Shown here piece after piece: positions 1 to 64,000 of a stretch of DNA of 64,000 nucleotides. The notes under the pieces were generated by a model. The model saw only the letters and a list, made by a program, of their open reading frames with translations, made no database searches and was not told the origin of the DNA. The position numbers and the translations under genes are program-made. The DNA lies in assembly GCF_000425865.1 (NCBI RefSeq), contig NZ_AUEG01000001.1:496001-560000 (forward strand). The letters run 5' to 3'. Position 1 is the first letter of the stretch; every line of letters starts with the position of its first letter. The stretch comes from Lacticigenium naphthae DSM 19658 (GTDB lineage Bacteria > Bacillota > Bacilli > Lactobacillales > Carnobacteriaceae_A).

Positions 1-1382
1 GATGATTTCTTATCTAACTGATCAATCTTTGCACATTCTTCCTGGAGTTTTTGAGTTAGTAGTTTTTCAAATGATATCCTTAATTTACCATCATTATCAG
101 AACCTCGATATGAATAAATGCTATCGATAAAGAACAAACTCAGAGTCTTAATTTTATTTCCCCTAAGAAAATTCTCTTTTTCTTTTACAAAATGGGCATC
201 TATAGCTTGTTTCATCATTAGTTCTTGATAGGTTGTTCCATATATTGAAGAATAGATAATGTCTCCAACTGCAATAACATGACCATTGGAAAGAGTTATA
301 CCATTACTTATATCACAATCGTCACTTTTACCAATACTTTCAACACTAATTCCTGTAAAAGACTCGTCTATAATGCCTAAGCTATCTCCAGGTACTAAAT
401 CAAATGTTTTTTTAGTCTTCTCATTTCTAAAAACGCATGATTTAGGCCTATGAGACACTTGCATCAATTTAATATTCACATCATCAGCATCAGCATCTTC
501 TAATGTTTGAACGGCTACTCCTTTTACTAGCTGATCATTGAAAGCTTCACATGCACCTAAATTGTAAACCAAATTGTTATAATCTTTTTCCTCACTTTTT
601 CCTACATAAGGAAAAGTAGCACCAAATCTAATGACACACTGTGGTTTAATCTTATCTATTAAGCATTGATAAGCTTTATTCTCCCTTTTAAATCTATGCG
701 GTTCATCAATAATAACGATAGGACGAGTTTCTTCTAGTGCTTTATATGGCTGCGTAAATTCACCCAATAAAGTTTGATCATAATCATCTTTTTCCATCGT
801 TGCCTTTGATAGTAGCATTTTATCGGTTGTAAGTAATACATGTACCCGGTTTTTCTCTAATCTAGTACCTCTTGCATATTCAGCGATTGCACTTGGAAAC
901 ATCTTTCTTCCTGATGATTTATTCTTTTGAGCATTTAACACTTGAAGTTTTAATGACACATTTGGATAAATGTCAGCAAAATGGATTTTCGAGTAGTTTG
1001 CTTCAATAAAATTCTTTGTTCCTTCTTTGATCGGTGTCGATGGTACAAGTAGGATAAACTTATTAAACCCATACTGCCTATTTAATTCATACATTAACCT
1101 TGTGTATACATAAGTTTTACCGGTACCAGTTTCTAATTTAGCATCAATACCAAGAATGCCATCCTCTACTGTTCTTTGCATACTTTTAGGGATAGGATTA
1201 AGGTCCTCTACGTCACCATTCCAAATTTCTGAAATATTTCTTGAAATAGCCTCATCCTGAATATCAATAATAGGATTTTGATGTATGGCATTAGTGCTAG
1301 AAATTCGAACATCTTCCAGCACTTTGCATATTGCATTGATAGCATCAGTTTGATGAGGCAGATGTTTTAATTGTATTTGCAT
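1..1382 (-). CDS. res: Type III restriction enzyme, Res (helicase/nuclease) subunit, 5' part only
   Basis: Open reading frame on the minus strand that runs off the window at base 1; about 460 N-terminal codons are present. The ATG at 1382 lies one base after the TGA of the mod gene, so the two are translationally coupled. The protein begins MQIQLKHLPHQTDAIN, carries a Walker A motif (ETGTGKT) near residue 80 and a DEAD-like Walker B box (IIDEPHRF) further on. This is the SF2 helicase arrangement of type III Res subunits, which translocate on DNA and cut after meeting a second complex. Family members are usually 900-1000 residues, so about half, including the C-terminal nuclease domain, lies outside. 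I saw no stop codon in this frame in the stretches I translated. Confidence 0.88.
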   Translation of the reverse strand, partial: MQIQLKHLPHQTDAINAICKVLEDVRISSTNAIHQNPIIDIQDEAISRNISEIWNGDVEDLNPIPKSMQRTVEDGILGIDAKLETGTGKTYVYTRLMYELNRQYGFNKFILLVPSTPIKEGTKNFIEANYSKIHFADIYPNVSLKLQVLNAQKNKSSGRKMFPSAIAEYARGTRLEKNRVHVLLTTDKMLLSKATMEKDDYDQTLLGEFTQPYKALEETRPIVIIDEPHRFKRENKAYQCLIDKIKPQCVIRFGATFPYVGKSEEKDYNNLVYNLGACEAFNDQLVKGVAVQTLEDADADDVNIKLMQVSHRPKSCVFRNEKTKKTFDLVPGDSLGIIDESFTGISVESIGKSDDCDISNGITLSNGHVIAVGDIIYSSIYGTTYQELMMKQAIDAHFVKEKENFLRGNKIKTLSLFFIDSIYSYRGSDNDGKLRISFEKLLTQKLQEECAKIDQLDKKS

Positions 1383-1383
1383 A

Positions 1384-3354
1384 TCAATACCTCTCAATCA
1401 CTGTAATATTTTTGTTTTGTCTTAAATTTGCTATGTTCTTTTTTAGCTCATGAGACTGATTGAATGGCAAAGAGTAAGGATAAACAACTACTCTTGAAAT
1501 CATCAGTTCATTGTTCTCAATTTTTTTGATTAACTCCATAATATCTTCAGAAGTGATTCCTTCTTCAATAATGTACAATGAACCATCATGCAAATCAGCT
1601 TCATATGTCTTTAGCTTTATCTTCTCAGCTTTTGAACATAGCCCATATCCATCTTCGTTTAACCATGTAGATAGAATGGTTTCTTTTCCTGGAATGTTAT
1701 CAAATGAAAAAATATCTATCATATCTCCTAAAACTAACTCCTCAACAGGATTAAAATCCACTATCTTATCAAGTGTTTTTTGTTCTGGAGTGTTTAATTT
1801 ATAAAGCTTATATCCATAATCAATCCCCGCGTTGGTATTGGTTTTGATTTTTTCTGCTGCCTTCTCAATTCTATCCCTGCCAATTTCATCTATTGTACGG
1901 TAACCTGCTTGGTATGCTGGTTTATTTTCTTCTATGGCTTCAGGTAACTGAACCATAATAAATTTTCTTTTCCCATTGTCTTCGGCATTCATTTGCATAA
2001 CAGCATGTGCTGTTGATGCAGATCCAGAGAAAAAATCTATAATAAGTGAGTTTTTATCTAACCCAATAGCTTTAAATAGTAAACATAACAGGTCAACGTC
2101 TTTAGGATTAGTAAAATACTTTCCGCCTAATAAATCATTTAATTGGTTAGAGGCTACCCTACCATCCTTGTACTTGATACTTGTTAGACTTTGAAACTGT
2201 GTATCTACAAGATACGTTTTATTATTAGGAATAGTTGTCTCATCTTTCCCAAAATGAATTAAATTGTCTTTTACTCTTTGTTTCATCGTTTCTTCTGGAT
2301 ATCTCCACCCACTCGCAGGCTCCTTACAAATTCCTCCAGTATTAGGATGAGTTACGTCATACCTGTATTGCCCATAGTTAGGGCCAGAAATATCTGCTGG
2401 AAAATATACACCTCTTTCATCCATCCATGAATAATGTTTACTCGAATAAATAGGATTTGATTCAGGAAACTGCTTATACCACTCAAGAGCCTCCTTATGT
2501 ATTGCTTCCCAGTCGTCTCCATGTTTCTGTCTAAACCCTTCAAAGGCTTTAAAAATTTCTTCCAATCCTTCTTTTTTTTCTGTCCATTCACCACTGTTCA
2601 TCGATTTATTTTTCACAAAAGCTATTATATACTCGTGTTGCATAGAGATGTAAGATTGATCATTCTTACTGCTATTCTTCCAAATGATCTCACCCGCAAA
2701 GTTTTCTTCACCAAACACTTCGTCACAAATCAACTTCAAATTGCAATGCTCATTTTCATCTATTGAAATGAAAATAACGCCCTCATCCTTTAACAAGTCA
2801 CGGGCTAGAAGAAGTCTAGGATACATAAATGTAAGCCAAGCAGAATGGGTACTTTTTCCCGCCATATTCAAAATTCTTTCTGCTTCATCTTCTTCGATTC
2901 CAGCAGATTTAGCTAAACTCTCTTTGGTAAACTCAAAAGTATCAGGGTAAACGAAATCTTTCTTGCCGGTATTATAAGGTGGATCAATGTATATACAATC
3001 CACTTCATTGGAATAAGACTTCAACAAATGTTTTATAGCATCAATGTTATCTCCGACCATATAAACATTCTTACTTTCGGCATTAATTCCCTTTGTGTTA
3101 TGCTCGATAATAGGTGTAAGCACTGTCTTTGTCTCAGTAGAAGTCAATAATTTAGCATAGCTCTTTCCTAGAAATTTAAGTTCATATCCCTCTTTCCTCA
3201 TTTCAACATCTGTACTAGATAATAGTTCCTTCAATCGATCAATCATAAAATCCCCATTTTTATCGAAATAATGAGGAAATACTTTTCTTAATTTTTCAAT
3301 CTCTCTTGTGTTAGGTCCAACTGTATTGTTTTTGGTTAATTGATCTTTAATCAT
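1384..3354 (-). CDS. mod: Type III restriction-modification DNA methyltransferase (Mod)
   Basis: A 656-residue adenine-N6 DNA methyltransferase that gives the type III system its sequence specificity. The catalytic DPPY motif (YIDPPYNTG) is at about residues 124-127, and the SAM-binding FSGSAST motif follows it much later, which is the beta-class order typical of Mod proteins. The variable middle should hold the target-recognition domain. The frame could start 16 codons earlier at 3402, but that would overlap the upstream regulator. The ATG at 3354 has AAAAGAGG seven bases upstream and begins four bases after the regulator's stop. It is followed directly by res, so regulator, mod and res look like one operon. 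Confidence 0.92.
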   Translation of the reverse strand: MIKDQLTKNNTVGPNTREIEKLRKVFPHYFDKNGDFMIDRLKELLSSTDVEMRKEGYELKFLGKSYAKLLTSTETKTVLTPIIEHNTKGINAESKNVYMVGDNIDAIKHLLKSYSNEVDCIYIDPPYNTGKKDFVYPDTFEFTKESLAKSAGIEEDEAERILNMAGKSTHSAWLTFMYPRLLLARDLLKDEGVIFISIDENEHCNLKLICDEVFGEENFAGEIIWKNSSKNDQSYISMQHEYIIAFVKNKSMNSGEWTEKKEGLEEIFKAFEGFRQKHGDDWEAIHKEALEWYKQFPESNPIYSSKHYSWMDERGVYFPADISGPNYGQYRYDVTHPNTGGICKEPASGWRYPEETMKQRVKDNLIHFGKDETTIPNNKTYLVDTQFQSLTSIKYKDGRVASNQLNDLLGGKYFTNPKDVDLLCLLFKAIGLDKNSLIIDFFSGSASTAHAVMQMNAEDNGKRKFIMVQLPEAIEENKPAYQAGYRTIDEIGRDRIEKAAEKIKTNTNAGIDYGYKLYKLNTPEQKTLDKIVDFNPVEELVLGDMIDIFSFDNIPGKETILSTWLNEDGYGLCSKAEKIKLKTYEADLHDGSLYIIEEGITSEDIMELIKKIENNELMISRVVVYPYSLPFNQSHELKKNIANLRQNKNITVIERY

Positions 3355-3358
3355 CCCT

Positions 3359-3586
3359 CTACCTCTTTTCCGCTTTACTATTTTCGTTATGAACATATTC
3401 AACTATATCGCCAATATCACAGTGAAACTCTTCACAAATTTTTCCTAAAACTTCCATAGTTACATTTTGATTCTTGCTTAGGCGAGCTAACGTTGATGGA
3501 GTAATTTCAACCGCATCTCGCAGTGCAGTTTTGTTCATATTCTTATCGATGAGTATTTTCCAAAGTTTATTATAAGAAAAAGCCAT
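3359..3586 (-). CDS. Small XRE/Cro-family HTH regulator, probably controlling the type III R-M operon
   Basis: A 75-residue protein that is essentially one helix-turn-helix domain: the stretch from about residue 19 to 45 (TALRDAVEITPSTLARLSK) is the Cro/CI-type HTH. It is preceded by a GGGAGGG ribosome-binding site and is the first gene of the mod-res operon. Small Xre proteins in this position often act as controllers that delay restriction until methylation is established; that role is inferred from position only. A palindrome overlapping a -10-like hexamer lies 35-50 bases upstream and is the likely operator. Confidence 0.85.
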   Translation of the reverse strand: MAFSYNKLWKILIDKNMNKTALRDAVEITPSTLARLSKNQNVTMEVLGKICEEFHCDIGDIVEYVHNENSKAEKR

Positions 3587-3619
3587 TTTTATCCCTCCCG
3601 GAACTAAAAGTATCTTTTA

Positions 3620-3638
3620 GAGTATATTATATACACTC
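3620..3638 (-). promoter_or_regulatory. Palindrome overlapping a TATAAT box upstream of the HTH gene
   Basis: GAGTATATTATATACACTC is an almost perfect inverted repeat. On the minus strand it contains TATAAT at a sensible distance from the HTH gene start. I could not find a convincing -35. The layout suggests autoregulation by the small HTH protein; this is inference. Confidence 0.45.
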
Positions 3639-3762
3639 TATTGTATCATATATTCTCTTTATAATTAAGCTGATTTATAATACTTCTTATAAAATCAAAG
3701 TTTACTCTGCTAAACCGTTGAATCGCTATTGATCATGCTGTTACTTTGAACTGTAGTTTTAA

Positions 3763-3818
3763 CAGCAATCTTGTCAACTCACCACGTTTTTGCCAGCAAT
3801 CGTATCAACTCACCACGT
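3763..3818. repeat. Two imperfect 25-bp direct repeats, 31-bp period
   Basis: The sequence CAGCAATCnTnTCAACTCACCACGT occurs at 3763-3787 and 3794-3818 with 23 of 25 bases identical. Multiple subterminal repeats of this kind are seen at the ends of IS21-family elements, so this may be an orphan IS end left beside the restriction-modification genes; that identification is tentative. The whole 3587-3960 gap holds only the HTH promoter region, this repeat and the rlmD terminator. Confidence 0.5.
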
Positions 3819-3880
3819 CAATATCCATATCATCTTCTTAATTATCTAACATGCCTATCTTGGATAAGTTCCCACAAAAC

Positions 3881-3929
3881 AAAAAACCGTGATTATCCTT
3901 CTGGTATAAAGCCAGATCTCAAATCACGG
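3881..3929 (-). terminator. Rho-independent terminator of rlmD
   Basis: On the minus strand an 8-bp stem CCGTGATT/AATCACGG, enclosing a smaller TCTGG/CCAGA hairpin, is followed by TTTTTTG. It sits about 30 bases past the rlmD stop codon. Confidence 0.75.
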
Positions 3930-3960
3930 AAAGTGCTTATTTACTCACATTTCTACACTC

Positions 3961-5340
3961 TTACTTCTCTACCCTTGACATCAATACTACCGTCTCAACG
4001 TGTGTTGTTTGTGGGAACATATCTACTGGTTGTACTTTTTCAACTGTATAGCCGCCTTCGACTAAATATTTCAAGTCGCGTGCTAATGTAGCTGGGTTAC
4101 AACTTACATAAATGAATTTTTCAGGTTTCAAAGCCAATGTAGATTCAATGAACTGTGGATCCAACCCTTTACGCGGAGGATCGACAACGACTAAATCTGC
4201 TGATTTTCCTTCTTTACTCCACTCGAGCATCACTTCTTCTGCGGAACCCTTTTGATAGGTTACATTTTCTACTTCATTTAATTCTGCATTCTTTTTAGCA
4301 TCTTCTATAGCTTCTGCAACAATTTCAATTCCATAAACATGCTTTGCTTTTTTAGCTAATGATAGGGAAATTGTACCAATACCACAATAAGCATCAATAA
4401 CTGTTTCTCCACCAGTCAATCCTGCATAGTCTAATACTTTTTGGTACAAGACTTCTGCTTGAGCCGGGTTAACTTGATAAAATGAACGATGCGATATCTT
4501 AAACTTGAATCCCATTAAATGGTCAGTATAAGAATCTTCTCCATGGAGAATGATTGCTTGTTCACCCAGAATTTTGTTTGTCCGTTTTGGATTCACATTT
4601 TGAATAATACTGACGACTTCAGGAAGTGCTTCTAGAATAGCAGGAAGTATTTTACTTAGTGGGAATAATTTGGCTGTCCGTGTTACCAAGACGATCATCA
4701 TTTCTCCAGTATGGTATCCTCGTCTGACCATGATGTTTTTAATATTACCGATATTTCGTTTTTCATCATATGGTTTTACGCCATGTTGTCTTAAAATATC
4801 TCGGATGATGATGATTGCTTCATCAATTTTCGGATCCTGGATTTTAAAATCTTCCATTGGAATGAGTTCGTGACTATTTCTGCGATAAAATCCTGTTTCT
4901 AGTTTATCTTTCATCTTACGTACAGGGACTTGTGCTTTATTCCGATAACCTAGTGGATTTTTCATTCCGAGGGTTTCTTCAACAAGTTCTCCAGGTAATT
5001 CAGCTGTTTTTTCTAAGATGTTTTGAACTTGTTTTTGTTTGAACTTTAATTGTTCTGAATATTCCAGATGTTGCAGCGGCATTGTTCCAGTTTGAAAATA
5101 AATCGGATCTGCTGATTCAACTCTATGTGGACTTTTTTTATGCGTCGTGATCAGTTTCCCAAAAGCAAATGATTTGCCTACTTTTACAACTTTAAAAGTG
5201 ACTACTTCTTCTGGTAAGGCTCCTTGAATAAAAATAGGATAGTTATCTATTTTTACAACGCCTAATCCTTCATGGGTCAAGTCTATAACGTTACCTTTAT
5301 AGTCCTCATTTTTTTCTACTGGTAAAATCGTGTTATTCAT
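3961..5340 (-). CDS. rlmD: 23S rRNA (uracil-C5)-methyltransferase RlmD/RlmCD family
   Basis: A 459-residue SAM-dependent RNA methyltransferase that forms 5-methyluridine in 23S rRNA (U1939, and U747 in enzymes of the RlmCD type). An N-terminal TRAM RNA-binding domain covers about residues 10-68. The SAM motif DAYCGIGT, the DPPRKGLD motif and the catalytic cysteine in SCNPAT (about residue 414) are intact. The stretch where Gram-negative RlmD has its Fe-S cysteines reads FQTGTMPLQH and has none, so a cluster is unlikely. GAGAGG lies ten bases before the ATG. In related bacteria this gene directly follows dgkB; here a chemoreceptor gene lies between them. Confidence 0.93.
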   Translation of the reverse strand: MNNTILPVEKNEDYKGNVIDLTHEGLGVVKIDNYPIFIQGALPEEVVTFKVVKVGKSFAFGKLITTHKKSPHRVESADPIYFQTGTMPLQHLEYSEQLKFKQKQVQNILEKTAELPGELVEETLGMKNPLGYRNKAQVPVRKMKDKLETGFYRRNSHELIPMEDFKIQDPKIDEAIIIIRDILRQHGVKPYDEKRNIGNIKNIMVRRGYHTGEMMIVLVTRTAKLFPLSKILPAILEALPEVVSIIQNVNPKRTNKILGEQAIILHGEDSYTDHLMGFKFKISHRSFYQVNPAQAEVLYQKVLDYAGLTGGETVIDAYCGIGTISLSLAKKAKHVYGIEIVAEAIEDAKKNAELNEVENVTYQKGSAEEVMLEWSKEGKSADLVVVDPPRKGLDPQFIESTLALKPEKFIYVSCNPATLARDLKYLVEGGYTVEKVQPVDMFPQTTHVETVVLMSRVEK

Positions 5341-5403
5341 TAATCAATTTCCTCTCTTTAACCTAATTTATGGTTACCTCTATCATACAGTATTCACAAA
5401 GAA

Positions 5404-5445
5404 AAAGAAATCCAACCTTCAAAAAAGAGGTGATTGGATTTCTTT
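5404..5445 (-). terminator. Terminator of the chemoreceptor gene
   Basis: A perfect 12-bp stem (AAAGAAATCCAA / TTGGATTTCTTT) with a T-rich tail on the minus strand, located 22 bases after the chemoreceptor stop codon and before rlmD. Confidence 0.8.
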
Positions 5446-5467
5446 CTCTGCGATGCAGTGTATTATC

Positions 5468-6952
5468 TTATCCATTGGAAGGAAGACTATTCTCCAATTT
5501 TTGACTACTTATGCGTATTTTTTCCATTAATTCATCCACCTGAATGATGTTGTCATTTTGCTCATCCATCGTTGCTTGAATCTCCTCAATGGAAGCTGCA
5601 TGCTCTTCAGAAATATTTGCGATATTTTCAGTTTGATATTCGATGGTTTCAAACTTTCCTGCTAATTGTTTGCTGTTTTCCTCTTGAGTATAGATCAATT
5701 TAGCTACAGTCGAAAACGAATGGGATGTCCCTTCTAGACTGTCGTCTACATTGCTCATAAGCTGCATACTCTCCGAGACCGAATCGTATCCCTTTGTAAC
5801 TTTTTCAATAGCTACTTGCGATTGTTTACCTATCTCTTCCACTATCGTATGCGCTGAAGAAACATTTTCTTTACTCATTTCGGCTAATTTCCTGACTTCT
5901 TCAGCAACAACAGCGAATCCTCTTCCGGCATCGCCAGCACGCGCTGCCTCAATTGCCGCATTTAATGCCAATAAATTGGTTTGATCTGAGATGCTGGTGA
6001 TAGTCGAAAGTAATTGATTTACATTTTCCATACTGCTATCTAAACTTTCAACAGTTCTCTTCGTGAGCTGCATCGATTGTTGTACTTCATTCATCTTTTG
6101 ACTCAATTCTTTAAATTTCACCAAATTTTTCTGTACTTCCTGATGCGTCAACTCTGTTTCCTTACCCATATTTTGAGAATTTTCCTGAGAATTTTCTGCA
6201 ATTTCTCCGGCATCCTTAATGAGTATATGAATGTCTTGGATACTGATTGCTTCCTCATTGATCCCTGAAGAAATTTCTGAAACCGCCGTAGTCATTTGCT
6301 GGCTGATTTCCTTGGTGTTTTTTAGATGACCAGCTGTATCCGTAATCGAAAAATTTAAATCTTTTGTGTTTTTTTGTATAAGATTGAATACATGTTCTAA
6401 CTGGGCCGTAGTCTCATTCGCTTGGTTTTCTTTCTCAATAGCTTTGTCGATATATTCGTTCCCCCATTTTGTAATAAAATAAAGGACAAAAGCACTAATG
6501 TTAAACAAAAATAAATATGAAATGTATTCTTGTGCTGAACCTGACTCCAAAAGACTAGTAGGCGAGAAAATAAATAGGAGAGCAAACAGACTGTTTGTCG
6601 ACAATAGATACCATTTGAGTAAGTTCTTATTGAAATAGAGCCCGGTCATCAATAAAGAAATAAAATGAACGAGAAATAATCGTGGCTCTCCATTCATTGA
6701 ATGGGATACAACTAATCCAATAAAGGTAGCAACTGATCCAATATAATAACTTTTTACTGATCGAGGAAACGGTAGGAAATACAATACTACCGCCACAAGT
6801 ATAAAGGCTAGACTTGTCCCACCGATAAAAAGAGCGTAACCAAGAGAATAATTAATTGCCGATTGTGCAAAAAGAATAACCAAAATACCAAAAGCTAAAG
6901 ATAAATTAAACCGATCCACTCGTTTCATTTGTTCAACATCTTGATTATGCAT
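5468..6952 (-). CDS. Methyl-accepting chemotaxis protein with multi-pass membrane sensor
   Basis: A 494-residue chemoreceptor. Residues 14-165 form about five or six hydrophobic helices with almost no extracellular domain, so sensing probably occurs in or near the membrane. There is no obvious HAMP domain. A long coiled coil follows, with the conserved signalling hairpin at about 322-358 ([19 protein letters not shown]) that contacts CheA and CheW. There is no C-terminal CheR-binding pentapeptide. No other chemotaxis gene is in the window. The gene splits the usual dgkB-rlmD neighbourhood and has its own terminator. Its AGGGG ribosome-binding site is buried in a long inverted repeat. Confidence 0.9.
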
Positions 6953-6958
6953 AATAAA

Positions 6959-7038
6959 CCCCTATTCTTTTTTGGAATACCGATAAGATGTAGCTCACGT
7001 TATTCTTATCGGCAACTATTCCAAAAAATTAATAGGGG
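6959..7038 (-). promoter_or_regulatory. Long hairpin that sequesters the chemoreceptor Shine-Dalgarno
   Basis: Three perfectly paired blocks (8 bp CCCCTATT/AATAGGGG, 12 bp TTTTTTGGAATA/TATTCCAAAAAA and 9 bp CCGATAAGA/TCTTATCGG) stack into a 29-bp stem with two small bulges and a 15-nt loop. On the minus-strand transcript the last block, AATAGGGG, is the ribosome-binding site six bases from the chemoreceptor ATG. No T-run follows, so it is not a typical terminator for dgkB. It looks like a translational switch or read-through control. Confidence 0.65.
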
Positions 7039-7048
7039 AAAGTGATCT

Positions 7049-8104
7049 TTATTCGTTTAAAGTAGAATCTATCTCCACATCATCAGGCGACATTGGTTCG
7101 GACTCTTCTAATTGTTTTAACTGCTCGATGAAAGCTTCTTCTTTTAGCTCAGCATCCAAGTCCCTTGGGTCGATATCGATCTCCATGCTGTCTGTGTCGG
7201 CTACCATCTCGACATGCTGACGCAAGGCTATAAATTCAACTGGCGCATCGCCTCCATATTCACCGTCAACATTGATCATCAAACGATTAGGACCTAAAGT
7301 AGTTGCTCGGATATAATCCGTTTTGACATACAGAATTTTAGAACTATTGACATGTTTGCCCCCATTCATTAAGTGGGTGACTAAGCGTAATATTTCTAAT
7401 AGATTACTGGTTTTTACAATAATCAGTGTGAATTTTCCATCACCGAAGACTTTGTCGGGAGCAATTTCTTCAAATCCTCCCACTGAATTCGTCAAAGCCG
7501 CAAAAAACATCGAAGCTTTCCCCTGGTAGACTCCACCTTCATATTCTAAATTTAAATAGACTGGGCGGATACGCGGGAGCATTTCAGCACCTTTTACAAA
7601 GTAAGCTAAATTTCCAAAAATGGCTTTCATATTGGCCGGCACTTCATACGTTACCTCCGTTAAATAACCAGCCGCTCCGATATTGACCATATGTCTTTCT
7701 TGCTGTTTTGTTTTGACTTTCCCAATGTCCATTTTCACCGTTTGATCTTTATAAATCACTTCAGCAGCTTTTACAAAATCATGGCGAGGAATATGAAGAG
7801 CCCGCGCATAATCATTTGTAGTCCCCGCGGGGATAATAGCCATTTTGGGTCTTCTTTCTAATTCAGATATTCCATCTACTACTTCATTGATGGTTCCATC
7901 TCCCCCAGCAGCCACTACTAAATCAAATCCAGCTAAGGCGGCACGTCTGGCTTCTTTTTTTGCTGAAAAAGGTTCCGGTTCAGTACAAAATGCACTTGTT
8001 TCATACCCGGCTTTCTCATATACACGGAGAATATCTGGCAAAGCTTTTTTGATCAACTCTCTACCTGATACTGGATTATAAATTACACGAGCTCGTTTAG
8101 TCAT
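7049..8104 (-). CDS. dgkB: Diacylglycerol kinase DgkB
   Basis: A 351-residue soluble lipid kinase that phosphorylates diacylglycerol to phosphatidic acid. In Gram-positive bacteria this recycles the diacylglycerol released when LtaS builds lipoteichoic acid, and an LTA synthase is encoded at 35.5 kb. It has the DAGK catalytic signatures NPVSGR near the N-terminus and the nucleotide-binding loop GGDGTINEVV at about residues 68-77. The acidic C-terminal tail is typical of lactic acid bacteria. AAAGAGG precedes the ATG. It lies 21 bases downstream of gatB and is probably the last gene of the pcrA operon. Confidence 0.93.
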   Translation of the reverse strand: MTKRARVIYNPVSGRELIKKALPDILRVYEKAGYETSAFCTEPEPFSAKKEARRAALAGFDLVVAAGGDGTINEVVDGISELERRPKMAIIPAGTTNDYARALHIPRHDFVKAAEVIYKDQTVKMDIGKVKTKQQERHMVNIGAAGYLTEVTYEVPANMKAIFGNLAYFVKGAEMLPRIRPVYLNLEYEGGVYQGKASMFFAALTNSVGGFEEIAPDKVFGDGKFTLIIVKTSNLLEILRLVTHLMNGGKHVNSSKILYVKTDYIRATTLGPNRLMINVDGEYGGDAPVEFIALRQHVEMVADTDSMEIDIDPRDLDAELKEEAFIEQLKQLEESEPMSPDDVEIDSTLNE

Positions 8105-8125
8105 GTTTTGTCCTCTTTTCGTTCT

Positions 8126-9556
8126 TTACCGTTTGATTAATTCCTGATTCAATAACTTATTGACTACCCCTGGGTTTGCTTGACCATGGGTTTGTTTCAT
8201 TACTTGGCCAACTAAGAAGCCGATCGCACGATCACGTCCATTTTTAAAATCTTCAATCGACTGCGGATTGTTATCTAATATCGTTGAAATAATAGGCAAC
8301 AATTTTGCGGGATCACTTAATTGGACCCAACCTTTTTCATGAATCAATTCTTTAGCATTTCCACCATTGATAATTAATTCTCTGAATACTTTTTTTGCTA
8401 TTTTAGAACTGATCGTTCCATCTTCTATTAACAGAATCATATCTGCTAAATTTGTCGGTGTTAAATTCGTATCATGTAATTCCACATGTTCACTATTCAA
8501 ATATCCAGATACTTCTCCCATTAACCAGTTTGAAGCTTGTTTAGGATCTGCCCCTTTTTCAACTGTTTCTTCAAAGAAATCTGAAAATTCTTTCGTAGCT
8601 GTCAATACTTCAGCATCGTACACTGGAATACCAAATTCTTGACTATACCGAATCTGTCTTTCTTTAGGCATTTCCGGGATGGAAGTACGAACTTTTTCCA
8701 CCCACTCATCAGAGATACTCAGTGGTGGAATATCTGGTTCAGGGAAATAACGATAGTCGCTCGATCCTTCTTTAACACGCATCAAGACAGTCTGACCTGT
8801 AGTATCATCATAACGTCTTGTTTCTTGTTGGATTTCTCCACCAGCTAACAGAATTTTTTCTTGTCTTTGCATTTCATATGCAATCCCTTTACGGACATTG
8901 TTAAAGGAATTCAGATTCTTCAACTCTGTTTTTGTTCCAAATTCTTCTTGACCTATCGGACGAATGGAAATATTTGCATCGCAACGCATCGATCCTTCTT
9001 CCATTTTCACATCAGACACACCAGTATATTGAATGATTTGTTTTACTGTTTCTAAATAGGCATAAGCTTCTTCTGGAGAACGCATATCCGCTTCGGAAAC
9101 GATCTCGATCAAAGGAGTCCCTTGCCTATTTAGGTCTACATAAGAAAATCCCGTTTCACCATGCATGTTTTTTCCTGCATCTTCTTCCAAATGGACACGC
9201 TCTACACGTATATTTTTTAATTGTCCCTCTACTTCTATTTCAATAAATCCACTCGTACCCAACGGACGATCAAATTGAGAAATTTGATATGCTTTTGGAT
9301 TATCTGGATAAAAGTAATTTTTGCGATCAAATTTTGTCTCTTGCGTGATTTCGCAGTTCAGGGCTAATGCCGCTCCCATTCCGAATTCAATTGCACGTTT
9401 ATTTACAACAGGTAGAACTCCTGGATATCCCCAGTCGATCACATTAGTATTTGTGTTCGGTTCAGCCCCAAAATGTGCTGGAGAAGGAGAAAACATTTTT
9501 GATTCGGTTTTTAATTCTACGTGAACTTCTAAGCCGATAACTGTCTCAAAATTCAT
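8126..9556 (-). CDS. gatB: Aspartyl/glutamyl-tRNA amidotransferase subunit B
   Basis: A 476-residue GatB, the kinase/transamidation subunit of GatCAB. It activates Glu-tRNA(Gln) or Asp-tRNA(Asn) with ATP and receives ammonia from GatA. The N-terminal signature ([12 protein letters not shown]) and cradle-domain motifs such as [12 protein letters not shown] are present, and the C-terminal YqeY-like tail domain ends in the conserved [13 protein letters not shown] stretch. Its ATG shares a base with the gatA stop codon. Confidence 0.97.
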
Positions 9557-11025
9557 TATTTTACTCCTCCTTCAAAAGTTGGTTGTTTCTTATGGAAATC
9601 AGTTGCTTGCTCAAAGGCATAAGCAGCTTGATAAATCGTTTTTTCATCAAAATGTTTCCCGATTAATTGCATCCCGACTGGCAACTCATTTGAAAATCCA
9701 CATGGTATTGAGATGGACGGTACCCCTGCTAAATTCACTGGCACAGTTAAAATATCAGATAAGTACATTGCGAGCGGATCCTCGATTTTGCCTCCAATGT
9801 CAAACGCAGTAGTCGTCGTTGTAGGGCCTAAAATCAAATCGTACTCTTGGAACACTTTATCAAAATCTCTACGGATCAATGTGCGGGCTTGTGCAGCCTT
9901 TTTAAAGTGTGCATCATAAAAGCCAGCACTTAAGGAAAATGTACCGAGCATGATTCTCCGCTTTACCTCCATACCGAAACCTTCCGAGCGGGTATTTACG
10001 TACAACTCTTCAAGTGTGCGTGCGTTCTCAGTTCGAAAACCATAACGTACACCATCAAATCGTTGTAGGTTACTTGAAGCTTCTGAAGAAGCGATAATGT
10101 AATAAGCTGGAATACCATATTTTGAATGAGGTAAGCTGACTTCTTCAACGATCGCTCCCATTTTTTTGAAAGTGTCGATCGCCTCTTTCACAGCTTTTAG
10201 AACACCCTCTTCGGTCCCTTCTTCTACCATATATTCCTTTGGTACCCCAATGCGCATACCTTTGACACCTTTTTCGAGCATCTCAGTGAAGTCAACATTC
10301 TCTTCTGCATAACTTGTAGAATCTTTTTTATCTTGTCCACTGATTGCATTCAATACTAATGCATTATCTTTTACCGTTTTTGTAAAGGGTCCAATTTGAT
10401 CAAAGCTTGATCCGAAAGCAATCAGACCATAACGTGATACCCGACCATATGTCGGTTTCATTCCTACTAAACCGGTAAATGCAGCTGGTTCTCGAATGGA
10501 ACCACCAGTATCGGAACCTAAAGAAACAGGAACCTGACCTGCAGCAACAGTTGCAGCAGATCCGCCAGAAGAACCGCCTGGGACTTTATTTAAATTCCAC
10601 GGATTCCGTGTGATTTGGAAGGCCGAGTTTTCTGTACTTCCGCCCATAGCAAATTCATCCATGTTCATTTTACCAACGGGAATCATTCCAGCTGCTTCAA
10701 CCTTTTCCATAACTGTAGCATTATACACAGGAATAAAGTCTTCAAGCATTTTGCTTGCTGCAGTGGTTCGGACTCCTTCAGTAATGATGTTGTCTTTGAT
10801 ACCAATGGGGATTCCTGACAAGACATTTGTTGGATCGATGCCTTGTTTATCTATGGCTCTAGCTTTTTCTAAAGCTTTGTCTTTAGTTAACGTCAAAAAC
10901 GCACCGATTTGTTCTTCTGTTTCTTCAATACGTAAAAATGTTTTTTCCATTAATGTTTCAGCTGTGATTTCCTTATTCACTAACATTCGATGCAATTCTT
11001 CTAAAGTATAATCAAATAGGTTCAT
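9556..11025 (-). CDS. gatA: Aspartyl/glutamyl-tRNA amidotransferase subunit A
   Basis: A 489-residue amidase-signature enzyme that hydrolyses glutamine to supply ammonia to GatB. The Ser-cisSer-Lys triad is visible: Lys77 in [10 protein letters not shown], cis-Ser152 in PGGSSGGS and nucleophile Ser176 in [10 protein letters not shown]. It overlaps gatC by one base and gatB by one base, so the three subunits are translationally coupled. Confidence 0.97.
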
Positions 11026-11330
11026 CAGGCACCCTCCCCTCCATTATCTAACATTTCTGGAACTTCGATCATTCCATCTTTGGCAGTTTTAACATTTTTA
11101 AATAACAATTCTCTGTCTGTTCCTTGTTGAGCTACATCATCTCTCATCACACTGTCAATGGTGATCCCATGATACGTACCCGGTACATCCGTCGTATCCA
11201 ATTCATTTAATTCTTCTACCATTTCAATGATGCTACCCATTTTTTCCGTAAACTGGCGGACTTCATTTTCTTTAAAACTCAATTTCGCTAATTTCGCTAC
11301 ATGTTTGATCGATTGTTCATCAATATTCAT
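11025..11330 (-). CDS. gatC: Aspartyl/glutamyl-tRNA amidotransferase subunit C
   Basis: A 101-residue helical stabilising subunit that wraps around the GatA-GatB interface. It has the typical start ([12 protein letters not shown]) and the hydrophobic heptads of the family. GAAGGGG lies six bases before the ATG. It follows camS by about 30 bases within the operon. Confidence 0.95.
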
Positions 11331-11359
11331 AGTTTACCCCTTCTCTCCAATTCGATTAC

Positions 11360-12517
11360 TTAATATAAAATGTGACCTTCAAATGAATTTCCTCCTGCTT
11401 CACGGTACAAAACAGCTTCGGTACCTAACATTGAATCGATGGTTATTTCAATTGGAATATTAGGTGGTAAATACGTGTCTGCCATTTCATTGACAAATTG
11501 GGTGAACGCAATCATTTCACCTTGACTATAAAATTGAGTAGTGATTCCTATTTTCAAATGCATCATCACATCATCAGTATAAGAAGCTATGCCGGTTACC
11601 CCACTAAGATTCGGGAAAAATGTTTCGACTTCTGATTTGAAATTAGCAAAACTATTCCCTTCATTGCTTTCTGAACCTTCTAATGGAAATACCTTACGAT
11701 CGTGATTTAAATTCTTCCAATTCGAAATAGTTTTTTCGCCGTTTTGACTCATTCCTTGCTGGAAGTAGACTCCACCTGCAATATCATCTCTGGTCGATTG
11801 TTCATAAAACCCGATGACAATGGGAATTGTTGAAAGCCCGTCCATTTCTCGAAGCTGCCTGACAATTTCATTACCCATTGCTTGTCCTTGGGAGATAAGT
11901 GTCTCTCTGTCTATTTTCGTTTCAAGAACAGGTCCTCCAATTTCCGTCCGATAGTAATCCACACTATTGAGTGCTAATCCAATAGTCATCCCGCTCAATT
12001 GATACCCTTCTGTAGTTTGCTGGTAAAAATTGTGTTCCAAAATACTTTGCAAATAAATTGGATTTCGCTCATCTGGTTTTTCACTTTCATCCGCAATTGG
12101 ATTTAGTCCCTGAATTTCTCCTTCTTCTAACTCAGGATTTTCTCTACTCAACCAAGCTGTGACAACATTAGAATCAATATATTGCCCTTCTTGGAAGTAA
12201 TGAGTTTCTGTATCAAATTCTTCCCGGGCTAAATCAAATAATCCTGATTCAAAATACTTTAAATTAACAGTAGAATGAAGATTTTGTGTAATGCCTCTTG
12301 ACTGGCTGGGTTGATAAGTCCCATCTGTTAGCAGAGGTCTATAGTAATCATTCCTTAATTGCGTTTGAATGGCTTCGGTTTGCTGACTAACTGTTCCTTC
12401 TTCTGTTGGAGATTGGGACCCATCTGCAGTTTGATCGTCCTCCACAACTTCTGGACTACATCCCGCTACTAAAAGTGCCATTCCTCCAAGCAACAAAACT
12501 TGTTTGATTATTTTCAC
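11360..12517 (-). CDS. camS: CamS-family lipoprotein (cAM373-type pheromone precursor family)
   Basis: A 385-residue secreted lipoprotein. The signal peptide ends in the lipobox LVAG-C with the modified Cys at residue 20. In enterococci the last residues of the CamS signal peptide are processed into the plasmid sex pheromone cAM373; here the residues before the Cys are MALLVAG, similar in character but not the known peptide. The mature protein's function is not established. It sits five bases after ligA and just before gatC, the usual position in Lactobacillales and staphylococci. Confidence 0.92.
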   Translation of the reverse strand: MKIIKQVLLLGGMALLVAGCSPEVVEDDQTADGSQSPTEEGTVSQQTEAIQTQLRNDYYRPLLTDGTYQPSQSRGITQNLHSTVNLKYFESGLFDLAREEFDTETHYFQEGQYIDSNVVTAWLSRENPELEEGEIQGLNPIADESEKPDERNPIYLQSILEHNFYQQTTEGYQLSGMTIGLALNSVDYYRTEIGGPVLETKIDRETLISQGQAMGNEIVRQLREMDGLSTIPIVIGFYEQSTRDDIAGGVYFQQGMSQNGEKTISNWKNLNHDRKVFPLEGSESNEGNSFANFKSEVETFFPNLSGVTGIASYTDDVMMHLKIGITTQFYSQGEMIAFTQFVNEMADTYLPPNIPIEITIDSMLGTEAVLYREAGGNSFEGHILY

Positions 12518-12522
12518 GTAGA

Positions 12523-14559
<2,037 letters not shown>

Positions 14560-16800
14560 TTACTTCGCTTCTTTTTCAATGGGTGCAAAGGCGGCTAGCA
14601 ACCTCTTGATACCGATATCTGGGAAGGCTACATCTACTTGTAAGTCTTCTTTATCGCCTGTCACTTTTACGACGGTCCCTTTTCCCCATTTTTTATGAAT
14701 TGCTTTATCTCCGACGTTCCATCCAACTTTTTCAGCTCCAATGGCTCCCGTCGGTGTATAGGTTGTGCTAACAGCACGATCAGCTGCATACTTGTTGTTT
14801 TTGGAAAACGGCATTCCCCGATCTAAAGTCCCGACCGGTTGCCCTTTGTCCATCTCAATATTTTCTCCTTTGATTTCTTCAACAAAGCGAGAAGGACGAT
14901 TGGCTTGCATTTTTCCATATAATACTCTAGAAAATGCATTTGTCAAATATAATTTCCTTTCAGCTCGTGTAATTCCTACATATGCAAGCCGTCTTTCTTC
15001 CTCAAGTTCATTTTCATCCATTGCTGCGCGGGAAAGAGGAAAGATCCCCTCTTCCATTCCCACTAAAAATACTATTGGGAATTCTAATCCTTTTGCAGCA
15101 TGCAACGTCATCATGGTTACTTCACTTTTCTCTTCTTCAACAGTACCAATATCAGATAATAATGCTAAATCGGTTAAGAAATTGATCAGTGTGTTTTCTT
15201 CTTCACTCTGTTCTCTCTCATCGTCGAACTGTTTCGTTACTGTTAAGAGTTCTTCAATATTTTCCAATCTCGAATCTGCTTCTAGTGTTTTTTCCGCTTT
15301 CAAAGCATCTATATATCCTGAACGCTTAAGCACTTCTTCTGTCAATTCTGTCACAGATAGATATTCCGTCATCTCACGAAAATCTCTCAGCATAAATGCA
15401 AAACTTTCTAAAGAGCGGGCTGCTTTTCCTCCAATAGGTGTGACAGCCACATTAATGGCTGCTTCATATAGAGAACCGCCCATGAGTTCAGCTGAATCTG
15501 TTAATTTAATCAACGTTCCTGGACCGATCCCTCTTTTTGGAACATTTACAACACGATTGAAGCTTAAATTGTCAGCAGGGTTAACAATCAGCGATAAATA
15601 AGCTAATATGTCTTTTATTTCTTTCCGGTCGTAGAATTTATGCCCCCCTATCATACGGTAAGGGATCGAGGATTTGACAAACGTTTCTTCAACAATTCGT
15701 GATTGTGCATTTGTGCGATATAATACAGCAAAATCATTGAAGCTTAAGGAAGGATCGTTTCCCATCTCTTCCTTAATTTTCGAGACCACAAACCGACTTT
15801 CATCATTCTCAGATTGTGCACGATAATAAGTGATTTTTTCGCCTTCTGTATTCTCAGTCCATAAGGCTTTCTTTTTCCGATTGGTATTTCGTTGGATCAC
15901 ATCATTGGCAGCACTTAGTATTTTTTGAGTTGAACGATAATTTTGTTCTAAGAAAACGACTTTCGCTTCTGCATAATCTTTCTCAAAATTCAAGATATTT
16001 TCCATATCGGCTCCGCGCCAACCATAAATACTTTGATCTGCGTCACCAACGACACACAGATTTTTAAACCGCGCAGCTAAATATTGAACTAGCTGATATT
16101 GGGCGTGATTTGTATCTTGGTATTCATCCACATGAATATATTGAAATTTATGCTGATAGTACTGTAAGGTTTCTGGACTCTCTTTGAATAACCGTACTGT
16201 TAGCATGATCAAATCGTCGAAATCAACGGCCTCACTTCTCCGCAACTCCTTTTGGTACTCGTCGTAACAATCCGCAACAATTCGTTGAAAAAACGAGCTC
16301 GCTTCTTTACGATAATCTTCTTCCGTCTTCAACTCATTTTTTGCCTGACTGATTTCTCCCAAAATTGCTTTCGGATTGTATTTTTTTGGATCGATATTTA
16401 GTTTTTTTAGAATTCTTTTCATTAACGTCCGTTGTTCACCAGGGTCACTAATAGTAAATGCACGATTATACCCTATTTGATCTGCATCTCTTCGTAAAAT
16501 GCGAACACACATAGAGTGAAAAGTAGATACCCAAACATCTCGACCCCCATTTTCTACTAGCTGAGCGACGCGTTCTTTCATTTCATTTGCAGCTTTATTT
16601 GTAAATGTGATGGCCAAGATATTCCACGGATTTACTGCTTTTTCTTTTATTAAATAAGCAATCCGATGAGTCAACACACGGGTTTTCCCACTTCCTGCAC
16701 CAGCCATTATTAAGAGCGGTCCTTCTGTATGCAAGACCGCCTCTTTTTGTTTTGGATTCATTCCCTTGACGATCGTGTTCTGTTGTCCCACTTCTTTCAT
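14560..16800 (-). CDS. pcrA: ATP-dependent DNA helicase PcrA
   Basis: A 746-residue SF1A 3'-5' helicase used in repair, rolling-circle replication and clearing of RecA or RNA polymerase. Walker A (GAGSGKT), motif II (DEYQDTN), the [15 protein letters not shown] motif and [10 protein letters not shown] are intact. A C-terminal Tudor-like RNA-polymerase-binding module ([15 protein letters not shown]) is present. A GTG at 16818 could extend the frame by six codons, but the TATAAT box at 16827-16832 would place the RNA start almost on it. The ATG at 16800 has GAGAAAGG just upstream and gives the usual family N-terminus, so I prefer it. First gene of the seven-gene housekeeping operon. Confidence 0.95.
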
Positions 16801-16826
16801 CCTTTCTCGATTTCTCACATCTTTTA

Positions 16827-16855
16827 ATTATACCGAAAAGAAGCGCGGCTTTCCA
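16827..16855 (-). promoter_or_regulatory. Probable promoter of the pcrA operon
   Basis: On the minus strand a perfect TATAAT lies 17 bases after TGGAAA (4 of 6 matches to TTGACA). The predicted RNA start falls at about 16820, giving a very short leader for the ATG at 16800. Confidence 0.5.
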
Positions 16856-16869
16856 CATTTCTCTTTGTC

Positions 16870-17511
16870 TTAACCTTGAATCACATTCAAATTTAATTGA
16901 TTGAGAAGGATTCGGATTTCTCTCCGTGCGTAAGGATAGTTTTGTTCTTGTATATACAAGACTAACTGTTTTAGGTGTTTGGTTTTTTGAGAGCGACTCT
17001 GTTGCATATCTTCAAAAACGCCACTCTTTTCTGATGTGATTTCCCGAAGCGTTTTGAGTATGAGTAGTTTATTGTATTCATTATCTGCTAACGAAAGAAA
17101 CGTATACCAAAAGTGAAACTCTTCTTCCTCAAAGAAGGCATTCTCTCCTTTTTCTAAAGCTTCCAAATCCTGCACTTGTTTTTTCAAAATTGACCATTCC
17201 ATCGTTGATTCATTGACTTGTAATTTATGCAAGTAATGGGTCAACATTAATTCAAGAAAACCGAGTCGCTCTTGAAATTCATGCACGCTCAAACTTTTTT
17301 CTAATACGACTGCTCCTTTATAAGGAATCATTTCCACCATATTTTCTGCAGCTAATTTATGCAAGGCTTTTCGCACAGGTGTACGGCTCATATTCAAATA
17401 AGAGGCAATTTCTTCCTCTCGTAAGTGGGTATCTTGGGCCCAACGCTGCCCTTCGATCTTTTCACGAATAAACTGATAAGCTTTTGACTCTAATCTCCTA
17501 CTCTTCGACAA
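16870..17511 (-). CDS. GntR-family transcriptional regulator (FadR/FCD-like)
   Basis: A 213-residue regulator with an N-terminal winged-helix domain (EEEIASYLNMSRTPVRKALHKL, about residues 32-53) and a C-terminal all-helical effector-binding domain of FCD type. The open frame continues upstream to an ATG at 17559, but that stretch is the terminator of the preceding gene. A TTG at 17511 with GGGGG nine bases upstream gives the normal GntR N-terminus, so I start there. The ligand is unknown. It lies alone between the EamA gene terminator and pcrA. Confidence 0.85.
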   Translation of the reverse strand: MSKSRRLESKAYQFIREKIEGQRWAQDTHLREEEIASYLNMSRTPVRKALHKLAAENMVEMIPYKGAVVLEKSLSVHEFQERLGFLELMLTHYLHKLQVNESTMEWSILKKQVQDLEALEKGENAFFEEEEFHFWYTFLSLADNEYNKLLILKTLREITSEKSGVFEDMQQSRSQKTKHLKQLVLYIQEQNYPYARREIRILLNQLNLNVIQG

Positions 17512-17538
17512 ACTGTTCTTCCCCCAATTTCCATAAAA

Positions 17539-17580
17539 AAAACAGCAAAAGAGTGCCATCCCTCTTACCGCTTATTTTTA
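17539..17580 (-). terminator. Terminator downstream of the EamA transporter gene
   Basis: On the minus strand an AAGAG/CTCTT stem, extended by AGC/GCT across an internal loop, is followed shortly by eight Ts. It occupies the upstream extension of the GntR frame and argues against the longer GntR start. Confidence 0.6.
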
Positions 17581-17586
17581 ATATAT

Positions 17587-18501
17587 CTATACTTCATTCT
17601 TTTTTTGATTATGCAAAATTTTTTTCTGAATGAATATGTTCTCACTTATCATCGTACTTGCTAAAATACAAGCTCCTCCAAACATTTGAAGAAGGGATAA
17701 GTGCTCACCCAAAACGAGAAACGCTAAGCCTACCGCAGCCAATGGGTCGATATAGCTTAACACAGCCACTGTTTGTGCTTTTAATTCTTTCAAAGCCGAG
17801 AAATATAAAGCATAGGCTACTCCTGTATGAATGACTCCTACACTTACTAGCAGAAGGACTTCCACCATGGTTAGTCCACTTAGATTTACGAACCATTCGT
17901 TCCCACTACCCAATACGAAAGGAAGTAACACGATGGCTGATAATCCTAATTGACTAACTGTTCGGCTAGTATTGTCAATATCTTTCAAAAATTTATTTGC
18001 CAACATCACCATTGTATAAAATAAAGCCGCCAACAAGCCATAACCAATTCCCAGTGTGTCTTCTGAAAAACCACCCCACTGAATGTTCCCATTGGATAAC
18101 AGGAATACGCCGAATAATGCGAGTGCGGTAGCTATTCTATTGTACTTTGATACGGATTCTTTTAAAAACACTGGGGCCAAAAGCGCTACCCAAATTGGTG
18201 CTGTATAGTAACTAAGTGTAGCGGCAGCAATGGTCGTGGTTTGAAACGCCTTGAAGAGGAATACCCAATTCAATCCTAAAGCTGTCCCAGAAACGAGCAA
18301 AGGCATTCTATTAGCCTTTATCTGTTGAAAGGAAAAACTTTGTTTTCTTACGAGTGAATAGATCCCAATAAAAAGTGCGCCTATAAAGGCACGGTAAAAA
18401 GCAATGTCTAAAGAAGACAACGGAATGTAACGGACAAACAAACCGATCGATCCAAAAATGAGCATAGTACTGATCGCTTTCATTTTGGCTTGTTTCTCCA
18501 T
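17587..18501 (-). CDS. EamA/DMT-family membrane transporter
   Basis: A 304-residue protein with about ten transmembrane helices arranged as two EamA repeats (residues ~7-145 and ~155-290). DMT transporters export or import small metabolites such as amino acids or nucleotide precursors; the substrate cannot be told from sequence. The frame allows a start at 18540, overlapping the upstream gene, but the ATG at 18501 has GGGAGTGG five bases before it. It is the third gene of a DUF2179 - ATP-grasp - EamA operon closed by a terminator. Confidence 0.85.
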   Translation of the reverse strand: MEKQAKMKAISTMLIFGSIGLFVRYIPLSSLDIAFYRAFIGALFIGIYSLVRKQSFSFQQIKANRMPLLVSGTALGLNWVFLFKAFQTTTIAAATLSYYTAPIWVALLAPVFLKESVSKYNRIATALALFGVFLLSNGNIQWGGFSEDTLGIGYGLLAALFYTMVMLANKFLKDIDNTSRTVSQLGLSAIVLLPFVLGSGNEWFVNLSGLTMVEVLLLVSVGVIHTGVAYALYFSALKELKAQTVAVLSYIDPLAAVGLAFLVLGEHLSLLQMFGGACILASTMISENIFIQKKILHNQKKNEV

Positions 18502-18527
18502 TTGTTCCACTCCCATTTTTCTCGTTT

Positions 18528-19649
18528 CTATTCTTTCCATAAATCCATGTCAGCTATAATTTTCAGCGTTTCTTCCACTTTAGAAGTTTGAATTGCAAAA
18601 TGTCCTGTCCATGCACCTGTATTTTCTTTGTCTGGATAAAATTGAATAAACCAATTTGGATTCTTTTGGAGGCGGATGAGTACTTTTCCTTGTTGCTTCT
18701 TCGTAAACGGTACAAGAAGCGTCTGACCCTTCAACTCTATCTTGGGAAGGGGCCAGCCACATAAAGCGCGCACTTGCATTTCATATTGAGAAATATTTGT
18801 TGTGTGCAGAGAATATGCAGCTGCCATATGAGGAAATGCCAGCACTTCATTGACGTAAATGGTTCCTGTCGAAGCTACAAATACTTCTACTCCAAAAACT
18901 CCTCTAAAGGTCAACCCTTCGCCGACTCGTTTAATAACTGCCTGCATTTCTCTTTCCATTTCTTCTTCGATTCTTGCCGGAGTAATTGTTTGGGAAAGTT
19001 TCCCATCTCTATGAAAGGTCTCTGTAACAGGATAAAAGTGAATTGTCCCTCCAGAATCTTTGACTGCTGTGAGTGTACATTCTCTTTCAGCAGGTATCCA
19101 GGCCTCTAAAACACAGGTCCCCTTATTAAGTAATTTCCGAGCTTTTCCAATATCCTCTTCTCCATATAAAACTTGCGAGTCAAAATCAAATGGTGCTTGC
19201 TGGTTTCTTTTTAAAATACAAGGATAACCGATACCTTCGATAGCTTCAGCTATATCTTCAATAGTTACTATTGTAGCAAAAGGTGCTATATTGATACTCT
19301 GATTTTCGAGATAAGATTTTTGAAGCATACGGTCTTGGGCTACAGAAAGAAGCTCATCTCCTTGAGGTACAGATACTGTTCGCATCATCTGTACTAAAAT
19401 ATCGGTACTCATTTGTTCGTCTTCGTAAAAGACAACGTCACTTTTATACGCTAATTCAATCAATTTTGCCTCATCGTCCAAATCACTTTCTATCATCCAA
19501 TCACTTATAGAAGCTATTGGACAATTTGGATCAGGATCGATCGATCCAATGCGGTAGCCTAATCGTTTTGCTGCGAGTGCAGTCAAATAGGCTTGATTCC
19601 CGCCTCCGATCATACCAATCGTTCTTCCTGGTTCAATCCAATTTGTCAT
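18528..19649 (-). CDS. PurK-like ATP-grasp protein, orphan paralogue
   Basis: A 373-residue ATP-grasp enzyme resembling N5-carboxyaminoimidazole ribonucleotide synthase (PurK). It begins with the Rossmann loop IGMIGGGNQAYLTALAAKRLGY, followed by an ATP-grasp core and the VFGVEVFV metal-site region. The PurK signature that normally reads VNEI-PRPHNSGHY here reads VNEVLAFPHMAAAYS, so several conserved residues are changed. No purE or other purine gene is near. The start at 19649 has GAGGGAG upstream and overlaps the preceding gene by 17 bases; the frame's further 40 upstream codons are not supported. It may act on a substrate other than AIR. Confidence 0.8.
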   Translation of the reverse strand: MTNWIEPGRTIGMIGGGNQAYLTALAAKRLGYRIGSIDPDPNCPIASISDWMIESDLDDEAKLIELAYKSDVVFYEDEQMSTDILVQMMRTVSVPQGDELLSVAQDRMLQKSYLENQSINIAPFATIVTIEDIAEAIEGIGYPCILKRNQQAPFDFDSQVLYGEEDIGKARKLLNKGTCVLEAWIPAERECTLTAVKDSGGTIHFYPVTETFHRDGKLSQTITPARIEEEMEREMQAVIKRVGEGLTFRGVFGVEVFVASTGTIYVNEVLAFPHMAAAYSLHTTNISQYEMQVRALCGWPLPKIELKGQTLLVPFTKKQQGKVLIRLQKNPNWFIQFYPDKENTGAWTGHFAIQTSKVEETLKIIADMDLWKE

Positions 19650-20358
19650 GATTCTCCCTCGTTTCTTTAACTGGACCTTCCTTTTCTGATGATTGCGCTC
19701 CGTACTGACTTGCTTCCTCTTGGTATTTTTTGGTATCGTCCGCCTCTTGTTGAACTCTATTTTTTTCACTTTCTTTCAAAGATTGCTCTACTTCGGATGA
19801 AAGTTTCTTTTTCTTTTCACCTAAATTCAGATGGTTTTTACGCACACGCTTTGTCCAGAAACCGCCACTGATATATTTCGGTTCATATGAAATGACAAAT
19901 GCTTTGGGTTCAATTACACTTATCTCTTTGTATAGTTTTCGTTCATTCGATCGCGGAGTGAGGATCTCTAAGACATAACGATTCCCTTCTTTTCCATATG
20001 CATGACTAGTGGTGACTCCATATCCTCTATTTCTCAACTCTTCAGATACATTCACATTCTCTTCTGGCACGATAGCCGTCACCATGATGTGACCCAAAGC
20101 CAGTCGGTCTTCTATTTTCATTCCTGTATAAATTCCGACTCCGTAACCTAAAGCGTAGGCTACTATATTCCATACATTATCCAATCTGTCTAATACTAAT
20201 CCCAGTCCGATTACATATATAGTCACTTCAATCATAGCAATAATGGGGGCAACCGATTGATACCCTTTCATCGTTAACATCATCCGGATAGTACTGAGGG
20301 TAACGTACACAACATTGATCATAAAAATCAATAACAATAATGGCCAATCCAAAGACAA
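19633..20358 (-). CDS. DUF2179/DUF5698 (UPF0316) membrane protein
   Basis: A 241-residue protein with three N-terminal transmembrane helices (about residues 5-85), a cytoplasmic DUF2179-type domain (AIVPEENVNVSEELRNRGYGVTT and following), and a long charged, probably disordered C-terminal tail rich in Lys, Glu and Ser. DUF2179 domains occur in small ligand-responsive membrane proteins; the function is unknown. The open frame begins further upstream, but a TTG at 20358 with AGGAGG seven bases before it is clearly the start. It overlaps the ATP-grasp gene. Confidence 0.85.
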   Translation of the reverse strand: MSLDWPLLLLIFMINVVYVTLSTIRMMLTMKGYQSVAPIIAMIEVTIYVIGLGLVLDRLDNVWNIVAYALGYGVGIYTGMKIEDRLALGHIMVTAIVPEENVNVSEELRNRGYGVTTSHAYGKEGNRYVLEILTPRSNERKLYKEISVIEPKAFVISYEPKYISGGFWTKRVRKNHLNLGEKKKKLSSEVEQSLKESEKNRVQQEADDTKKYQEEASQYGAQSSEKEGPVKETRENHDKLD

Positions 20359-20407
20359 ACTTATTCCTCCTAATATAATATGATTTGAGTGAAATTGAGA
20401 ATAAAAG

Positions 20408-20448
20408 GAAACACACAAAATTGAGCAAGGCCCAAAATTGTGTGTTTC
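20408..20448 (-). terminator. Terminator downstream of the CNNM/CorC gene
   Basis: An 11-bp stem (GAAACACACAA / TTGTGTGTTTC) followed on the minus strand by CTTTTATT. It separates the CorC-type gene from the DUF2179 operon. Confidence 0.65.
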
Positions 20449-20516
20449 AATTATTCAGGCACTACTTCTTTCACTCAATTTCTTTCAATTTAAACTGAAT
20501 GCCATTTTATTATTCT

Positions 20517-21881
20517 TCAAGACTTCTTCTTTTCTTCTCCATTAGCACTTTCTTGTTCAGTTTGATTCTCTTCATCTGATTTTTCAACGAATATATTGAG
20601 GATCCGTGTTCCTTCTATTGCGTTTACCTGCAATAAATAGTTGTCTATTTTGATAAACACATCTTCGTTTTCTTGAGGAATATTTCCATATTCGGTTATA
20701 AAGAATCCTGCAATCGTATCGACATCTTCAGAATAGATTTTTGTACCAAAGAAATCATTGAATTTATCTATCGGAGTCGACCCTTCCACCAAATAACGGT
20801 TCTCTTCCAATTGTTCGATCAAGTTACTTGTTTCATCGTATTCATCATCAATTTCTCCAACGATTTCTTCTAATAGATCCTCGAGAGTGACGATTCCAAC
20901 AACTCCACCATATTCATCATTTAATATAGCCATTTGATTTCTGGTTCGTTTCAGTTCGTACAGTAAATCATCGATATAAATCGTTTCAGGAACAAACAAA
21001 GCTTCATTCATGACATCTTTCAAGTCGATGTCGTGCAAGAATTTTTCTTTGGATGCTTTCAAAAGGTTTTTAACATGCACGATCCCTAAGATATTATCTT
21101 TATCTTCGAAATAAACGGGTACTCTTGAATATTGGATATCCAATAATTTATCAATATTTTCTTCATTTCCATCATCATAGTCGAGCATATAGGTGTCAGT
21201 CCTCGGTACCATGACCTCGCGGGCAATTTTATTATCCAAGGAAAGAACTCCTTTTAACATAGAAAATTCTTCAATATCGATCACTTCATGCTGTCTGCTT
21301 TGCTCTATATAAGCACGAAATTCATCTCGTGTCATCGTTTCCTCTTTTGCTTCAAAATCGATTGGTGTTATTTTTTTAAGAATGTCCACAGAACCGGACA
21401 ATAACCAAATAAAGGGTTTAGCTATCCTTTGGACAAATAAAATCATCCCACCAGTAGCTAGAGCGACTTTTTCCGGCATTTGTAAGGCAATGGCTTTAGG
21501 GAAGAGTTCCCCAAACACTAAAGTAACATAAGAAATAATGATCGTAATCGACACAACAGATAATGTATATGCCCCGGTAATTCCGCCAAATAATGGCTCG
21601 ATCCGCGAAGCTACACTAGTAGCTGCGGCAGCACTGTTTAAGAACCCAGCTAATGTGATCGCTACTTGGATAGTAGATAAGAAGTCATCAGCTTCATCCA
21701 ATAAATGCATGACTCTGCGTGCTTTCTTATTTCCTTCCGTTGCCATCTGTTCAACTTTTCTTTGGTTCAATGCAACAAAAGCCATTTCAGCTGCTGCAAA
21801 CAATGCGTTGATAAGTGTCAATATGATGATGAGAATAATTTGCCCAGTCAAGGGCGACGTACTCCCAGGGTCTGCGTTCAT
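20517..21881 (-). CDS. CNNM-CBS-CorC membrane protein (hemolysin-like family, Mg2+ homeostasis)
   Basis: A 454-residue protein with an N-terminal CNNM domain of four membrane segments (about 12-160), a pair of CBS domains (about 215-335) that bind adenine nucleotides, and a C-terminal transporter-associated CorC/HlyC domain (about 350-430). Members such as MpfA and YhdP function in magnesium export or homeostasis; the old label hemolysin is misleading. A typical charged tail follows. It is a single-gene unit with its own terminator. Confidence 0.9.
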   Translation of the reverse strand: MNADPGSTSPLTGQIILIIILTLINALFAAAEMAFVALNQRKVEQMATEGNKKARRVMHLLDEADDFLSTIQVAITLAGFLNSAAAATSVASRIEPLFGGITGAYTLSVVSITIIISYVTLVFGELFPKAIALQMPEKVALATGGMILFVQRIAKPFIWLLSGSVDILKKITPIDFEAKEETMTRDEFRAYIEQSRQHEVIDIEEFSMLKGVLSLDNKIAREVMVPRTDTYMLDYDDGNEENIDKLLDIQYSRVPVYFEDKDNILGIVHVKNLLKASKEKFLHDIDLKDVMNEALFVPETIYIDDLLYELKRTRNQMAILNDEYGGVVGIVTLEDLLEEIVGEIDDEYDETSNLIEQLEENRYLVEGSTPIDKFNDFFGTKIYSEDVDTIAGFFITEYGNIPQENEDVFIKIDNYLLQVNAIEGTRILNIFVEKSDEENQTEQESANGEEKKKS

Positions 21882-21996
21882 TTATTTACCTACTCCTTTT
21901 TCTATTTCCATTCAAATTTTATTTTATTTTCTTTTACATTTTATCACAAACAACCAAAAATAGCAGTTTTTCTTGTTTTCTACAAAGCTGTTTATT

Positions 21997-24024
21997 TTAA
22001 TTCTTATTATCTAGTTCGACCAATGAATCTTTAAACAATTCGGCCACTTCACCGCCAGAATAACCTTCTACAAATCCAACAAACATAAAGTCTGCTTCCT
22101 CGGCATCAAATACGGTGACGAATCCATTAATGGCATTCTCATCCATTTCAGCATCAAAGTATTCTCCCGTACCCGTTTTGGCCGCAAAGTTTCTATTTAA
22201 TCCATCGAGAGTTTTCGCCGTTCCATTGTCGGAGGTAATGACTTTTTTCAAGGCTTCTTTCACCCATTCAGCAGCTTCACTAGAAACAACTTGTTTGGAT
22301 TCAGATTCCTCTGATCCTTGCAACAATTTCGGGTACACTAGTTTGCCCTTATTCCCAATAGAACTATAAAAGACAGCTTGGTGAATCGGACTCATTAATA
22401 GCTCTCCCTGGCCATATGCTGTATTGACCAATAACAATTCGGTATCCAAACTGCCTGAATTTGACAGCTGAGCTGCTTCCATGGATAGAGGCAAATCAAC
22501 TGTTTCTTTGAATGGGTAACGTTGTAGTCCTTCTGACAGTGTTTCTGCTCCCATTTCGATCGCTTGTTTGGCAAAATAGATGTTATCCGAATAAATTAAA
22601 GCATCTTCTAAATTTACTTGAGTAGGTGTTGCATTGACCCGCGCAACTGCATAATCTCCCCAAGTTTCATCTTTTGTCCACTGGCTTCCTTCAATGGTCA
22701 GCGCCTCTTTTGGGTCGATCGTCTGACTGTCCAGTCCGATTGCAGCTGTTACCATTTTAAATGTTGAAGCTGGTGCATAGAGTGAGGTAAATCGATTGAG
22801 GAAAGGTTGTCCTTCATCTTCTAGATATTCAGTGTATTCATCTTGTGTCAGTCCACGCATCATTTTTGTCGGATCGTAAGCCGGTGAACTGGTCAGAACC
22901 ATTAATTCTCCCGTCTGGGGATGGCTGACAACAGCTGCTCCTCTTTCCCCTTCTAATTGTTGATACGCTAATCTCTGTTTCTCTGCATCGATTGTGAGTG
23001 CAATTGTTTCTCCATTTTCAACTTCGCGAGAAATCAAAGTATTTTTGACTTCGCCTTCTTCATCAAGGATAACGATAGAGCCACCTTCTTGACTGGACAA
23101 ACGATCATTTAATTGAAATTCTAAACCAGATTTCCCAATTTGATCTGTTTCAGTCAAAGACGGATTTTTTTCGATATCTTCAGCAGTCACATTCCCTATG
23201 TATCCAATCAGATGGGCTCCTGCCTCTTGCAGTGGATACACACGGGTCGTGGTTTCTTGATATATAATGCCATTTAACTCGGGTGTGTTTCCTTCCTCTA
23301 CAATAGTAACAGGCACAAAACTATCGTCAGTGACCCAACTTTGTTCGAGAAGTCTTTCCAATTCTTCCCTGTCAACAAGAAGTTCTTCACTGATAGTCGC
23401 CAAGGCCTCTCCTTTTTCATCGCCTGTTCCCAGTTGCCCCGGATAAAGACCTGCTTGATAAGCGTTCCCCTCTCCTGCCAGCAAATTTCCATTGCGATCG
23501 AGAAGTTCTCCTCTTTTTCCTTTTTCTTTGTTCAATCGAACAGTGTCTCCTGTTTTCATTTCCGGAAACAACAAATTCGGATTCCAATTTATGAAATAGC
23601 CTTCTTCTTGTTCGATCAACTGGCTCTCAAAGGTAACCCCTTCTATTTCCCCTAGAGCCGTTTCAAAGGTGGCTTTGTACTGGAAAGTCAAGGGGAGGTT
23701 TTCCCCAGTTAGTTCGATATCTTCATCGATCCTGATTTCAGATACCCCAATACCGTCATAAATCGTGGATATTCTTTCACTGACTGCCTCGGGGGTTGTT
23801 TCGTTTCCCTGAAGGGAATCCTCAGAAAAAAACTGGCCCAGCTCATCATATTTACGCTCTTCCAATACCGAAACGAAATGGGCAATTCTTTCTTTTTGTT
23901 CTTGTTCTTTACGTGATTCGCTCCACTGGAAAAACAAAAAGACAATGAGTAGGAGGAGCAAGATCACTCCTGCGACTTTTACAAAAACATTGGTTTGCTT
24001 TTTATTTCTATTTTTTTTGACCAC
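21997..24024 (-). CDS. Class B penicillin-binding protein, PBP5/MecA-type (low-affinity) transpeptidase
   Basis: A 675-residue DD-transpeptidase that cross-links peptidoglycan. It has a membrane anchor at about 12-32, an NTF2-like MecA N-terminal domain (~40-150), a dimerisation/allosteric domain (~160-300) and a C-terminal transpeptidase. Active-site motifs: STFK at 420-423, SDN at 479-481 and KTG at 616-618, almost the same positions as in Enterococcus faecium PBP5. That family is intrinsically poorly acylated by cephalosporins; whether this one is cannot be told here. The start is a GTG at 24024 with AAGGGAG eight bases upstream; a longer frame overlapping the upstream gene lacks a ribosome site. 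Confidence 0.92.
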   Translation of the reverse strand: MVKKNRNKKQTNVFVKVAGVILLLLLIVFLFFQWSESRKEQEQKERIAHFVSVLEERKYDELGQFFSEDSLQGNETTPEAVSERISTIYDGIGVSEIRIDEDIELTGENLPLTFQYKATFETALGEIEGVTFESQLIEQEEGYFINWNPNLLFPEMKTGDTVRLNKEKGKRGELLDRNGNLLAGEGNAYQAGLYPGQLGTGDEKGEALATISEELLVDREELERLLEQSWVTDDSFVPVTIVEEGNTPELNGIIYQETTTRVYPLQEAGAHLIGYIGNVTAEDIEKNPSLTETDQIGKSGLEFQLNDRLSSQEGGSIVILDEEGEVKNTLISREVENGETIALTIDAEKQRLAYQQLEGERGAAVVSHPQTGELMVLTSSPAYDPTKMMRGLTQDEYTEYLEDEGQPFLNRFTSLYAPASTFKMVTAAIGLDSQTIDPKEALTIEGSQWTKDETWGDYAVARVNATPTQVNLEDALIYSDNIYFAKQAIEMGAETLSEGLQRYPFKETVDLPLSMEAAQLSNSGSLDTELLLVNTAYGQGELLMSPIHQAVFYSSIGNKGKLVYPKLLQGSEESESKQVVSSEAAEWVKEALKKVITSDNGTAKTLDGLNRNFAAKTGTGEYFDAEMDENAINGFVTVFDAEEADFMFVGFVEGYSGGEVAELFKDSLVELDNKN

Positions 24025-24037
24025 TTCATCGGCTCCC

Positions 24038-24739
24038 TTAACTATTTGTCTGTTCTTCGATAAAAATTTTCTCTTCTGCTTCACGATAGTAATCCATTTT
24101 TTGACTAAATAATTGCCCGTTTTCAGGTGGTGTATACGTAATTGCGTTTGCACCTGCTTCGATTGTTTCTAAAATGGAAGATTCCGTCGGTCCGCCAGTT
24201 GCAATAATAGGTAAATCAGGATATTTTTTACGAATCGCTCTTACTATTCCTGCGGTCTCTTTTCCGCCGCTTATGTTAACAATATCTACTCCTGCTTCTA
24301 ACCGTTCTTCTATATTAGTATATTCTGAGACCACTGAACAAATGATTGGTATATCTATTGTCTCTTCGATTGCACGAATCGTTTCAATTGGAGTTGGTGC
24401 ATTCACAACTACGGCCATGCATCCATGGGCTTCAGCAAATAATGCGATATTGGCCGACCGTACTCCATGAGTTAACCCGCCTCCTACGCCAGCCATAACA
24501 GGTGTGGTAGATACTGAAGTGATTGCCTGGATGATTCCTGGGTGCGGCGTGAAAGGATAAACAGCCATTATGCCGTGAGCGTCATTATTCATAATGATCG
24601 CCACATCTGTAGTAAACAACAATGATTTAAATCGTTTTCCATTGATAACGATCCCACTTGCATTCTTGATTGCTTCAGGAACAGCAATGTATCCTTTCCG
24701 TAAAGCAGTCGTAATGACCGGTGTCCTTCTTTTTTCCAT
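24038..24739 (-). CDS. TIM-barrel protein of unknown function
   Basis: A 233-residue single-domain protein with the alternating pattern of a (beta/alpha)8 barrel and phosphate-binding-type glycine motifs near the C-terminus (VNISGGKET and IIATGGPTESS). It resembles PdxS/NanE/ThiG-type barrels in style, but I cannot assign it to any of them. GGAGG lies seven bases before the ATG. It lies 32 bases after the glucosaminidase gene and 13 bases before the PBP, so the three probably form an operon and the barrel may have an envelope-linked role. Confidence 0.8.
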   Translation of the reverse strand: MEKRRTPVITTALRKGYIAVPEAIKNASGIVINGKRFKSLLFTTDVAIIMNNDAHGIMAVYPFTPHPGIIQAITSVSTTPVMAGVGGGLTHGVRSANIALFAEAHGCMAVVVNAPTPIETIRAIEETIDIPIICSVVSEYTNIEERLEAGVDIVNISGGKETAGIVRAIRKKYPDLPIIATGGPTESSILETIEAGANAITYTPPENGQLFSQKMDYYREAEEKIFIEEQTNS

Positions 24740-24771
24740 TTTTTAACCTCCATTACATTCCTTTATTACAC

Positions 24772-25359
24772 TCAATCGTATTGATTCAATGAATTTTGTT
24801 CAATGATTTCAATGATTTTTTCGGCATAAATTGGGTCGGTAGCGTAACCGGATGCAACTAATCCATAGGCAGCCTCTTTATAATTTTCAGATTCAAGAAC
24901 TGCTTGATATTGCTTTGCATTCCACTGCGTACCATTTACAATCAAGTCCGCATAATCCCACATGGATTCACGCCAGTTATCATAACTGCGAAATTCAGAT
25001 TTAATTTCGATCCATCCTTCTTCAGTATATTCTTTTGTGGTGAATAGACGTTCATTAGTGTTTGAATACCCTTTAATTCCGTAATAATTATTTTCTTCTT
25101 GAGAAAGAGAGCTTTTTCCCCAGTTAGATTCTAGAATTGCCTGGGCAATGGTCACACTAGGAAATAGCCCGTGTTGAATTTGAATTCTTTTTGCTTCTTC
25201 GCTGAACTTATCAATGAAGTCACTCTCACTAACCGATTCTTCCCGTTCATTCGAATGAATGGAATCAATACCGACCAGCGCAATAAAAAAAATGACCAGA
25301 AATAAAAATAAATAAATCAAACCATTTGGTTGGTTTCTTTTTTTCTTTTTAATAAACAT
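24772..25359 (-). CDS. Membrane-anchored glucosaminidase-family peptidoglycan hydrolase
   Basis: A 195-residue protein with a cationic N-terminus, one transmembrane anchor (about residues 15-35) and a single extracellular glucosaminidase (GH73-like) domain. The conserved catalytic-glutamate region is AQAILESNWGKSSLS and the NYYGIKG motif follows. It cleaves the glycan strand of peptidoglycan. No cell-wall-binding repeats are present, so it acts near the membrane. The start is uncertain: GTG at 25368 or ATG at 25359, the latter with GGAG only three bases away. A TATAAT box lies at 25395-25400. Confidence 0.85.
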   Translation of the reverse strand: MFIKKKKRNQPNGLIYLFLFLVIFFIALVGIDSIHSNEREESVSESDFIDKFSEEAKRIQIQHGLFPSVTIAQAILESNWGKSSLSQEENNYYGIKGYSNTNERLFTTKEYTEEGWIEIKSEFRSYDNWRESMWDYADLIVNGTQWNAKQYQAVLESENYKEAAYGLVASGYATDPIYAEKIIEIIEQNSLNQYD

Positions 25360-25485
25360 TTCCTCCACACCATTTAAAAATACTTGAAGTCCTTATTATA
25401 CTATTTATTTTAAATTATTAAAGTAGTCCTTACTATCTACTTAGACAAAGATTTAAATAAGCTAAAACCCCATACAAAAAAGAAC

Positions 25486-25591
25486 GCTCCAAAAGGCGAA
25501 CAGACCCGAATCCCTGGGCGGATACACGTAGGATAGTCGTAGACTGTCGAAGAGTATTCGTGAAGTGGACGTCGGGTCTGCCTTTTGGAGC
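25486..25591 (+). repeat. Structured palindromic repeat, copy A
   Basis: An 11-bp outer stem (GCTCCAAAAGG / CCTTTTGGAGC), a CGAA bulge on the left, and a 9-bp inner stem CAGACCCGA / TCGGGTCTG. The 3' part of the loop carries GTGAAGTGGACG, shared with copies B and C; the rest of the loop is longer than and unrelated to theirs. About 31 bases beyond it is a GAGAGT/ACTCTC hairpin with a T-run (25623-25659). The 25360-25672 gap holds only this element, that hairpin and the glucosaminidase promoter region. Confidence 0.8.
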
Positions 25592-25622
25592 CTGTTCCAG
25601 AAAATAATAGGTATTTAAAATC

Positions 25623-25659
25623 GAGAGTCCTGAAATTTTTCCTCACTCTCTTCGTTTTT
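25623..25659 (+). terminator. Terminator-like hairpin after repeat copy A
   Basis: GAGAGT/ACTCTC stem with a 16-nt loop, then TTCGTTTTT. On the minus strand it could instead serve the 25.7-26.2 kb gene. It occupies the same relative place as the terminators after copies B and C. Confidence 0.45.
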
Positions 25660-25672
25660 GATTGGGGGACGC

Positions 25673-26197
25673 TTATTTTATTATAGTTAATTCAAAGAGG
25701 TTTTCATTTATCCATTCCAACAACTCTTTTTTCTTCATCTCTAATGGTTTGCGTTCAATATTAGCTAGTCTAAATTCAATGCGATCTTTGTAACTCCAAA
25801 AGTCGTAATTTACCTCAATTCGGAGTAGTTGACTAGATTCTCTTCTGCTTGATGATTCTTCTTCATCTTCTTGAATAAATTCCACGTGAGCAATTCCGTT
25901 CTTTATCCATTTTTGTGCAACATGGACTTTCATGTTTACAAATTCCTCTATAGGATTCATTTTGACTTCAGGAATTATATCAGCATTCCGTGCGACTTTC
26001 TTCACCAACATCCCCTCATAATCAGTAAATAGCGTCATTATCTTTTCGATGTTCTCATTTCTTAAACCTTGCTCTCCTTTTTTCCAACGATCCCAACTTT
26101 GAGGGGAAATATTTAATTGCGATTGATAGAAAGCTTTTTCGGAAGTATATTTTTCTTTTATCGTGTAAACGACTATAGCTACAAAAGCTTCATTCAT
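25673..26197 (-). CDS. Uncharacterised protein with a Cro-like N-terminal HTH
   Basis: A 174-residue protein I do not recognise. Residues ~18-52 (QLNISPQSWDRWKKGEQGLRN) look like a Cro/XRE-type helix-turn-helix; the rest is charged and mixed alpha/beta. It may be a small regulator. The ATG at 26197 has AGGAG eight bases upstream; a GTG three codons earlier overlaps that site. It has a good promoter of its own and is transcribed away from the oxidoreductase gene. Confidence 0.7.
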   Translation of the reverse strand: MNEAFVAIVVYTIKEKYTSEKAFYQSQLNISPQSWDRWKKGEQGLRNENIEKIMTLFTDYEGMLVKKVARNADIIPEVKMNPIEEFVNMKVHVAQKWIKNGIAHVEFIQEDEEESSSRRESSQLLRIEVNYDFWSYKDRIEFRLANIERKPLEMKKKELLEWINENLFELTIIK

Positions 26198-26230
26198 GAT
26201 CCTCACTCCTAAACTGGTTTCTTTTCTTTT

Positions 26231-26258
26231 ATTTTACACCTAATACGTGTATAGTCAA
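26231..26258 (-). promoter_or_regulatory. Promoter of the 25.7-26.2 kb gene
   Basis: On the minus strand TTGACT, 16 bases, then TAAAAT, about 35 bases before the start codon. The spacer contains an imperfect palindrome around TACACGTATTAG that could be an operator. Confidence 0.65.
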
Positions 26259-26334
26259 TCGGATTGTTTCCCCTTTCAATCTATTTTGGTAAGATGTAAA
26301 TGACATGAGAAATTTAAGTAGGAGGAAAAGAAAA

Positions 26335-27312
26335 ATGAGAAAAATCAAATGGGGAATAATTGGGTTAGGAGATATCGCTCATAGTTTTGCTGAAAATTTT
26401 TCAGTTGAAAATGCAGAACTCGTCGCAGTCGGTTCTAGAAATCTCCAAAAGGCGCAGGATTTTGCAGAAAAACATGCAATACCTAAGGCTTACGGAAGCT
26501 ATGAAGGGTGTTTTTATGATCCTGACATTGATGTTATCTACATTGCTACACCCAATAGTTTTCACTACGAACATATTCTAGCAGCATTAAAACAGAAGAA
26601 ACATGTTTTTAGCGAAAAAGCGATGATGGTCAATTACAGTGAGTTTACGGAAGCTATCAACTGTGCAAAGGAAAATAATGTTCTATTAGCAGAAGCTATG
26701 ACAATTTACCATATGCCTCTGTATCAATTGTTGAAAAAGAAAATCCAACAAAATGATTTCGGCAAACTGAAAATGGTGCATGCTTTATTTGGTAGCTACA
26801 AACCTGCTGATGAGAACAATCGTTTCTTCAATCCGGATTTAGGTGGGGGAGCTTTACTTGATATTGGCGTTTATGCACTCAGTTTCATTCGTTACTTCAT
26901 GAGTAGTAATCCAGATATCTTATCTACGACGGTTGATTTATACCCTACAGGTGTGGATGAGCAATCTAGTACTTTACTAAAAAACAAAGAAAATGAAGTG
27001 GGGACCCTGTCTTTATCTTTCCGAGCAAAGATGCCCAAACAAGGTGTAATCGTTTGTGAAGATGCATACATCACTATCACTGATTATCCACGTGCAGACA
27101 AAGCTACTATTACCTATTCAAACGGAAAATCCGAAACTATCACTGCGGGAGATACTAAAGAAGCTATGAAATATGAAATACAAGCATTCACGGATGCAGT
27201 TGCAAACGATTCTTCCGGACCTTATATGGATTTGACTGAAGATGTAACTAAAATAATGGATACACTTTCTCGGGAGTGGGACATGAATTTAAGTAAGCAC
27301 AAACCCTTTTAA
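26335..27312 (+). CDS. Gfo/Idh/MocA-family NAD(P)-dependent oxidoreductase
   Basis: A 325-residue dehydrogenase with an N-terminal Rossmann fold (WGIIGLGDIAHSFAENF) and the family's EKAM-type lysine (HVFSEKAMM, normally EKP), followed by the C-terminal substrate-binding domain starting GGGALLDIGVYAL. Members oxidise sugars, inositols or related compounds; the substrate is not predictable here. AGGAGG lies nine bases before the ATG at 26335; an upstream ATG at 26305 lacks a site. Monocistronic. Confidence 0.9.
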   Translation: MRKIKWGIIGLGDIAHSFAENFSVENAELVAVGSRNLQKAQDFAEKHAIPKAYGSYEGCFYDPDIDVIYIATPNSFHYEHILAALKQKKHVFSEKAMMVNYSEFTEAINCAKENNVLLAEAMTIYHMPLYQLLKKKIQQNDFGKLKMVHALFGSYKPADENNRFFNPDLGGGALLDIGVYALSFIRYFMSSNPDILSTTVDLYPTGVDEQSSTLLKNKENEVGTLSLSFRAKMPKQGVIVCEDAYITITDYPRADKATITYSNGKSETITAGDTKEAMKYEIQAFTDAVANDSSGPYMDLTEDVTKIMDTLSREWDMNLSKHKPF

Positions 27313-27323
27313 CAAAGATAAAA

Positions 27324-27347
27324 AGGCTGGGGAAAAAGTCCCAGCCT
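27324..27347 (-). terminator. Terminator hairpin AGGCTGGG/CCCAGCCT after repeat copy B
   Basis: An 8-bp GC-rich stem with an 8-nt loop. On the minus strand it is followed by TTTTTATC, so it would end a transcript of copy B; on the plus strand the flanking A-run means it may also help end the oxidoreductase transcript. The same hairpin, with a longer stem, follows copy C at 60.6 kb. Confidence 0.65.
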
Positions 27348-27379
27348 CTAATCATTTCACATACTTTACTTTCTAAAAC

Positions 27380-27460
27380 GTGCTCAAAAAAACAGACCCG
27401 ACTGCCACTTCACGGATAAAATATGTGGAGCTCTATTCGGGTCTGAACGTTTTTTTCCAC
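27380..27460 (-). repeat. Structured palindromic repeat, copy B
   Basis: Read on the minus strand: GTGG, seven As, CGTT bulge, CAGACCCGA, an ATAGAG-type inner stem with GU wobbles, then CCGTGAAGTGGCAG, TCGGGTCTG, seven Ts and a closing CAC. It matches copy C along the whole element and for a further stretch (GTTTTAGAAAGTAAAGT) up to the terminator hairpin. It lies between two convergent genes. Confidence 0.82.
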
Positions 27461-27483
27461 TCTCTTTTTTCTTCTTCCAAGCA

Positions 27484-28146
27484 CTATTCTTTGTCTACTG
27501 GTGTAGTTGCAATAGAATTTTTAACTGAATACCCTTCATAACGTAATAATTCTTCAATTTCACTTGCGTCCTCAGTATCTAGTTGAATGGTCACCTCAGA
27601 AAAATCCTTGGCAATACGATGAACATAAATATGCGTAATACTCGTATTTGATTCAGCTAAAATATTAGTTATATCTTCTAATATCCCAGGATGATCTTCA
27701 GGAATATCCAAGATCAAACGTGAGCCTCGTTCATTGTAGCCAGTCAAATCAATAAAAGCTTTAAAGACATCTTTATCTGTGATAATACCAATCACATGAT
27801 TTTCTTCATCTACAACTGGTAAAACGCCTATATTGTTATCACTCATAATAGTTGCTGCTTCTTCTATTAAGGTATCTTTTGAAACAGTCTTCACATCTTT
27901 AGTCATGATTTGAGAAACCGTTGTTTTCGTAAGTAGATAATTTATTTCATGGATACTCATTTTATTCGCACGGGCAGGAGAATTTTCCAAAACTATTCCT
28001 TCTGATATCAAGCCAATTAATTTCCCATCACGAACTATTGGCAACCGATGAAAGTTATTCCCTTCCATGATATCTAAAGCATCCAGTACCCTAGTATCCT
28101 CACTAACAGTGATAACATCTTTTGTCATATAGTGTTCCACATACAT
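27484..28146 (-). CDS. CBS-pair plus ACT domain protein (AcuB-like)
   Basis: A 220-residue protein: two CBS motifs (about 1-60 and 70-135) that usually bind adenine nucleotides, followed by an ACT-like domain (about 140-210, starting GSRLILDIPEDHPGILEDIT) that usually binds an amino acid. Such proteins sense cell energy or metabolite state; AcuB of Bacillus is the closest named relative, but there is no acetoin cluster here. GGAGG lies seven bases before the ATG. Confidence 0.85.
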   Translation of the reverse strand: MYVEHYMTKDVITVSEDTRVLDALDIMEGNNFHRLPIVRDGKLIGLISEGIVLENSPARANKMSIHEINYLLTKTTVSQIMTKDVKTVSKDTLIEEAATIMSDNNIGVLPVVDEENHVIGIITDKDVFKAFIDLTGYNERGSRLILDIPEDHPGILEDITNILAESNTSITHIYVHRIAKDFSEVTIQLDTEDASEIEELLRYEGYSVKNSIATTPVDKE

Positions 28147-28269
28147 ACTATTACCTCCAATTAAAAGAAAACTTCTCTTTTATATTTTTTGTAATTCCTC
28201 ATTTCACTTTTGTTCATCCTGTAAACGGCAAAAACAGTTTACTCCCCATCGAATTCCGTTTTGTACACT

Positions 28270-28410
28270 ATTTAACGATTCATCGAACGTGAAATTGGTT
28301 GAATGGCATGTCGATCTCAACGAATAGCTCTAGATAATTCTAAACTATTTAAATATAGAGCGACCCCTCTATATCCGGTATCTACAATATGTTGAATATC
28401 GACTCCAACT
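28270..28410 (-). pseudogene. Possible decayed fragment of an ISL3-type transposase
   Basis: The 28147-28413 gap has no intact gene. On the minus strand one frame, broken by three stops, reads DRHAIQPISRSMNR. This resembles the DRFHIVQ-ISRSMN segment of ISL3-family DDE transposases, as I remember that family, and is preceded by plausible upstream sequence (GYRGVALYLNSLELSRAIR). The match is short and from memory. Confidence 0.3.
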
Positions 28411-28413
28411 TTT

Positions 28414-29451
28414 TTATTCCCTCCCTCTTTTTATTGTTTTCACTGATCGATCACCTGAAGCAATATCACTCAGTTTATTTACCTGTTCTTGTTTGCCTAA
28501 AACAATTAGTGTATCTTTGTCTTTTAATATTTCTGCAGAGCTCGGATTAAAAATCATTTTGCCATCTTGTTTTTTCTCTATCGCAATCACAATTAGTCCA
28601 GTCTTTTCCGGTATTTGTGCGGTACGTAAGCTTTGATCGATCAAATTAGATCCAGTCAGAATTTGAATCTCTTCCAAATCTAATTCGATTTCCCCAGCAT
28701 AAGTAATGGTGTCTAAAAAGGCCATAACTGATGGTCTCAATAACATAGAAACCATTCGTCTCCCACCAATTTCATCTGGTAAAACTGTTTTATTCGCTCC
28801 CGCTCTTAATATCTTATCATTTGATCTTCTGTCTAGAGCTTTAGAAACAATGGTGATTTTTTCGTTTAATTCTCTCACCGTGAGAACAGTAAATAAATTA
28901 TCCGCATCTGAAGATAAGGCTGACACCAGTCCCTTTGCTTTTTTAACATTTGCATTTATTAAAGCTTCATCTGTTGTGGCGTCTGCCAAAATCACAGGAA
29001 TATCCCTCGCCATCAATTGTTCGACTACATCACTTTCTCGCTCGACAACAATGAAATCTTCCCCTTTTTCAATGAGTTCCTCTATCACATAAGAGCCAGT
29101 TTTCCCTGCACCGCAAACGATATAGTGATTATTCATCTTTTCAATTCTTTCTTTCATTTTTCTTTTCCTCCAAACTTCTCGCATGTTTCCTTCAAATATA
29201 AAACTTGCAAGGGTAGTAATTCCATAACCTATAATGGCCATGCTGAAGAGAATCAACAAAATCGAAAAGATTTTCCCATCTGTTGTCAGAGGAGCAACTT
29301 CTCCATATCCTACAGTAGAAATTGTGATGATCGTCATGTATAACGCATCGATCCAATTTACATTTAGCAAATTCCGATATCCTATTGTTCCAACGACGAA
29401 TAGGAGAACAACAAATAGGATCACTACTTTTTTTTTCCTTATTGACTGCAA
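28414..29451 (-). CDS. Potassium channel with RCK (TrkA-N/TrkA-C) domains
   Basis: A 345-residue two-TM ion channel. Helix 1 is at about 8-24, the pore loop holds the K+ selectivity filter TVGYG at 46-50, and helix 2 at about 60-85. The cytoplasmic part has a TrkA-N Rossmann domain starting YIVCGAGKTGSYV and a TrkA-C domain near the end. RCK domains gate such channels in response to nucleotides, Ca2+ or c-di-AMP. The start is a TTG at 29451 with AAAGGAGG eight bases upstream. Confidence 0.9.
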   Translation of the reverse strand: MQSIRKKKVVILFVVLLFVVGTIGYRNLLNVNWIDALYMTIITISTVGYGEVAPLTTDGKIFSILLILFSMAIIGYGITTLASFIFEGNMREVWRKRKMKERIEKMNNHYIVCGAGKTGSYVIEELIEKGEDFIVVERESDVVEQLMARDIPVILADATTDEALINANVKKAKGLVSALSSDADNLFTVLTVRELNEKITIVSKALDRRSNDKILRAGANKTVLPDEIGGRRMVSMLLRPSVMAFLDTITYAGEIELDLEEIQILTGSNLIDQSLRTAQIPEKTGLIVIAIEKKQDGKMIFNPSSAEILKDKDTLIVLGKQEQVNKLSDIASGDRSVKTIKRGRE

Positions 29452-29492
29452 TCTCGGATCCTCCTTTAACCGCTTTCACACAAGTTTATTTT

Positions 29493-29522
29493 ATCATACA
29501 TCCCTTTAAAGACCCATAACAA
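29493..29522 (-). promoter_or_regulatory. Promoter of the potassium channel gene
   Basis: On the minus strand TTGTTA, 18 bases, TATGAT, about 40 bases before the TTG start codon. Confidence 0.55.
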
Positions 29523-29545
29523 GAAGCCTATTTCATAAAAATAAA

Positions 29546-29580
29546 AAAGGTGAACGGGGTAGGCACCCCCGTTCACCTTT
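29546..29580 (-). terminator. Terminator of the FtsX-type ABC permease operon
   Basis: A 14-bp GC-rich stem AAAGGTGAACGGGG / CCCCGTTCACCTTT with a short loop, followed on the minus strand by TTTTTTATTTTTAT, 16 bases after the permease stop. Confidence 0.85.
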
Positions 29581-29595
29581 GTTTATATAGTCTAT

Positions 29596-32500
29596 TTAAT
29601 CGATAGTTTTCAATGCTTCGATCATATCCACATGTTTTAATTTATAATGCATGGCAATCATCACTATGGACGAAAATAAGAAGGTTAAGATTGAAGAATA
29701 AATAAAACTTGAATAATTTATTATTCGACTAAACATCATTTGATCCAATTCTGCGGTTTTCAAAACATATTGATGGAGAAGTACACCTAATCCTAGCCCA
29801 GCTACAGTACCCATCAAAGTTAACATGAGGTTTTCTCTGTAGATATACAAAGTGACCTCCTTGTCATAAAATCCAAGCACTTTAATTGTAGACAATTCAC
29901 GGATTCTTTCGGACACATTTATATTTGTAAGATTATATAAAACAACAAAGGCTAATGAAGCAGCTGAAACAATCAAGACGATCGTAACGACTCCTAAGCT
30001 ATCTAACGTGCCTATAAATACATCAGATACCATTGAAATAAAAGTTATGCCAAGTATTGAGTCTAAACTCGAAATGCTTTCTCCCAGTTCATCCTCATTC
30101 ACGTTATCATTCAAAAGCAATAGATCAGTGTTCCATTCTGGCTCTTCTTCATTTAATTCATTATAAAGAGTAGGATGGACATAAACCAAGTGACCTAAAT
30201 AGTTTTCAAATATACCTTCTATCTGGTAGTTAGTTGCTTGATTATCTGCATTGGTTATTGTGAGTTCGTCTCCTTTAGAGTACCCATGAAGTTCAGCTAT
30301 TTTTTGTGAAATAAGCACTCCTTCTGTAGTCAGTTCATATTCTTCGTCGGTTTCAATATCACTCAACGAGATAAATTGTGATAAATCATTCGGATTCTTG
30401 GGGACGATGAGCGTTCCTTCTTGGTTTGTTTCTGTTTCATTTTCTATTGTAATAGAGTTTTGATAAGTCGAGAATTTTTCTTCAAACGAATCATTTTGGT
30501 TTAATTTTTCTTCGTATTCAGTTAATTCTTCCTCAGTTGCATCTGTATTTAAGGCAACGATGGCATCGTATTGATTGATTTTCCCATATTGTAGATCTGC
30601 GATATCTGATATCGAATCTGATAACCCAAATCCTGTCAAAATCAATCCAGTACACCCAGCTACTCCAAAGATTGTCATTAGCATTCTTCTTTTATAACGG
30701 AACAGATTCCGGGCAGCAACTTTCCTTGTAAAACTCAAATGATTCCAGATAAAAGGAATACGTTCTAAGAATATCCGCTTTCCTTTTTTGGGGGCTTTCG
30801 GACGCAATAAGGTTGCTGCGTTTGCTCTTAAAGCTACTCTAACAGCTACTATTGTAGCCCCACCCGTGGCTAATAACGCACCAAAAACGGAAATGAGCGA
30901 GTAATTTAAAAAGAAATTGATTTCTACGGATGGTAAGTTGTATAAGGACCCATACGCGTCAAAAATAACTGAAGGGAACAGATAATAACCGATCCCCAGT
31001 CCAATTAGTGATCCCATTATAGTTGCAACGAAAGCATAGACAAAGTATTTTGTTGCTATGGCCCCATTTGAATAACCTAAAGCTTTCAACGTTCCAATGT
31101 GGTTTCTTCCTTCATCGACCATTCTTGTCATGGTAGTCAGCGAAATCAACGCGGCTAATAAAAAGAAAAACACTGGAAATACCTGAGCAATAGAAGCAAT
31201 CCGGTTGGAATTATCCTCGAATTCAGAGTAGCCTGGATTTGAGGTGCGATCCAAAACATAAAATTCTGCTTCCGGTACATCAGCCATTTCTTCTCTGGCC
31301 TTCTCTAAGTCTTCTTCTGCTTCACTGATTTCTATTCTTGCTTCTTCTGCTTCAGTATCAAACTCTGCTTTACCTTCTGAATATTCTTGTTCACCTTCTT
31401 CTAAGTCTTGGCGCGCATTTTCCAATTCAGTTTTAGCCTGTGCTATTTCAAAGTTTAATTGTGCTTGTGCATTAGTCAACTCTTGTTCACGTTGAAGAAT
31501 TTCAGCTTTCCCTTGTTGAATTTGATTTAACCCTTGGCGAACAGAAATTTCTCTAGCATTCAATTCTTCTTCAAGTTGTTGTATTTCAGGAGTCGATCCT
31601 CCTAAAGCTAGCTTTGTTTCCTCTAGCTCTTCCCTTCCAGATTCAATTTCTGCTAGTGCTTGGTTCAGCTCAGACTCTTGTTGGTCGAGTTCTCGCTTAT
31701 TTTCTTCAATTTGTACTTTCCCCTGATCTAATTCAGTTTGTCCTGCATCTCTTTCGTTTTCTAATTCATCCATTCCATCTTCGTAGTCTTGCCAACCCTG
31801 ATCTAATTCTTCACGTGCATCTTGAAGTTCTTTTTCAGCATTTTCTAATTCTTCTTTTGCTTCGTTTAATTCATTCTGACCTTTTGTTATTTCTTCTTGA
31901 ATCTCATCTCTAATTTCTTGTTGTCGGCCAGCTTGTCGTGGTTCCAGTTGTTTTTCTATCTCTGCTTGTTTCTTTTCAATACTTTCCTCATATCCTGTAC
32001 TATAGGCTAGCTGGCTTTCACTTGGCTGATCAAATTGAATAAAGGCTTCTGTTTTTACGTCCATTGAAAAATTGTCTTCATGAATTACTCCAAATCCATC
32101 CAAAGACCCGCTTCCTACCTGGGTATTTCCTCGTGCTATGTTTTCTATATACAAGGGAGATTTTATAAACCCGACAATTTCATAAGATAAGTAATTTAAA
32201 TTTTCTGTCGGATCTTCTGGGATATCTTCAGTCTTGAAAGAAAGAGTTTCACCGATAATAAAATTTTCCTGATTCTCTAACGATGCATCTAAAGCTATTT
32301 CACCAACTTTTGTCGGTAATTTCCCTTCTTCTACACTATATTGATTTATTTCTTGAGCAGAAGAGTTAAAGCTAAACAACTTTACTGCATCTCCAGTATC
32401 CGATATAATTACATCTTGCGTAAAATGTGTTTGAAGAGTTGCATCCGGTATATTGGCTAATACCTCTTCATCCTTACTTGCCAATCCCAAGGAAGATTGT

Positions 32501-32688
32501 ACTCTCAAATCCATTAGTTCATACTTAGCATAGTAAGTACGCGCAGTATCCAACATATCTGGGCCTGTTGCACTTATTCCTGCGAAAAAAGCAGTTCCTA
32601 ATAACGTTATTGCAAATATCGATAAAAACCGTGTTTTTGTATTCGTGATTTCTCTCCAAGTATCTTTCCACAATGTTTTTTTATTCAT
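29596..32688 (-). CDS. FtsX-like ABC transporter permease with long coiled-coil insertion
   Basis: A 1030-residue permease. The first TM helix is at about 15-40. It is followed by a large extracellular region that holds a heptad-rich coiled coil of about 230 residues (roughly 230-460, rich in Glu, Gln and Leu). Three more helices form the first FtsX core, then a second MacB-like extracellular domain and the final FtsX core. This is the layout of MacB/FtsX-type exporters that act on peptides, lipids or antibiotics rather than importing small solutes. The ATG at 32688 has AGGGAG upstream and follows the ATPase gene by 16 bases. Confidence 0.87.
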   Translation of the reverse strand: MNKKTLWKDTWREITNTKTRFLSIFAITLLGTAFFAGISATGPDMLDTARTYYAKYELMDLRVQSSLGLASKDEEVLANIPDATLQTHFTQDVIISDTGDAVKLFSFNSSAQEINQYSVEEGKLPTKVGEIALDASLENQENFIIGETLSFKTEDIPEDPTENLNYLSYEIVGFIKSPLYIENIARGNTQVGSGSLDGFGVIHEDNFSMDVKTEAFIQFDQPSESQLAYSTGYEESIEKKQAEIEKQLEPRQAGRQQEIRDEIQEEITKGQNELNEAKEELENAEKELQDAREELDQGWQDYEDGMDELENERDAGQTELDQGKVQIEENKRELDQQESELNQALAEIESGREELEETKLALGGSTPEIQQLEEELNAREISVRQGLNQIQQGKAEILQREQELTNAQAQLNFEIAQAKTELENARQDLEEGEQEYSEGKAEFDTEAEEARIEISEAEEDLEKAREEMADVPEAEFYVLDRTSNPGYSEFEDNSNRIASIAQVFPVFFFLLAALISLTTMTRMVDEGRNHIGTLKALGYSNGAIATKYFVYAFVATIMGSLIGLGIGYYLFPSVIFDAYGSLYNLPSVEINFFLNYSLISVFGALLATGGATIVAVRVALRANAATLLRPKAPKKGKRIFLERIPFIWNHLSFTRKVAARNLFRYKRRMLMTIFGVAGCTGLILTGFGLSDSISDIADLQYGKINQYDAIVALNTDATEEELTEYEEKLNQNDSFEEKFSTYQNSITIENETETNQEGTLIVPKNPNDLSQFISLSDIETDEEYELTTEGVLISQKIAELHGYSKGDELTITNADNQATNYQIEGIFENYLGHLVYVHPTLYNELNEEEPEWNTDLLLLNDNVNEDELGESISSLDSILGITFISMVSDVFIGTLDSLGVVTIVLIVSAASLAFVVLYNLTNINVSERIRELSTIKVLGFYDKEVTLYIYRENLMLTLMGTVAGLGLGVLLHQYVLKTAELDQMMFSRIINYSSFIYSSILTFLFSSIVMIAMHYKLKHVDMIEALKTID

Positions 32689-32704
32689 AACCTGTCTCCC
32701 TTTC

Positions 32705-33406
32705 TTACCATTCAATTTCTGCAACTGGAAGAGGTTGTTTGTTCAATTTAACATCTCTGACCTTGGCATTATTGATATCTATGACCCGATCAGCCATTGG
32801 GGCTATTGCCCGGTTATGAGTGATAACAATAACTGTTGCTCCATAGTTCTCTTTCGATTCATTTAGCAATTTCAAAACCTGTTTTCCTGTTTCAAAATCT
32901 AAGGCTCCTGTAGGCTCATCACATAATAAAAGTTTGGGCTGTTTCGCGAGTGCTCTAGCAATAGCTACCCTCTGCTGTTCTCCTCCTGATAATTGAGCCG
33001 GAAAATTATCCATCCGATGCTCCAAACCGACTTCTTTTAATATAGTCTCTGCATCCAAAGCATGAGCAGAAATTTCTGCAGCCATTTCAACATTTTCTTT
33101 GGCGGTTAGATTAGCAATTAAATTATAGTTTTGAAAAACAAACCCCACATCGTTTCTTCTATAGGTAGTTAATCCTTTTTCATTAAATCCTACAATATTC
33201 GTCCCGTCAATAATTACTTCTCCTTCATCGGCAGAATCCATACCTCCTAATATATTTAAGACGGTTGTTTTCCCTGCTCCACTTGGTCCCACTATAACTA
33301 CAAATTCACCTTTTTCAACTTCAAAAGTAATACCATCATTAGCCACGACGATCGTCTCACCTGATTTATACCGTTTGTATTCATTTTTCACTTCTATATA
33401 CGCCAT
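32705..33406 (-). CDS. ABC transporter ATP-binding protein, LolD/MacB type
   Basis: A 233-residue ATPase: Walker [11 protein letters not shown]-loop in VFQNYNL, signature [15 protein letters not shown] and Walker [13 protein letters not shown], all intact. It powers the adjacent FtsX-like permease. The ATG at 33406 has AGGTGG five bases upstream; a GTG three codons earlier is less likely. Confidence 0.93.
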
Positions 33407-33555
33407 TATTTCCACCTAAACTTTCTCGTAATATTCTCTTCACCTTATTTTAGCATAAGCTTAGTGGAGATAGGAGATTCAAATTTATTATTGCTTCTCT
33501 TTTTATTTTTTGATTTCTTCCGTTATAATTAGAAAAAAGAATAAAGGAGACCATT

Positions 33556-34098
33556 ATGCCCAAAAAAATCATTGCTGTAGATATGGACCAAGTTTTAGCA
33601 GACATGGAAGTTCCATTTGTTGAATTATTCAAAAGAGAATACGAAGTAGAATTTGATGATGCCGAGGCTTATCTTGTCGATCATCCTGAAGTTGATTTAA
33701 ATATGACTATCCGGGAACTCTATCCGTATATAAATACGTACGAATTTGTACGGAATTTACCAGTCATAAAAAATGCTCAAATGGTACTCAAAGAATTACA
33801 GGAAGACTATATTGTTTACATTGCAACAGCGGCCATGGATATACCTAAAACTTTTTCTGCCAAGTATGAATGGTTGGAGGAACATTTCCCTTTCATTCAC
33901 CCACAACAGTTTGTATTCTGTGGCAATAAAGAAATAATACAAGCAGACTATTTGATTGATGATTCTATCCGTCAATTGAAACGATTCAATGGAACAGGCT
34001 TACTGTTTTCTTCTTCTTTAAACCAAAAAAACACCGAATTTATCCGTGTCAACAATTGGGAAGACGTAAGAGAATACTTTCAGTCACAGAAGCAATAA
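33556..34098 (+). CDS. 5'(3')-deoxyribonucleotidase-like HAD phosphatase
   Basis: A 180-residue HAD-superfamily enzyme of the 5'-nucleotidase type C family. The catalytic loop is AVDMDQVLADME with Asp9 and Asp11; ATAAMD is the motif II threonine region and DYLIDDS the acidic motif near the end. The family dephosphorylates deoxyribonucleoside monophosphates and so limits the dNTP pool. AAAGGAG lies six bases before the ATG, with a TATAAT box about 25 bases upstream of that. Confidence 0.85.
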   Translation: MPKKIIAVDMDQVLADMEVPFVELFKREYEVEFDDAEAYLVDHPEVDLNMTIRELYPYINTYEFVRNLPVIKNAQMVLKELQEDYIVYIATAAMDIPKTFSAKYEWLEEHFPFIHPQQFVFCGNKEIIQADYLIDDSIRQLKRFNGTGLLFSSSLNQKNTEFIRVNNWEDVREYFQSQKQ

Positions 34099-34136
34099 AA
34101 AAAAGAAGCTAAGAAAACATTCTTAGCTTCTTTTTT
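34097..34136. terminator. Bidirectional terminator between convergent genes
   Basis: GAAGCTAAGA / TCTTAGCTTC stem flanked by an A-run and a T-run, so it can end both the nucleotidase (plus) and the RlmI-type (minus) transcripts. Confidence 0.85.
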
Positions 34137-34146
34137 GTTTATTCTA

Positions 34147-35325
34147 TTATGATAATTTTCTTATAAACATCACTTTCAAATAATCTCCATAAGAGTAATA
34201 CGGATTGGTTCTGAAATCTTCAGGTAAGCTAAATTGTTCTTCAATCTCATATCTTGCATTTTGATTGTGGAAAGCTTCTTCAATAAATGATTCAAAGGTT
34301 TCGCTTTTTAGTTTCCAAGAATTTGTGGAAGCAATGATCACTCCATCTTTTTCTGTAACTTGAATAGCTTCTTCGATTAATTTCACATAATCTTTTTCGA
34401 CACTAAACGTTTTTTTCTTAGAACGTGCAAATGTTGGTGGATCTAAAACAACAACATCAAATGTCATTTTATGGCGCTTTGCGTAATTGAAATAATCAAA
34501 TACATCCATTACACGTATAAAATGATCAGCAGGGTCCAGTCCATTTACTTCGAATTGTTCTGTAGTTCTTTCTAAACTTCTATTAGCTAGATCGACACTA
34601 GTAGTCTGAGTAGCACCAGCCATTGCAGCGGCTACTGAAAACGCTCCAGTGTAACTAAATGTATTTAAAAAGGTTTTACCTACAGCGTATTCTTCCATGA
34701 TTTTCCTTCTAACATTGCGTTGATCAAGAAAAATCCCAGTCATTTGCCCTTCATTCAGGTAAACAGCATATTTGATTCCATTTTCTTTAATAATCAACGG
34801 TGTCTCTGCTTTTTTCCCAGTTACAAAATCTTCGGGTTTTTCTTCCATTGAAAAGCGTATTTTTTGGTAAATACCTTTGAAGTCAGGAACGGATTTAGTG
34901 AAAGCTTCTATTATGGTATCTTTCCACTTGTAAATTCCTTCATTGTACCAAGAAAATACATAAAAACCGGCGTAATTATCAATAGTCAACCCACCTAAGC
35001 CATCACCTTCTGCATTCAAAAAACGATAGGCATTGGTATCCTCATTTAACTCAAATGCTTGGCGGTTTCCTTTTGCCCTTTTGAATACACGTACGAAAAA
35101 GTCTGTATCTATTTCTTCTGTTTGATCTTTAGTTAGAATCCATCCGGCATGTTTACTTTCTGCTCCAATATATCCTTTTGCTACAAATTGGTTAGCTTGG
35201 TCAAATAGGGAAACGATTGTCCCCTCAGTTCTTTCAACTTTTTTTGCGAAATCAAGAGGTTCTATAACAGGCGAACCACTTAAAATTCTTTGTGCTCCAA
35301 TTTTTCTGATTTTTACTTTATTCAT
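34147..35325 (-). CDS. Class I SAM-dependent rRNA methyltransferase, RlmI-like
   Basis: A 392-residue enzyme with an N-terminal PUA-type RNA-binding domain (residues ~1-75), a central EEHEA-like region and a C-terminal Rossmann methyltransferase (NTFSYTGAFSVAAAMAGA and VVLDPPTFARSKK). E. coli RlmI methylates C1962 of 23S rRNA at C5; this Firmicute group (YwbD/RlmI-like) is assumed to do a similar reaction. The ATG at 35325 has GAGGAG seven bases upstream; the earlier ATG in frame lacks a site. Confidence 0.88.
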   Translation of the reverse strand: MNKVKIRKIGAQRILSGSPVIEPLDFAKKVERTEGTIVSLFDQANQFVAKGYIGAESKHAGWILTKDQTEEIDTDFFVRVFKRAKGNRQAFELNEDTNAYRFLNAEGDGLGGLTIDNYAGFYVFSWYNEGIYKWKDTIIEAFTKSVPDFKGIYQKIRFSMEEKPEDFVTGKKAETPLIIKENGIKYAVYLNEGQMTGIFLDQRNVRRKIMEEYAVGKTFLNTFSYTGAFSVAAAMAGATQTTSVDLANRSLERTTEQFEVNGLDPADHFIRVMDVFDYFNYAKRHKMTFDVVVLDPPTFARSKKKTFSVEKDYVKLIEEAIQVTEKDGVIIASTNSWKLKSETFESFIEEAFHNQNARYEIEEQFSLPEDFRTNPYYSYGDYLKVMFIRKLS

Positions 35326-35544
35326 AATTATTCTCCTCATATAAACTGTTTATAGTTATCAATTTCAGAAACTCTTTCGATTCACCAAAAAATACTACTT
35401 AAGAAGTATAGCATACTTTTACCATTCCTTTTATAATAAAGATATAGTGCCATTTACACTATTTTTATAAATCGCCCTTAGTATGAATTAATTGTAAAAT
35501 ATGTTACACTACTTAAACAGTAAAATTTGGAGGTCTACCTTAAA

Positions 35545-37677
35545 ATGAGAACAATACATCATTATATAAAAAACAAAACAGGCTTTGTCCTGTTCGCTGC
35601 GGTGCTTTTTTGGTTAAAAACTTACCTTAGTTATCAACTTGAATTCAACTTAGGAGTACAAGGAACTCTGCAAGAATTAATACTATTTATTAATCCTCTA
35701 AGCATACCACTCCTGCTTTTTTCCTTTACTTTATTTATTAAAGGTGAGAAAAAAAGTAAACTGACACTTTTATTCATTTATTTACTGCTCACTCTATTGC
35801 TCTATTCAAATATCATGTATTACCGCGAGTTTACTGACTTTCTAACGGTTGGAACGATAGTTGGATCCGGAAATGTTTCCGGTGGATTATTTGCTTCTTC
35901 TCTAGCACTTTTCAAACCACAGGATTTGCTATACTGGGGCGACTTTCTATTCTTAGCAGTTTATGCATTTAAAACAAAAAGAAGTGACTCAACTGAAAAG
36001 GCAACGAAGCTTAAGCCCATACTAGTTCTTACAAGTGCAATTCTGTTATTTGTAGGTAATTTAACTTTAGCTGAAATTGATAGACCTCAGCTTCTAACAC
36101 GCACATTTGATAGGAACTACATCGTGAAATACCTAGGCATAAATTTTTATGCAGGGTATGACAGTTACAAAACACTTCAAAATAATCAAATCAAAGCAAG
36201 TGCAGATGAATCTGATATGAGTACTGTTCTTAATTATGTACAGGAGCATCACGCTCAACCTGACCCAGACATGTTTGGTTCTATAGCTGGAAAAAATCTA
36301 ATCTACATTGAATTGGAAAGTATACAGCAATTCTTGATCGATTATCAATTAGAAGATGAAAATGGCGAACTCCAAGAAGTCATGCCTTTTGTCAATCAAT
36401 TATTTAATGATGAAGCTACTCATAGTTTCAATAACTTTTTCCACCAAACAGGCCAAGGGAAAACTTCTGATGCTGAAATGTTAGCTGAGAACTCTTTATA
36501 CGGATTAGCTCAGGGTGGTGCTTTCAGTCAAGTAGGTTCTGAAAACACATTTCAATCAGCTTCAAAGATATTAGAAGCTGAACAGGACTACACTTCAGCA
36601 GTTTTTCATGGCAACGTAGGATCTTTCTGGAATAGAAACGATACCTATCAATCAATGGGTGTAGATTACTTTTTTGACTCAGGTTTCTATAACATGGATG
36701 AAGGTCGTACAATGGAGTACGGACTAAAAGACAAATTATTCTTCCAAGAATCTGTTCAGTATTTAGAACAATTGCCACAACCTTTTTACACTAAATTTTT
36801 AACTGTTACACATCACTTTCCTTTCCCGTTAGACGAAGCAAATGCTACATTCCCTAAAGCAGATACTAACGATGAAACTATTAACAACTTCTTCGTAACA
36901 GCACATTACATGGACGAAGCTATAGAAGAGTTTTTCAATTATTTAAAAGAATCAGGTTTATATGAAGACTCAGTTTTTGTTTTATATGGTGACCATTATG
37001 GTATATCAGATATGAGAAATCCATCTTTAGCTCCTTTATTGGATAAATATTCTATGAATTGGGATGCTTACGATAATGCTATGATGCAAAGAGTCCCTTT
37101 TATGATCCATATACCCGGTGAAACTAATGGACAAATACATGAAGAATTCGCTTCTCAAACCGATATATTACCGACTGTTTTACATTTGTTAGGTATCGAA
37201 ACCCAGGATTATACTTTTATGGGAACGGATGTCTTTTCTCCGGAACATGATCCAATTGTTCCTTTAAGAAACGGCAATATCATCACCCCGAAATATACTA
37301 TTATAGGACAGACAATTTACAACACAGAAACTGGCGAGCTACTTCGAAACTTATCAGGTGAAGAATTAAAAGAAATCGATGATATTAAAACGCATGCTAG
37401 TGCTGAACTAGCTGCTTCTGACAGTATATTAATGAAAGATTTACTCAGATTTTATACTCCAGAAGTTTTGAAAACTGCTGAAGAGACTGAATATAGTTAT
37501 ATCAATCAACTTTCTCATTTAAGAAATGAATTAAATCAGTCAACAACATTGATCGAACAAAATAATGGACAAACGACTGCTCCTTTATATGAAACGAATG
37601 CACCCGAAAATAACAATGAAGAATTGGATCAACCAGTTGACTTAGAAAACCAAATGATTGAAAAGATACAACCATAA
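35545..37677 (+). CDS. LtaS-type lipoteichoic acid synthase / phosphoglycerol transferase
   Basis: A 710-residue membrane enzyme with five N-terminal TM helices (about 15-205) and an extracellular sulfatase-fold domain. It polymerises glycerol phosphate from phosphatidylglycerol. The active-site Thr is in GQGKTSDAEM at about residue 307, and metal ligands include Glu258 in IELES and the VLYGDHYG stretch, all as in S. aureus LtaS. A Gln/Asn-rich tail of about 50 residues follows the domain. The ATG at 35545 has GGAGG eleven bases upstream, slightly long spacing; a TTG six codons earlier overlaps that site. Confidence 0.9.
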   Translation: MRTIHHYIKNKTGFVLFAAVLFWLKTYLSYQLEFNLGVQGTLQELILFINPLSIPLLLFSFTLFIKGEKKSKLTLLFIYLLLTLLLYSNIMYYREFTDFLTVGTIVGSGNVSGGLFASSLALFKPQDLLYWGDFLFLAVYAFKTKRSDSTEKATKLKPILVLTSAILLFVGNLTLAEIDRPQLLTRTFDRNYIVKYLGINFYAGYDSYKTLQNNQIKASADESDMSTVLNYVQEHHAQPDPDMFGSIAGKNLIYIELESIQQFLIDYQLEDENGELQEVMPFVNQLFNDEATHSFNNFFHQTGQGKTSDAEMLAENSLYGLAQGGAFSQVGSENTFQSASKILEAEQDYTSAVFHGNVGSFWNRNDTYQSMGVDYFFDSGFYNMDEGRTMEYGLKDKLFFQESVQYLEQLPQPFYTKFLTVTHHFPFPLDEANATFPKADTNDETINNFFVTAHYMDEAIEEFFNYLKESGLYEDSVFVLYGDHYGISDMRNPSLAPLLDKYSMNWDAYDNAMMQRVPFMIHIPGETNGQIHEEFASQTDILPTVLHLLGIETQDYTFMGTDVFSPEHDPIVPLRNGNIITPKYTIIGQTIYNTETGELLRNLSGEELKEIDDIKTHASAELAASDSILMKDLLRFYTPEVLKTAEETEYSYINQLSHLRNELNQSTTLIEQNNGQTTAPLYETNAPENNNEELDQPVDLENQMIEKIQP

Positions 37678-37684
37678 TAATAAT

Positions 37685-37746
37685 AAAAAAAGCAGGAATA
37701 CTGTCTAATTCACAAGGTGAATGAGCAGTATTCCCGCTTTTTTTTT
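37685..37746 (+). terminator. Terminator of the LTA synthase gene
   Basis: A nested hairpin: outer stem GGAATACTG / CAGTATTCC and inner ATTCAC / GTGAAT, followed by nine Ts. Confidence 0.85.
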
Positions 37747-37849
37747 AACGCCAATCTTTTTCATTCTCTCCTCTTCCAATTTGCATCTCAATAAATTCAG
37801 ATATTGTTTGCTTTTCGGATTGGTTTATTCGCTTGATCAGGAGTCAATA

Positions 37850-37882
37850 AAAAAGGAATTATTTTAATTATCCTTTTTTTTG
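37850..37882 (-). terminator. Probable terminator overlapping the histidine kinase stop codon
   Basis: On the minus strand A-run, GGATAATT / AATTCC-type weak stem with a 2-nt bulge, then TTTTTT. AT-rich and modest in strength. Confidence 0.45.
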
Positions 37883-39276
37883 AGATGAATTATAAAGGTT
37901 GTGCCTTTCTGCAACTCACTTTCTACCTGTATTTTTCCATCATGCAATGAAATCAATTGTTGAACAATAGAAAGACCTAATCCGGATTCACCGAATCTAG
38001 TATTTCTCCTTGATAAATCAGCTTTGTAATATCTATCCCAAATATTTTTTTGTTCGTCTTCGCTCATACCTAGTCCATTGTCTTGTATACATATAATCGT
38101 ATACTCCTCTTGTTCTTTTGCTTTTAAAATTATTGTTCCATTTGAAGTAAATTGGATCGAATTTTTCACTAAATTGAAAACAATTTGTATCAACCGATCA
38201 TAATCAGCATAAACAACTAAATTATCTTCTGCATCGACCACTATTTTATTTCCTGATTCTTCCGCTTGTTCCGATAGTTGTGAAGCCACTGTATGAAAAA
38301 CTTCTTTGACTCGAATAGTTTGTTTGTGTAATTGAATTTTATTCGCTCGTATATTCTCGTAGTCTAAATTTTCATTCACCAATCGAATTAAACGGGCTGT
38401 CTCCTTTCTCATTAGTTGAATACTGCGTTTTTTTTGTGTTTCAGGAATGATTTCATATTCCATTCCTTCTAACAATCCATTGATGGTCGTTAACGGGGTT
38501 CGCATCTCGTGAGCAGCATCTGCCATAAAGTTTTTCCGTCGTTCTTCTTGCCTTTCAATTTCAATCGTGGATTCTTCTAATGAGTTGATCATTGTATTGA
38601 AATCTGCCGCAAGTTCATCGACCTCATCGCGATCTTTATGATCAAGCCGGATTGAAAAGTTCCCTTCAGTAACTTCATGTGTAGCTGTTCTCAATTTATT
38701 GATTCGTTTCACTTGATATTGAGCAAATAACAAACTGATTACTATAGACCCAATTGCAGAAATAAGTAAAGTATACATTAGGTTCTCTCGTAATTCCGTC
38801 ATCTCTTCATCTATCCATGTAACAGGAGCACTCACAGCAACGTACCCAGAAAAATCGCGATTTCCACTCTGAAAAAAAGGTAAATAAATAATAGCACTTT
38901 CTTGACTATTTCCTAAAATATCATTTTGGTAAATTGCCAATGAAAGTCTTTCCCCTTTTTTTAAATTGTTGAGACTTTCTTCGTTTAAACTAGGAGCATC
39001 ATAATTGGGTAGTTGGGGATAAATCATTGCCTGTTCTTCATTAAATACTGTAATCATTACATCTTGATTGGATAAAAGATTTTGAGCCCTTCCAAGTTCA
39101 ATTAACGTTAAATTTTCTTCAACTAGTGCTTCTGCATAAGAAAATAAAGTTTCTTCCGTATCGTTGAGTGCTGTATTTCGTGCAAATTGTAATAGAAAAA
39201 AACCGGTTATTATTAGCATTGTAAAAATGACTGCAAGGAATCCTAGCATTTGTTGATAAAAATAGGGCAATCTCAT
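37864..39276 (-). CDS. Two-component sensor histidine kinase
   Basis: A 470-residue membrane kinase: TM1 about 10-31, an extracellular sensor of about 130 residues, TM2 about 165-187, HAMP (~188-240), HisKA with phospho-acceptor His256 in AAHEMRTPL, and a HATPase domain with N box and G boxes (DNGLGMS, GESGLGLS). It overlaps the upstream response regulator by four bases. The stimulus cannot be deduced; no resistance or transporter gene is directly linked. Confidence 0.92.
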   Translation of the reverse strand: MRLPYFYQQMLGFLAVIFTMLIITGFFLLQFARNTALNDTEETLFSYAEALVEENLTLIELGRAQNLLSNQDVMITVFNEEQAMIYPQLPNYDAPSLNEESLNNLKKGERLSLAIYQNDILGNSQESAIIYLPFFQSGNRDFSGYVAVSAPVTWIDEEMTELRENLMYTLLISAIGSIVISLLFAQYQVKRINKLRTATHEVTEGNFSIRLDHKDRDEVDELAADFNTMINSLEESTIEIERQEERRKNFMADAAHEMRTPLTTINGLLEGMEYEIIPETQKKRSIQLMRKETARLIRLVNENLDYENIRANKIQLHKQTIRVKEVFHTVASQLSEQAEESGNKIVVDAEDNLVVYADYDRLIQIVFNLVKNSIQFTSNGTIILKAKEQEEYTIICIQDNGLGMSEDEQKNIWDRYYKADLSRRNTRFGESGLGLSIVQQLISLHDGKIQVESELQKGTTFIIHLKKKDN

Positions 39277-39992
39277 CTTTCTACACCCGAATCATCAAAT
39301 TTGTATCCCACACCCCAAACAGTTTGAATAACTTGTGGTCCGATTGTATCAATTTTTTGTCTTAATTTTTTTATATGCGCATCTACGGTTCTTTCATCTC
39401 CAAAATACTCATAATTCCATACTATTTGCAATAATTGCTCCCGCGAAAAGACTTGCTTCGGACTTTTCGCCATTGTATACAGTAAGTCAAACTCTTTAGG
39501 CGTCAAATTATCCAGTGCCTTATCATATAGGGTTGTCTCGTGTGTTTTTACGCTCATTGTCAAAAATGTCGTTTGAACTATATCATCTGACAACTCCTTG
39601 TTTTCTTCGGACTGTTTATAAAACTGGTTGGTCCTTCTCATAAGTGCTTTGATTTTTGCTACTAAAGTTAACGGGCTAAATGGTTTTGTGACGTAATCAT
39701 CTGCTCCAATTTCTAACCCGATTACTTGGTCGCTCTCCGTATCTCTAGCGGTCAACATAATGATTGGGACCGTGCTTTTTGATTTTCTTATTTCTTTACA
39801 TACATTTATTCCATCTAAAGTAGGAAGCATCAAATCTAAGATGACTAAATCCCATTTCTCAGGATCCGCAAAATATATATCTAAGCCTTTTTTACCATCG
39901 TGACTAAAGACTACTTGCCATTCTTCTTTCAAAAAAAACATTTCGATCATTTCACATACTGATTCGTTATCTTCTATCATTAAAATTTCCAT
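39273..39992 (-). CDS. OmpR-family response regulator
   Basis: A 239-residue regulator: receiver domain with phospho-acceptor Asp53 (LVILDLMLP) and the conserved Lys in DYVTKPF, then a winged-helix DNA-binding domain ending WGVGYKF. The ATG at 39992 has GAGGAG upstream; the ten extra upstream codons of the frame include that site. Partner of the overlapping histidine kinase. Confidence 0.94.
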   Translation of the reverse strand: MEILMIEDNESVCEMIEMFFLKEEWQVVFSHDGKKGLDIYFADPEKWDLVILDLMLPTLDGINVCKEIRKSKSTVPIIMLTARDTESDQVIGLEIGADDYVTKPFSPLTLVAKIKALMRRTNQFYKQSEENKELSDDIVQTTFLTMSVKTHETTLYDKALDNLTPKEFDLLYTMAKSPKQVFSREQLLQIVWNYEYFGDERTVDAHIKKLRQKIDTIGPQVIQTVWGVGYKFDDSGVER

Positions 39993-40148
39993 GATTATCT
40001 CCTCATATATCACTATTTTCATTTGTTCAATAAAGCAGTTACTTTAATTTGACAGGATTATATTATTCATATGATGCTTCTCATTTATTTTAGTACCAAA
40101 CGAAATAGAGTAAGCACAGTATTATTTTCTCTACCTTGATTATAAAAC

Positions 40149-40178
40149 AAAAAGACCTGGAATAATCCAAGTCTTTTT
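40149..40178 (-). terminator. Terminator of the ssb gene
   Basis: AAAAAGAC-C-TGGA / TCCA-A-GTCTTTTT stem with a 4-nt loop, T-rich on both sides, 30 bases past the ssb stop. Confidence 0.75.
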
Positions 40179-40209
40179 GTTTTATCCAAATGAGTGAAAA
40201 AGGAATTAT

Positions 40210-40548
40210 CTAAAAAACTAATGCTTGCTTTTCTTTTTTTGTTTGTAAAAATTGGATTTCTTCTACAGCCATTTCGATCACATAAACTTTTTCCTCAGTT
40301 TTGTTTGTATAGGAACGTGATTGCATTCTTCCTGTTAATCCGATTAAATCACCTTTAGAACAATGGGCAGAAATTAACTCGGCTGTTTTATTCCATGCTG
40401 TAAACGGAATAAAATCAGCTTGGTCTTCTCCGTTTGTTTTGTAAAGTCGTTGCACTGCAATCGTATTATTCAGAACTTGATGGTTATCACCAATATCCTT
40501 TATATCCACTTCTCTGACGATTCTACCAATTACACAAGTTTTGTTCAT
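40210..40548 (-). CDS. Single-stranded DNA-binding protein, short SsbB-like form
   Basis: A 112-residue OB-fold SSB (CVIGRIVREVDIK, then PFTAWNKTAELISAHCSKGD). It ends soon after the OB-fold and lacks the acidic tip (DDDLPF type) that recruits replication proteins. This is the form of Bacillus SsbB, which coats incoming DNA during transformation. It is not flanked by rpsF/rpsR, the usual place of the essential SSB, which supports a specialised role. It is downstream of mreB/mbl in the same direction. Confidence 0.88.
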   Translation of the reverse strand: MNKTCVIGRIVREVDIKDIGDNHQVLNNTIAVQRLYKTNGEDQADFIPFTAWNKTAELISAHCSKGDLIGLTGRMQSRSYTNKTEEKVYVIEMAVEEIQFLQTKKEKQALVF

Positions 40549-40607
40549 ATCCTTCTCTCCTTTATTTGATCTATCTTTAGATACGCAAAGAAGAGAAGAA
40601 AGTATTT

Positions 40608-40796
40608 TTATGGAATAAAATAATTATATATTTGTTGCCATACTTCAGATTTGAGTATATTTGTGGGTTCGCCCCCACCTAAAATCCCATAGCCTAGCAT
40701 TAGTCCTCCAACGAATACAAGTGTCGTAATCAGCAAAATCCCAACAAATTTCAGTAAAAAAAATCCCATTTTACGCACAATATCCTTTGAGTCCAT
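40608..40796 (-). CDS. Small membrane protein of the RpoB-associated EpsA-like family (PF11772)
   Basis: A 62-residue protein with one strong transmembrane helix (FFLLKFVGILLITTLVFVGG) and a short tail. Proteins of this type sit next to murA/mbl in many Firmicutes and are often mislabelled DNA-directed RNA polymerase subunit beta. The function is unknown. The ATG at 40796 has GAGGTG seven bases upstream; the GTG three codons earlier overlaps that site. It lies 48 bases after mreB/mbl. Confidence 0.8.
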   Translation of the reverse strand: MDSKDIVRKMGFFLLKFVGILLITTLVFVGGLMLGYGILGGGEPTNILKSEVWQQIYNYFIP

Positions 40797-40844
40797 TCTT
40801 TTCACCTCATTTAAATCTCACTATTTCCCACTATATGTTACCAC

Positions 40845-41840
40845 TTAAAATTTATTTTTTTTGTTTTTTGAAATAGTTTCTAATAAAATCCCAGTTCCCA
40901 AAGCAACTGAATCGAGTGGGTTTTCTGCTACAAATACAGGAACTTTTAATTCCGCAGAAAACAGCAAATCTATTCCATCTATCAATGCTCCTCCACCTGT
41001 CAAGATTATTCCACGATCGATTATGTCTGCAGACAACTCCGGTGGTGTTTGTTCCAATACATCTTTTGCATATTGAACGACCAACATCATAGATTCTCTC
41101 GTTGCTTCTAGAACTTCTTTAGAAGTTATCGGAACAGTCCGAGGTAGTCCAGAAACCATATCGCGCCCACGAACTTCCATTTCTTCATCTTTGCCACTAT
41201 CATAAATAGTTCCGATCTCTTTTTTTATGGTTTCAGCTGTTCTTTCTCCTATTAACAATCCATGTTTTTTCTTCACATATTGAATAATATCATTATCTAA
41301 CACATCTCCAGCAACTTTTAAAGAGCGACTCGTTACAATTCCTCCCATTGAAAGCACAGCTATATCACTAGTTCCACCGCCAATGTCGATAACCATATTT
41401 CCTGAAGGCTGAAAAATATCCATACCCGCTCCAATTGCAGCAACTTTTGGTTCTTCTTCTAGAAAGATATTTTTACCACCACTTTTTTCGGCAACTTCTA
41501 TTATTGCTTTTTGCTCAATAGCAGTGATGTTAGTTGGACAACATATCAAAATACTTGGTTTTGATAGAAATCCTTTTACATTTAGTTTGTTAATAAAGTG
41601 AGTGAGCATAGCCTCAGTGATATCAAAATCAGCTATTACTCCTCCGTGTAGAGGACGAATTGCACGAATATTCCCAGGAGTACGTCCAACCATTTTATAT
41701 GCTTCTTCTCCTACGGCTAATACTTCATTCGTTTTAGTATTTACTGCTACCACTGAAGGTTCATTTAGGACGATTCCTTTACCTTTAACGTGAATAAGCA
41801 CATTGGCTGTACCCAAGTCGATTCCAATATCTCTAGCCAT
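40845..41840 (-). CDS. mbl: Rod shape-determining protein MreB/Mbl
   Basis: A 331-residue actin-like ATPase that forms membrane filaments guiding lateral wall synthesis. Phosphate 1 (GIDLGTANVLIH) and phosphate 2 (VIDIGGGTSDIAVLSMGG) motifs are intact, and the adenosine motif GGGALIDGI is near the C-terminus. The position next to murA matches Mbl in Bacillus, so mbl is more likely than mreB, which normally sits with mreCD. AAGGAG precedes the ATG. Confidence 0.92.
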   Translation of the reverse strand: MARDIGIDLGTANVLIHVKGKGIVLNEPSVVAVNTKTNEVLAVGEEAYKMVGRTPGNIRAIRPLHGGVIADFDITEAMLTHFINKLNVKGFLSKPSILICCPTNITAIEQKAIIEVAEKSGGKNIFLEEEPKVAAIGAGMDIFQPSGNMVIDIGGGTSDIAVLSMGGIVTSRSLKVAGDVLDNDIIQYVKKKHGLLIGERTAETIKKEIGTIYDSGKDEEMEVRGRDMVSGLPRTVPITSKEVLEATRESMMLVVQYAKDVLEQTPPELSADIIDRGIILTGGGALIDGIDLLFSAELKVPVFVAENPLDSVALGTGILLETISKNKKNKF

Positions 41841-41876
41841 TTATTGTTCTCCTTCCAAACTCTGACAATCTCTAAT

Positions 41877-41885
41877 ATTATAGCA
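41877..41885 (-). promoter_or_regulatory. Extended -10 promoter of mreB/mbl
   Basis: On the minus strand TGCTATAAT, an extended -10 element, 37 bases before the start codon. No good -35 is visible, which is usual for this promoter type. Confidence 0.5.
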
Positions 41886-41961
41886 TAGTCAAAATAAATA
41901 AATATATTTTATTTGAAATTTTCATATTATTTATTACCCTCTTCTATCATACTGAACACAG

Positions 41962-41995
41962 AAAAAAAGAGCAACAATTCTTTCTGTTGCTCTTT
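41962..41995 (-). terminator. Terminator of murA
   Basis: AAAGAGCAACA / TGTTGCTCTTT stem followed on the minus strand by further Ts, 18 bases past the murA stop. Confidence 0.85.
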
Positions 41996-42012
41996 GCTAC
42001 AATTACTATTCT

Positions 42013-43332
42013 TTAATTAGTTTTTTCTTTAAATAGAATGCTATAATTATCTTTTTCGATGATTTCTTTTTGATCATCGATACGCTCAATATCTGCTCCT
42101 AAGCTAGATAGTTTTTTATGGAATTTATAATAGCCTCGATCTAAATGATTTAAGTTCGTTACTCTTGTGTACCCTTCAGCAACGAGTCCTGCTAAAATCA
42201 GAGCCGCTGACGCTCTTAAATCGGTTGAAGCAACTTCTGCACCTTGAAGATTTCCCCCACCTTGAATGATCAACGATTGTCCATCAATGGTAAATTGCGC
42301 ATTCATACGTCTTAATTCTTCCATATGCATGAATCGATTTTCAAAAACGGTTTCTTTCATTACACTTGTTCCATTAGCAACGGCCTGAGCAATAGTCATT
42401 TGCGCTTGCATGTCTGTTGGGAAGCCAGGATGGGGCATAGTTTTTACATCAGTAGAACGCAAGGATGTTGGACCTATAACTCTCAATCCTTCTTTTCCTT
42501 CAATAAATTTCACGCCCATTTCAGCTAATTTAGAAACAAGTGGTTTATTATGTTCACTTACACAATCTTGAATCAGGACATCCCCTTGTGTAATAGCAGC
42601 CGCGACCATAAATGTTCCGGATTCAATTCTGTCTGGAATGATTGAATGATCAGCACCTTCAAGTTCTTCCACACCTTCAATTCGGATTGTTTCCGTACCT
42701 GCTCCGACAACTTTTGCTCCCATTTTGTTCAAAAAGTTTGCTAGGTCTACAATTTCTGGCTCTCTCGCAACGTTTTCGATTGTGGTTGTTCCCTCAGCCA
42801 ATGTTGCTGCCATCATTATATTTTGAGTAGCTCCTACACTAGGAAAATCTAAATAAATATGTGCACCGTGTAATTTTTCAGCAGTTGCTTCAATATATCC
42901 TTTTTCAATTTTAGTTTTGACTCCCATTGCTTCAAACCCTTTTAAGTGTAAGTCGATCGGGCGAGAGCCAATAGCGCACCCTCCTGGTAAAGCAACTTTA
43001 GCATAACCGTTTCGAGCTAATAATGGACCCATCACAACAATGGAAGCACGCATTTGACTCATAAACTGAAATGGAGTATTAGAATGCAATGGTTTTGATG
43101 CATCAACCTCCATCATTTTTTTTTCTTGATTAAAATTGATTTCAACATTCAAGTGATCCAGCACTTTTTCCATAGTGAAAATGTCAGATAAAATCGGTAC
43201 ATTTTCCAATACGATTGACCCTTTGCTAGCGAGTATAGTTGCAGCTAGAATTGGCAGTGCAGCATTTTTGGCCCCTTCTGCTTTCACATTCCCTACCAGT
43301 TTTTTTCCTCCACGAACAATTATCTTTTCCAT
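42013..43332 (-). CDS. murA: UDP-N-acetylglucosamine 1-carboxyvinyltransferase
   Basis: A 439-residue enzyme that transfers enolpyruvate from PEP to UDP-GlcNAc, the first committed step of peptidoglycan synthesis. The catalytic cysteine is Cys119 in [11 protein letters not shown], the residue attacked by fosfomycin; it is not replaced by Asp. The KNAALP motif near the N-terminus is intact. The ATG at 43332 has GGAGG six bases upstream. Low-GC Gram-positives often have two copies; by position this corresponds to murAA. Confidence 0.95.
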
Positions 43333-43396
43333 CACGAACCTCCAAGTTTCCTAACCAAGTCTTTTTGTAATTTTTAGTAAGCAATTTTCAATGTCA

Positions 43397-43425
43397 TTTA
43401 TAATTTTTGCAAACAATGTTAACAA
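43397..43425 (-). promoter_or_regulatory. Probable murA promoter
   Basis: On the minus strand TTGTTA, 17 bases, TATAAA, some 65 bases before the murA ATG. A second candidate (extended -10 TGTTATACT) lies slightly upstream. Confidence 0.45.
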
Positions 43426-43518
43426 GTATAACAGATTGTCTTTAGTTAGAATAGTGGAAACCGTCGTAAAATACATTACAATCCTGTGACAAATTTTACG
43501 CATTTCTGTCGTATACTG

Positions 43519-43749
43519 TTAAAATAGATATAAAAGATTTTGAGATTGAACAACTAATTCAATGAAAAATTGGCTAACTGTAAACCCAATAGTGATTGCC
43601 ACAAACAAATATAAAATTCTTCCTTGAGAAATATGGTGTTTTTTCAACCATTTATCTATTCTGATTCCCTGTAGAGCCCAGAAAGTTAAAAATATAAAAA
43701 AGAAATGTGAAACTAAAGATATAAGTGCAAACATTCCCCACTCATTCAT
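43519..43749 (-). CDS. DUF1146 family small membrane protein (YwzB-like)
   Basis: A 76-residue protein with two transmembrane helices (about 6-28 and 47-70) separated by a basic loop containing GIRIDKWLKK, the DUF1146 pattern. In Bacillus and relatives this gene lies between atpC and murA; murA follows here but no atp gene precedes it. AGGAG precedes the ATG. Function unknown. Confidence 0.82.
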   Translation of the reverse strand: MNEWGMFALISLVSHFFFIFLTFWALQGIRIDKWLKKHHISQGRILYLFVAITIGFTVSQFFIELVVQSQNLLYLF

Positions 43750-44162
43750 TATTCTATCTCCTATTCTACTTTAATATTATCACAAAACTAATGTACTATT
43801 CATCTACTTTGCTTTTAATATAAAACATTTTATTTTAACATTAAAAGCAAAAAAAGAAAACGTTCTCTTTGCCCACGGTTGAGAAAAACCTAAAATCATG
43901 CAATAAATGTTCATTTTTTGTACACATTTTTTAAATGACCTTATATTTTCGATGGAATCAATCTACTTTGGCTACGAACTACATTCAGATTCTCATTAAA
44001 TGTGATACAAAACAAGGTGTCGGTCTTTGGAGATCTCTTTTAATTTCTACGGAAAAGTCAATTTCCTTCCCATATAAGGTGAAATGTCACTTCTAAATAA
44101 AAAAATACATATTTTGACATAGTAGTAATAGTCAAAATATGTATTTACTAAACGTACTACGC
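43750..44162. other. 413-bp gene-free gap at the usual site of the atp operon
   Basis: No open frame in this gap has a start, ribosome site or family resemblance worth reporting. It holds the DUF1146 upstream region, some AT-rich sequence with GCTTTTAATaTAAA/TTAACATTAAAAGC-like weak symmetry around 43805-43850, and the upp terminator at its right end. In related bacteria atpB to atpC would be here. Confidence 0.6.
44103..44146 (-). terminator. Terminator of upp
   Basis: A perfect 16-bp stem AAATACATATTTTGAC / GTCAAAATATGTATTT with a 12-nt loop and seven Ts on the minus strand. Confidence 0.88.
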
Positions 44163-44792
44163 TTATAAAGTCCCGAACAACCTATCTCCTGCGTCTCCTA
44201 AGCCAGGTAAAATATAGCCTTTTTCATTTAATTTTTCATCTAAAGCTGCGGTATAAATATCAACGTCTGGATGAGCTTCTTGTAAAAATTTTATTCCTTC
44301 GGGAGCGGCAACTAAACAAACAAATTTAATTGAATGTGCTCCTCTTTTTTTCAACGCATCAATTGCGGCTACGGCTGAACCACCAGTAGCTAACATAGGG
44401 TCTACAACTAGTAGTTGTCTTTCGCTAATATCGGAAGGAAGTTTCACAAAATACTCAACTGGTTCCATAGTTTCATGATCACGGTACATACCTATATGTC
44501 CTACTTTTGCGGCAGGAATTAAATCAAGCATTCCATCGACCATTCCTAAACCAGCTCTTAAAATGGGGATAATAGCGACTTTCTTCCCACTTAATTGTTT
44601 TTGTACACTTTTAATTAGTGGCGTTTCAATCTCAACATCTTCTACAGGCATATCTCTTGATACTTCATATGCCATCAATCGTGCAATTTCGTTGACTACC
44701 TCACGAAAATACTTGGTTCCCGTGCTCTTGTCTCGAATAATTGTTAATTTGTGCTGGATTAATGGATGATTCATTACTTGAACAGTTCCCAT
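44163..44792 (-). CDS. upp: Uracil phosphoribosyltransferase
   Basis: A 209-residue PRTase that makes UMP from uracil and PRPP. The PRPP-binding loop is [12 protein letters not shown], and the uracil-binding C-terminus contains [23 protein letters not shown] lies nine bases before the ATG, and a TATAAT box about 50 bases upstream. Its terminator follows directly, so it is monocistronic; glyA and the atp operon, its usual neighbours, are absent. Confidence 0.96.
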
Positions 44793-44868
44793 TCCGCCTC
44801 ACTCCTTCGATTATTTTATTTCAAACATCTTTATTATATAGGATTTTGGTTAAAGAATCCATATTTTT

Positions 44869-45876
44869 TTAAAGATACTTATTTCCTGCCGCTTTTTTCA
44901 ATCGATTCATATAGGCTTTTCCAATTCCAACTTCAGCATAACTTTCTGCTAATATAACTGAACTTTCTAAGTTTTCAAAATAACGTAACCCTGCATATAG
45001 TAGTCGACTAGCAGAGTGAATATCACTCCCCAATGAGAACGTATTCGTAACTCTTTTTTCATATTGTTGAATAATTTCTTCGCTTGCTAATAGGCCGACT
45101 TTTTCACCTTGTTTTTCAAAAAGTTGAATCGCTTTTTCCCATCCGATACCATCTTTTTGGATAATATAAACAGGCTCTGTTGGAGAATAATGTGTATATT
45201 TCATGCCTGGGGATTTTGGTGCTTCATCTTCATTTAACAAATGTTCATCAAAAGTAACATTCGGTATAAAGGGTTGGAGGTCTTCCATCCCTATAGCACC
45301 AGGCCTCAAAATAATGGGGTTTTTCTCATCTGTCAAGTCCAATACAGTCGACTCTAGTCCCAGACCGGTTTCTCCATTATCCACGATAGCCGCAATTCTA
45401 TTTTTCATATCATGATACACATGATGTGCGCTCGTAGGACTTGGCCTACCAGAGGTATTTGCACTTGGACCAACAATAGGTTTGGAAACTTTTTCAATCA
45501 GTTTGAGGGTTATACTATTATTTGGCATACGTAGACCCACTGATTTTAAATCGGCAGTTACATTAGATGCGAATAGGCCATTGTGTTCTAAAACTAGTGT
45601 AAGTGGCCCCGGCCAAAACTCTTCCATCAATCCAAGGATTAAAGGTGTCGTATTTTTAACATAATGAAGTGCCTGTGATACGGAACTTACATGAGCTATC
45701 AGTGGGTTGTCCGCAGGCCTACCTTTGGCTTCAAAAACTTTATTCACCGCTTCTTCATCTGTAGCATCGGCTCCTAAACCGTACACAGTTTCAGTTGGAA
45801 ATGCCACAACTTCACCATTCCTCAATAAGTCGGCTGCCTCTTCTAATTCATTTGGAGATAATATTTTAGTTTCCAC
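44869..45876 (-). CDS. sua5: L-threonylcarbamoyladenylate synthase (Sua5/YwlC)
   Basis: A 335-residue enzyme that makes threonylcarbamoyl-AMP from Thr, bicarbonate and ATP for the t6A37 modification of ANN-decoding tRNAs. The YrdC-type domain spans about 10-200 (FPTETVYGLGADA and SANTSGRPSPT), followed by the small Sua5 C-terminal domain after a linker. I choose the GTG at 45876, which has AAAGGAAG six bases upstream and gives the family-like start VETKI; an in-frame ATG six codons earlier (45894) is possible. The region upstream is packed with DnaA boxes. Confidence 0.92.
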   Translation of the reverse strand: METKILSPNELEEAADLLRNGEVVAFPTETVYGLGADATDEEAVNKVFEAKGRPADNPLIAHVSSVSQALHYVKNTTPLILGLMEEFWPGPLTLVLEHNGLFASNVTADLKSVGLRMPNNSITLKLIEKVSKPIVGPSANTSGRPSPTSAHHVYHDMKNRIAAIVDNGETGLGLESTVLDLTDEKNPIILRPGAIGMEDLQPFIPNVTFDEHLLNEDEAPKSPGMKYTHYSPTEPVYIIQKDGIGWEKAIQLFEKQGEKVGLLASEEIIQQYEKRVTNTFSLGSDIHSASRLLYAGLRYFENLESSVILAESYAEVGIGKAYMNRLKKAAGNKYL

Positions 45877-45931
45877 AAAAAAACTTCCTTTCATTTCAAA
45901 ACAAACCCTTTAGAAAGCAATTTCATCGTAG

Positions 45932-46056
45932 TTATTCACAATCTGTGGATAAAATTATTTCGTCTTGTGGATATCTCTGTGGATATTCCCGTCTTTTAAT
46001 CCTTGCTAAATCAACTGATATCTTTTTTATCCACACTTGTCCACAAATTATACACA
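45932..46056. promoter_or_regulatory. DnaA-box cluster (seven 9-mers) between prmC and sua5
   Basis: Seven 9-mers matching or nearly matching TTATCCACA: 45932 TTATTCACA (+), 45944 TGTGGATAA (-), 45966 and 45978 TGTGGATAT (-), 46027 TTATCCACA (+), 46037 TTGTCCACA (+) and 46048 TTATACACA (+). Two are perfect and five have one mismatch. The left group is mostly minus and the right group all plus. There is no dnaA or dnaN nearby and no obvious unwinding element, so it is a DnaA titration or regulation site rather than oriC. Confidence 0.8.
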
Positions 46057-46064
46057 CTCTTTTT

Positions 46065-46925
46065 TCAAAATATGTGCAGGATACGATCTTTTCCGGCCAA
46101 GTCCTTTACGAGAACAATATTCTTATCAGGAAACTGTTTTTTGAATAGTTCTTTTAGGAGAGACCCTTGGCTATATCCTATTTCTAAGAATATTTCACCG
46201 TTATCTGATAATATTTTTGGAAGTTTTTGAGCTAAGAGACGGTAAATACTTATGCCCTCTTCTTCAGCAAACAAAGCAAGCCAGGGTTCAAATTTCAAAA
46301 CCCCTTCATCCATCTCTTCTATTTCATTTTCGCCTATATATGGCGGGTTACTGATTATAATATCAAATTTTCTATCTTTTACTGGATCGATTAAATCACC
46401 CTGTAGTAACTCTATATCAGCTTGATGGTAGCTTCTATTTCTTTTCGCTACTTCTAAGGCTTCTGAACTAATGTCCGTCGCGACGACTTTAGCGAAATCT
46501 TTTTCTAATTTGATTGTTGTTGCAATAATCCCAGTACCAGTACCAATATCCAATACATCGTTTTTCTCAGGTGTAATTGACTGTAGTGCCAATTGAACAA
46601 GTTCTTCAGTTTCAGGTCTGGGTATTAGTGTAAATTTATTTACAAAGAATTTCCTATCGAAGAACCACTCGTGCCCAACAATATACTGCGGAGGAATTCC
46701 TTGTGCAGCATCGGAGACCATTGACTTGTATAATTCACAATCTTTTTCATCGATAGGTGAGGATAATTTCCGAATCAATCCTGTTTTATCAACGTTTAAC
46801 ATTTCCTTCATAAGCCATTCAGCTATCGCCGCTTCTTTCTCTTTGGATTCTAAAAAAGAAGAAGCCCAACGAAGGACTTCTCTATAAGTTTTGTTTTGGA
46901 AGTTAGGGATTATATCAGGATTCAT
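46065..46925 (-). CDS. prmC: Peptide chain release factor N5-glutamine methyltransferase
   Basis: A 286-residue SAM enzyme that methylates the Gln of the GGQ motif of release factors, here most likely the product of the adjacent prfA. It has the helical N-terminal substrate-binding domain, the SAM motif DIGTGTGII and the NPPY active-site motif ([12 protein letters not shown]). The start at 46925 overlaps the end of prfA by 11 bases and has GGAG upstream. Its stop lies right beside the DnaA-box cluster. Confidence 0.94.
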
Positions 46926-47991
46926 TTTGAAGTTTCTCCATTTTTTGAGTTTGTTCATGCAGGATAAGAGCTTCAATAATTATATCTAATTTCCCAGATA
47001 AAATTTGATCCAGTTGCTGAATGGTTAAACCAATTCGATGATCCGATACGCGATTTTGAGGAAAATTATACGTTCGAATTCTTTCTGAGCGGTCTCCAGT
47101 GCCTACTGCGGATTTCCTTTCCGCATCATATTCACTTTGAGCTTCCTGTTGGAGTTTATCATATATCCTAGCTCTTAAAATCTTCATGGCTTTATCTCTA
47201 TTTTTTAATTGAGAGCGTTGATCCTGCATTGCCACAACAATACCTGTAGGTTCGTGAGTTAACCGCACTGCTGAAGCAGTTTTATTGACATGTTGTCCAC
47301 CCGCTCCACTAGCATGGTAAATATCAACACGAATATCTTTTTCATCAATATCCAATTCTACTTCTTCTGCTTCGGGCATGACTACAACTGTCGCTGTGGA
47401 AGTATGAATTCGCCCTTGCGATTCTGTTTGCGGCACGCGTTGGACTCGGTGTGCTCCGTTTTCATATTTTAATTTCGAATAGACATTTTGACCAGAAATC
47501 ATTAGTGTAACTTCTTTATATCCACCAATATCTGTTATATTTGCATCTAACACTTCTGTTTTCCATCCTTGAGAATCAGCGTAACGTTGATACATTTCAA
47601 ACAAATCACCCGCAAATAATTGGGCTTCGTCTCCACCAGCTGCACCTCGGATTTCCATAATAATATTTTTATCATCATTTTCATCTTTAGGAAGCAACAA
47701 CAGTTTCATTTCTTCTTCCATCTTCTCTTTTTCATCTCTAAGAGAACTACTTTCTTCTTTAGCTAATTCTTCCATTTCTTTTTCTAAATTTTCACTGAGC
47801 ATATCCTCTGTGGCTTCAAGTTCTTCTTTTACTTCTTTATATTTCCTGTAAAGGGCGACTTTATCTCTTAAATCTCCTTCTTCTTTGCTAAGCTTCATAA
47901 ATCTTTCCATATCATTCATTACAGATGGATCACTGAGCATCTCATTGATTTCATTGTATCGGTCTTCTATTTGTTGTAAACGCTCAAACAT
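46915..47991 (-). CDS. prfA: Peptide chain release factor 1
   Basis: A 358-residue release factor that reads UAA and UAG. The GGQ motif is in [15 protein letters not shown], and the stop-codon reading tripeptide region is in domain 2 ([14 protein letters not shown]). AGGAG precedes the ATG. It overlaps tdk upstream by eight bases and prmC downstream, forming tdk-prfA-prmC. Confidence 0.97.
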
Positions 47992-48592
47992 ATTGATCTC
48001 CTACACTTTCTCTATTTGATTCTTGAACCGGAGGGTGAAAATAATGCTTTCGACACACAGGAAAATAACTTTCATTTCCACCTATCTGAATTTGCTCACC
48101 TGAATACACCGGTTTACCATTCTGCATGCGCATATTCATAATGGCTTTCTTATGACAAAACCAACAGATGGTTTTCATTTCTTCAATCTTATCAGCATAC
48201 AGCAATAAATATTTTGAACCTTCAAATAATTCATTGCGAAAATCATTTTTCAGTCCGAATGCCATAGCGGGGATATTCAGCTCATCAACGATTTTTGCCA
48301 ATTCAAAAACATGATGTTTTTTTAAAAACTGTGCTTCGTCAATCAATACACATGCAGGAGTATAATTTAACTTTTTTATTGTTTCCAGAATATCCGTTTC
48401 GTTATATATAGGCATTCCTTGCCTTTTTAACCCTATTCTACTAGAAACCATCCCAACATCTTCCCGATCATCTACTGCGCTTGTAAGCAAAACGACGGGT
48501 TTTCCTTGCTCTTCATAGTTGTGAGCTACTTTTAAAATTTCAATTGATTTTCCACTATTCATTGCCCCGTATTTAAAAAATAGTTGAGCCAT
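47984..48592 (-). CDS. tdk: Thymidine kinase
   Basis: A 202-residue type II thymidine kinase of the salvage pathway. P-loop [10 protein letters not shown], Walker-B-like DEAQF and a structural zinc site (CWFC and the Cys of FPVCRKH) are present. The open frame extends 31 codons further, but a clear promoter lies in that stretch, so the ATG at 48592 with TAGGTG upstream is right. Confidence 0.95.
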
Positions 48593-48628
48593 TCTTCTGC
48601 ACCTACTTTCTCTGTGAATCCCATAAAA

Positions 48629-48657
48629 ATTATACGGCAACACCTTTAAAATGACAA
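48629..48657 (-). promoter_or_regulatory. Promoter of the tdk-prfA-prmC operon
   Basis: On the minus strand TTGTCA, 17 bases, TATAAT, about 30 bases before the tdk ATG. Confidence 0.75.
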
Positions 48658-48737
48658 GTTCATAAATCTTTCTTTGTTCATCCAACTAACCTACTCTATA
48701 CTCGCTGTTAACAGTTCTTTTAATGACTACTTTGCAC

Positions 48738-49694
48738 TTAATCTACTTTTACAGCCATCGAACAAATTGCTTGAATATTTCCACTTATAGTCCATTCCTT
48801 GATGTCATTCGGTAAAATGAAATGGGTTCCTTTGGAAATTTCATAAGACTGATCATCAATTATGATTTCTCCTTTACCTTCCAATACACTGACTAAAGTA
48901 TATGGAGCTTGCGAAGTAAAAGAATGTTTCCCATTTATCGACCATTCTTGAACGGTAAAGAAAGAATTACTTACAAATGTTTTTATTTTTGCATCTGAAT
49001 ATTCTTCAACTTCATTTTTCAACTCAGGAATTTCATGTGGTACGGTAGTCACTTCAATAGATTTATCAATATGCAAGTCTCTTTTGATTCCTTTGTCATC
49101 CGTACGATCATAGTCATATACACGATAAGTCGTATCGCTTGACTGTTGTGTTTCTAAAATCATAACGCCGCTGCCAATTGCATGAATCGTCCCACTTGGA
49201 ACATAATAAAAATCACCTTTATTTACTTTTACTCTTCGTAACAAATGATCCCAGTCACCACTTTGAATCCATTTCGCTAACTGTTCTTTTGTTTGCGCAT
49301 GATGGCCATAAATAATCTCGGCATTTTCTTCAGCATCAATTATATACCAGCATTCCGTCTTTCCTAATTCGCCCTCAACCCGTAGACTATATTCATCATC
49401 TGGATGCACCTGAACAGATAAATCATTTTTTGCATCTAAAATTTTTGTTAACAATGGGAAAACTTTTTCTTTTGGATTCCCAAATAAATTGGGATGCTCT
49501 TTCCACACTTCGCTCAATTTTTTTCCTTTTAACTCTCCGTTTTTTATAATCGATTCGCCATTTTTGTGGGCACTAATAGCCCAATACTCTCCGATAGTAT
49601 TAGTAGGAGCATCGTAACCAAAAATCTCTTTCAGTTTTTCTCCGCCCCAAATTTTATCTTGCATTACGCCTTCTAAAAATAATGGTATACTCAT
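48738..49694 (-). CDS. manA: Mannose-6-phosphate isomerase, class I (short Firmicute form)
   Basis: A 318-residue cupin-fold zinc enzyme that interconverts mannose-6-P and fructose-6-P. Zinc ligands lie in SVQVHPDDEY and in the GTIHAIG region; EYW and the GKTECWY motif are also present. The length fits the Bacillus/Lactobacillus short type. GGGAG lies 12 bases before the ATG. Monocistronic. Confidence 0.94.
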   Translation of the reverse strand: MSIPLFLEGVMQDKIWGGEKLKEIFGYDAPTNTIGEYWAISAHKNGESIIKNGELKGKKLSEVWKEHPNLFGNPKEKVFPLLTKILDAKNDLSVQVHPDDEYSLRVEGELGKTECWYIIDAEENAEIIYGHHAQTKEQLAKWIQSGDWDHLLRRVKVNKGDFYYVPSGTIHAIGSGVMILETQQSSDTTYRVYDYDRTDDKGIKRDLHIDKSIEVTTVPHEIPELKNEVEEYSDAKIKTFVSNSFFTVQEWSINGKHSFTSQAPYTLVSVLEGKGEIIIDDQSYEISKGTHFILPNDIKEWTISGNIQAICSMAVKVD

Positions 49695-49767
49695 ATATTA
49701 AAAAGTCTCCCTTCCTATTTATCTTTTCTATTTTACCATAGCAATGTTACCTAGGTAGCGGAAAATC

Positions 49768-49802
49768 AAAAAGAAGCCACAATTAATTTGTGACTTCTTT
49801 TT
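49768..49802 (-). terminator. Terminator of the TetR-ABC exporter operon
   Basis: AAAAAGAAG-C-CAC / GTG-A-CTTCTTTTT stem with flanking T-run on the minus strand, 11 bases past the last stop of the operon. Confidence 0.8.
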
Positions 49803-49812
49803 GATCAAACAA

Positions 49813-51675
49813 TCACACTGGTTCTTCTAGACTGCCGGATGTAAATTGACTATTATATAAATCAGCATAAAAACCATCTTGTTCCATTAATTCATGATGA
49901 TTACCTGTTTCCACAACATCACCATGGTTCATGACAATGATATTGTCTGCATCACGAATCGTTGATAATCTATGGGCTACAACAAAACTTGTTCTACCCT
50001 TTAGTAACCGGTTCATCGCTCTTTGAATGAGGATTTCAGTTCGCGTATCAACACTAGAAGTTGCTTCATCCAATATCAAAACTTCTGGATCTGCCAAAAA
50101 TGCGCGCGCAATTGTGATCAACTGTCTTTGACCTTGAGAGATATTCGTTCCTTCTTCATTTAGAACAGTATCATATCCATGGGGCAAGCGACGAACAAAA
50201 TCATCAACATGGGCTGCCTTTGCAGCAGTCATTATTTTTTCTTTGTCATCTCTAACTTTCTCATTCCCATAAGCTATATTTTCCCAAATTGTACCACTAA
50301 ATAACCACGTATCTTGAAGAACCATTGAAAAGTGTTGTCTTAGTTTTGAACGGTCGATATCTCGAATATCTGTCCCCTCAAAGCGGATAGAACCTCCTTT
50401 GACATCATAAAAGCGTTCAAGCAAGTTGATCAGCGTTGATTTCCCTGCTCCAGTGGGTCCAACCACAGCTACCACATTTCCTTCTTTAACAGTCAAGTTA
50501 AAGTCGTTCATTAAAAGTTCCTCTTCTCCATACCCAAACTGAACATGGTCAAAAGCTACTTTGTAAGGTGTATCCATAATTGGTTCAACGTTGGATTCAA
50601 CTTCCTGCATTTCTTCTTCATCTAATATTTCAAAGACACGTTCAGCAGAGGCGATAGTGACTTGAATAGTATTAGATAAATTTGCCAGTTGACGCATAGG
50701 TTGTGCAAATTGGTTAACGTATTGTAGAAATGCCTGCACATTACCAATAGCAATTGTTCCATTTGCTACTCCTATCCCACCTACTAACGCTACACCTAGA
50801 TAACCTAAATCTCTTGAAAAGCTCATCAGAGGCATCATGATCCCAGTATAGAATTGAGCTTTCCAAGAAGCTTCATTTAATTTATCGCTTTGTTTTTCAA
50901 ATTTTTCTATTTCAGTATTTTCTCTATTAAAAGTTTTAACCACTGTATGACCTGAATATGTTTCTTCCACTTGATTATTCAGTACTCCCAATTCTTTTTG
51001 TTGTCTACCAAACTCTCTTTGAGATTTTGGAGCAATAAAAGCAATCATTGCCAAACTTAGTGGAACAGTTAGAATTGTAATCAAAGAAAGCTGAATATTT
51101 AAAGAAACCATAACAATTAAAACAGTAACAAATTGAACTACACTTATAATGAATTGAGTTAAAGATTGCTGCAATGTATTCGCAATTTGATCCATATCGT
51201 TGATAGCTCGAGACATAATATCTCCATTAGAATGAGAATCATAATAACTAATAGGCAATCGACCCATTTTTTCTTTTAAATCTTTTCTTAAATCATATAC
51301 TGTGCGCTGCGCAACTCTAGCAGTTATAAATTGTTGTAAAAACCTGAAAACTGCAGCTGAAAGATAAACAATGATAACTGTCACTAAAATATCCATAATC
51401 AAATCGAAATTGATGGGATAAGTCGATACCGTTTCACCAGCTTCTCTCAGTGCATTTCCTTCTTGGATACCACGATAAATTTCCGTAGTAGCTTGTCCCA
51501 TAATTCTTGGGGCTTGTGTTTGGAGAACAGTAGCAGCAATCGCAAAAATAATTGTAAACAGCATAGCCCAAGATCGAGAAGCCATATATTTTACCAACCT
51601 AGCTGTCGTACCCCAAAAATCAGTTGCTTTTTGGGCTCGTATCGAATTTTTCTTTTTATGATTTTCCTTTTTCAT
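49813..51675 (-). CDS. Heterodimeric multidrug ABC exporter, EfrB/LmrD-like half
   Basis: A 620-residue half-transporter: a cytosolic N-terminal extension, six TM helices (about 35-330) and an NBD with Walker A GPTGAGKST, signature ISQGQRQLI and Walker B LILDEATSSVD. The catalytic Glu after Walker B is present, so this is the canonical-site subunit. Its start is adjacent to the stop of the partner gene. EfrAB/LmrCD pairs export hydrophobic drugs; the natural substrate is unknown. Confidence 0.9.
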   Translation of the reverse strand: MKKENHKKKNSIRAQKATDFWGTTARLVKYMASRSWAMLFTIIFAIAATVLQTQAPRIMGQATTEIYRGIQEGNALREAGETVSTYPINFDLIMDILVTVIIVYLSAAVFRFLQQFITARVAQRTVYDLRKDLKEKMGRLPISYYDSHSNGDIMSRAINDMDQIANTLQQSLTQFIISVVQFVTVLIVMVSLNIQLSLITILTVPLSLAMIAFIAPKSQREFGRQQKELGVLNNQVEETYSGHTVVKTFNRENTEIEKFEKQSDKLNEASWKAQFYTGIMMPLMSFSRDLGYLGVALVGGIGVANGTIAIGNVQAFLQYVNQFAQPMRQLANLSNTIQVTIASAERVFEILDEEEMQEVESNVEPIMDTPYKVAFDHVQFGYGEEELLMNDFNLTVKEGNVVAVVGPTGAGKSTLINLLERFYDVKGGSIRFEGTDIRDIDRSKLRQHFSMVLQDTWLFSGTIWENIAYGNEKVRDDKEKIMTAAKAAHVDDFVRRLPHGYDTVLNEEGTNISQGQRQLITIARAFLADPEVLILDEATSSVDTRTEILIQRAMNRLLKGRTSFVVAHRLSTIRDADNIIVMNHGDVVETGNHHELMEQDGFYADLYNSQFTSGSLEEPV

Positions 51676-53397
51676 TTATATGTCCTCTCCTTTCAACTGA
51701 GATTCCATAATTTCTTTATATATTTCACTTGATTCTTTCAGCTCATCATGGGTTCCTTTACCCACCATTTTACCATTGTCTAAAACCAATATTAAATCAG
51801 CATCAACCACGGTGCTAATTCTTTGAGCAATAATGATAACTATAGAGTCTTTAGTTTCGGGTTTTAGGGCTTCTCTTAGTTTTGCGTCTGTCTTAAAGTC
51901 TAACGCAGAAAAAGAATCATCAAACACATAAATATCTGCAAAAGTAAGAAGAGCGCGTGCAATACTTAATCTTTGACGTTGTCCTCCAGAGAAATTACCA
52001 CCACTTTGTTCGACAGGGGCATCCAACTTTTTAGGTAATCCAGAGACAAATTCTTTTCCTTGAGCAATTTCTAATGCATGCCAAATGACTTCATCGGTTG
52101 CATCGGGATTCCCATATTGCATATTTTCGCGAATCGTTCCCTTGAATAGCAACGCTTTTTGGGGAGCAAACCCGATTAAGTCTCTTAATTCTTTTTGTTT
52201 TAATTCTTTCACATTTGTTCCATTGACCTTAACGGCTCCACTTGTTACTTCAAATAATCGCGGAATAAGATTAGCCAGAGTCGTTTTCCCAGAACCAGTC
52301 CCTCCTATAATAGCCACTGTTTCTCCTTTGTTCACTTTGAAATCAATACCACTAATAGCTTCTTCCTCAGCTCCGGTGTATTGCAAGCCAACATTTTCAA
52401 ACTCAAGTGATATATTTTTTTCTGTTTCCAACGGTTTGGGATTTTCAGGATCTTTAATTTCATTCGGAGTATCCAACACCTCATTTATCCGTTGTGCTGA
52501 TACTTGACCTCTAGGAACAAAGAAAAGCACCATAGATAGATTCATGATACCTATCAAAATTTGCATGGCATACGTTAAAAAAGCCACCATGTTCCCAACT
52601 TGCATATCACCAGTACTAATCAATTGAGAACCAAACCAGATGATCATGACATTCGTAATACTGATTGCAAACGTCATTGACGGCATAACTAAGCCCATGA
52701 TGGTAAACGCTCTTATAGCCGTATCAGAATAATCGGTATTTGCCTCATCAAATCTATTTTCTTCATAACCGCTTTTGTTAAAAGCACGTATGACTCGTAT
52801 CCCTGTTAATCCTTCTCTAAAAATCAGATTTAATCGGTCTGTTTTCTTTTGCATAGATTTAAAAATTGGACTAGCAAATTTTAAAATGACTCCTAAAATA
52901 ATAGCGAGCAAAGGCATAGATATTAGAAATACAAAAGCAAGTTGTGGTTCTCTTGAAAAAGCCATATAAGCTGCACCTATCATTAAGAATGGAGCAAGCA
53001 ACATCATTCTTAAAACCAACATCATTACGAATTGTATTTGCATTACATCGTTTGTAGAACGTGTAATGAGTGTCGCAGTTCCAAACTTATCCATTTCTTC
53101 ATTAGTCAAATGTGAAATAAGCGCAAAAATTTTCTTTCGGATTTTATTTCCCAATCCTTGCGACTCGATTGCAGCGAAACGAACATTTATAAAAGCAGAT
53201 CCAATAGTCATGAAAGAAATGGCTAACATGATCAGTCCTGTTCGCGCAATATAGTCTATATCCCCTTGTGCTACTCCATAATCAATAATATTAGCAGTCA
53301 AGGTTGGCATGGCCAGCATTCCAGCAACCTGTGTAGCCATAAAAATAACTGTGATCGCCACATGCCATTGATTCATTAATTTCGATAATCGTATCAT
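51676..53397 (-). CDS. Heterodimeric multidrug ABC exporter, EfrA/LmrC-like half (degenerate ATP site)
   Basis: A 573-residue half-transporter with six TM helices (about 15-300) and an NBD with Walker A GGTGSGKTT and signature FSGGQRQRL. Walker B reads VFDDSFSALD: the catalytic Glu is replaced by Asp, the mark of the degenerate site in asymmetric exporters such as LmrCD and TM287/288. It begins three bases after the TetR stop codon and is followed at once by its partner. Confidence 0.9.
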   Translation of the reverse strand: MIRLSKLMNQWHVAITVIFMATQVAGMLAMPTLTANIIDYGVAQGDIDYIARTGLIMLAISFMTIGSAFINVRFAAIESQGLGNKIRKKIFALISHLTNEEMDKFGTATLITRSTNDVMQIQFVMMLVLRMMLLAPFLMIGAAYMAFSREPQLAFVFLISMPLLAIILGVILKFASPIFKSMQKKTDRLNLIFREGLTGIRVIRAFNKSGYEENRFDEANTDYSDTAIRAFTIMGLVMPSMTFAISITNVMIIWFGSQLISTGDMQVGNMVAFLTYAMQILIGIMNLSMVLFFVPRGQVSAQRINEVLDTPNEIKDPENPKPLETEKNISLEFENVGLQYTGAEEEAISGIDFKVNKGETVAIIGGTGSGKTTLANLIPRLFEVTSGAVKVNGTNVKELKQKELRDLIGFAPQKALLFKGTIRENMQYGNPDATDEVIWHALEIAQGKEFVSGLPKKLDAPVEQSGGNFSGGQRQRLSIARALLTFADIYVFDDSFSALDFKTDAKLREALKPETKDSIVIIIAQRISTVVDADLILVLDNGKMVGKGTHDELKESSEIYKEIMESQLKGEDI

Positions 53398-53400
53398 ATC

Positions 53401-54042
53401 TTACTCTCCTTCATTCAATTCTTTTTTCATTACACCAAAGGTTAACCAATCCATTTTTTTTCTAAATTCTATCTGTGTATCTTTAATGGATCTTTCTTTT
53501 GAAAAACCTTCCATAATCGTTTGATTAAGCATATTGATGATAAATTTTGTTAACTCTCTTAATTCTTCATCTGTTTGAATTCGCAATGTGTCTCGCTTGA
53601 TCACATCTATTACACGTTTACCATCTTTGGGCATAGCTGCTTTGATTGAACTGACAATATCCCCACCAACTTGTTGACTAATTTGATGATTCATATTCAA
53701 ATACATATGTTTAAAAAAACCTACTTTTTCTGATTCCATAATGGACTGAATATATTTATCACCAAACAGCTGGTAACCTTCAATAAACACTCCATCTTTT
53801 TCTTGAAATGATTGGAGCATTAATTGTGTCGTGTTTCTTCGGAAAATCCCAATTAAATAAAAATAAAGATCGCTTTTCCCGTCGAAATACTGATAAAAAC
53901 TACCACGTGAAATATTTGCATTCTTTATTATGTTAGCTATTGATGCATCATTTAAACAATAGTGCGCAAATTCTTTCATTGCTCCAGAAATCAATCGTTC
54001 CCGTTTTTCTTCAGACAAATTAAAAAAAGTCTGTGTTGGCAT
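53401..54042 (-). CDS. TetR-family repressor of the ABC exporter operon
   Basis: A 213-residue regulator with an N-terminal HTH (SIANIIKNANISRGSFYQYF, about residues 27-46) and a helical ligand-binding C-terminus. The ATG at 54042 has GGAGGTG five bases upstream; the longer open frame would begin inside an operator. It is the first gene of the operon with the two exporter genes. Two palindromic operators at its own promoter indicate autorepression relieved by a ligand, probably a transported drug. Confidence 0.9.
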   Translation of the reverse strand: MPTQTFFNLSEEKRERLISGAMKEFAHYCLNDASIANIIKNANISRGSFYQYFDGKSDLYFYLIGIFRRNTTQLMLQSFQEKDGVFIEGYQLFGDKYIQSIMESEKVGFFKHMYLNMNHQISQQVGGDIVSSIKAAMPKDGKRVIDVIKRDTLRIQTDEELRELTKFIINMLNQTIMEGFSKERSIKDTQIEFRKKMDWLTFGVMKKELNEGE

Positions 54043-54059
54043 TTTTTCACCTCCGACAA

Positions 54060-54082
54060 ACATATGACATCGTGTCATATGT
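54060..54082 (-). promoter_or_regulatory. TetR operator O1, downstream of the promoter
   Basis: CATATGACA-TCG-TGTCATATG is a perfect 9-bp inverted repeat with a 3-bp centre, between the -10 box and the repressor ATG. Binding here would block RNA polymerase escape. Confidence 0.75.
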
Positions 54083-54091
54083 GCTCAAACT

Positions 54092-54120
54092 ATTATATGT
54101 GACACGGTGTCATATTACAA
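54092..54120 (-). promoter_or_regulatory. Promoter of the TetR-ABC operon with operator O2 in the spacer
   Basis: On the minus strand TTGTAA, 17 bases, TATAAT. The spacer carries GACAC-C-GTGTC (54101-54111), a palindrome that shares the TGACA/TGTCA half-site with O1. Repressor bound here would cover both promoter boxes. Confidence 0.75.
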
Positions 54121-54209
54121 GTATTTTATTTCTTTTTTTTATTTTTATCGCAATACTAAGAACTGGCAACTCTAAAAAACTCTTCTTATCCTATTCAAAA
54201 TAGTATAGA

Positions 54210-54236
54210 AAGTACTAATTGAGTCAATTAGTACTT
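54210..54236. promoter_or_regulatory. Perfect 12-bp inverted repeat of unknown role
   Basis: AAGTACTAATTG-AGT-CAATTAGTACTT, arms identical, 3-bp centre, no T-run on either side. It is about 90 bases upstream of the TetR promoter and just after the terminator of the AI-2E gene. It looks like a binding site for a dimeric regulator that is not the TetR protein here, since the half-sites differ. Confidence 0.5.
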
Positions 54237-54257
54237 ATGAAATCCAATACACGAAAT

Positions 54258-54291
54258 AAAAAACGAAGGAGAAATTTCTCCTTCGTTTTTT
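54258..54291 (-). terminator. Terminator of the AI-2E family gene
   Basis: A perfect palindrome CGAAGGAGAAATTTCTCCTTCG flanked by an A-run and a T-run, 14 bases past the stop. Confidence 0.85.
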
Positions 54292-54305
54292 TCAAGATGG
54301 TTTTC

Positions 54306-55463
54306 TTAAAAACGCGATTCATCATATAATCCTGAATAATTTTTATACCATTCGAATAAATGGGTAAAGATAATTTTTAAAATAGCATAACCTGGTATTC
54401 CTAAAATAATTCCCATTACTCCAAATAACCGTCCAGCAGTTAACAATAGAAATATGATAGTAATTGGATGAATCTTCAAATTATTTCCAAGTATTTGAGG
54501 AGAAACCAGTCTTCCTTCTAATAATTGTTCTATTCCGAATACCAATAATACTTTTAGCAGCATAAATGGTGAAGCAACAATTCCAATAATAAGGGCTGGG
54601 ATAGTTGCAAGTGCTGATCCTAAATAAGGGATTAAATTCAGGATTCCAGCTAATACGCCTATGGAAAGTGCATAATCCAATCCGATGATACTAAATCCGA
54701 TCCAAAACATAAGTGCCACAAAAAAGGCTACGACTAACTGTCCTCTTACATAAGAACTTACTTGCTGGTTCATTTCTTTAAATACTTGAACCGATTTTTC
54801 TCGGAAAGGAACAGGAATAAACTTTATAAAGAAGGAAGCAAATTTGTCTCCATCCTTCAACAAATAGTATAAAATAAAGGGAGTAGTAAACAATGTAATA
54901 AAAAAGCTTGTCACTGTTCCAATTACACTTCCTATTCCACCGACAGTAGCGTTCAGAATATTAGAGATTTGTTCACTCAAAGCACTCATAAAGTCAGTTT
55001 GGAAAAATTGATTGGATAACCCCGAGAAAATCTGGGTGTTTGAATATGTGTCGACTTGTGTAACGATCCTACGCCAATATTCCGGCCATTCCCTTACAAA
55101 TGTTTGCGTTTGTTCTCTTAAAATAGGAAAAAGGAAATTAATTCCTAAAACAATCAAAAGTACTAACCCCATAGTCAACACCATTATTGCAGAAATCCTT
55201 GTGAATTTTCGTTCCTCTAGCCAATCAACTACGGGATTTAATAAGTAATAAAAGATACCTGCAAAAAGTATAGGAGGACCAACAGTATCTACAATTATAC
55301 TTATTGGGCTAAAAAGATAAGCAATTTTAGTAAATACAAGAATTGTTAAAAAAACAATGAGTAACGTTATAAAAAAAGACATAAATTTATTGTTTAGGAT
55401 GACTTTCCACAAACGTGACTGATTCAATTCTGTTGAATCCCCTTCATTACTACCTTTCTCCAT
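54306..55463 (-). CDS. AI-2E family transporter (YtvI/PerM-like membrane protein)
   Basis: A 385-residue membrane protein with about eight TM helices: two N-terminal pairs, a soluble-looking stretch (about 110-170) and a C-terminal group including the family motif region NLIPYLGSALATIPALIIG. The family was named from E. coli TqsA, but most members have other or unknown substrates; some export Na+ in exchange for H+. AGGAGG precedes the ATG. Confidence 0.87.
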   Translation of the reverse strand: MEKGSNEGDSTELNQSRLWKVILNNKFMSFFITLLIVFLTILVFTKIAYLFSPISIIVDTVGPPILFAGIFYYLLNPVVDWLEERKFTRISAIMVLTMGLVLLIVLGINFLFPILREQTQTFVREWPEYWRRIVTQVDTYSNTQIFSGLSNQFFQTDFMSALSEQISNILNATVGGIGSVIGTVTSFFITLFTTPFILYYLLKDGDKFASFFIKFIPVPFREKSVQVFKEMNQQVSSYVRGQLVVAFFVALMFWIGFSIIGLDYALSIGVLAGILNLIPYLGSALATIPALIIGIVASPFMLLKVLLVFGIEQLLEGRLVSPQILGNNLKIHPITIIFLLLTAGRLFGVMGIILGIPGYAILKIIFTHLFEWYKNYSGLYDESRF

Positions 55464-55572
55464 GCTTCTTCCTCCTCTTTAGCAAGATATACATCCATTT
55501 TAGCACACTTTTAAATAAACAAACTTAATTTCAATCCAAATAAATTCTTTCTATATAAGGCTAAAGAGCATG

Positions 55573-55601
55573 TTGCTTGTACACTACTGAATTGATATGA
55601 T
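55573..55601 (+). promoter_or_regulatory. Promoter of the TagF-like gene
   Basis: TTGCTT, 17 bases, TATGAT, about 40 bases before the GTG start codon. Confidence 0.65.
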
Positions 55602-55642
55602 GGATAGCATATGAAAGTTTTATTAAATTGGAGGTCAACAGC

Positions 55643-57661
55643 GTGAGCAGCAATCCTGGAATCAATAATAGGTTTTCAAAACTATCCATCAATATCAACA
55701 ATAAATCAGTGGTTTTTACTATCACTGATGAAGATGAAGAGTTAATTTATTCCGACATCATTATTAGTGGCACTCATGAACAAAAAAAATTTAAATCCAT
55801 TCGAAATGAATCAGAGGTCTCTTATACGCTAACGTGGAAAGAAGTATCACAGTTCGTCCAATCAAAGGATAGTTCTCCTTTCTCATTTTCTATGAGTAAT
55901 TTCCCTTCAAAAGACTCTTCCGCTATTTTATCTACAGACTCGTTTAAAAGTATACAAATCAATTCAATGGATCCTGTAAAATTCGAAAAAAATACATTTA
56001 CTGTTGCCATTGACCCTTTTTCAAATAATATTAACTTACATGTAAATTTTATACCTTCCCGTGAGAAAGCAGTACTAAGCAATGAAATCACCGAATTCAT
56101 CGTCGAAAATAACAGTTTTAAAGTTGAAGGTCTTCTAACGTTACATACTTTTCATTGTAAAAAAATGGAGTTGCTGATTAAAAATAATAGTGAGACAGTC
56201 ACACTGATTCAACCTGTAGACTTTACACACTATAACCAAGAAAACACACAAACCACTTACTCTTATTCAAGTTCAATTAATCTTGATTATTTAAACAAAC
56301 AAGTGCGTATTTTGAGCGAAGGTGATGAAGTTTTCACTATTCAAATGCGTATTGAATTAAATGAAAGTATCAATCCTTTGGTGGATAGTCTAACATTTCC
56401 CAATCCATTAAGTTATTCAAAACCATTACCTCAAAAAATTATGTATTACGGAAAACAGGGGTATCTTTTTTCATTAGGATTCTCCTCCCAAGGGTTGATA
56501 GAAATGCATGCTTTGTTTTATGAAAAAGAAACCTTGATTTATAAAAAAGAACGAGAACAAACCATTCACCTAACGCGACCTTTTAATCAGCAAAAGTCGA
56601 TTTGGTTATTTGGAGGAGAGACACCTTATCAAATAACCAAAAATACTTGGGCGATTTTTTTAGAAGTTTTGGAAAAATATCCCGATAAAGAAATTTACTA
56701 TATTTTAGACTCTTCTTCCGAAGATTGGGAGTGGGCCAATTCACTCATACCTGATCGCATATTATCTTACAAATCGAAACAATACATCTGGAATCTACTC
56801 CTTGCTGAAAAGATTGTCACAAGTGGCCCCACTTTCTATCATCTACCTTCACGGAGTCCAGTTGAAATGAACTTAATCCGAGCCGAAAAAATCATGATAC
56901 CAGAAGGGATCATTGGTTTATCTAATGAACAGTGGCGTCTTAACCAAAACAATAATTTTCTTAAATTAAATAAAATAGTGGTCGGAACAACCGTCGAAAA
57001 AAGATTCTTATTAGAATCATTAAATTTCAAACCAGATCAAATAATAGTAAACGGCCTCCCTAACCAAGAAGAATTAGTGAATAGTAAACCAATCGAGTCT
57101 TCACGTCTTGTTCTATTTCCCAAATCTATGCAGTATAGATTTCAAAGTCCTTTGGAGAAAACAGAAAATCCATGGAAATCATTAGCAACAAATTCTTCTT
57201 TCATTGATTTTTGTTCAGCTAATCGATTAAATCCCACAATTATCTTAAGTAACCAGGATAATTCACTGGATAAGGACGAAATATTTTTCAATGAAAAATC
57301 CATTGAAACTATCCTATTAGAAGAATGTGATTTGTCAGAAATTTTACAGTCAACAAGAATATTAGTCACTGACTATCAGAGCGAAGCTTTAAATTTCACA
57401 TTATTGAAGCGGCCCATATTCTTTCTACAAATAGAAAGTTACAGTATCAACTCGATTCATACTAAAGAATATAAGATTCCAGGATTACAAAATGACCTCC
57501 CTGGAGAGATTGTAACAAATGAAACTGATTTATTATTTTTAATGCATCAATCTCAAAAAAATGATTTTGCTTTATCCAGAAGTCAAACGAAAAAAGCAGC
57601 GCATTTAACACCTGCTTCTCTTCAAAATACTTCTTCTCTTATTTTAGATGCACTTTTTTAA
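55643..57661 (+). CDS. TagF/TagB-like (CDP-glycerol glycerophosphotransferase-fold) protein with novel N-terminal region
   Basis: A 672-residue protein. About residues 290-640 follow the fold of teichoic acid glycerol/ribitol phosphotransferases: SIWLFGGETPYQITKNTWAIF, YPDKEIYYILDSSSED, then ILVTDYQSEALNFTLLKRPIFFL. Key family residues are altered: the QxWHGxPLK region reads IPEGIIGLSNEQW, and DYSS reads DYQS, so activity may differ or be lost. The N-terminal ~280 residues are beta-rich and unrecognised. The start is a GTG at 55643 with GGAGG eight bases upstream. No signal peptide or TM helix is seen, so it is probably cytoplasmic or peripheral. Confidence 0.72.
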   Translation: MSSNPGINNRFSKLSININNKSVVFTITDEDEELIYSDIIISGTHEQKKFKSIRNESEVSYTLTWKEVSQFVQSKDSSPFSFSMSNFPSKDSSAILSTDSFKSIQINSMDPVKFEKNTFTVAIDPFSNNINLHVNFIPSREKAVLSNEITEFIVENNSFKVEGLLTLHTFHCKKMELLIKNNSETVTLIQPVDFTHYNQENTQTTYSYSSSINLDYLNKQVRILSEGDEVFTIQMRIELNESINPLVDSLTFPNPLSYSKPLPQKIMYYGKQGYLFSLGFSSQGLIEMHALFYEKETLIYKKEREQTIHLTRPFNQQKSIWLFGGETPYQITKNTWAIFLEVLEKYPDKEIYYILDSSSEDWEWANSLIPDRILSYKSKQYIWNLLLAEKIVTSGPTFYHLPSRSPVEMNLIRAEKIMIPEGIIGLSNEQWRLNQNNNFLKLNKIVVGTTVEKRFLLESLNFKPDQIIVNGLPNQEELVNSKPIESSRLVLFPKSMQYRFQSPLEKTENPWKSLATNSSFIDFCSANRLNPTIILSNQDNSLDKDEIFFNEKSIETILLEECDLSEILQSTRILVTDYQSEALNFTLLKRPIFFLQIESYSINSIHTKEYKIPGLQNDLPGEIVTNETDLLFLMHQSQKNDFALSRSQTKKAAHLTPASLQNTSSLILDALF

Positions 57662-57741
57662 CAAATAATTCAATCTGTTTTTAACATTTTATTTCTATGG
57701 TATACTTTATGTAATCGTTTGAATTATGAGGAGGTTCGTAT

Positions 57742-58785
57742 ATGAAACAGTCAATTTATTTAGGTACGTATACAAAAAGAGAAAGCAAAGGTGTTTACCG
57801 CATCACTTTAGATACAGAAAAAAAAGAACTCCAAGATCTCTCATTGGTAGCCGAAGTTGGGAGTCCAACCTACCTAACTTTTGATAAAAGTGGCAGTATC
57901 CTTTATTCAGTAGTTAAAGTTGATGGTGAACACGGTGGGATTGTTTCATTCGAAAAGTCTGCAAATGGAAATTTCAATGAAGTTGATCGCGTTATACATG
58001 AGGGTTCTTCACCATGTTATGTAGGATATGATGATGATAGGAATCTACTTTATACAGCTAACTACCATAAGGGACAAGTAGATGTCTACTCTAGTGATGA
58101 AAAGGGTCATTTGTCACACCTTGATACGGTTAAACATTCTGGACAAAGCACTAATGAAAATCAAGATAAACCCCATACACATTATAGTGACCTAACACCT
58201 GATAAAAAGTACGTTATCGCTTGCGATTTGGGTACTGATGAAGTCTACACTTACAAAGTTGATTCGGAAGGGAAATTAGTTGAGGTTAGTCGCATTAAAG
58301 TGGACGCGGGTACTGGTCCTCGTCACATTACTTTCCATCCTAATTTATCAGTTGCCTATGTTTTTGGAGAATTAAGTAGTGATGTAATTGCTTTCCATTA
58401 TGATTCAGATACAGGCGCACTCTCACCATTTCAAACCATTTCGACAATACCTGAAAGTCACACCTCTTTTAACGGTGGCGCCGCCATTCGTGTTACAAAA
58501 GATGGGAAATTTTTATATGCTTCAAATAGAGGGCATGACTCTCTAGCTATTTATTCTATTGATCAAAAAACTGGTGTTTTAGAATTAATGGAATGGGTCT
58601 CAACGGAAGGTGAAATTCCAAGAGACTTCAATTTTGACCAAACAGAAAATTTTATCATCGTAGGCCATCAAGAAAGTGATAATTTAACTTTGTTCGAAAG
58701 AGATGTTGTAACTGGAAAAATTATTTTACTTCAAAAAGATGTTTATGCTCCTGAAGCAATTTGTGTAGCAATTTTACCAGAATAA
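57742..58785 (+). CDS. Lactonase family protein, 6-phosphogluconolactonase YbhE-like
   Basis: A 347-residue seven-bladed beta-propeller of the Pgl (YbhE) family, beginning YLGTYTKRESKGVYRI and containing the typical HTHYSDLTPD and GTGPRHITFHP blade motifs. YbhE hydrolyses 6-phosphogluconolactone in the oxidative pentose phosphate pathway; relatives act on other lactones. GAGGAGG lies seven bases before the ATG, and a TATACT -10 box is at 57701-57706. Confidence 0.88.
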   Translation: MKQSIYLGTYTKRESKGVYRITLDTEKKELQDLSLVAEVGSPTYLTFDKSGSILYSVVKVDGEHGGIVSFEKSANGNFNEVDRVIHEGSSPCYVGYDDDRNLLYTANYHKGQVDVYSSDEKGHLSHLDTVKHSGQSTNENQDKPHTHYSDLTPDKKYVIACDLGTDEVYTYKVDSEGKLVEVSRIKVDAGTGPRHITFHPNLSVAYVFGELSSDVIAFHYDSDTGALSPFQTISTIPESHTSFNGGAAIRVTKDGKFLYASNRGHDSLAIYSIDQKTGVLELMEWVSTEGEIPRDFNFDQTENFIIVGHQESDNLTLFERDVVTGKIILLQKDVYAPEAICVAILPE

Positions 58786-58793
58786 ACACTAAT

Positions 58794-58830
58794 AAAGAGG
58801 CAACGTGAATAATATTCACGTTGCCTCTTT
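58794..58830. terminator. Bidirectional terminator between lactonase and EIIA genes
   Basis: A perfect 17-bp stem AAAGAGGCAACGTGAAT / ATTCACGTTGCCTCTTT with a 3-nt loop between convergent genes. Confidence 0.88.
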
Positions 58831-58856
58831 ATCTACATAATTACATTACTTTCATA

Positions 58857-59363
58857 TTATGCTTTAGCTTCTACTGAACCTAATTCAGTTCCCACGGTCG
58901 ATTGACCTGTAGTATTTAGGGTGTAATTTTCAACCTTATCCATATTCGTGAAGACGATGATCACAGTATTTTCTTTGCCGGCTTCTTCTAAACCAGCTAA
59001 ATCAACTGTTGAAATTTTAGTTTCTGGGGTAACTCTATCTCCTTCTTTAACAGTAGTATTGAAGGGTCCCCCTTCAAGTTCGACAGTATCAATACCAATA
59101 TGAACAAGAACTTCAATTCCATTATCTAATTCCAACCCGACTGCATGTTGTGTGGGAAAAACACTCACAACTTTTCCAGATGCTGGTGCATAAATATCTC
59201 CATCAGTAGGTACTATCCCAAATCCGTCTCCCATCATTTTTTGTGAAAAAACTGGATCCGCAACTTCTTCGATTGGAATTACTTTGCCGTTTACTGGAGA
59301 ATACAAAGTTACTTTTGTTTCTCCCTTGCTTTTATCGCCTTTCAAGAAATCAAACATTCCCAT
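58857..59363 (-). CDS. PTS glucose-type EIIA component (EIIA-Glc/Crr-like)
   Basis: A 168-residue stand-alone EIIA protein. The phosphorylated His is His88 in VLVHIGIDTV, assisted by His73 in PTQHAVGLE. It passes phosphate from HPr to an EIIB partner encoded elsewhere. It starts MGMFDFLKG, as free EIIA-Glc proteins do, and carries a short extra tail after the domain. Single-gene unit; no EIIBC gene is near. Confidence 0.92.
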   Translation of the reverse strand: MGMFDFLKGDKSKGETKVTLYSPVNGKVIPIEEVADPVFSQKMMGDGFGIVPTDGDIYAPASGKVVSVFPTQHAVGLELDNGIEVLVHIGIDTVELEGGPFNTTVKEGDRVTPETKISTVDLAGLEEAGKENTVIIVFTNMDKVENYTLNTTGQSTVGTELGSVEAKA

Positions 59364-59581
59364 TCCTATCCCTACTTTCTTTAAGTATTATTATAGTTTT
59401 CAAGAAAAATATGGCCGCTATTCTTCTTCTCTCTATTATATAGTTTAACACAGTCTTGTTTGATCTGATATTAAAAAGCATTAATGGCCCTTGGATTATT
59501 GGAAAATTCATTAATTTCATGATTTTTTTCTCAAAATACTATATACTGAAAATTGATTGTTTTAACTGAAGGGAGAAAAAT

Positions 59582-60403
59582 ATGTTAATTGAAATTATAA
59601 AATCCATTATTTTGGGGATCGTCCAAGGTATCTCAGAATGGTTGCCTATTAGTAGCACAGGACACATGATCCTTGTCGAAGAATTTATCACCTTGAATGT
59701 CTCCGCTGAATTTAAAGAAATGTTTTTTGTAGTAATTCAACTTGCATCTATACTTGCTGTTATTCTCATTTTTTTTCACAAATTAAATCCTTTTTCACCT
59801 ACCAAAGATGATAGTGAGAAAAAAGAGACTTGGGACATTTGGAAAAAAGTTATTATCGGGGTAATTCCAGCCGGAGTTTTTGGACTGTTGTTCGAGGATG
59901 TAATCAATGAAAAATTTTATAATTGGCAAACTGTTGCTTTTACCCTTATTCTGTACGGGGTTTTATTTATAATAATTGAAAACAAAAACGAAGGACGAGA
60001 ACCAAAGATTCAAACATTTGCAGATTTAACATATAAAACTGCTTTGATCATTGGGCTGTTCCAAGTCCTCGCCTTAATACCCGGTACATCACGTTCTGGT
60101 GCAACTATTGTTGGGGCTATTTTAATAGGTACGGCACGTCCAATAGCTGCTGAGTATTCATTCTTTTTGTCTATTCCAGTAATGGTCGGCGCAAGTGCTT
60201 TAAAACTTCTTGGATTCGGTTTTAGTTTTACAAGTTTAGAATTAGCTGTCCTTATTAGTGGAATGCTCGTTTCGTTTTTCGTATCCGTTTTTGCTATTAC
60301 ATTCTTAATGAATTATATTCGCAAAAATGATTTTAAAGTGTTTGGCTGGTACAGGATCGGTTTGGGCGTTCTCCTCTTTGCTTATTTCTTCATAATCGGA
60401 TAA
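59582..60403 (+). CDS. uppP: Undecaprenyl-diphosphate phosphatase
   Basis: A 273-residue BacA-type membrane enzyme with about eight TM helices that dephosphorylates undecaprenyl diphosphate so the lipid carrier can be reused for wall precursors. The active-site motifs are [14 protein letters not shown] at about 17-30 and [10 protein letters not shown] at about 160-170. AAGGGAG precedes the ATG. Over-expression gives bacitracin tolerance in other species. Confidence 0.95.
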
Positions 60404-60462
60404 GAATATAAATCTAGACTGAAAAATTCTAAGTAGTCTTTAAAATTGGATACCTCAAAAGA

Positions 60463-60547
60463 GAGCGGGACAAAAAACGTTTAGACCCGAATAGAGCTCC
60501 GCATACTCTATCCGTGAAGTGGCCGTCAGGTCTGTTTTTTGGAGCTC
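60463..60547 (+). repeat. Structured palindromic repeat, copy C
   Basis: GAGC/GCTC and CAAAAAA/TTTTTTG outer stems, a CGTT bulge, inner stem TAGACCCGA / TCAGGTCTG (one U-G wobble, one mismatch), an ATAGAG/CTCTAT hairpin and the strand CCGTGAAGTGGCCG. Nearly identical to copy B, including the sequence after it (GTTTTAGAAAGTAAAGT). Confidence 0.82.
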
Positions 60548-60570
60548 GTTTTAGAAAGTAAAGTTTGGAA

Positions 60571-60615
60571 AAAAAAGGTAAGGCTGGGACTTTTGTCCCA
60601 GCCTTACCTTTTTTT
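60571..60615 (+). terminator. Terminator after repeat copy C
   Basis: A 20-bp perfect stem with a TTTT loop, its GC-rich core being AAGGCTGGGAC / GTCCCAGCCTT, bounded by A- and T-runs so it works in both directions. It could terminate uppP or a transcript of copy C. Confidence 0.85.
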
Positions 60616-60733
60616 CCAAAGAACCTAAAGTAAACTATCTATCTATTTATTATTGACCAATCAGTTTGTTCCTACTTTCAGTAGATACTACCCTAGATCT
60701 ATTTGCTGTCAAATTAGGTTTTGCCTATGCCTG

Positions 60734-60759
60734 TACAAAGGTTTGACTCAACCTTTGTA
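60734..60759. promoter_or_regulatory. Perfect 10-bp inverted repeat upstream of the metal ATPase
   Basis: TACAAAGGTT-TGACTC-AACCTTTGTA followed by TTTTG. It could be a weak terminator/attenuator or an operator; the sequence alone does not decide. Confidence 0.45.
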
Positions 60760-60800
60760 TTTTGATTAAGTACAAATTGTGTATGTTGAAATCTGTTCTC

Positions 60801-60833
60801 ATTCTCAATTAGGTCTTATGTATTCTCAATTAG
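60801..60833. repeat. Direct repeat ATTCTCAATTAG, 21-bp period
   Basis: Two identical 12-mers at 60801-60812 and 60822-60833. Their spacing is two turns of the helix, so a dimer could bind both on one face. They lie 60-90 bases before the ATPase start and may be operator sites; this is inference. Confidence 0.5.
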
Positions 60834-60892
60834 CTGATGTATGTGCTACAGTATGGTTAAGATATCAGCATATTTCTAGGAAGGAAATGTCT

Positions 60893-62761
60893 ATGTATAC
60901 ATTATTCAAAGAAAACAAACCCATGATCGCTACAATAATAAGTGGAATTCTCATTTTATTCGGAATCTTTTTAAGTTATGTAATTTCATCAAATTTAGCT
61001 CCTTTCATTTTCGTTCTTTCTTTCATCATAGGAGGCTACCATCAAGCTAAAGAAGGCTTCTATGAAACGTTTAAAGAAAAACGTTTGAACGTAGATATAT
61101 TAATGGTTCTTGCCGCTATTGGTGCTTCAATCATAGGCTATTGGATGGAAGGAGCTCTTCTTATCTTTATCTTTTCATTGAGTGGATCTCTGGAAATTAT
61201 GGCAACAAATAAAAGTACCCAGGCAATTACGGATCTAATGAATGTAACTCCTAATACTGCCAAACTTATTTTACCCGATCAAACTATTAAAGAAGTTTCC
61301 ACCGAATCATTAGAAGTTGGAAATAAAATTCTGGTTCCAAAAGGGAGTACTATCCCAATTGACAGCTATCTTATCAAAGGAGACGGCTTGATCGATGAAT
61401 CTTCTATCACTGGAGAATCTATTCCTTCTCAAAAAAAAATCGGAGATGAATTAATTGGTGGAACATTAAATTTAAGCCATGCTCTGACATTAGAAGTAGC
61501 AGTTGACTCTTCCAACACTTTATTTGCAAAGATAATTCGCATGGTAGAAGAAGCACAAGGAACTCCTTCAAAAACAGCAACTCTAATTGAAAAAATCGAA
61601 AATAAATATGTGGTAGGCGTCTTGATTTTGGTCCCTCTCATGATTGCTTTGTTTTATTTTGGTTTGAACTGGACATGGAATGAATCTTTTTATCGTGGTA
61701 TGGTCCTCCTTACTGTTGCATCTCCATGCGCCTTAGTTGCTTCAGCCACCCCGGCAACTCTGTCAGCAATATCAAATGGGGCTAAAAAAGGTATTTTATT
61801 CAAAGGGGGAGCATACCTAGAAAATTTCAGTCAAATAAAAGCTATTGCATTCGACAAAACTGGTACTTTAACCAAAGGAGAACCATCCGTCACAGATAGT
61901 AACTATCTATCAGACGAAAATGTACTTGAGGTTGATAAGCTAGTACTTGCCCTTGAAAAAACCACTACCCACCCATTGGGACACGCTATTGTCACTTATT
62001 TAATCGATAAAAAAACGGTCAACATCGAGTTAGAATCAAGCCAGGAAGTCACCGGTAAGGGAATTGAAGGGTTTTATAAAGGAAATCAATGGAAAATTGG
62101 GAAACTTGACTATATTTCACCTGAAAAAAACCATCCGCTCTTGAAAGAAGCACATGAAAAACAAAAAGAAGGAAAAACGGTAACTTTCGTCAGTAAAAAT
62201 AACGCATTAGTCGCTTTCTTTGCCTTGATGGATGTGCCGAAAAATAATGCTAAAGAAACAGTTGCTTTTTTCAAATCAAAGAACATTCGGACAATTCTGA
62301 TCACTGGAGATAATGAAGCAACCGGGAAATCTGTAGGAGAAACGTTAGGTGTGGATGAAACATATGCAAATTATTTACCCGACCAAAAAGCTGATTTAAT
62401 CAAAGAATTAAAAGATAAGTATGAAATTATCGCAATGGTCGGTGATGGAACAAATGACGCACCGGCTTTAGCGAACGCCTCAATTGGAGTAGCCATGGGA
62501 GCTGGGACGGATATAGCTATAGATGTAGCGGATGTAGTGTTGATGCAAGATGACATCAGTCAATTGCCTTATAGCTTCAATCTTTCAAATCGTTTAAGAA
62601 GGATTACACTACAAAATATTGTTTTTTCTTTAGCTGTTATTTTCATATTGATCACTGCTAATTTAATTCAAGTTATTAATTTACCGCTAGGGGTAATTGG
62701 ACATGAGGGCAGTACAATATTGGTAATATTAAATGGACTACGTCTTCTAAAAAAGAAATAA
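60893..62761 (+). CDS. P1B-4-type heavy-metal ATPase (Fe/Co/Zn exporter, ZosA/PfeT-like)
   Basis: A 622-residue P-type ATPase. There is no N-terminal metal-binding domain. The actuator motif TGES, the phosphorylation site DKTGT (Asp321) and the hinge GDGTNDAPAL are intact. Metal specificity: SPC at 277-279 in TM6 (not CPC) and HEGST at 604-608 in the last TM, the P1B-4 signature found in CoaT, PfeT, FrvA and PmtA, which export Fe2+, Co2+ or Zn2+. The ATG at 60893 has AAGG eight bases upstream; the 38 extra codons of the frame contain the direct repeats and are not coding. Confidence 0.9.
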   Translation: MYTLFKENKPMIATIISGILILFGIFLSYVISSNLAPFIFVLSFIIGGYHQAKEGFYETFKEKRLNVDILMVLAAIGASIIGYWMEGALLIFIFSLSGSLEIMATNKSTQAITDLMNVTPNTAKLILPDQTIKEVSTESLEVGNKILVPKGSTIPIDSYLIKGDGLIDESSITGESIPSQKKIGDELIGGTLNLSHALTLEVAVDSSNTLFAKIIRMVEEAQGTPSKTATLIEKIENKYVVGVLILVPLMIALFYFGLNWTWNESFYRGMVLLTVASPCALVASATPATLSAISNGAKKGILFKGGAYLENFSQIKAIAFDKTGTLTKGEPSVTDSNYLSDENVLEVDKLVLALEKTTTHPLGHAIVTYLIDKKTVNIELESSQEVTGKGIEGFYKGNQWKIGKLDYISPEKNHPLLKEAHEKQKEGKTVTFVSKNNALVAFFALMDVPKNNAKETVAFFKSKNIRTILITGDNEATGKSVGETLGVDETYANYLPDQKADLIKELKDKYEIIAMVGDGTNDAPALANASIGVAMGAGTDIAIDVADVVLMQDDISQLPYSFNLSNRLRRITLQNIVFSLAVIFILITANLIQVINLPLGVIGHEGSTILVILNGLRLLKKK

Positions 62762-62892
62762 TGTGTTGAGAATCCTTGTCATTAGAAAACATTCTAATTG
62801 TAATCTGCCTGTTACTGATTCGATACTTGAGCATTGTATACTAAAGTAACATCAAGAAAAGTAATATTGTCAAAGATATAGGGGGGCAAGAT

Positions 62893-63219
62893 GTGTCAAG
62901 ACATATGAAGAAAGATGAAAAGTCAAATGAATACATGCATCCCACAAAGATTTCAGCTATTCATATGCTCACTGGTAAATGGACCTTATATTCTTTAAAA
63001 ACACATAAGAACTCATCTTTAGTGATCACTTATAATGGAAATTTATATTTAAACGAAAAAAGATTACGTGGTAAAATTAGTGAGGTCTCACATCATAATT
63101 TGATTTTTACGGATTGTTATGACTATCAATTGATTTTCAAAAAGAAGCAATCAGGTACTTACCAATTATATGATGAACTGGGCGAACAAATTTACACTGC
63201 CTATAGAGATTCACTTTAA
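62893..63219 (+). CDS. DUF4828 family protein
   Basis: A 108-residue protein with the pattern of DUF4828: a GKWTLYSLKTHKNSSLVIT strand region, NGNLYLNEKRLRGKI, DCYDYQLIF and a C-terminal YDE...YTAYR. Probably a small beta-barrel-like fold; the function is unknown. The start is a GTG at 62893 with GGGGGG six bases upstream; a nearby out-of-frame ATG stops at once. Confidence 0.78.
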   Translation: MSRHMKKDEKSNEYMHPTKISAIHMLTGKWTLYSLKTHKNSSLVITYNGNLYLNEKRLRGKISEVSHHNLIFTDCYDYQLIFKKKQSGTYQLYDELGEQIYTAYRDSL

Positions 63220-63245
63220 AAATGGTGTTCTTGAGAATTCGAAAT

Positions 63246-63287
63246 AAAAAGAAGAAGCTGAGAATTAATCTCAGCTTCTTCTTTTTT
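63246..63287. terminator. Bidirectional terminator between DUF4828 and amylase genes
   Basis: GAAGAAGCTGAGA / TCTCAGCTTCTTC stem with a 5-nt loop flanked by A- and T-runs, between convergent genes. Confidence 0.85.
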
Positions 63288-64000
63288 ATAACTCTATCGT
63301 TTCATTTTCTGTAATGACTAAACTACTGTATGCTTTCAAACAAAATGCTTCCACTTCAAAATCTATTAGTTGATCTTTTATTTCTAATATTTTAAACAAA
63401 GTCGATGGTAAAGTTATTTTTTTTATTTCATTCGTTTCGTTGAATAACATAATGGCCCACTCGCCATCACTTATATAACGCACAAAACCAAAAATGTTTG
63501 CCATAGAAAAAGGATAAAAAGTTCCCTTTTGTAAACTTTCCAATGAGTTTCTCAAACTGGTAAGTTTCTTAACATGAGCGAGTAAATTCTTGTCTTCTTT
63601 TCCCCAAGGATACATCCGCCGATTATCAGGATCTTGGGCTCCCTCTAAACCGACTTCATCACCGTAATAAATACAAGGAACTCCAGGAAGAGTAAATAAT
63701 AACACAAAAGCTAATTCAATTTTTTCTTTCTGCATTCCCAAACTGGTAGCTATACGTGCCGTATCATGACTTCCAATGTTATTGAGATTATTCAATAAAA
63801 TATCTTTTGGATAATTCTCAGCAAAATGTGTAAACTGTTTTGCAACTTCATAAGGTGTTTGTTTTTGATTTAAATAGTGAATAATCAAACTCCTGAAAGG
63901 GTAATTCATCGTACCGTGAAGAACATCACCTTCAATATAGTGTCTTCTTTTCCCATACGCTATTTTGTTTGATGCGTCTTCCCAAACTTCTCCAATCAAA
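63286..64000 (-). CDS. GH13 alpha-amylase-family enzyme (neopullulanase/cyclomaltodextrinase-like), 3' part only
   Basis: The last ~237 residues of a GH13 enzyme; the 5' part lies beyond the window. The conserved region IV with the transition-state Asp is in IGSHDTARIA, and VPCIYYGDEVGLEGAQDPDNRRMYPW is the family's characteristic downstream motif (here split over catalytic-barrel strand 8). The C-terminal beta-sandwich domain follows. The SHDT form and the following motif point to the neopullulanase/maltogenic amylase group rather than true alpha-amylases. It acts on maltodextrins, probably inside the cell; the N-terminus that would show a signal peptide is not visible. Confidence 0.88.
   Translation of the reverse strand, partial: LIGEVWEDASNKIAYGKRRHYIEGDVLHGTMNYPFRSLIIHYLNQKQTPYEVAKQFTHFAENYPKDILLNNLNNIGSHDTARIATSLGMQKEKIELAFVLLFTLPGVPCIYYGDEVGLEGAQDPDNRRMYPWGKEDKNLLAHVKKLTSLRNSLESLQKGTFYPFSMANIFGFVRYISDGEWAIMLFNETNEIKKITLPSTLFKILEIKDQLIDFEVEAFCLKAYSSLVITENETIEL

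What the first reader, a model, noticed from the sequence alone, without database searches (positions are those of the whole stretch)
25486..25659. Three-copy structured intergenic element with covarying stems: possible new RNA family
Copies at 25486-25591 (+), 27380-27460 (-) and 60463-60547 (+) share an inner CAGACCCGA/TCGGGTCTG stem, a 4-nt asymmetric bulge CGAA/CGTT at exactly the same place, and a GTGAAGTGG strand on the 3' side. The outer stems differ in sequence but stay paired: CCAAAAGG/CCTTTTGG in A, seven A/T pairs in B, CAAAAAA/TTTTTTG in C. In copy B the inner ATAGAG stem survives through GU wobbles, and in copy C the first pair of the main stem becomes U-G. This compensatory change supports selection on RNA (or single-stranded DNA) structure. 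I do not recognise it as a named RNA class.
Basis: seen in the sequence. Interest (0 to 1): 0.75.

Follow-up and report, generated by a model that had tools for sequence, protein, structure and literature searches.

The report
Terminator-invading repeats in lactic-acid bacteria
The three matching hairpins are copies of a small dispersed DNA element, found in many lactic-acid-type bacteria, that settles inside the hairpins which end transcription and keeps its fold while its letters change; it resembles a kind of repeat described before in Enterococcus faecalis.

Summary
The three copies are 3 of 33 places in this 2.13 Mb genome. A covariance model finds relatives in 56 of 395 Lactobacillales genomes, 23 of 80 genera, with strong covariation (31 of 35 pairs; 0 of 500 shuffles) and no Rfam match. 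The best reading is not a fixed RNA gene but a modular, dispersed, apparently mobile element. Copies lie at gene 3' ends (51 convergent, 49 tandem, 1 divergent of 101). At five insertion loci chosen for clear arms, 22 of 29 orthologous sites read in relatives hold a plain terminator-like hairpin; at the clearest, its outer arms survive at the element's ends. I recall this behaviour for EFAR, the miniature insertion sequences of E. faecalis (paper not held). Two own copies have one hairpin arm rewritten to match the other, so paired changes alone do not prove selection on RNA. What moves the element is unknown; Y1 transposase is absent from 15 of 21 element-rich genomes, this one included.

The parts
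25480..25600 (+). Copy A: core with inner hairpin M2 (left end rewritten, no M1, no terminal GGCTGGGAC hairpin). Lies about 75-80 nt after the stop codon of the ORF 25673-26206 (-)
   Evidence: (117.2 bits)
25501..25509 (+). 5' strand of the main stem CAGACCCGA in copy A (partner 25572-25580)
25572..25580 (+). 3' strand of the main stem TCGGGTCTG in copy A
27322..27464 (-). Copy B: left end GAGAGTGG at 27464-27457, core (model match 27461-27373), shortened inside, terminal hairpin at 27349-27322; between convergent ORFs 26305-27312 (+) and 27484-28146 (-)
27322..27349 (-). Terminal hairpin of copy B (GGCTGGGAC-type), flagged as terminator-like on the - strand
60461..60620 (+). Copy C: left end GAGAGCGGGAC at 60461, core (model match 60466-60554), shortened inside like B, terminal hairpin with arms 60565-60590/60595-60620; between ORF 59582-60403 (+) and ORF 60779-62761 (+)
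60565..60620 (+). Terminal hairpin of copy C: 26-nt arms, 92% complementary, A-run on the left and T-run on the right. The simple terminator scan did not list it

Best explanation
The copies belong to a family of small (133-303 bp where both ends are present), modular, non-coding, apparently mobile elements of Lactobacillales that invade transcription terminators. Shown by comparison: complete elements have a left end (GAGAGYGGGACAAAA), a long stem with a nearly invariant 4-nt bulge and a GGA/GAAGTGG internal loop, 0 to 3 exchangeable inner hairpins, a right module and a terminator-like hairpin; copies sit at gene 3' ends; at the clearest compared loci related genomes carry a plain terminator-like hairpin at the same place, and the outer arms of that hairpin remain at the element's ends. 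Inferred: new copies arise by insertion of an element, as single-stranded or extruded-hairpin DNA, into the hairpin of an existing terminator, replacing its loop and inner stem. Because the element carries its own terminal hairpin and leaves the A-run/T-run arms in place, termination is probably preserved and the insertion nearly harmless. Hairpin arms are then kept complementary both by selection on the fold and by copying of one arm from the other (template switching). What catalyses the movement is unknown. It works like EFAR of Enterococcus faecalis as I recall it; common descent with EFAR is likely but was not tested by sequence.
For: 33 places in the own genome, 8 of them near full length and 89-100% identical to the query copy. 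Identical cores in different surroundings: 9 of the 9 copies read in G151; 6 of 9 in G213, the same core also in 2 of 9 in G265. In a tree of 98 copies, 6 of 11 genomes with three or more copies form exact clades (own 10, G151 9, G360 6, G376 7, G003 3, G033 5). Context: of 126 copies 25 unclear, 51 convergent, 49 tandem, 1 divergent; convergent and divergent gaps are equally many in a circular genome, so 51 to 1 is far from chance (p 2e-14). Orthologous sites read: L281 8 of 8 relatives have an A-run/hairpin/T-run there; L280 7 of 12 (1 more has an element there, 4 have other sequence); L283 5 of 7 have a hairpin in the gap, arms less clear; L222 1 of 1 with the same arms GCGATG/CATCGC; L221 1 of 1 readable on both sides, a hairpin with other arms. 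Left and right flanks of the same copy are complementary beyond the A/T-run background: 74 copies, p 0.0015. Covariation. Terminal hairpin.
Against: The flank test was designed after the pattern had been seen in part of the first set. A second set repeated it weakly (24 of 40 copies usable; p 0.045 overall, 0.11 shuffled within genomes; G360 alone 0.013; nothing in G190 and G376), and own copies show no excess (p 0.21). Empty sites come from other species, not strains; the five loci were picked for clear arms out of twelve prepared. In the tree, copies of G090 are scattered, G190's clade holds one G093 copy, and G213, G265 and G304 mix. No target-site duplication and no transposase was found; insertion and termination were not measured. 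No site of the own genome could be compared, because no genome of its genus turned up among the relatives searched.
Confidence: 0.8

Rival explanations
1. A conserved structured RNA (trans-acting sRNA or cis-acting 3'-UTR element) with a cellular function, multiplied by duplication; structure is kept by selection on the RNA.
For: 31 of 35 pairs with changes on both sides and 92.9% of cells paired against 76.0% in shuffles and 35-45% in slid versions; nearly invariant bulge and internal loop inside variable stems; G-U cells over A-C cells 63 to 18, or 30 to 15 without two columns, so one strand matters more; the terminal hairpin could end such a transcript.
Against: Up to tens of copies per genome, with identical cores in different places in some genomes; many internally deleted or extended copies; patchy presence, 56 of 395 genomes; sites that hold plain hairpins in relatives. 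No expression data were available.
Confidence: 0.15
2. MITE of a classical DD(E/D) insertion sequence, or a REP-type element moved by a Y1 (IS200/RAYT) transposase.
For: Complementarity of the left GGGACAAAA and right TTTTGTCCC ends in copy C; a hairpin with conserved unpaired bases, which I recall for hairpins bound by Y1 transposases.
Against: Y1_Tnp is found in 6 of 21 element-rich and 7 of 22 comparison genomes, and not in the own genome, G151 or G360. No target-site duplication visible by eye. No transposase-like ORF recognised by eye between the paired own copies on contig 6. DD(E/D) transposases were not searched.
Confidence: 0.1
3. BOX-type modular repeat in the sense of the pneumococcal BOX elements.
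For: Same style: end modules with a variable number of inner modules, over-represented between convergent genes (Croucher et al., PMC3049150, passages; compare).
Against: No sequence comparison with BOX was made; the present elements end in a terminator-like hairpin and sit in terminators, which the passages read do not report for BOX.
Confidence: 0.08
4. Pairing and paired changes come only from mutation by template switching at imperfect palindromes, without selection for structure.
For: In the own genome the inner hairpin M2 pairs perfectly from the loop over 18 of 18 bp in L022 and 17 of 19 in L035, in opposite directions, against 7 of 18 in the six other full copies; copy A's left outer arm is the complement of its right arm beyond the family stem.
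Against: Does not explain a nearly invariant bulge and internal loop that stay unpaired inside covarying stems across 32 genomes, nor G-U over A-C (cells not independent).
Confidence: 0.1

Closest known systems
EFAR, Enterococcus faecalis repeats (Venditti et al. 2007, FEMS Microbiol Lett; recalled, paper not held)
   Same: As recalled: palindromic miniature insertion sequences, mostly about 170 bp, variable assembly of sequence modules, two stem-loops side by side; empty sites are unrelated stem-loop sequences, most of the stem-loop is lost on insertion and parts of its stem stay at the element's ends. The like was seen here in other genomes.
   Different: EFAR letters were not available, so sequence kinship is untested; EFAR, as recalled, was described in one species, while the present family has model hits in 23 of 80 genera searched and a bulge conserved across the order.
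Efa-1 stem-loop family of E. faecalis (Cozzuto et al. 2008, PMC2267715; passages and one section read)
   Same: Listed as length 163, '65 (18)' members, type I, a pair of adjacent stem-loops.
   Different: No sequence in the text read; possibly the same elements as EFAR (my inference).
BOX, RUP and SPRITE of Streptococcus pneumoniae (Croucher et al. 2011, PMC3049150; passages)
   Same: BOX: end modules plus variable inner modules, predicted to fold as RNA; SPRITE: terminator-like repeat; over-represented between convergent genes and regarded as non-autonomous mobile elements.
   Different: Insertion into existing terminators with retained arms is not reported in the passages read; no sequence comparison made.
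REP/RAYT and IS200/IS605 ends (recalled)
   Same: Imperfect hairpin DNA with conserved unpaired bases.
   Different: Y1 transposase missing in 15 of 21 element-rich genomes.

Membership tests
EFAR-type miniature insertion sequence | Dispersed, modular, intergenic palindromic repeat of variable length, mostly about 170 bp (feature recalled) | tested here: met
   33 places in own genome; 133-303 bp between aligned ends in the 43 copies printed; modules present or absent
EFAR-type miniature insertion sequence | Two independent stem-loops in one element (recalled) | tested here: met
   Long core hairpin plus terminal GGCTGGGAC...GTCCCAGCC hairpin; copy A lacks the second, as do some others (6 of 80, 16 of 40 had none recognised)
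EFAR-type miniature insertion sequence | Empty sites are stem-loops; stem arms retained at the element's ends (recalled) | tested here: met
   Between species only: clear at L281, L280 and L222, less clear at L283, hairpin but other arms at L221. Not tested in the own genome
EFAR-type miniature insertion sequence | Sequence similarity to EFAR of E. faecalis V583 | not testable with these tools
   No E. faecalis chromosome could be named or searched; model R1 finds nothing in the first 50 kb of plasmid pTEF1
Rfam RNA family | Match at gathering score | tested here: not met
   0 matches in the window; in 7 further loci only a tRNA
REP/RAYT or IS200/IS605-derived element | Y1 transposase in the genome | tested here: not met
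   Absent from own genome and from 15 of 21 element-rich genomes; present in the other 6
Classical IS-derived MITE | Target-site duplication and ends shared with an autonomous element | tested here: inconclusive
   No duplication seen by eye in the flanks printed; autonomous partner not searched
BOX element | boxA/boxB/boxC sequence | not tested
   No BOX sequence compared

The most novel reading that the evidence does not exclude
An order-wide family of terminator parasites: hairpin elements with a nearly invariant bulge that are recognised and copied into other terminator hairpins by an unidentified host or viral activity, without a dedicated Y1 transposase, possibly by template switching at stalled forks, so that terminators of many lactic-acid bacteria have been repeatedly replaced by copies of one mobile fold.
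Probability: 0.25. Interest if true: 0.75.

Novelty: new member of a known kind. Interest (0 to 1): 0.5.

Why it matters
It would turn what I recall as a one-species curiosity (EFAR) into an order-wide family with a searchable covariance model. It gives a case where strong covariation goes with a mobile DNA element and partly with arm-copying mutation, a warning for covariation-based RNA discovery. And it makes an open question testable: how a small element without genes of its own finds and replaces terminator hairpins. In lactobacilli, carnobacteria and aerococci such elements may deserve annotation as terminator-borne repeats rather than as unknown RNAs.

Tried and rejected
Rfam at gathering score for the window and 7 loci: nothing but a tRNA. 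Literature: nine searches with EFAR, palindromic or intergenic repeat, BOX, stem-loop, miniature and terminator terms and one for the hairpin letters GGCTGGGAC (20 of 339 papers listed); of what was listed I followed Cozzuto 2008 (Efa-1), Croucher 2011 (BOX, RUP, SPRITE) and a 2024 MITE review (PMC10969869, passages, no mention of EFAR). That the family is not in print is not claimed: the FEMS paper that I recall is not held.

Plasmid and phage collections: hits in one record only, the 592 kb Aerococcus tenax plasmid record CP127381.1; no match for one G168 copy and one G360 copy in plasmids, none in phages for one G168 copy and one own copy. pTEF1 of E. faecalis V583, first 50 kb: none.

Idea that the inverted own pairs on contig 6 flank a transposase: no transposase-like ORF recognised by eye (no family search made). 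Idea of a Y1 transposase partner: not supported. The 21 element-rich and 22 comparison genomes were my choice; the comparison genomes are not among the listed hits, but one search does not list all genomes without a hit. A first mismatch count for the M2 arms was out of register and was discarded (last lines); one search replaces it.

Dropped rows: 6 of 80 copies and 16 of 40 had no recognised terminal hairpin and were left out of the flank test; 25 of 126 copies had no clear gene on one side; genes there are ORFs found by a simple script, not curated. In one search at most 9 candidates per genome were scored, so copy numbers there are lower bounds, and G151's 9 of 9 are the nine listed. The structure count used one copy from each of 32 of the 56 genomes with hits. 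Of the relatives at L281 and L283, 8 and 7 of 12 genomes were read, because loci were capped; at L280 12 of 12. The pattern hit in an alphaproteobacterial bin (L092) lacks the rest of the element by eye and was treated as chance.

Full report
What was checked. The three copies were read and folded. Stem, bulge and GTGAAGTGG strand are there. Copies A and B fold better than shuffles; copy C alone does not (z -1.0). A model built from 18 copies (10 own, 3 Atopococcus tabaci, 5 G033) places all three in one family; copy A is one of the 18.

The genome. The window is bases 496001-560000 of contig 1 of a 2.13 Mb genome. The model gives 39 hits at E<=0.1, 33 distinct places once antisense duplicates are removed. 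Eight copies are near full length, about 230 bp, 89-100% identical to the query copy. Reading them shows the anatomy: left end GAGAGYGGGACAAAA, stem with bulge, inner hairpin M1 (CTGTATCCGT...ACGGATACAG), inner hairpin M2 (GGATACTC...GAGTGTTC), right module GTGAAGTGGNNGTCGGGTCTG-NTTTTTGGAGC, a linker, and the hairpin GGCTGGGAC-TTTT-GTCCCAGCC. Copies of Atopococcus tabaci and genome G021 have a further inner hairpin, M3. Window copies B and C share one internal shortening; copy A has only M2 and no terminal hairpin.

Distribution. In 27 genomes of the own family, the own one included, 5 have a hit at E<=1e-6; in 395 Lactobacillales genomes 56 have one, in 23 of 80 genera (at most 9 candidates scored per genome). 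Named carriers are Atopococcus tabaci and Carnobacterium jeotgali (the G003 copy read equals the A. tabaci one) and Aerococcus tenax. G168 has 54 and G121 31 hits at E<=1e-5, not cleared of antisense duplicates.

Structure. One copy from each of 32 of the 56 genomes aligns over 123 columns. The consensus has 35 pairs, 31 with at least one change on both sides. Paired cells are 92.9% against 76.0% in column shuffles and 35-45% when slid; cells with double change 163 against 34.6; 0 of 500 shuffles reach any of the five measures. Related sequences inflate such counts, as the tool warns. The bulge after the outer stem and parts of the GGA/GAAGTGG internal loop are among the nearly invariant columns. 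G-U cells outnumber A-C cells 63 to 18, or 30 to 15 without the two columns that hold most of them (p 0.036, cells not independent): one strand seems to matter more.

Arm copying. In the eight full own copies M2 pairs perfectly from the loop over 7 bp in six, but over 18 of 18 in L022 and 17 of 19 in L035; the first has its left arm rewritten, the second its right arm. Copy A of the window likewise has a left outer arm that is the complement of its right arm through GGAGC, where other copies have GGGAC on the left. Replication template switching at imperfect palindromes is known to do this (established knowledge, no call). So part of the 'compensatory change' between the three window copies may be mutational.

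Mobility and target. The nine copies listed for G151 have identical cores; six of nine in G213 are identical to each other and to two of nine in G265, in different surroundings. In a tree of 98 copies, 6 of 11 genomes with three or more copies form exact clades; G190's clade holds one G093 copy, G213, G265 and G304 mix, and G090's copies are scattered. Of 126 copies 101 had a clear ORF on both sides: 51 convergent, 49 tandem, 1 divergent. The left and right flanks of one copy are often complementary. I saw this first in G151 and G213 and then wrote the test: in 74 copies the mean score beats permuted pairs (p 0.0015), carried by G213 (p 0.002) and G151 (p 0.027); own, A. tabaci and the mixed groups show no excess. 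A second set of 24 copies gave p 0.045, or 0.11 within genomes, with G360 at 0.013 and G190, G376 and G265 not significant.

Empty sites. Joined flanks of three G360 loci and two G213 loci were searched in their genera (13 and 6 genomes) and the orthologous stretches read. Locus L281: 8 of 8 relatives read have A-run, CAGGC...GCCTG, T-run, and most have ACGCAA or the like outside it; G360 keeps AACGCAAA and TTTGCGTT and has the element in between. Locus L280: 7 of 12 relatives have ACAGAAATGCTG...CAGCATTTCTGT (or a close variant) with runs; G360 keeps CTAAAAAAAC and GTTTTTTTAG; one relative has another copy of the element; four show other sequence. Locus L283: 5 of 7 read have a hairpin in the gap, arms less clear. 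Locus L222 of G213: the one relative found has GCGATG-loop-CATCGC, and G213 keeps exactly these arms around the element. Locus L221: the one relative readable on both sides has a terminator-like hairpin, but with other arms. That is 22 of 29 sites with a plain hairpin. These loci were chosen for their clear arms, 5 of the 12 prepared.

Mechanism proposed. The element enters the hairpin of a terminator and replaces its loop and inner stem, keeping the outer arms (seen by comparison of species). It brings its own hairpin, so termination probably goes on (inferred). The mover is unknown. Y1 transposases are in 6 of 21 element-rich and 7 of 22 comparison genomes and missing from the own genome, G151 and G360, so they are not required in the genomes as sequenced.

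Comparison. I recall EFAR of E. faecalis as miniature insertion sequences of mostly 170 bp, modular, with two stem-loops, whose empty sites are stem-loops that are mostly lost with stem parts kept at the ends. The paper is not held and its letters could not be tested. Held papers seen in part: Cozzuto 2008 lists Efa-1 of E. faecalis, length 163, a pair of adjacent stem-loops; Croucher 2011 describes BOX, RUP and SPRITE. The finding is thus most likely a broad relative of a known kind of element, not a new class of RNA.

Noticed in passing
G000 contigs C1:16734, C2:212281, C3:52676, C4:167850, C9:67998, C12:51149, C18:25334, C21:317, C29:7948, C13:45910, C19:6451 (outside the window): A 15-nt motif CCTACGTTTAGTCAA occurs 9 times exactly and twice with one mismatch in the own genome (reversed control 0) and points outward from a terminator-like hairpin or an element end in 9 of 11 places, after short remnants in the other 2; it is also at element ends in A. 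tabaci (3 of 3) and behind a hairpin in G021. Five own and three A. tabaci cases stand before a repeated stretch at contig ends that may lead into rRNA operons (guess).
   Followed up: partly
L074 from about 1737 (G000 contig C12 near its end): Directly behind the terminal hairpin of one copy starts GTGCGCCCGGCATGGGTGACAAC, which I recall as the 5' end of class C group II introns, known to settle behind terminators; it would mark the hairpin as a terminator. Not searched in Rfam.
   Followed up: no
G028 C1:1615339-1615912; G168 C1:3011033-3011392: Tandem arrays of 5 and 3 element cores at spacings of about 115 and 122 nt in other genomes.
   Followed up: no
L316 (G304): The relative's intergenic stretch at the L222 locus also holds three direct copies of another hairpin, CGCACTCAAAT...ATTTGAGTGCG or a close variant, a different repeat.
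   Followed up: no
L306 and L309 (genus of G360) and the left flank of L282: A further repeat rich in CTCCGG...CCGGAG hairpins lies in intergenic stretches of this genus.
   Followed up: no
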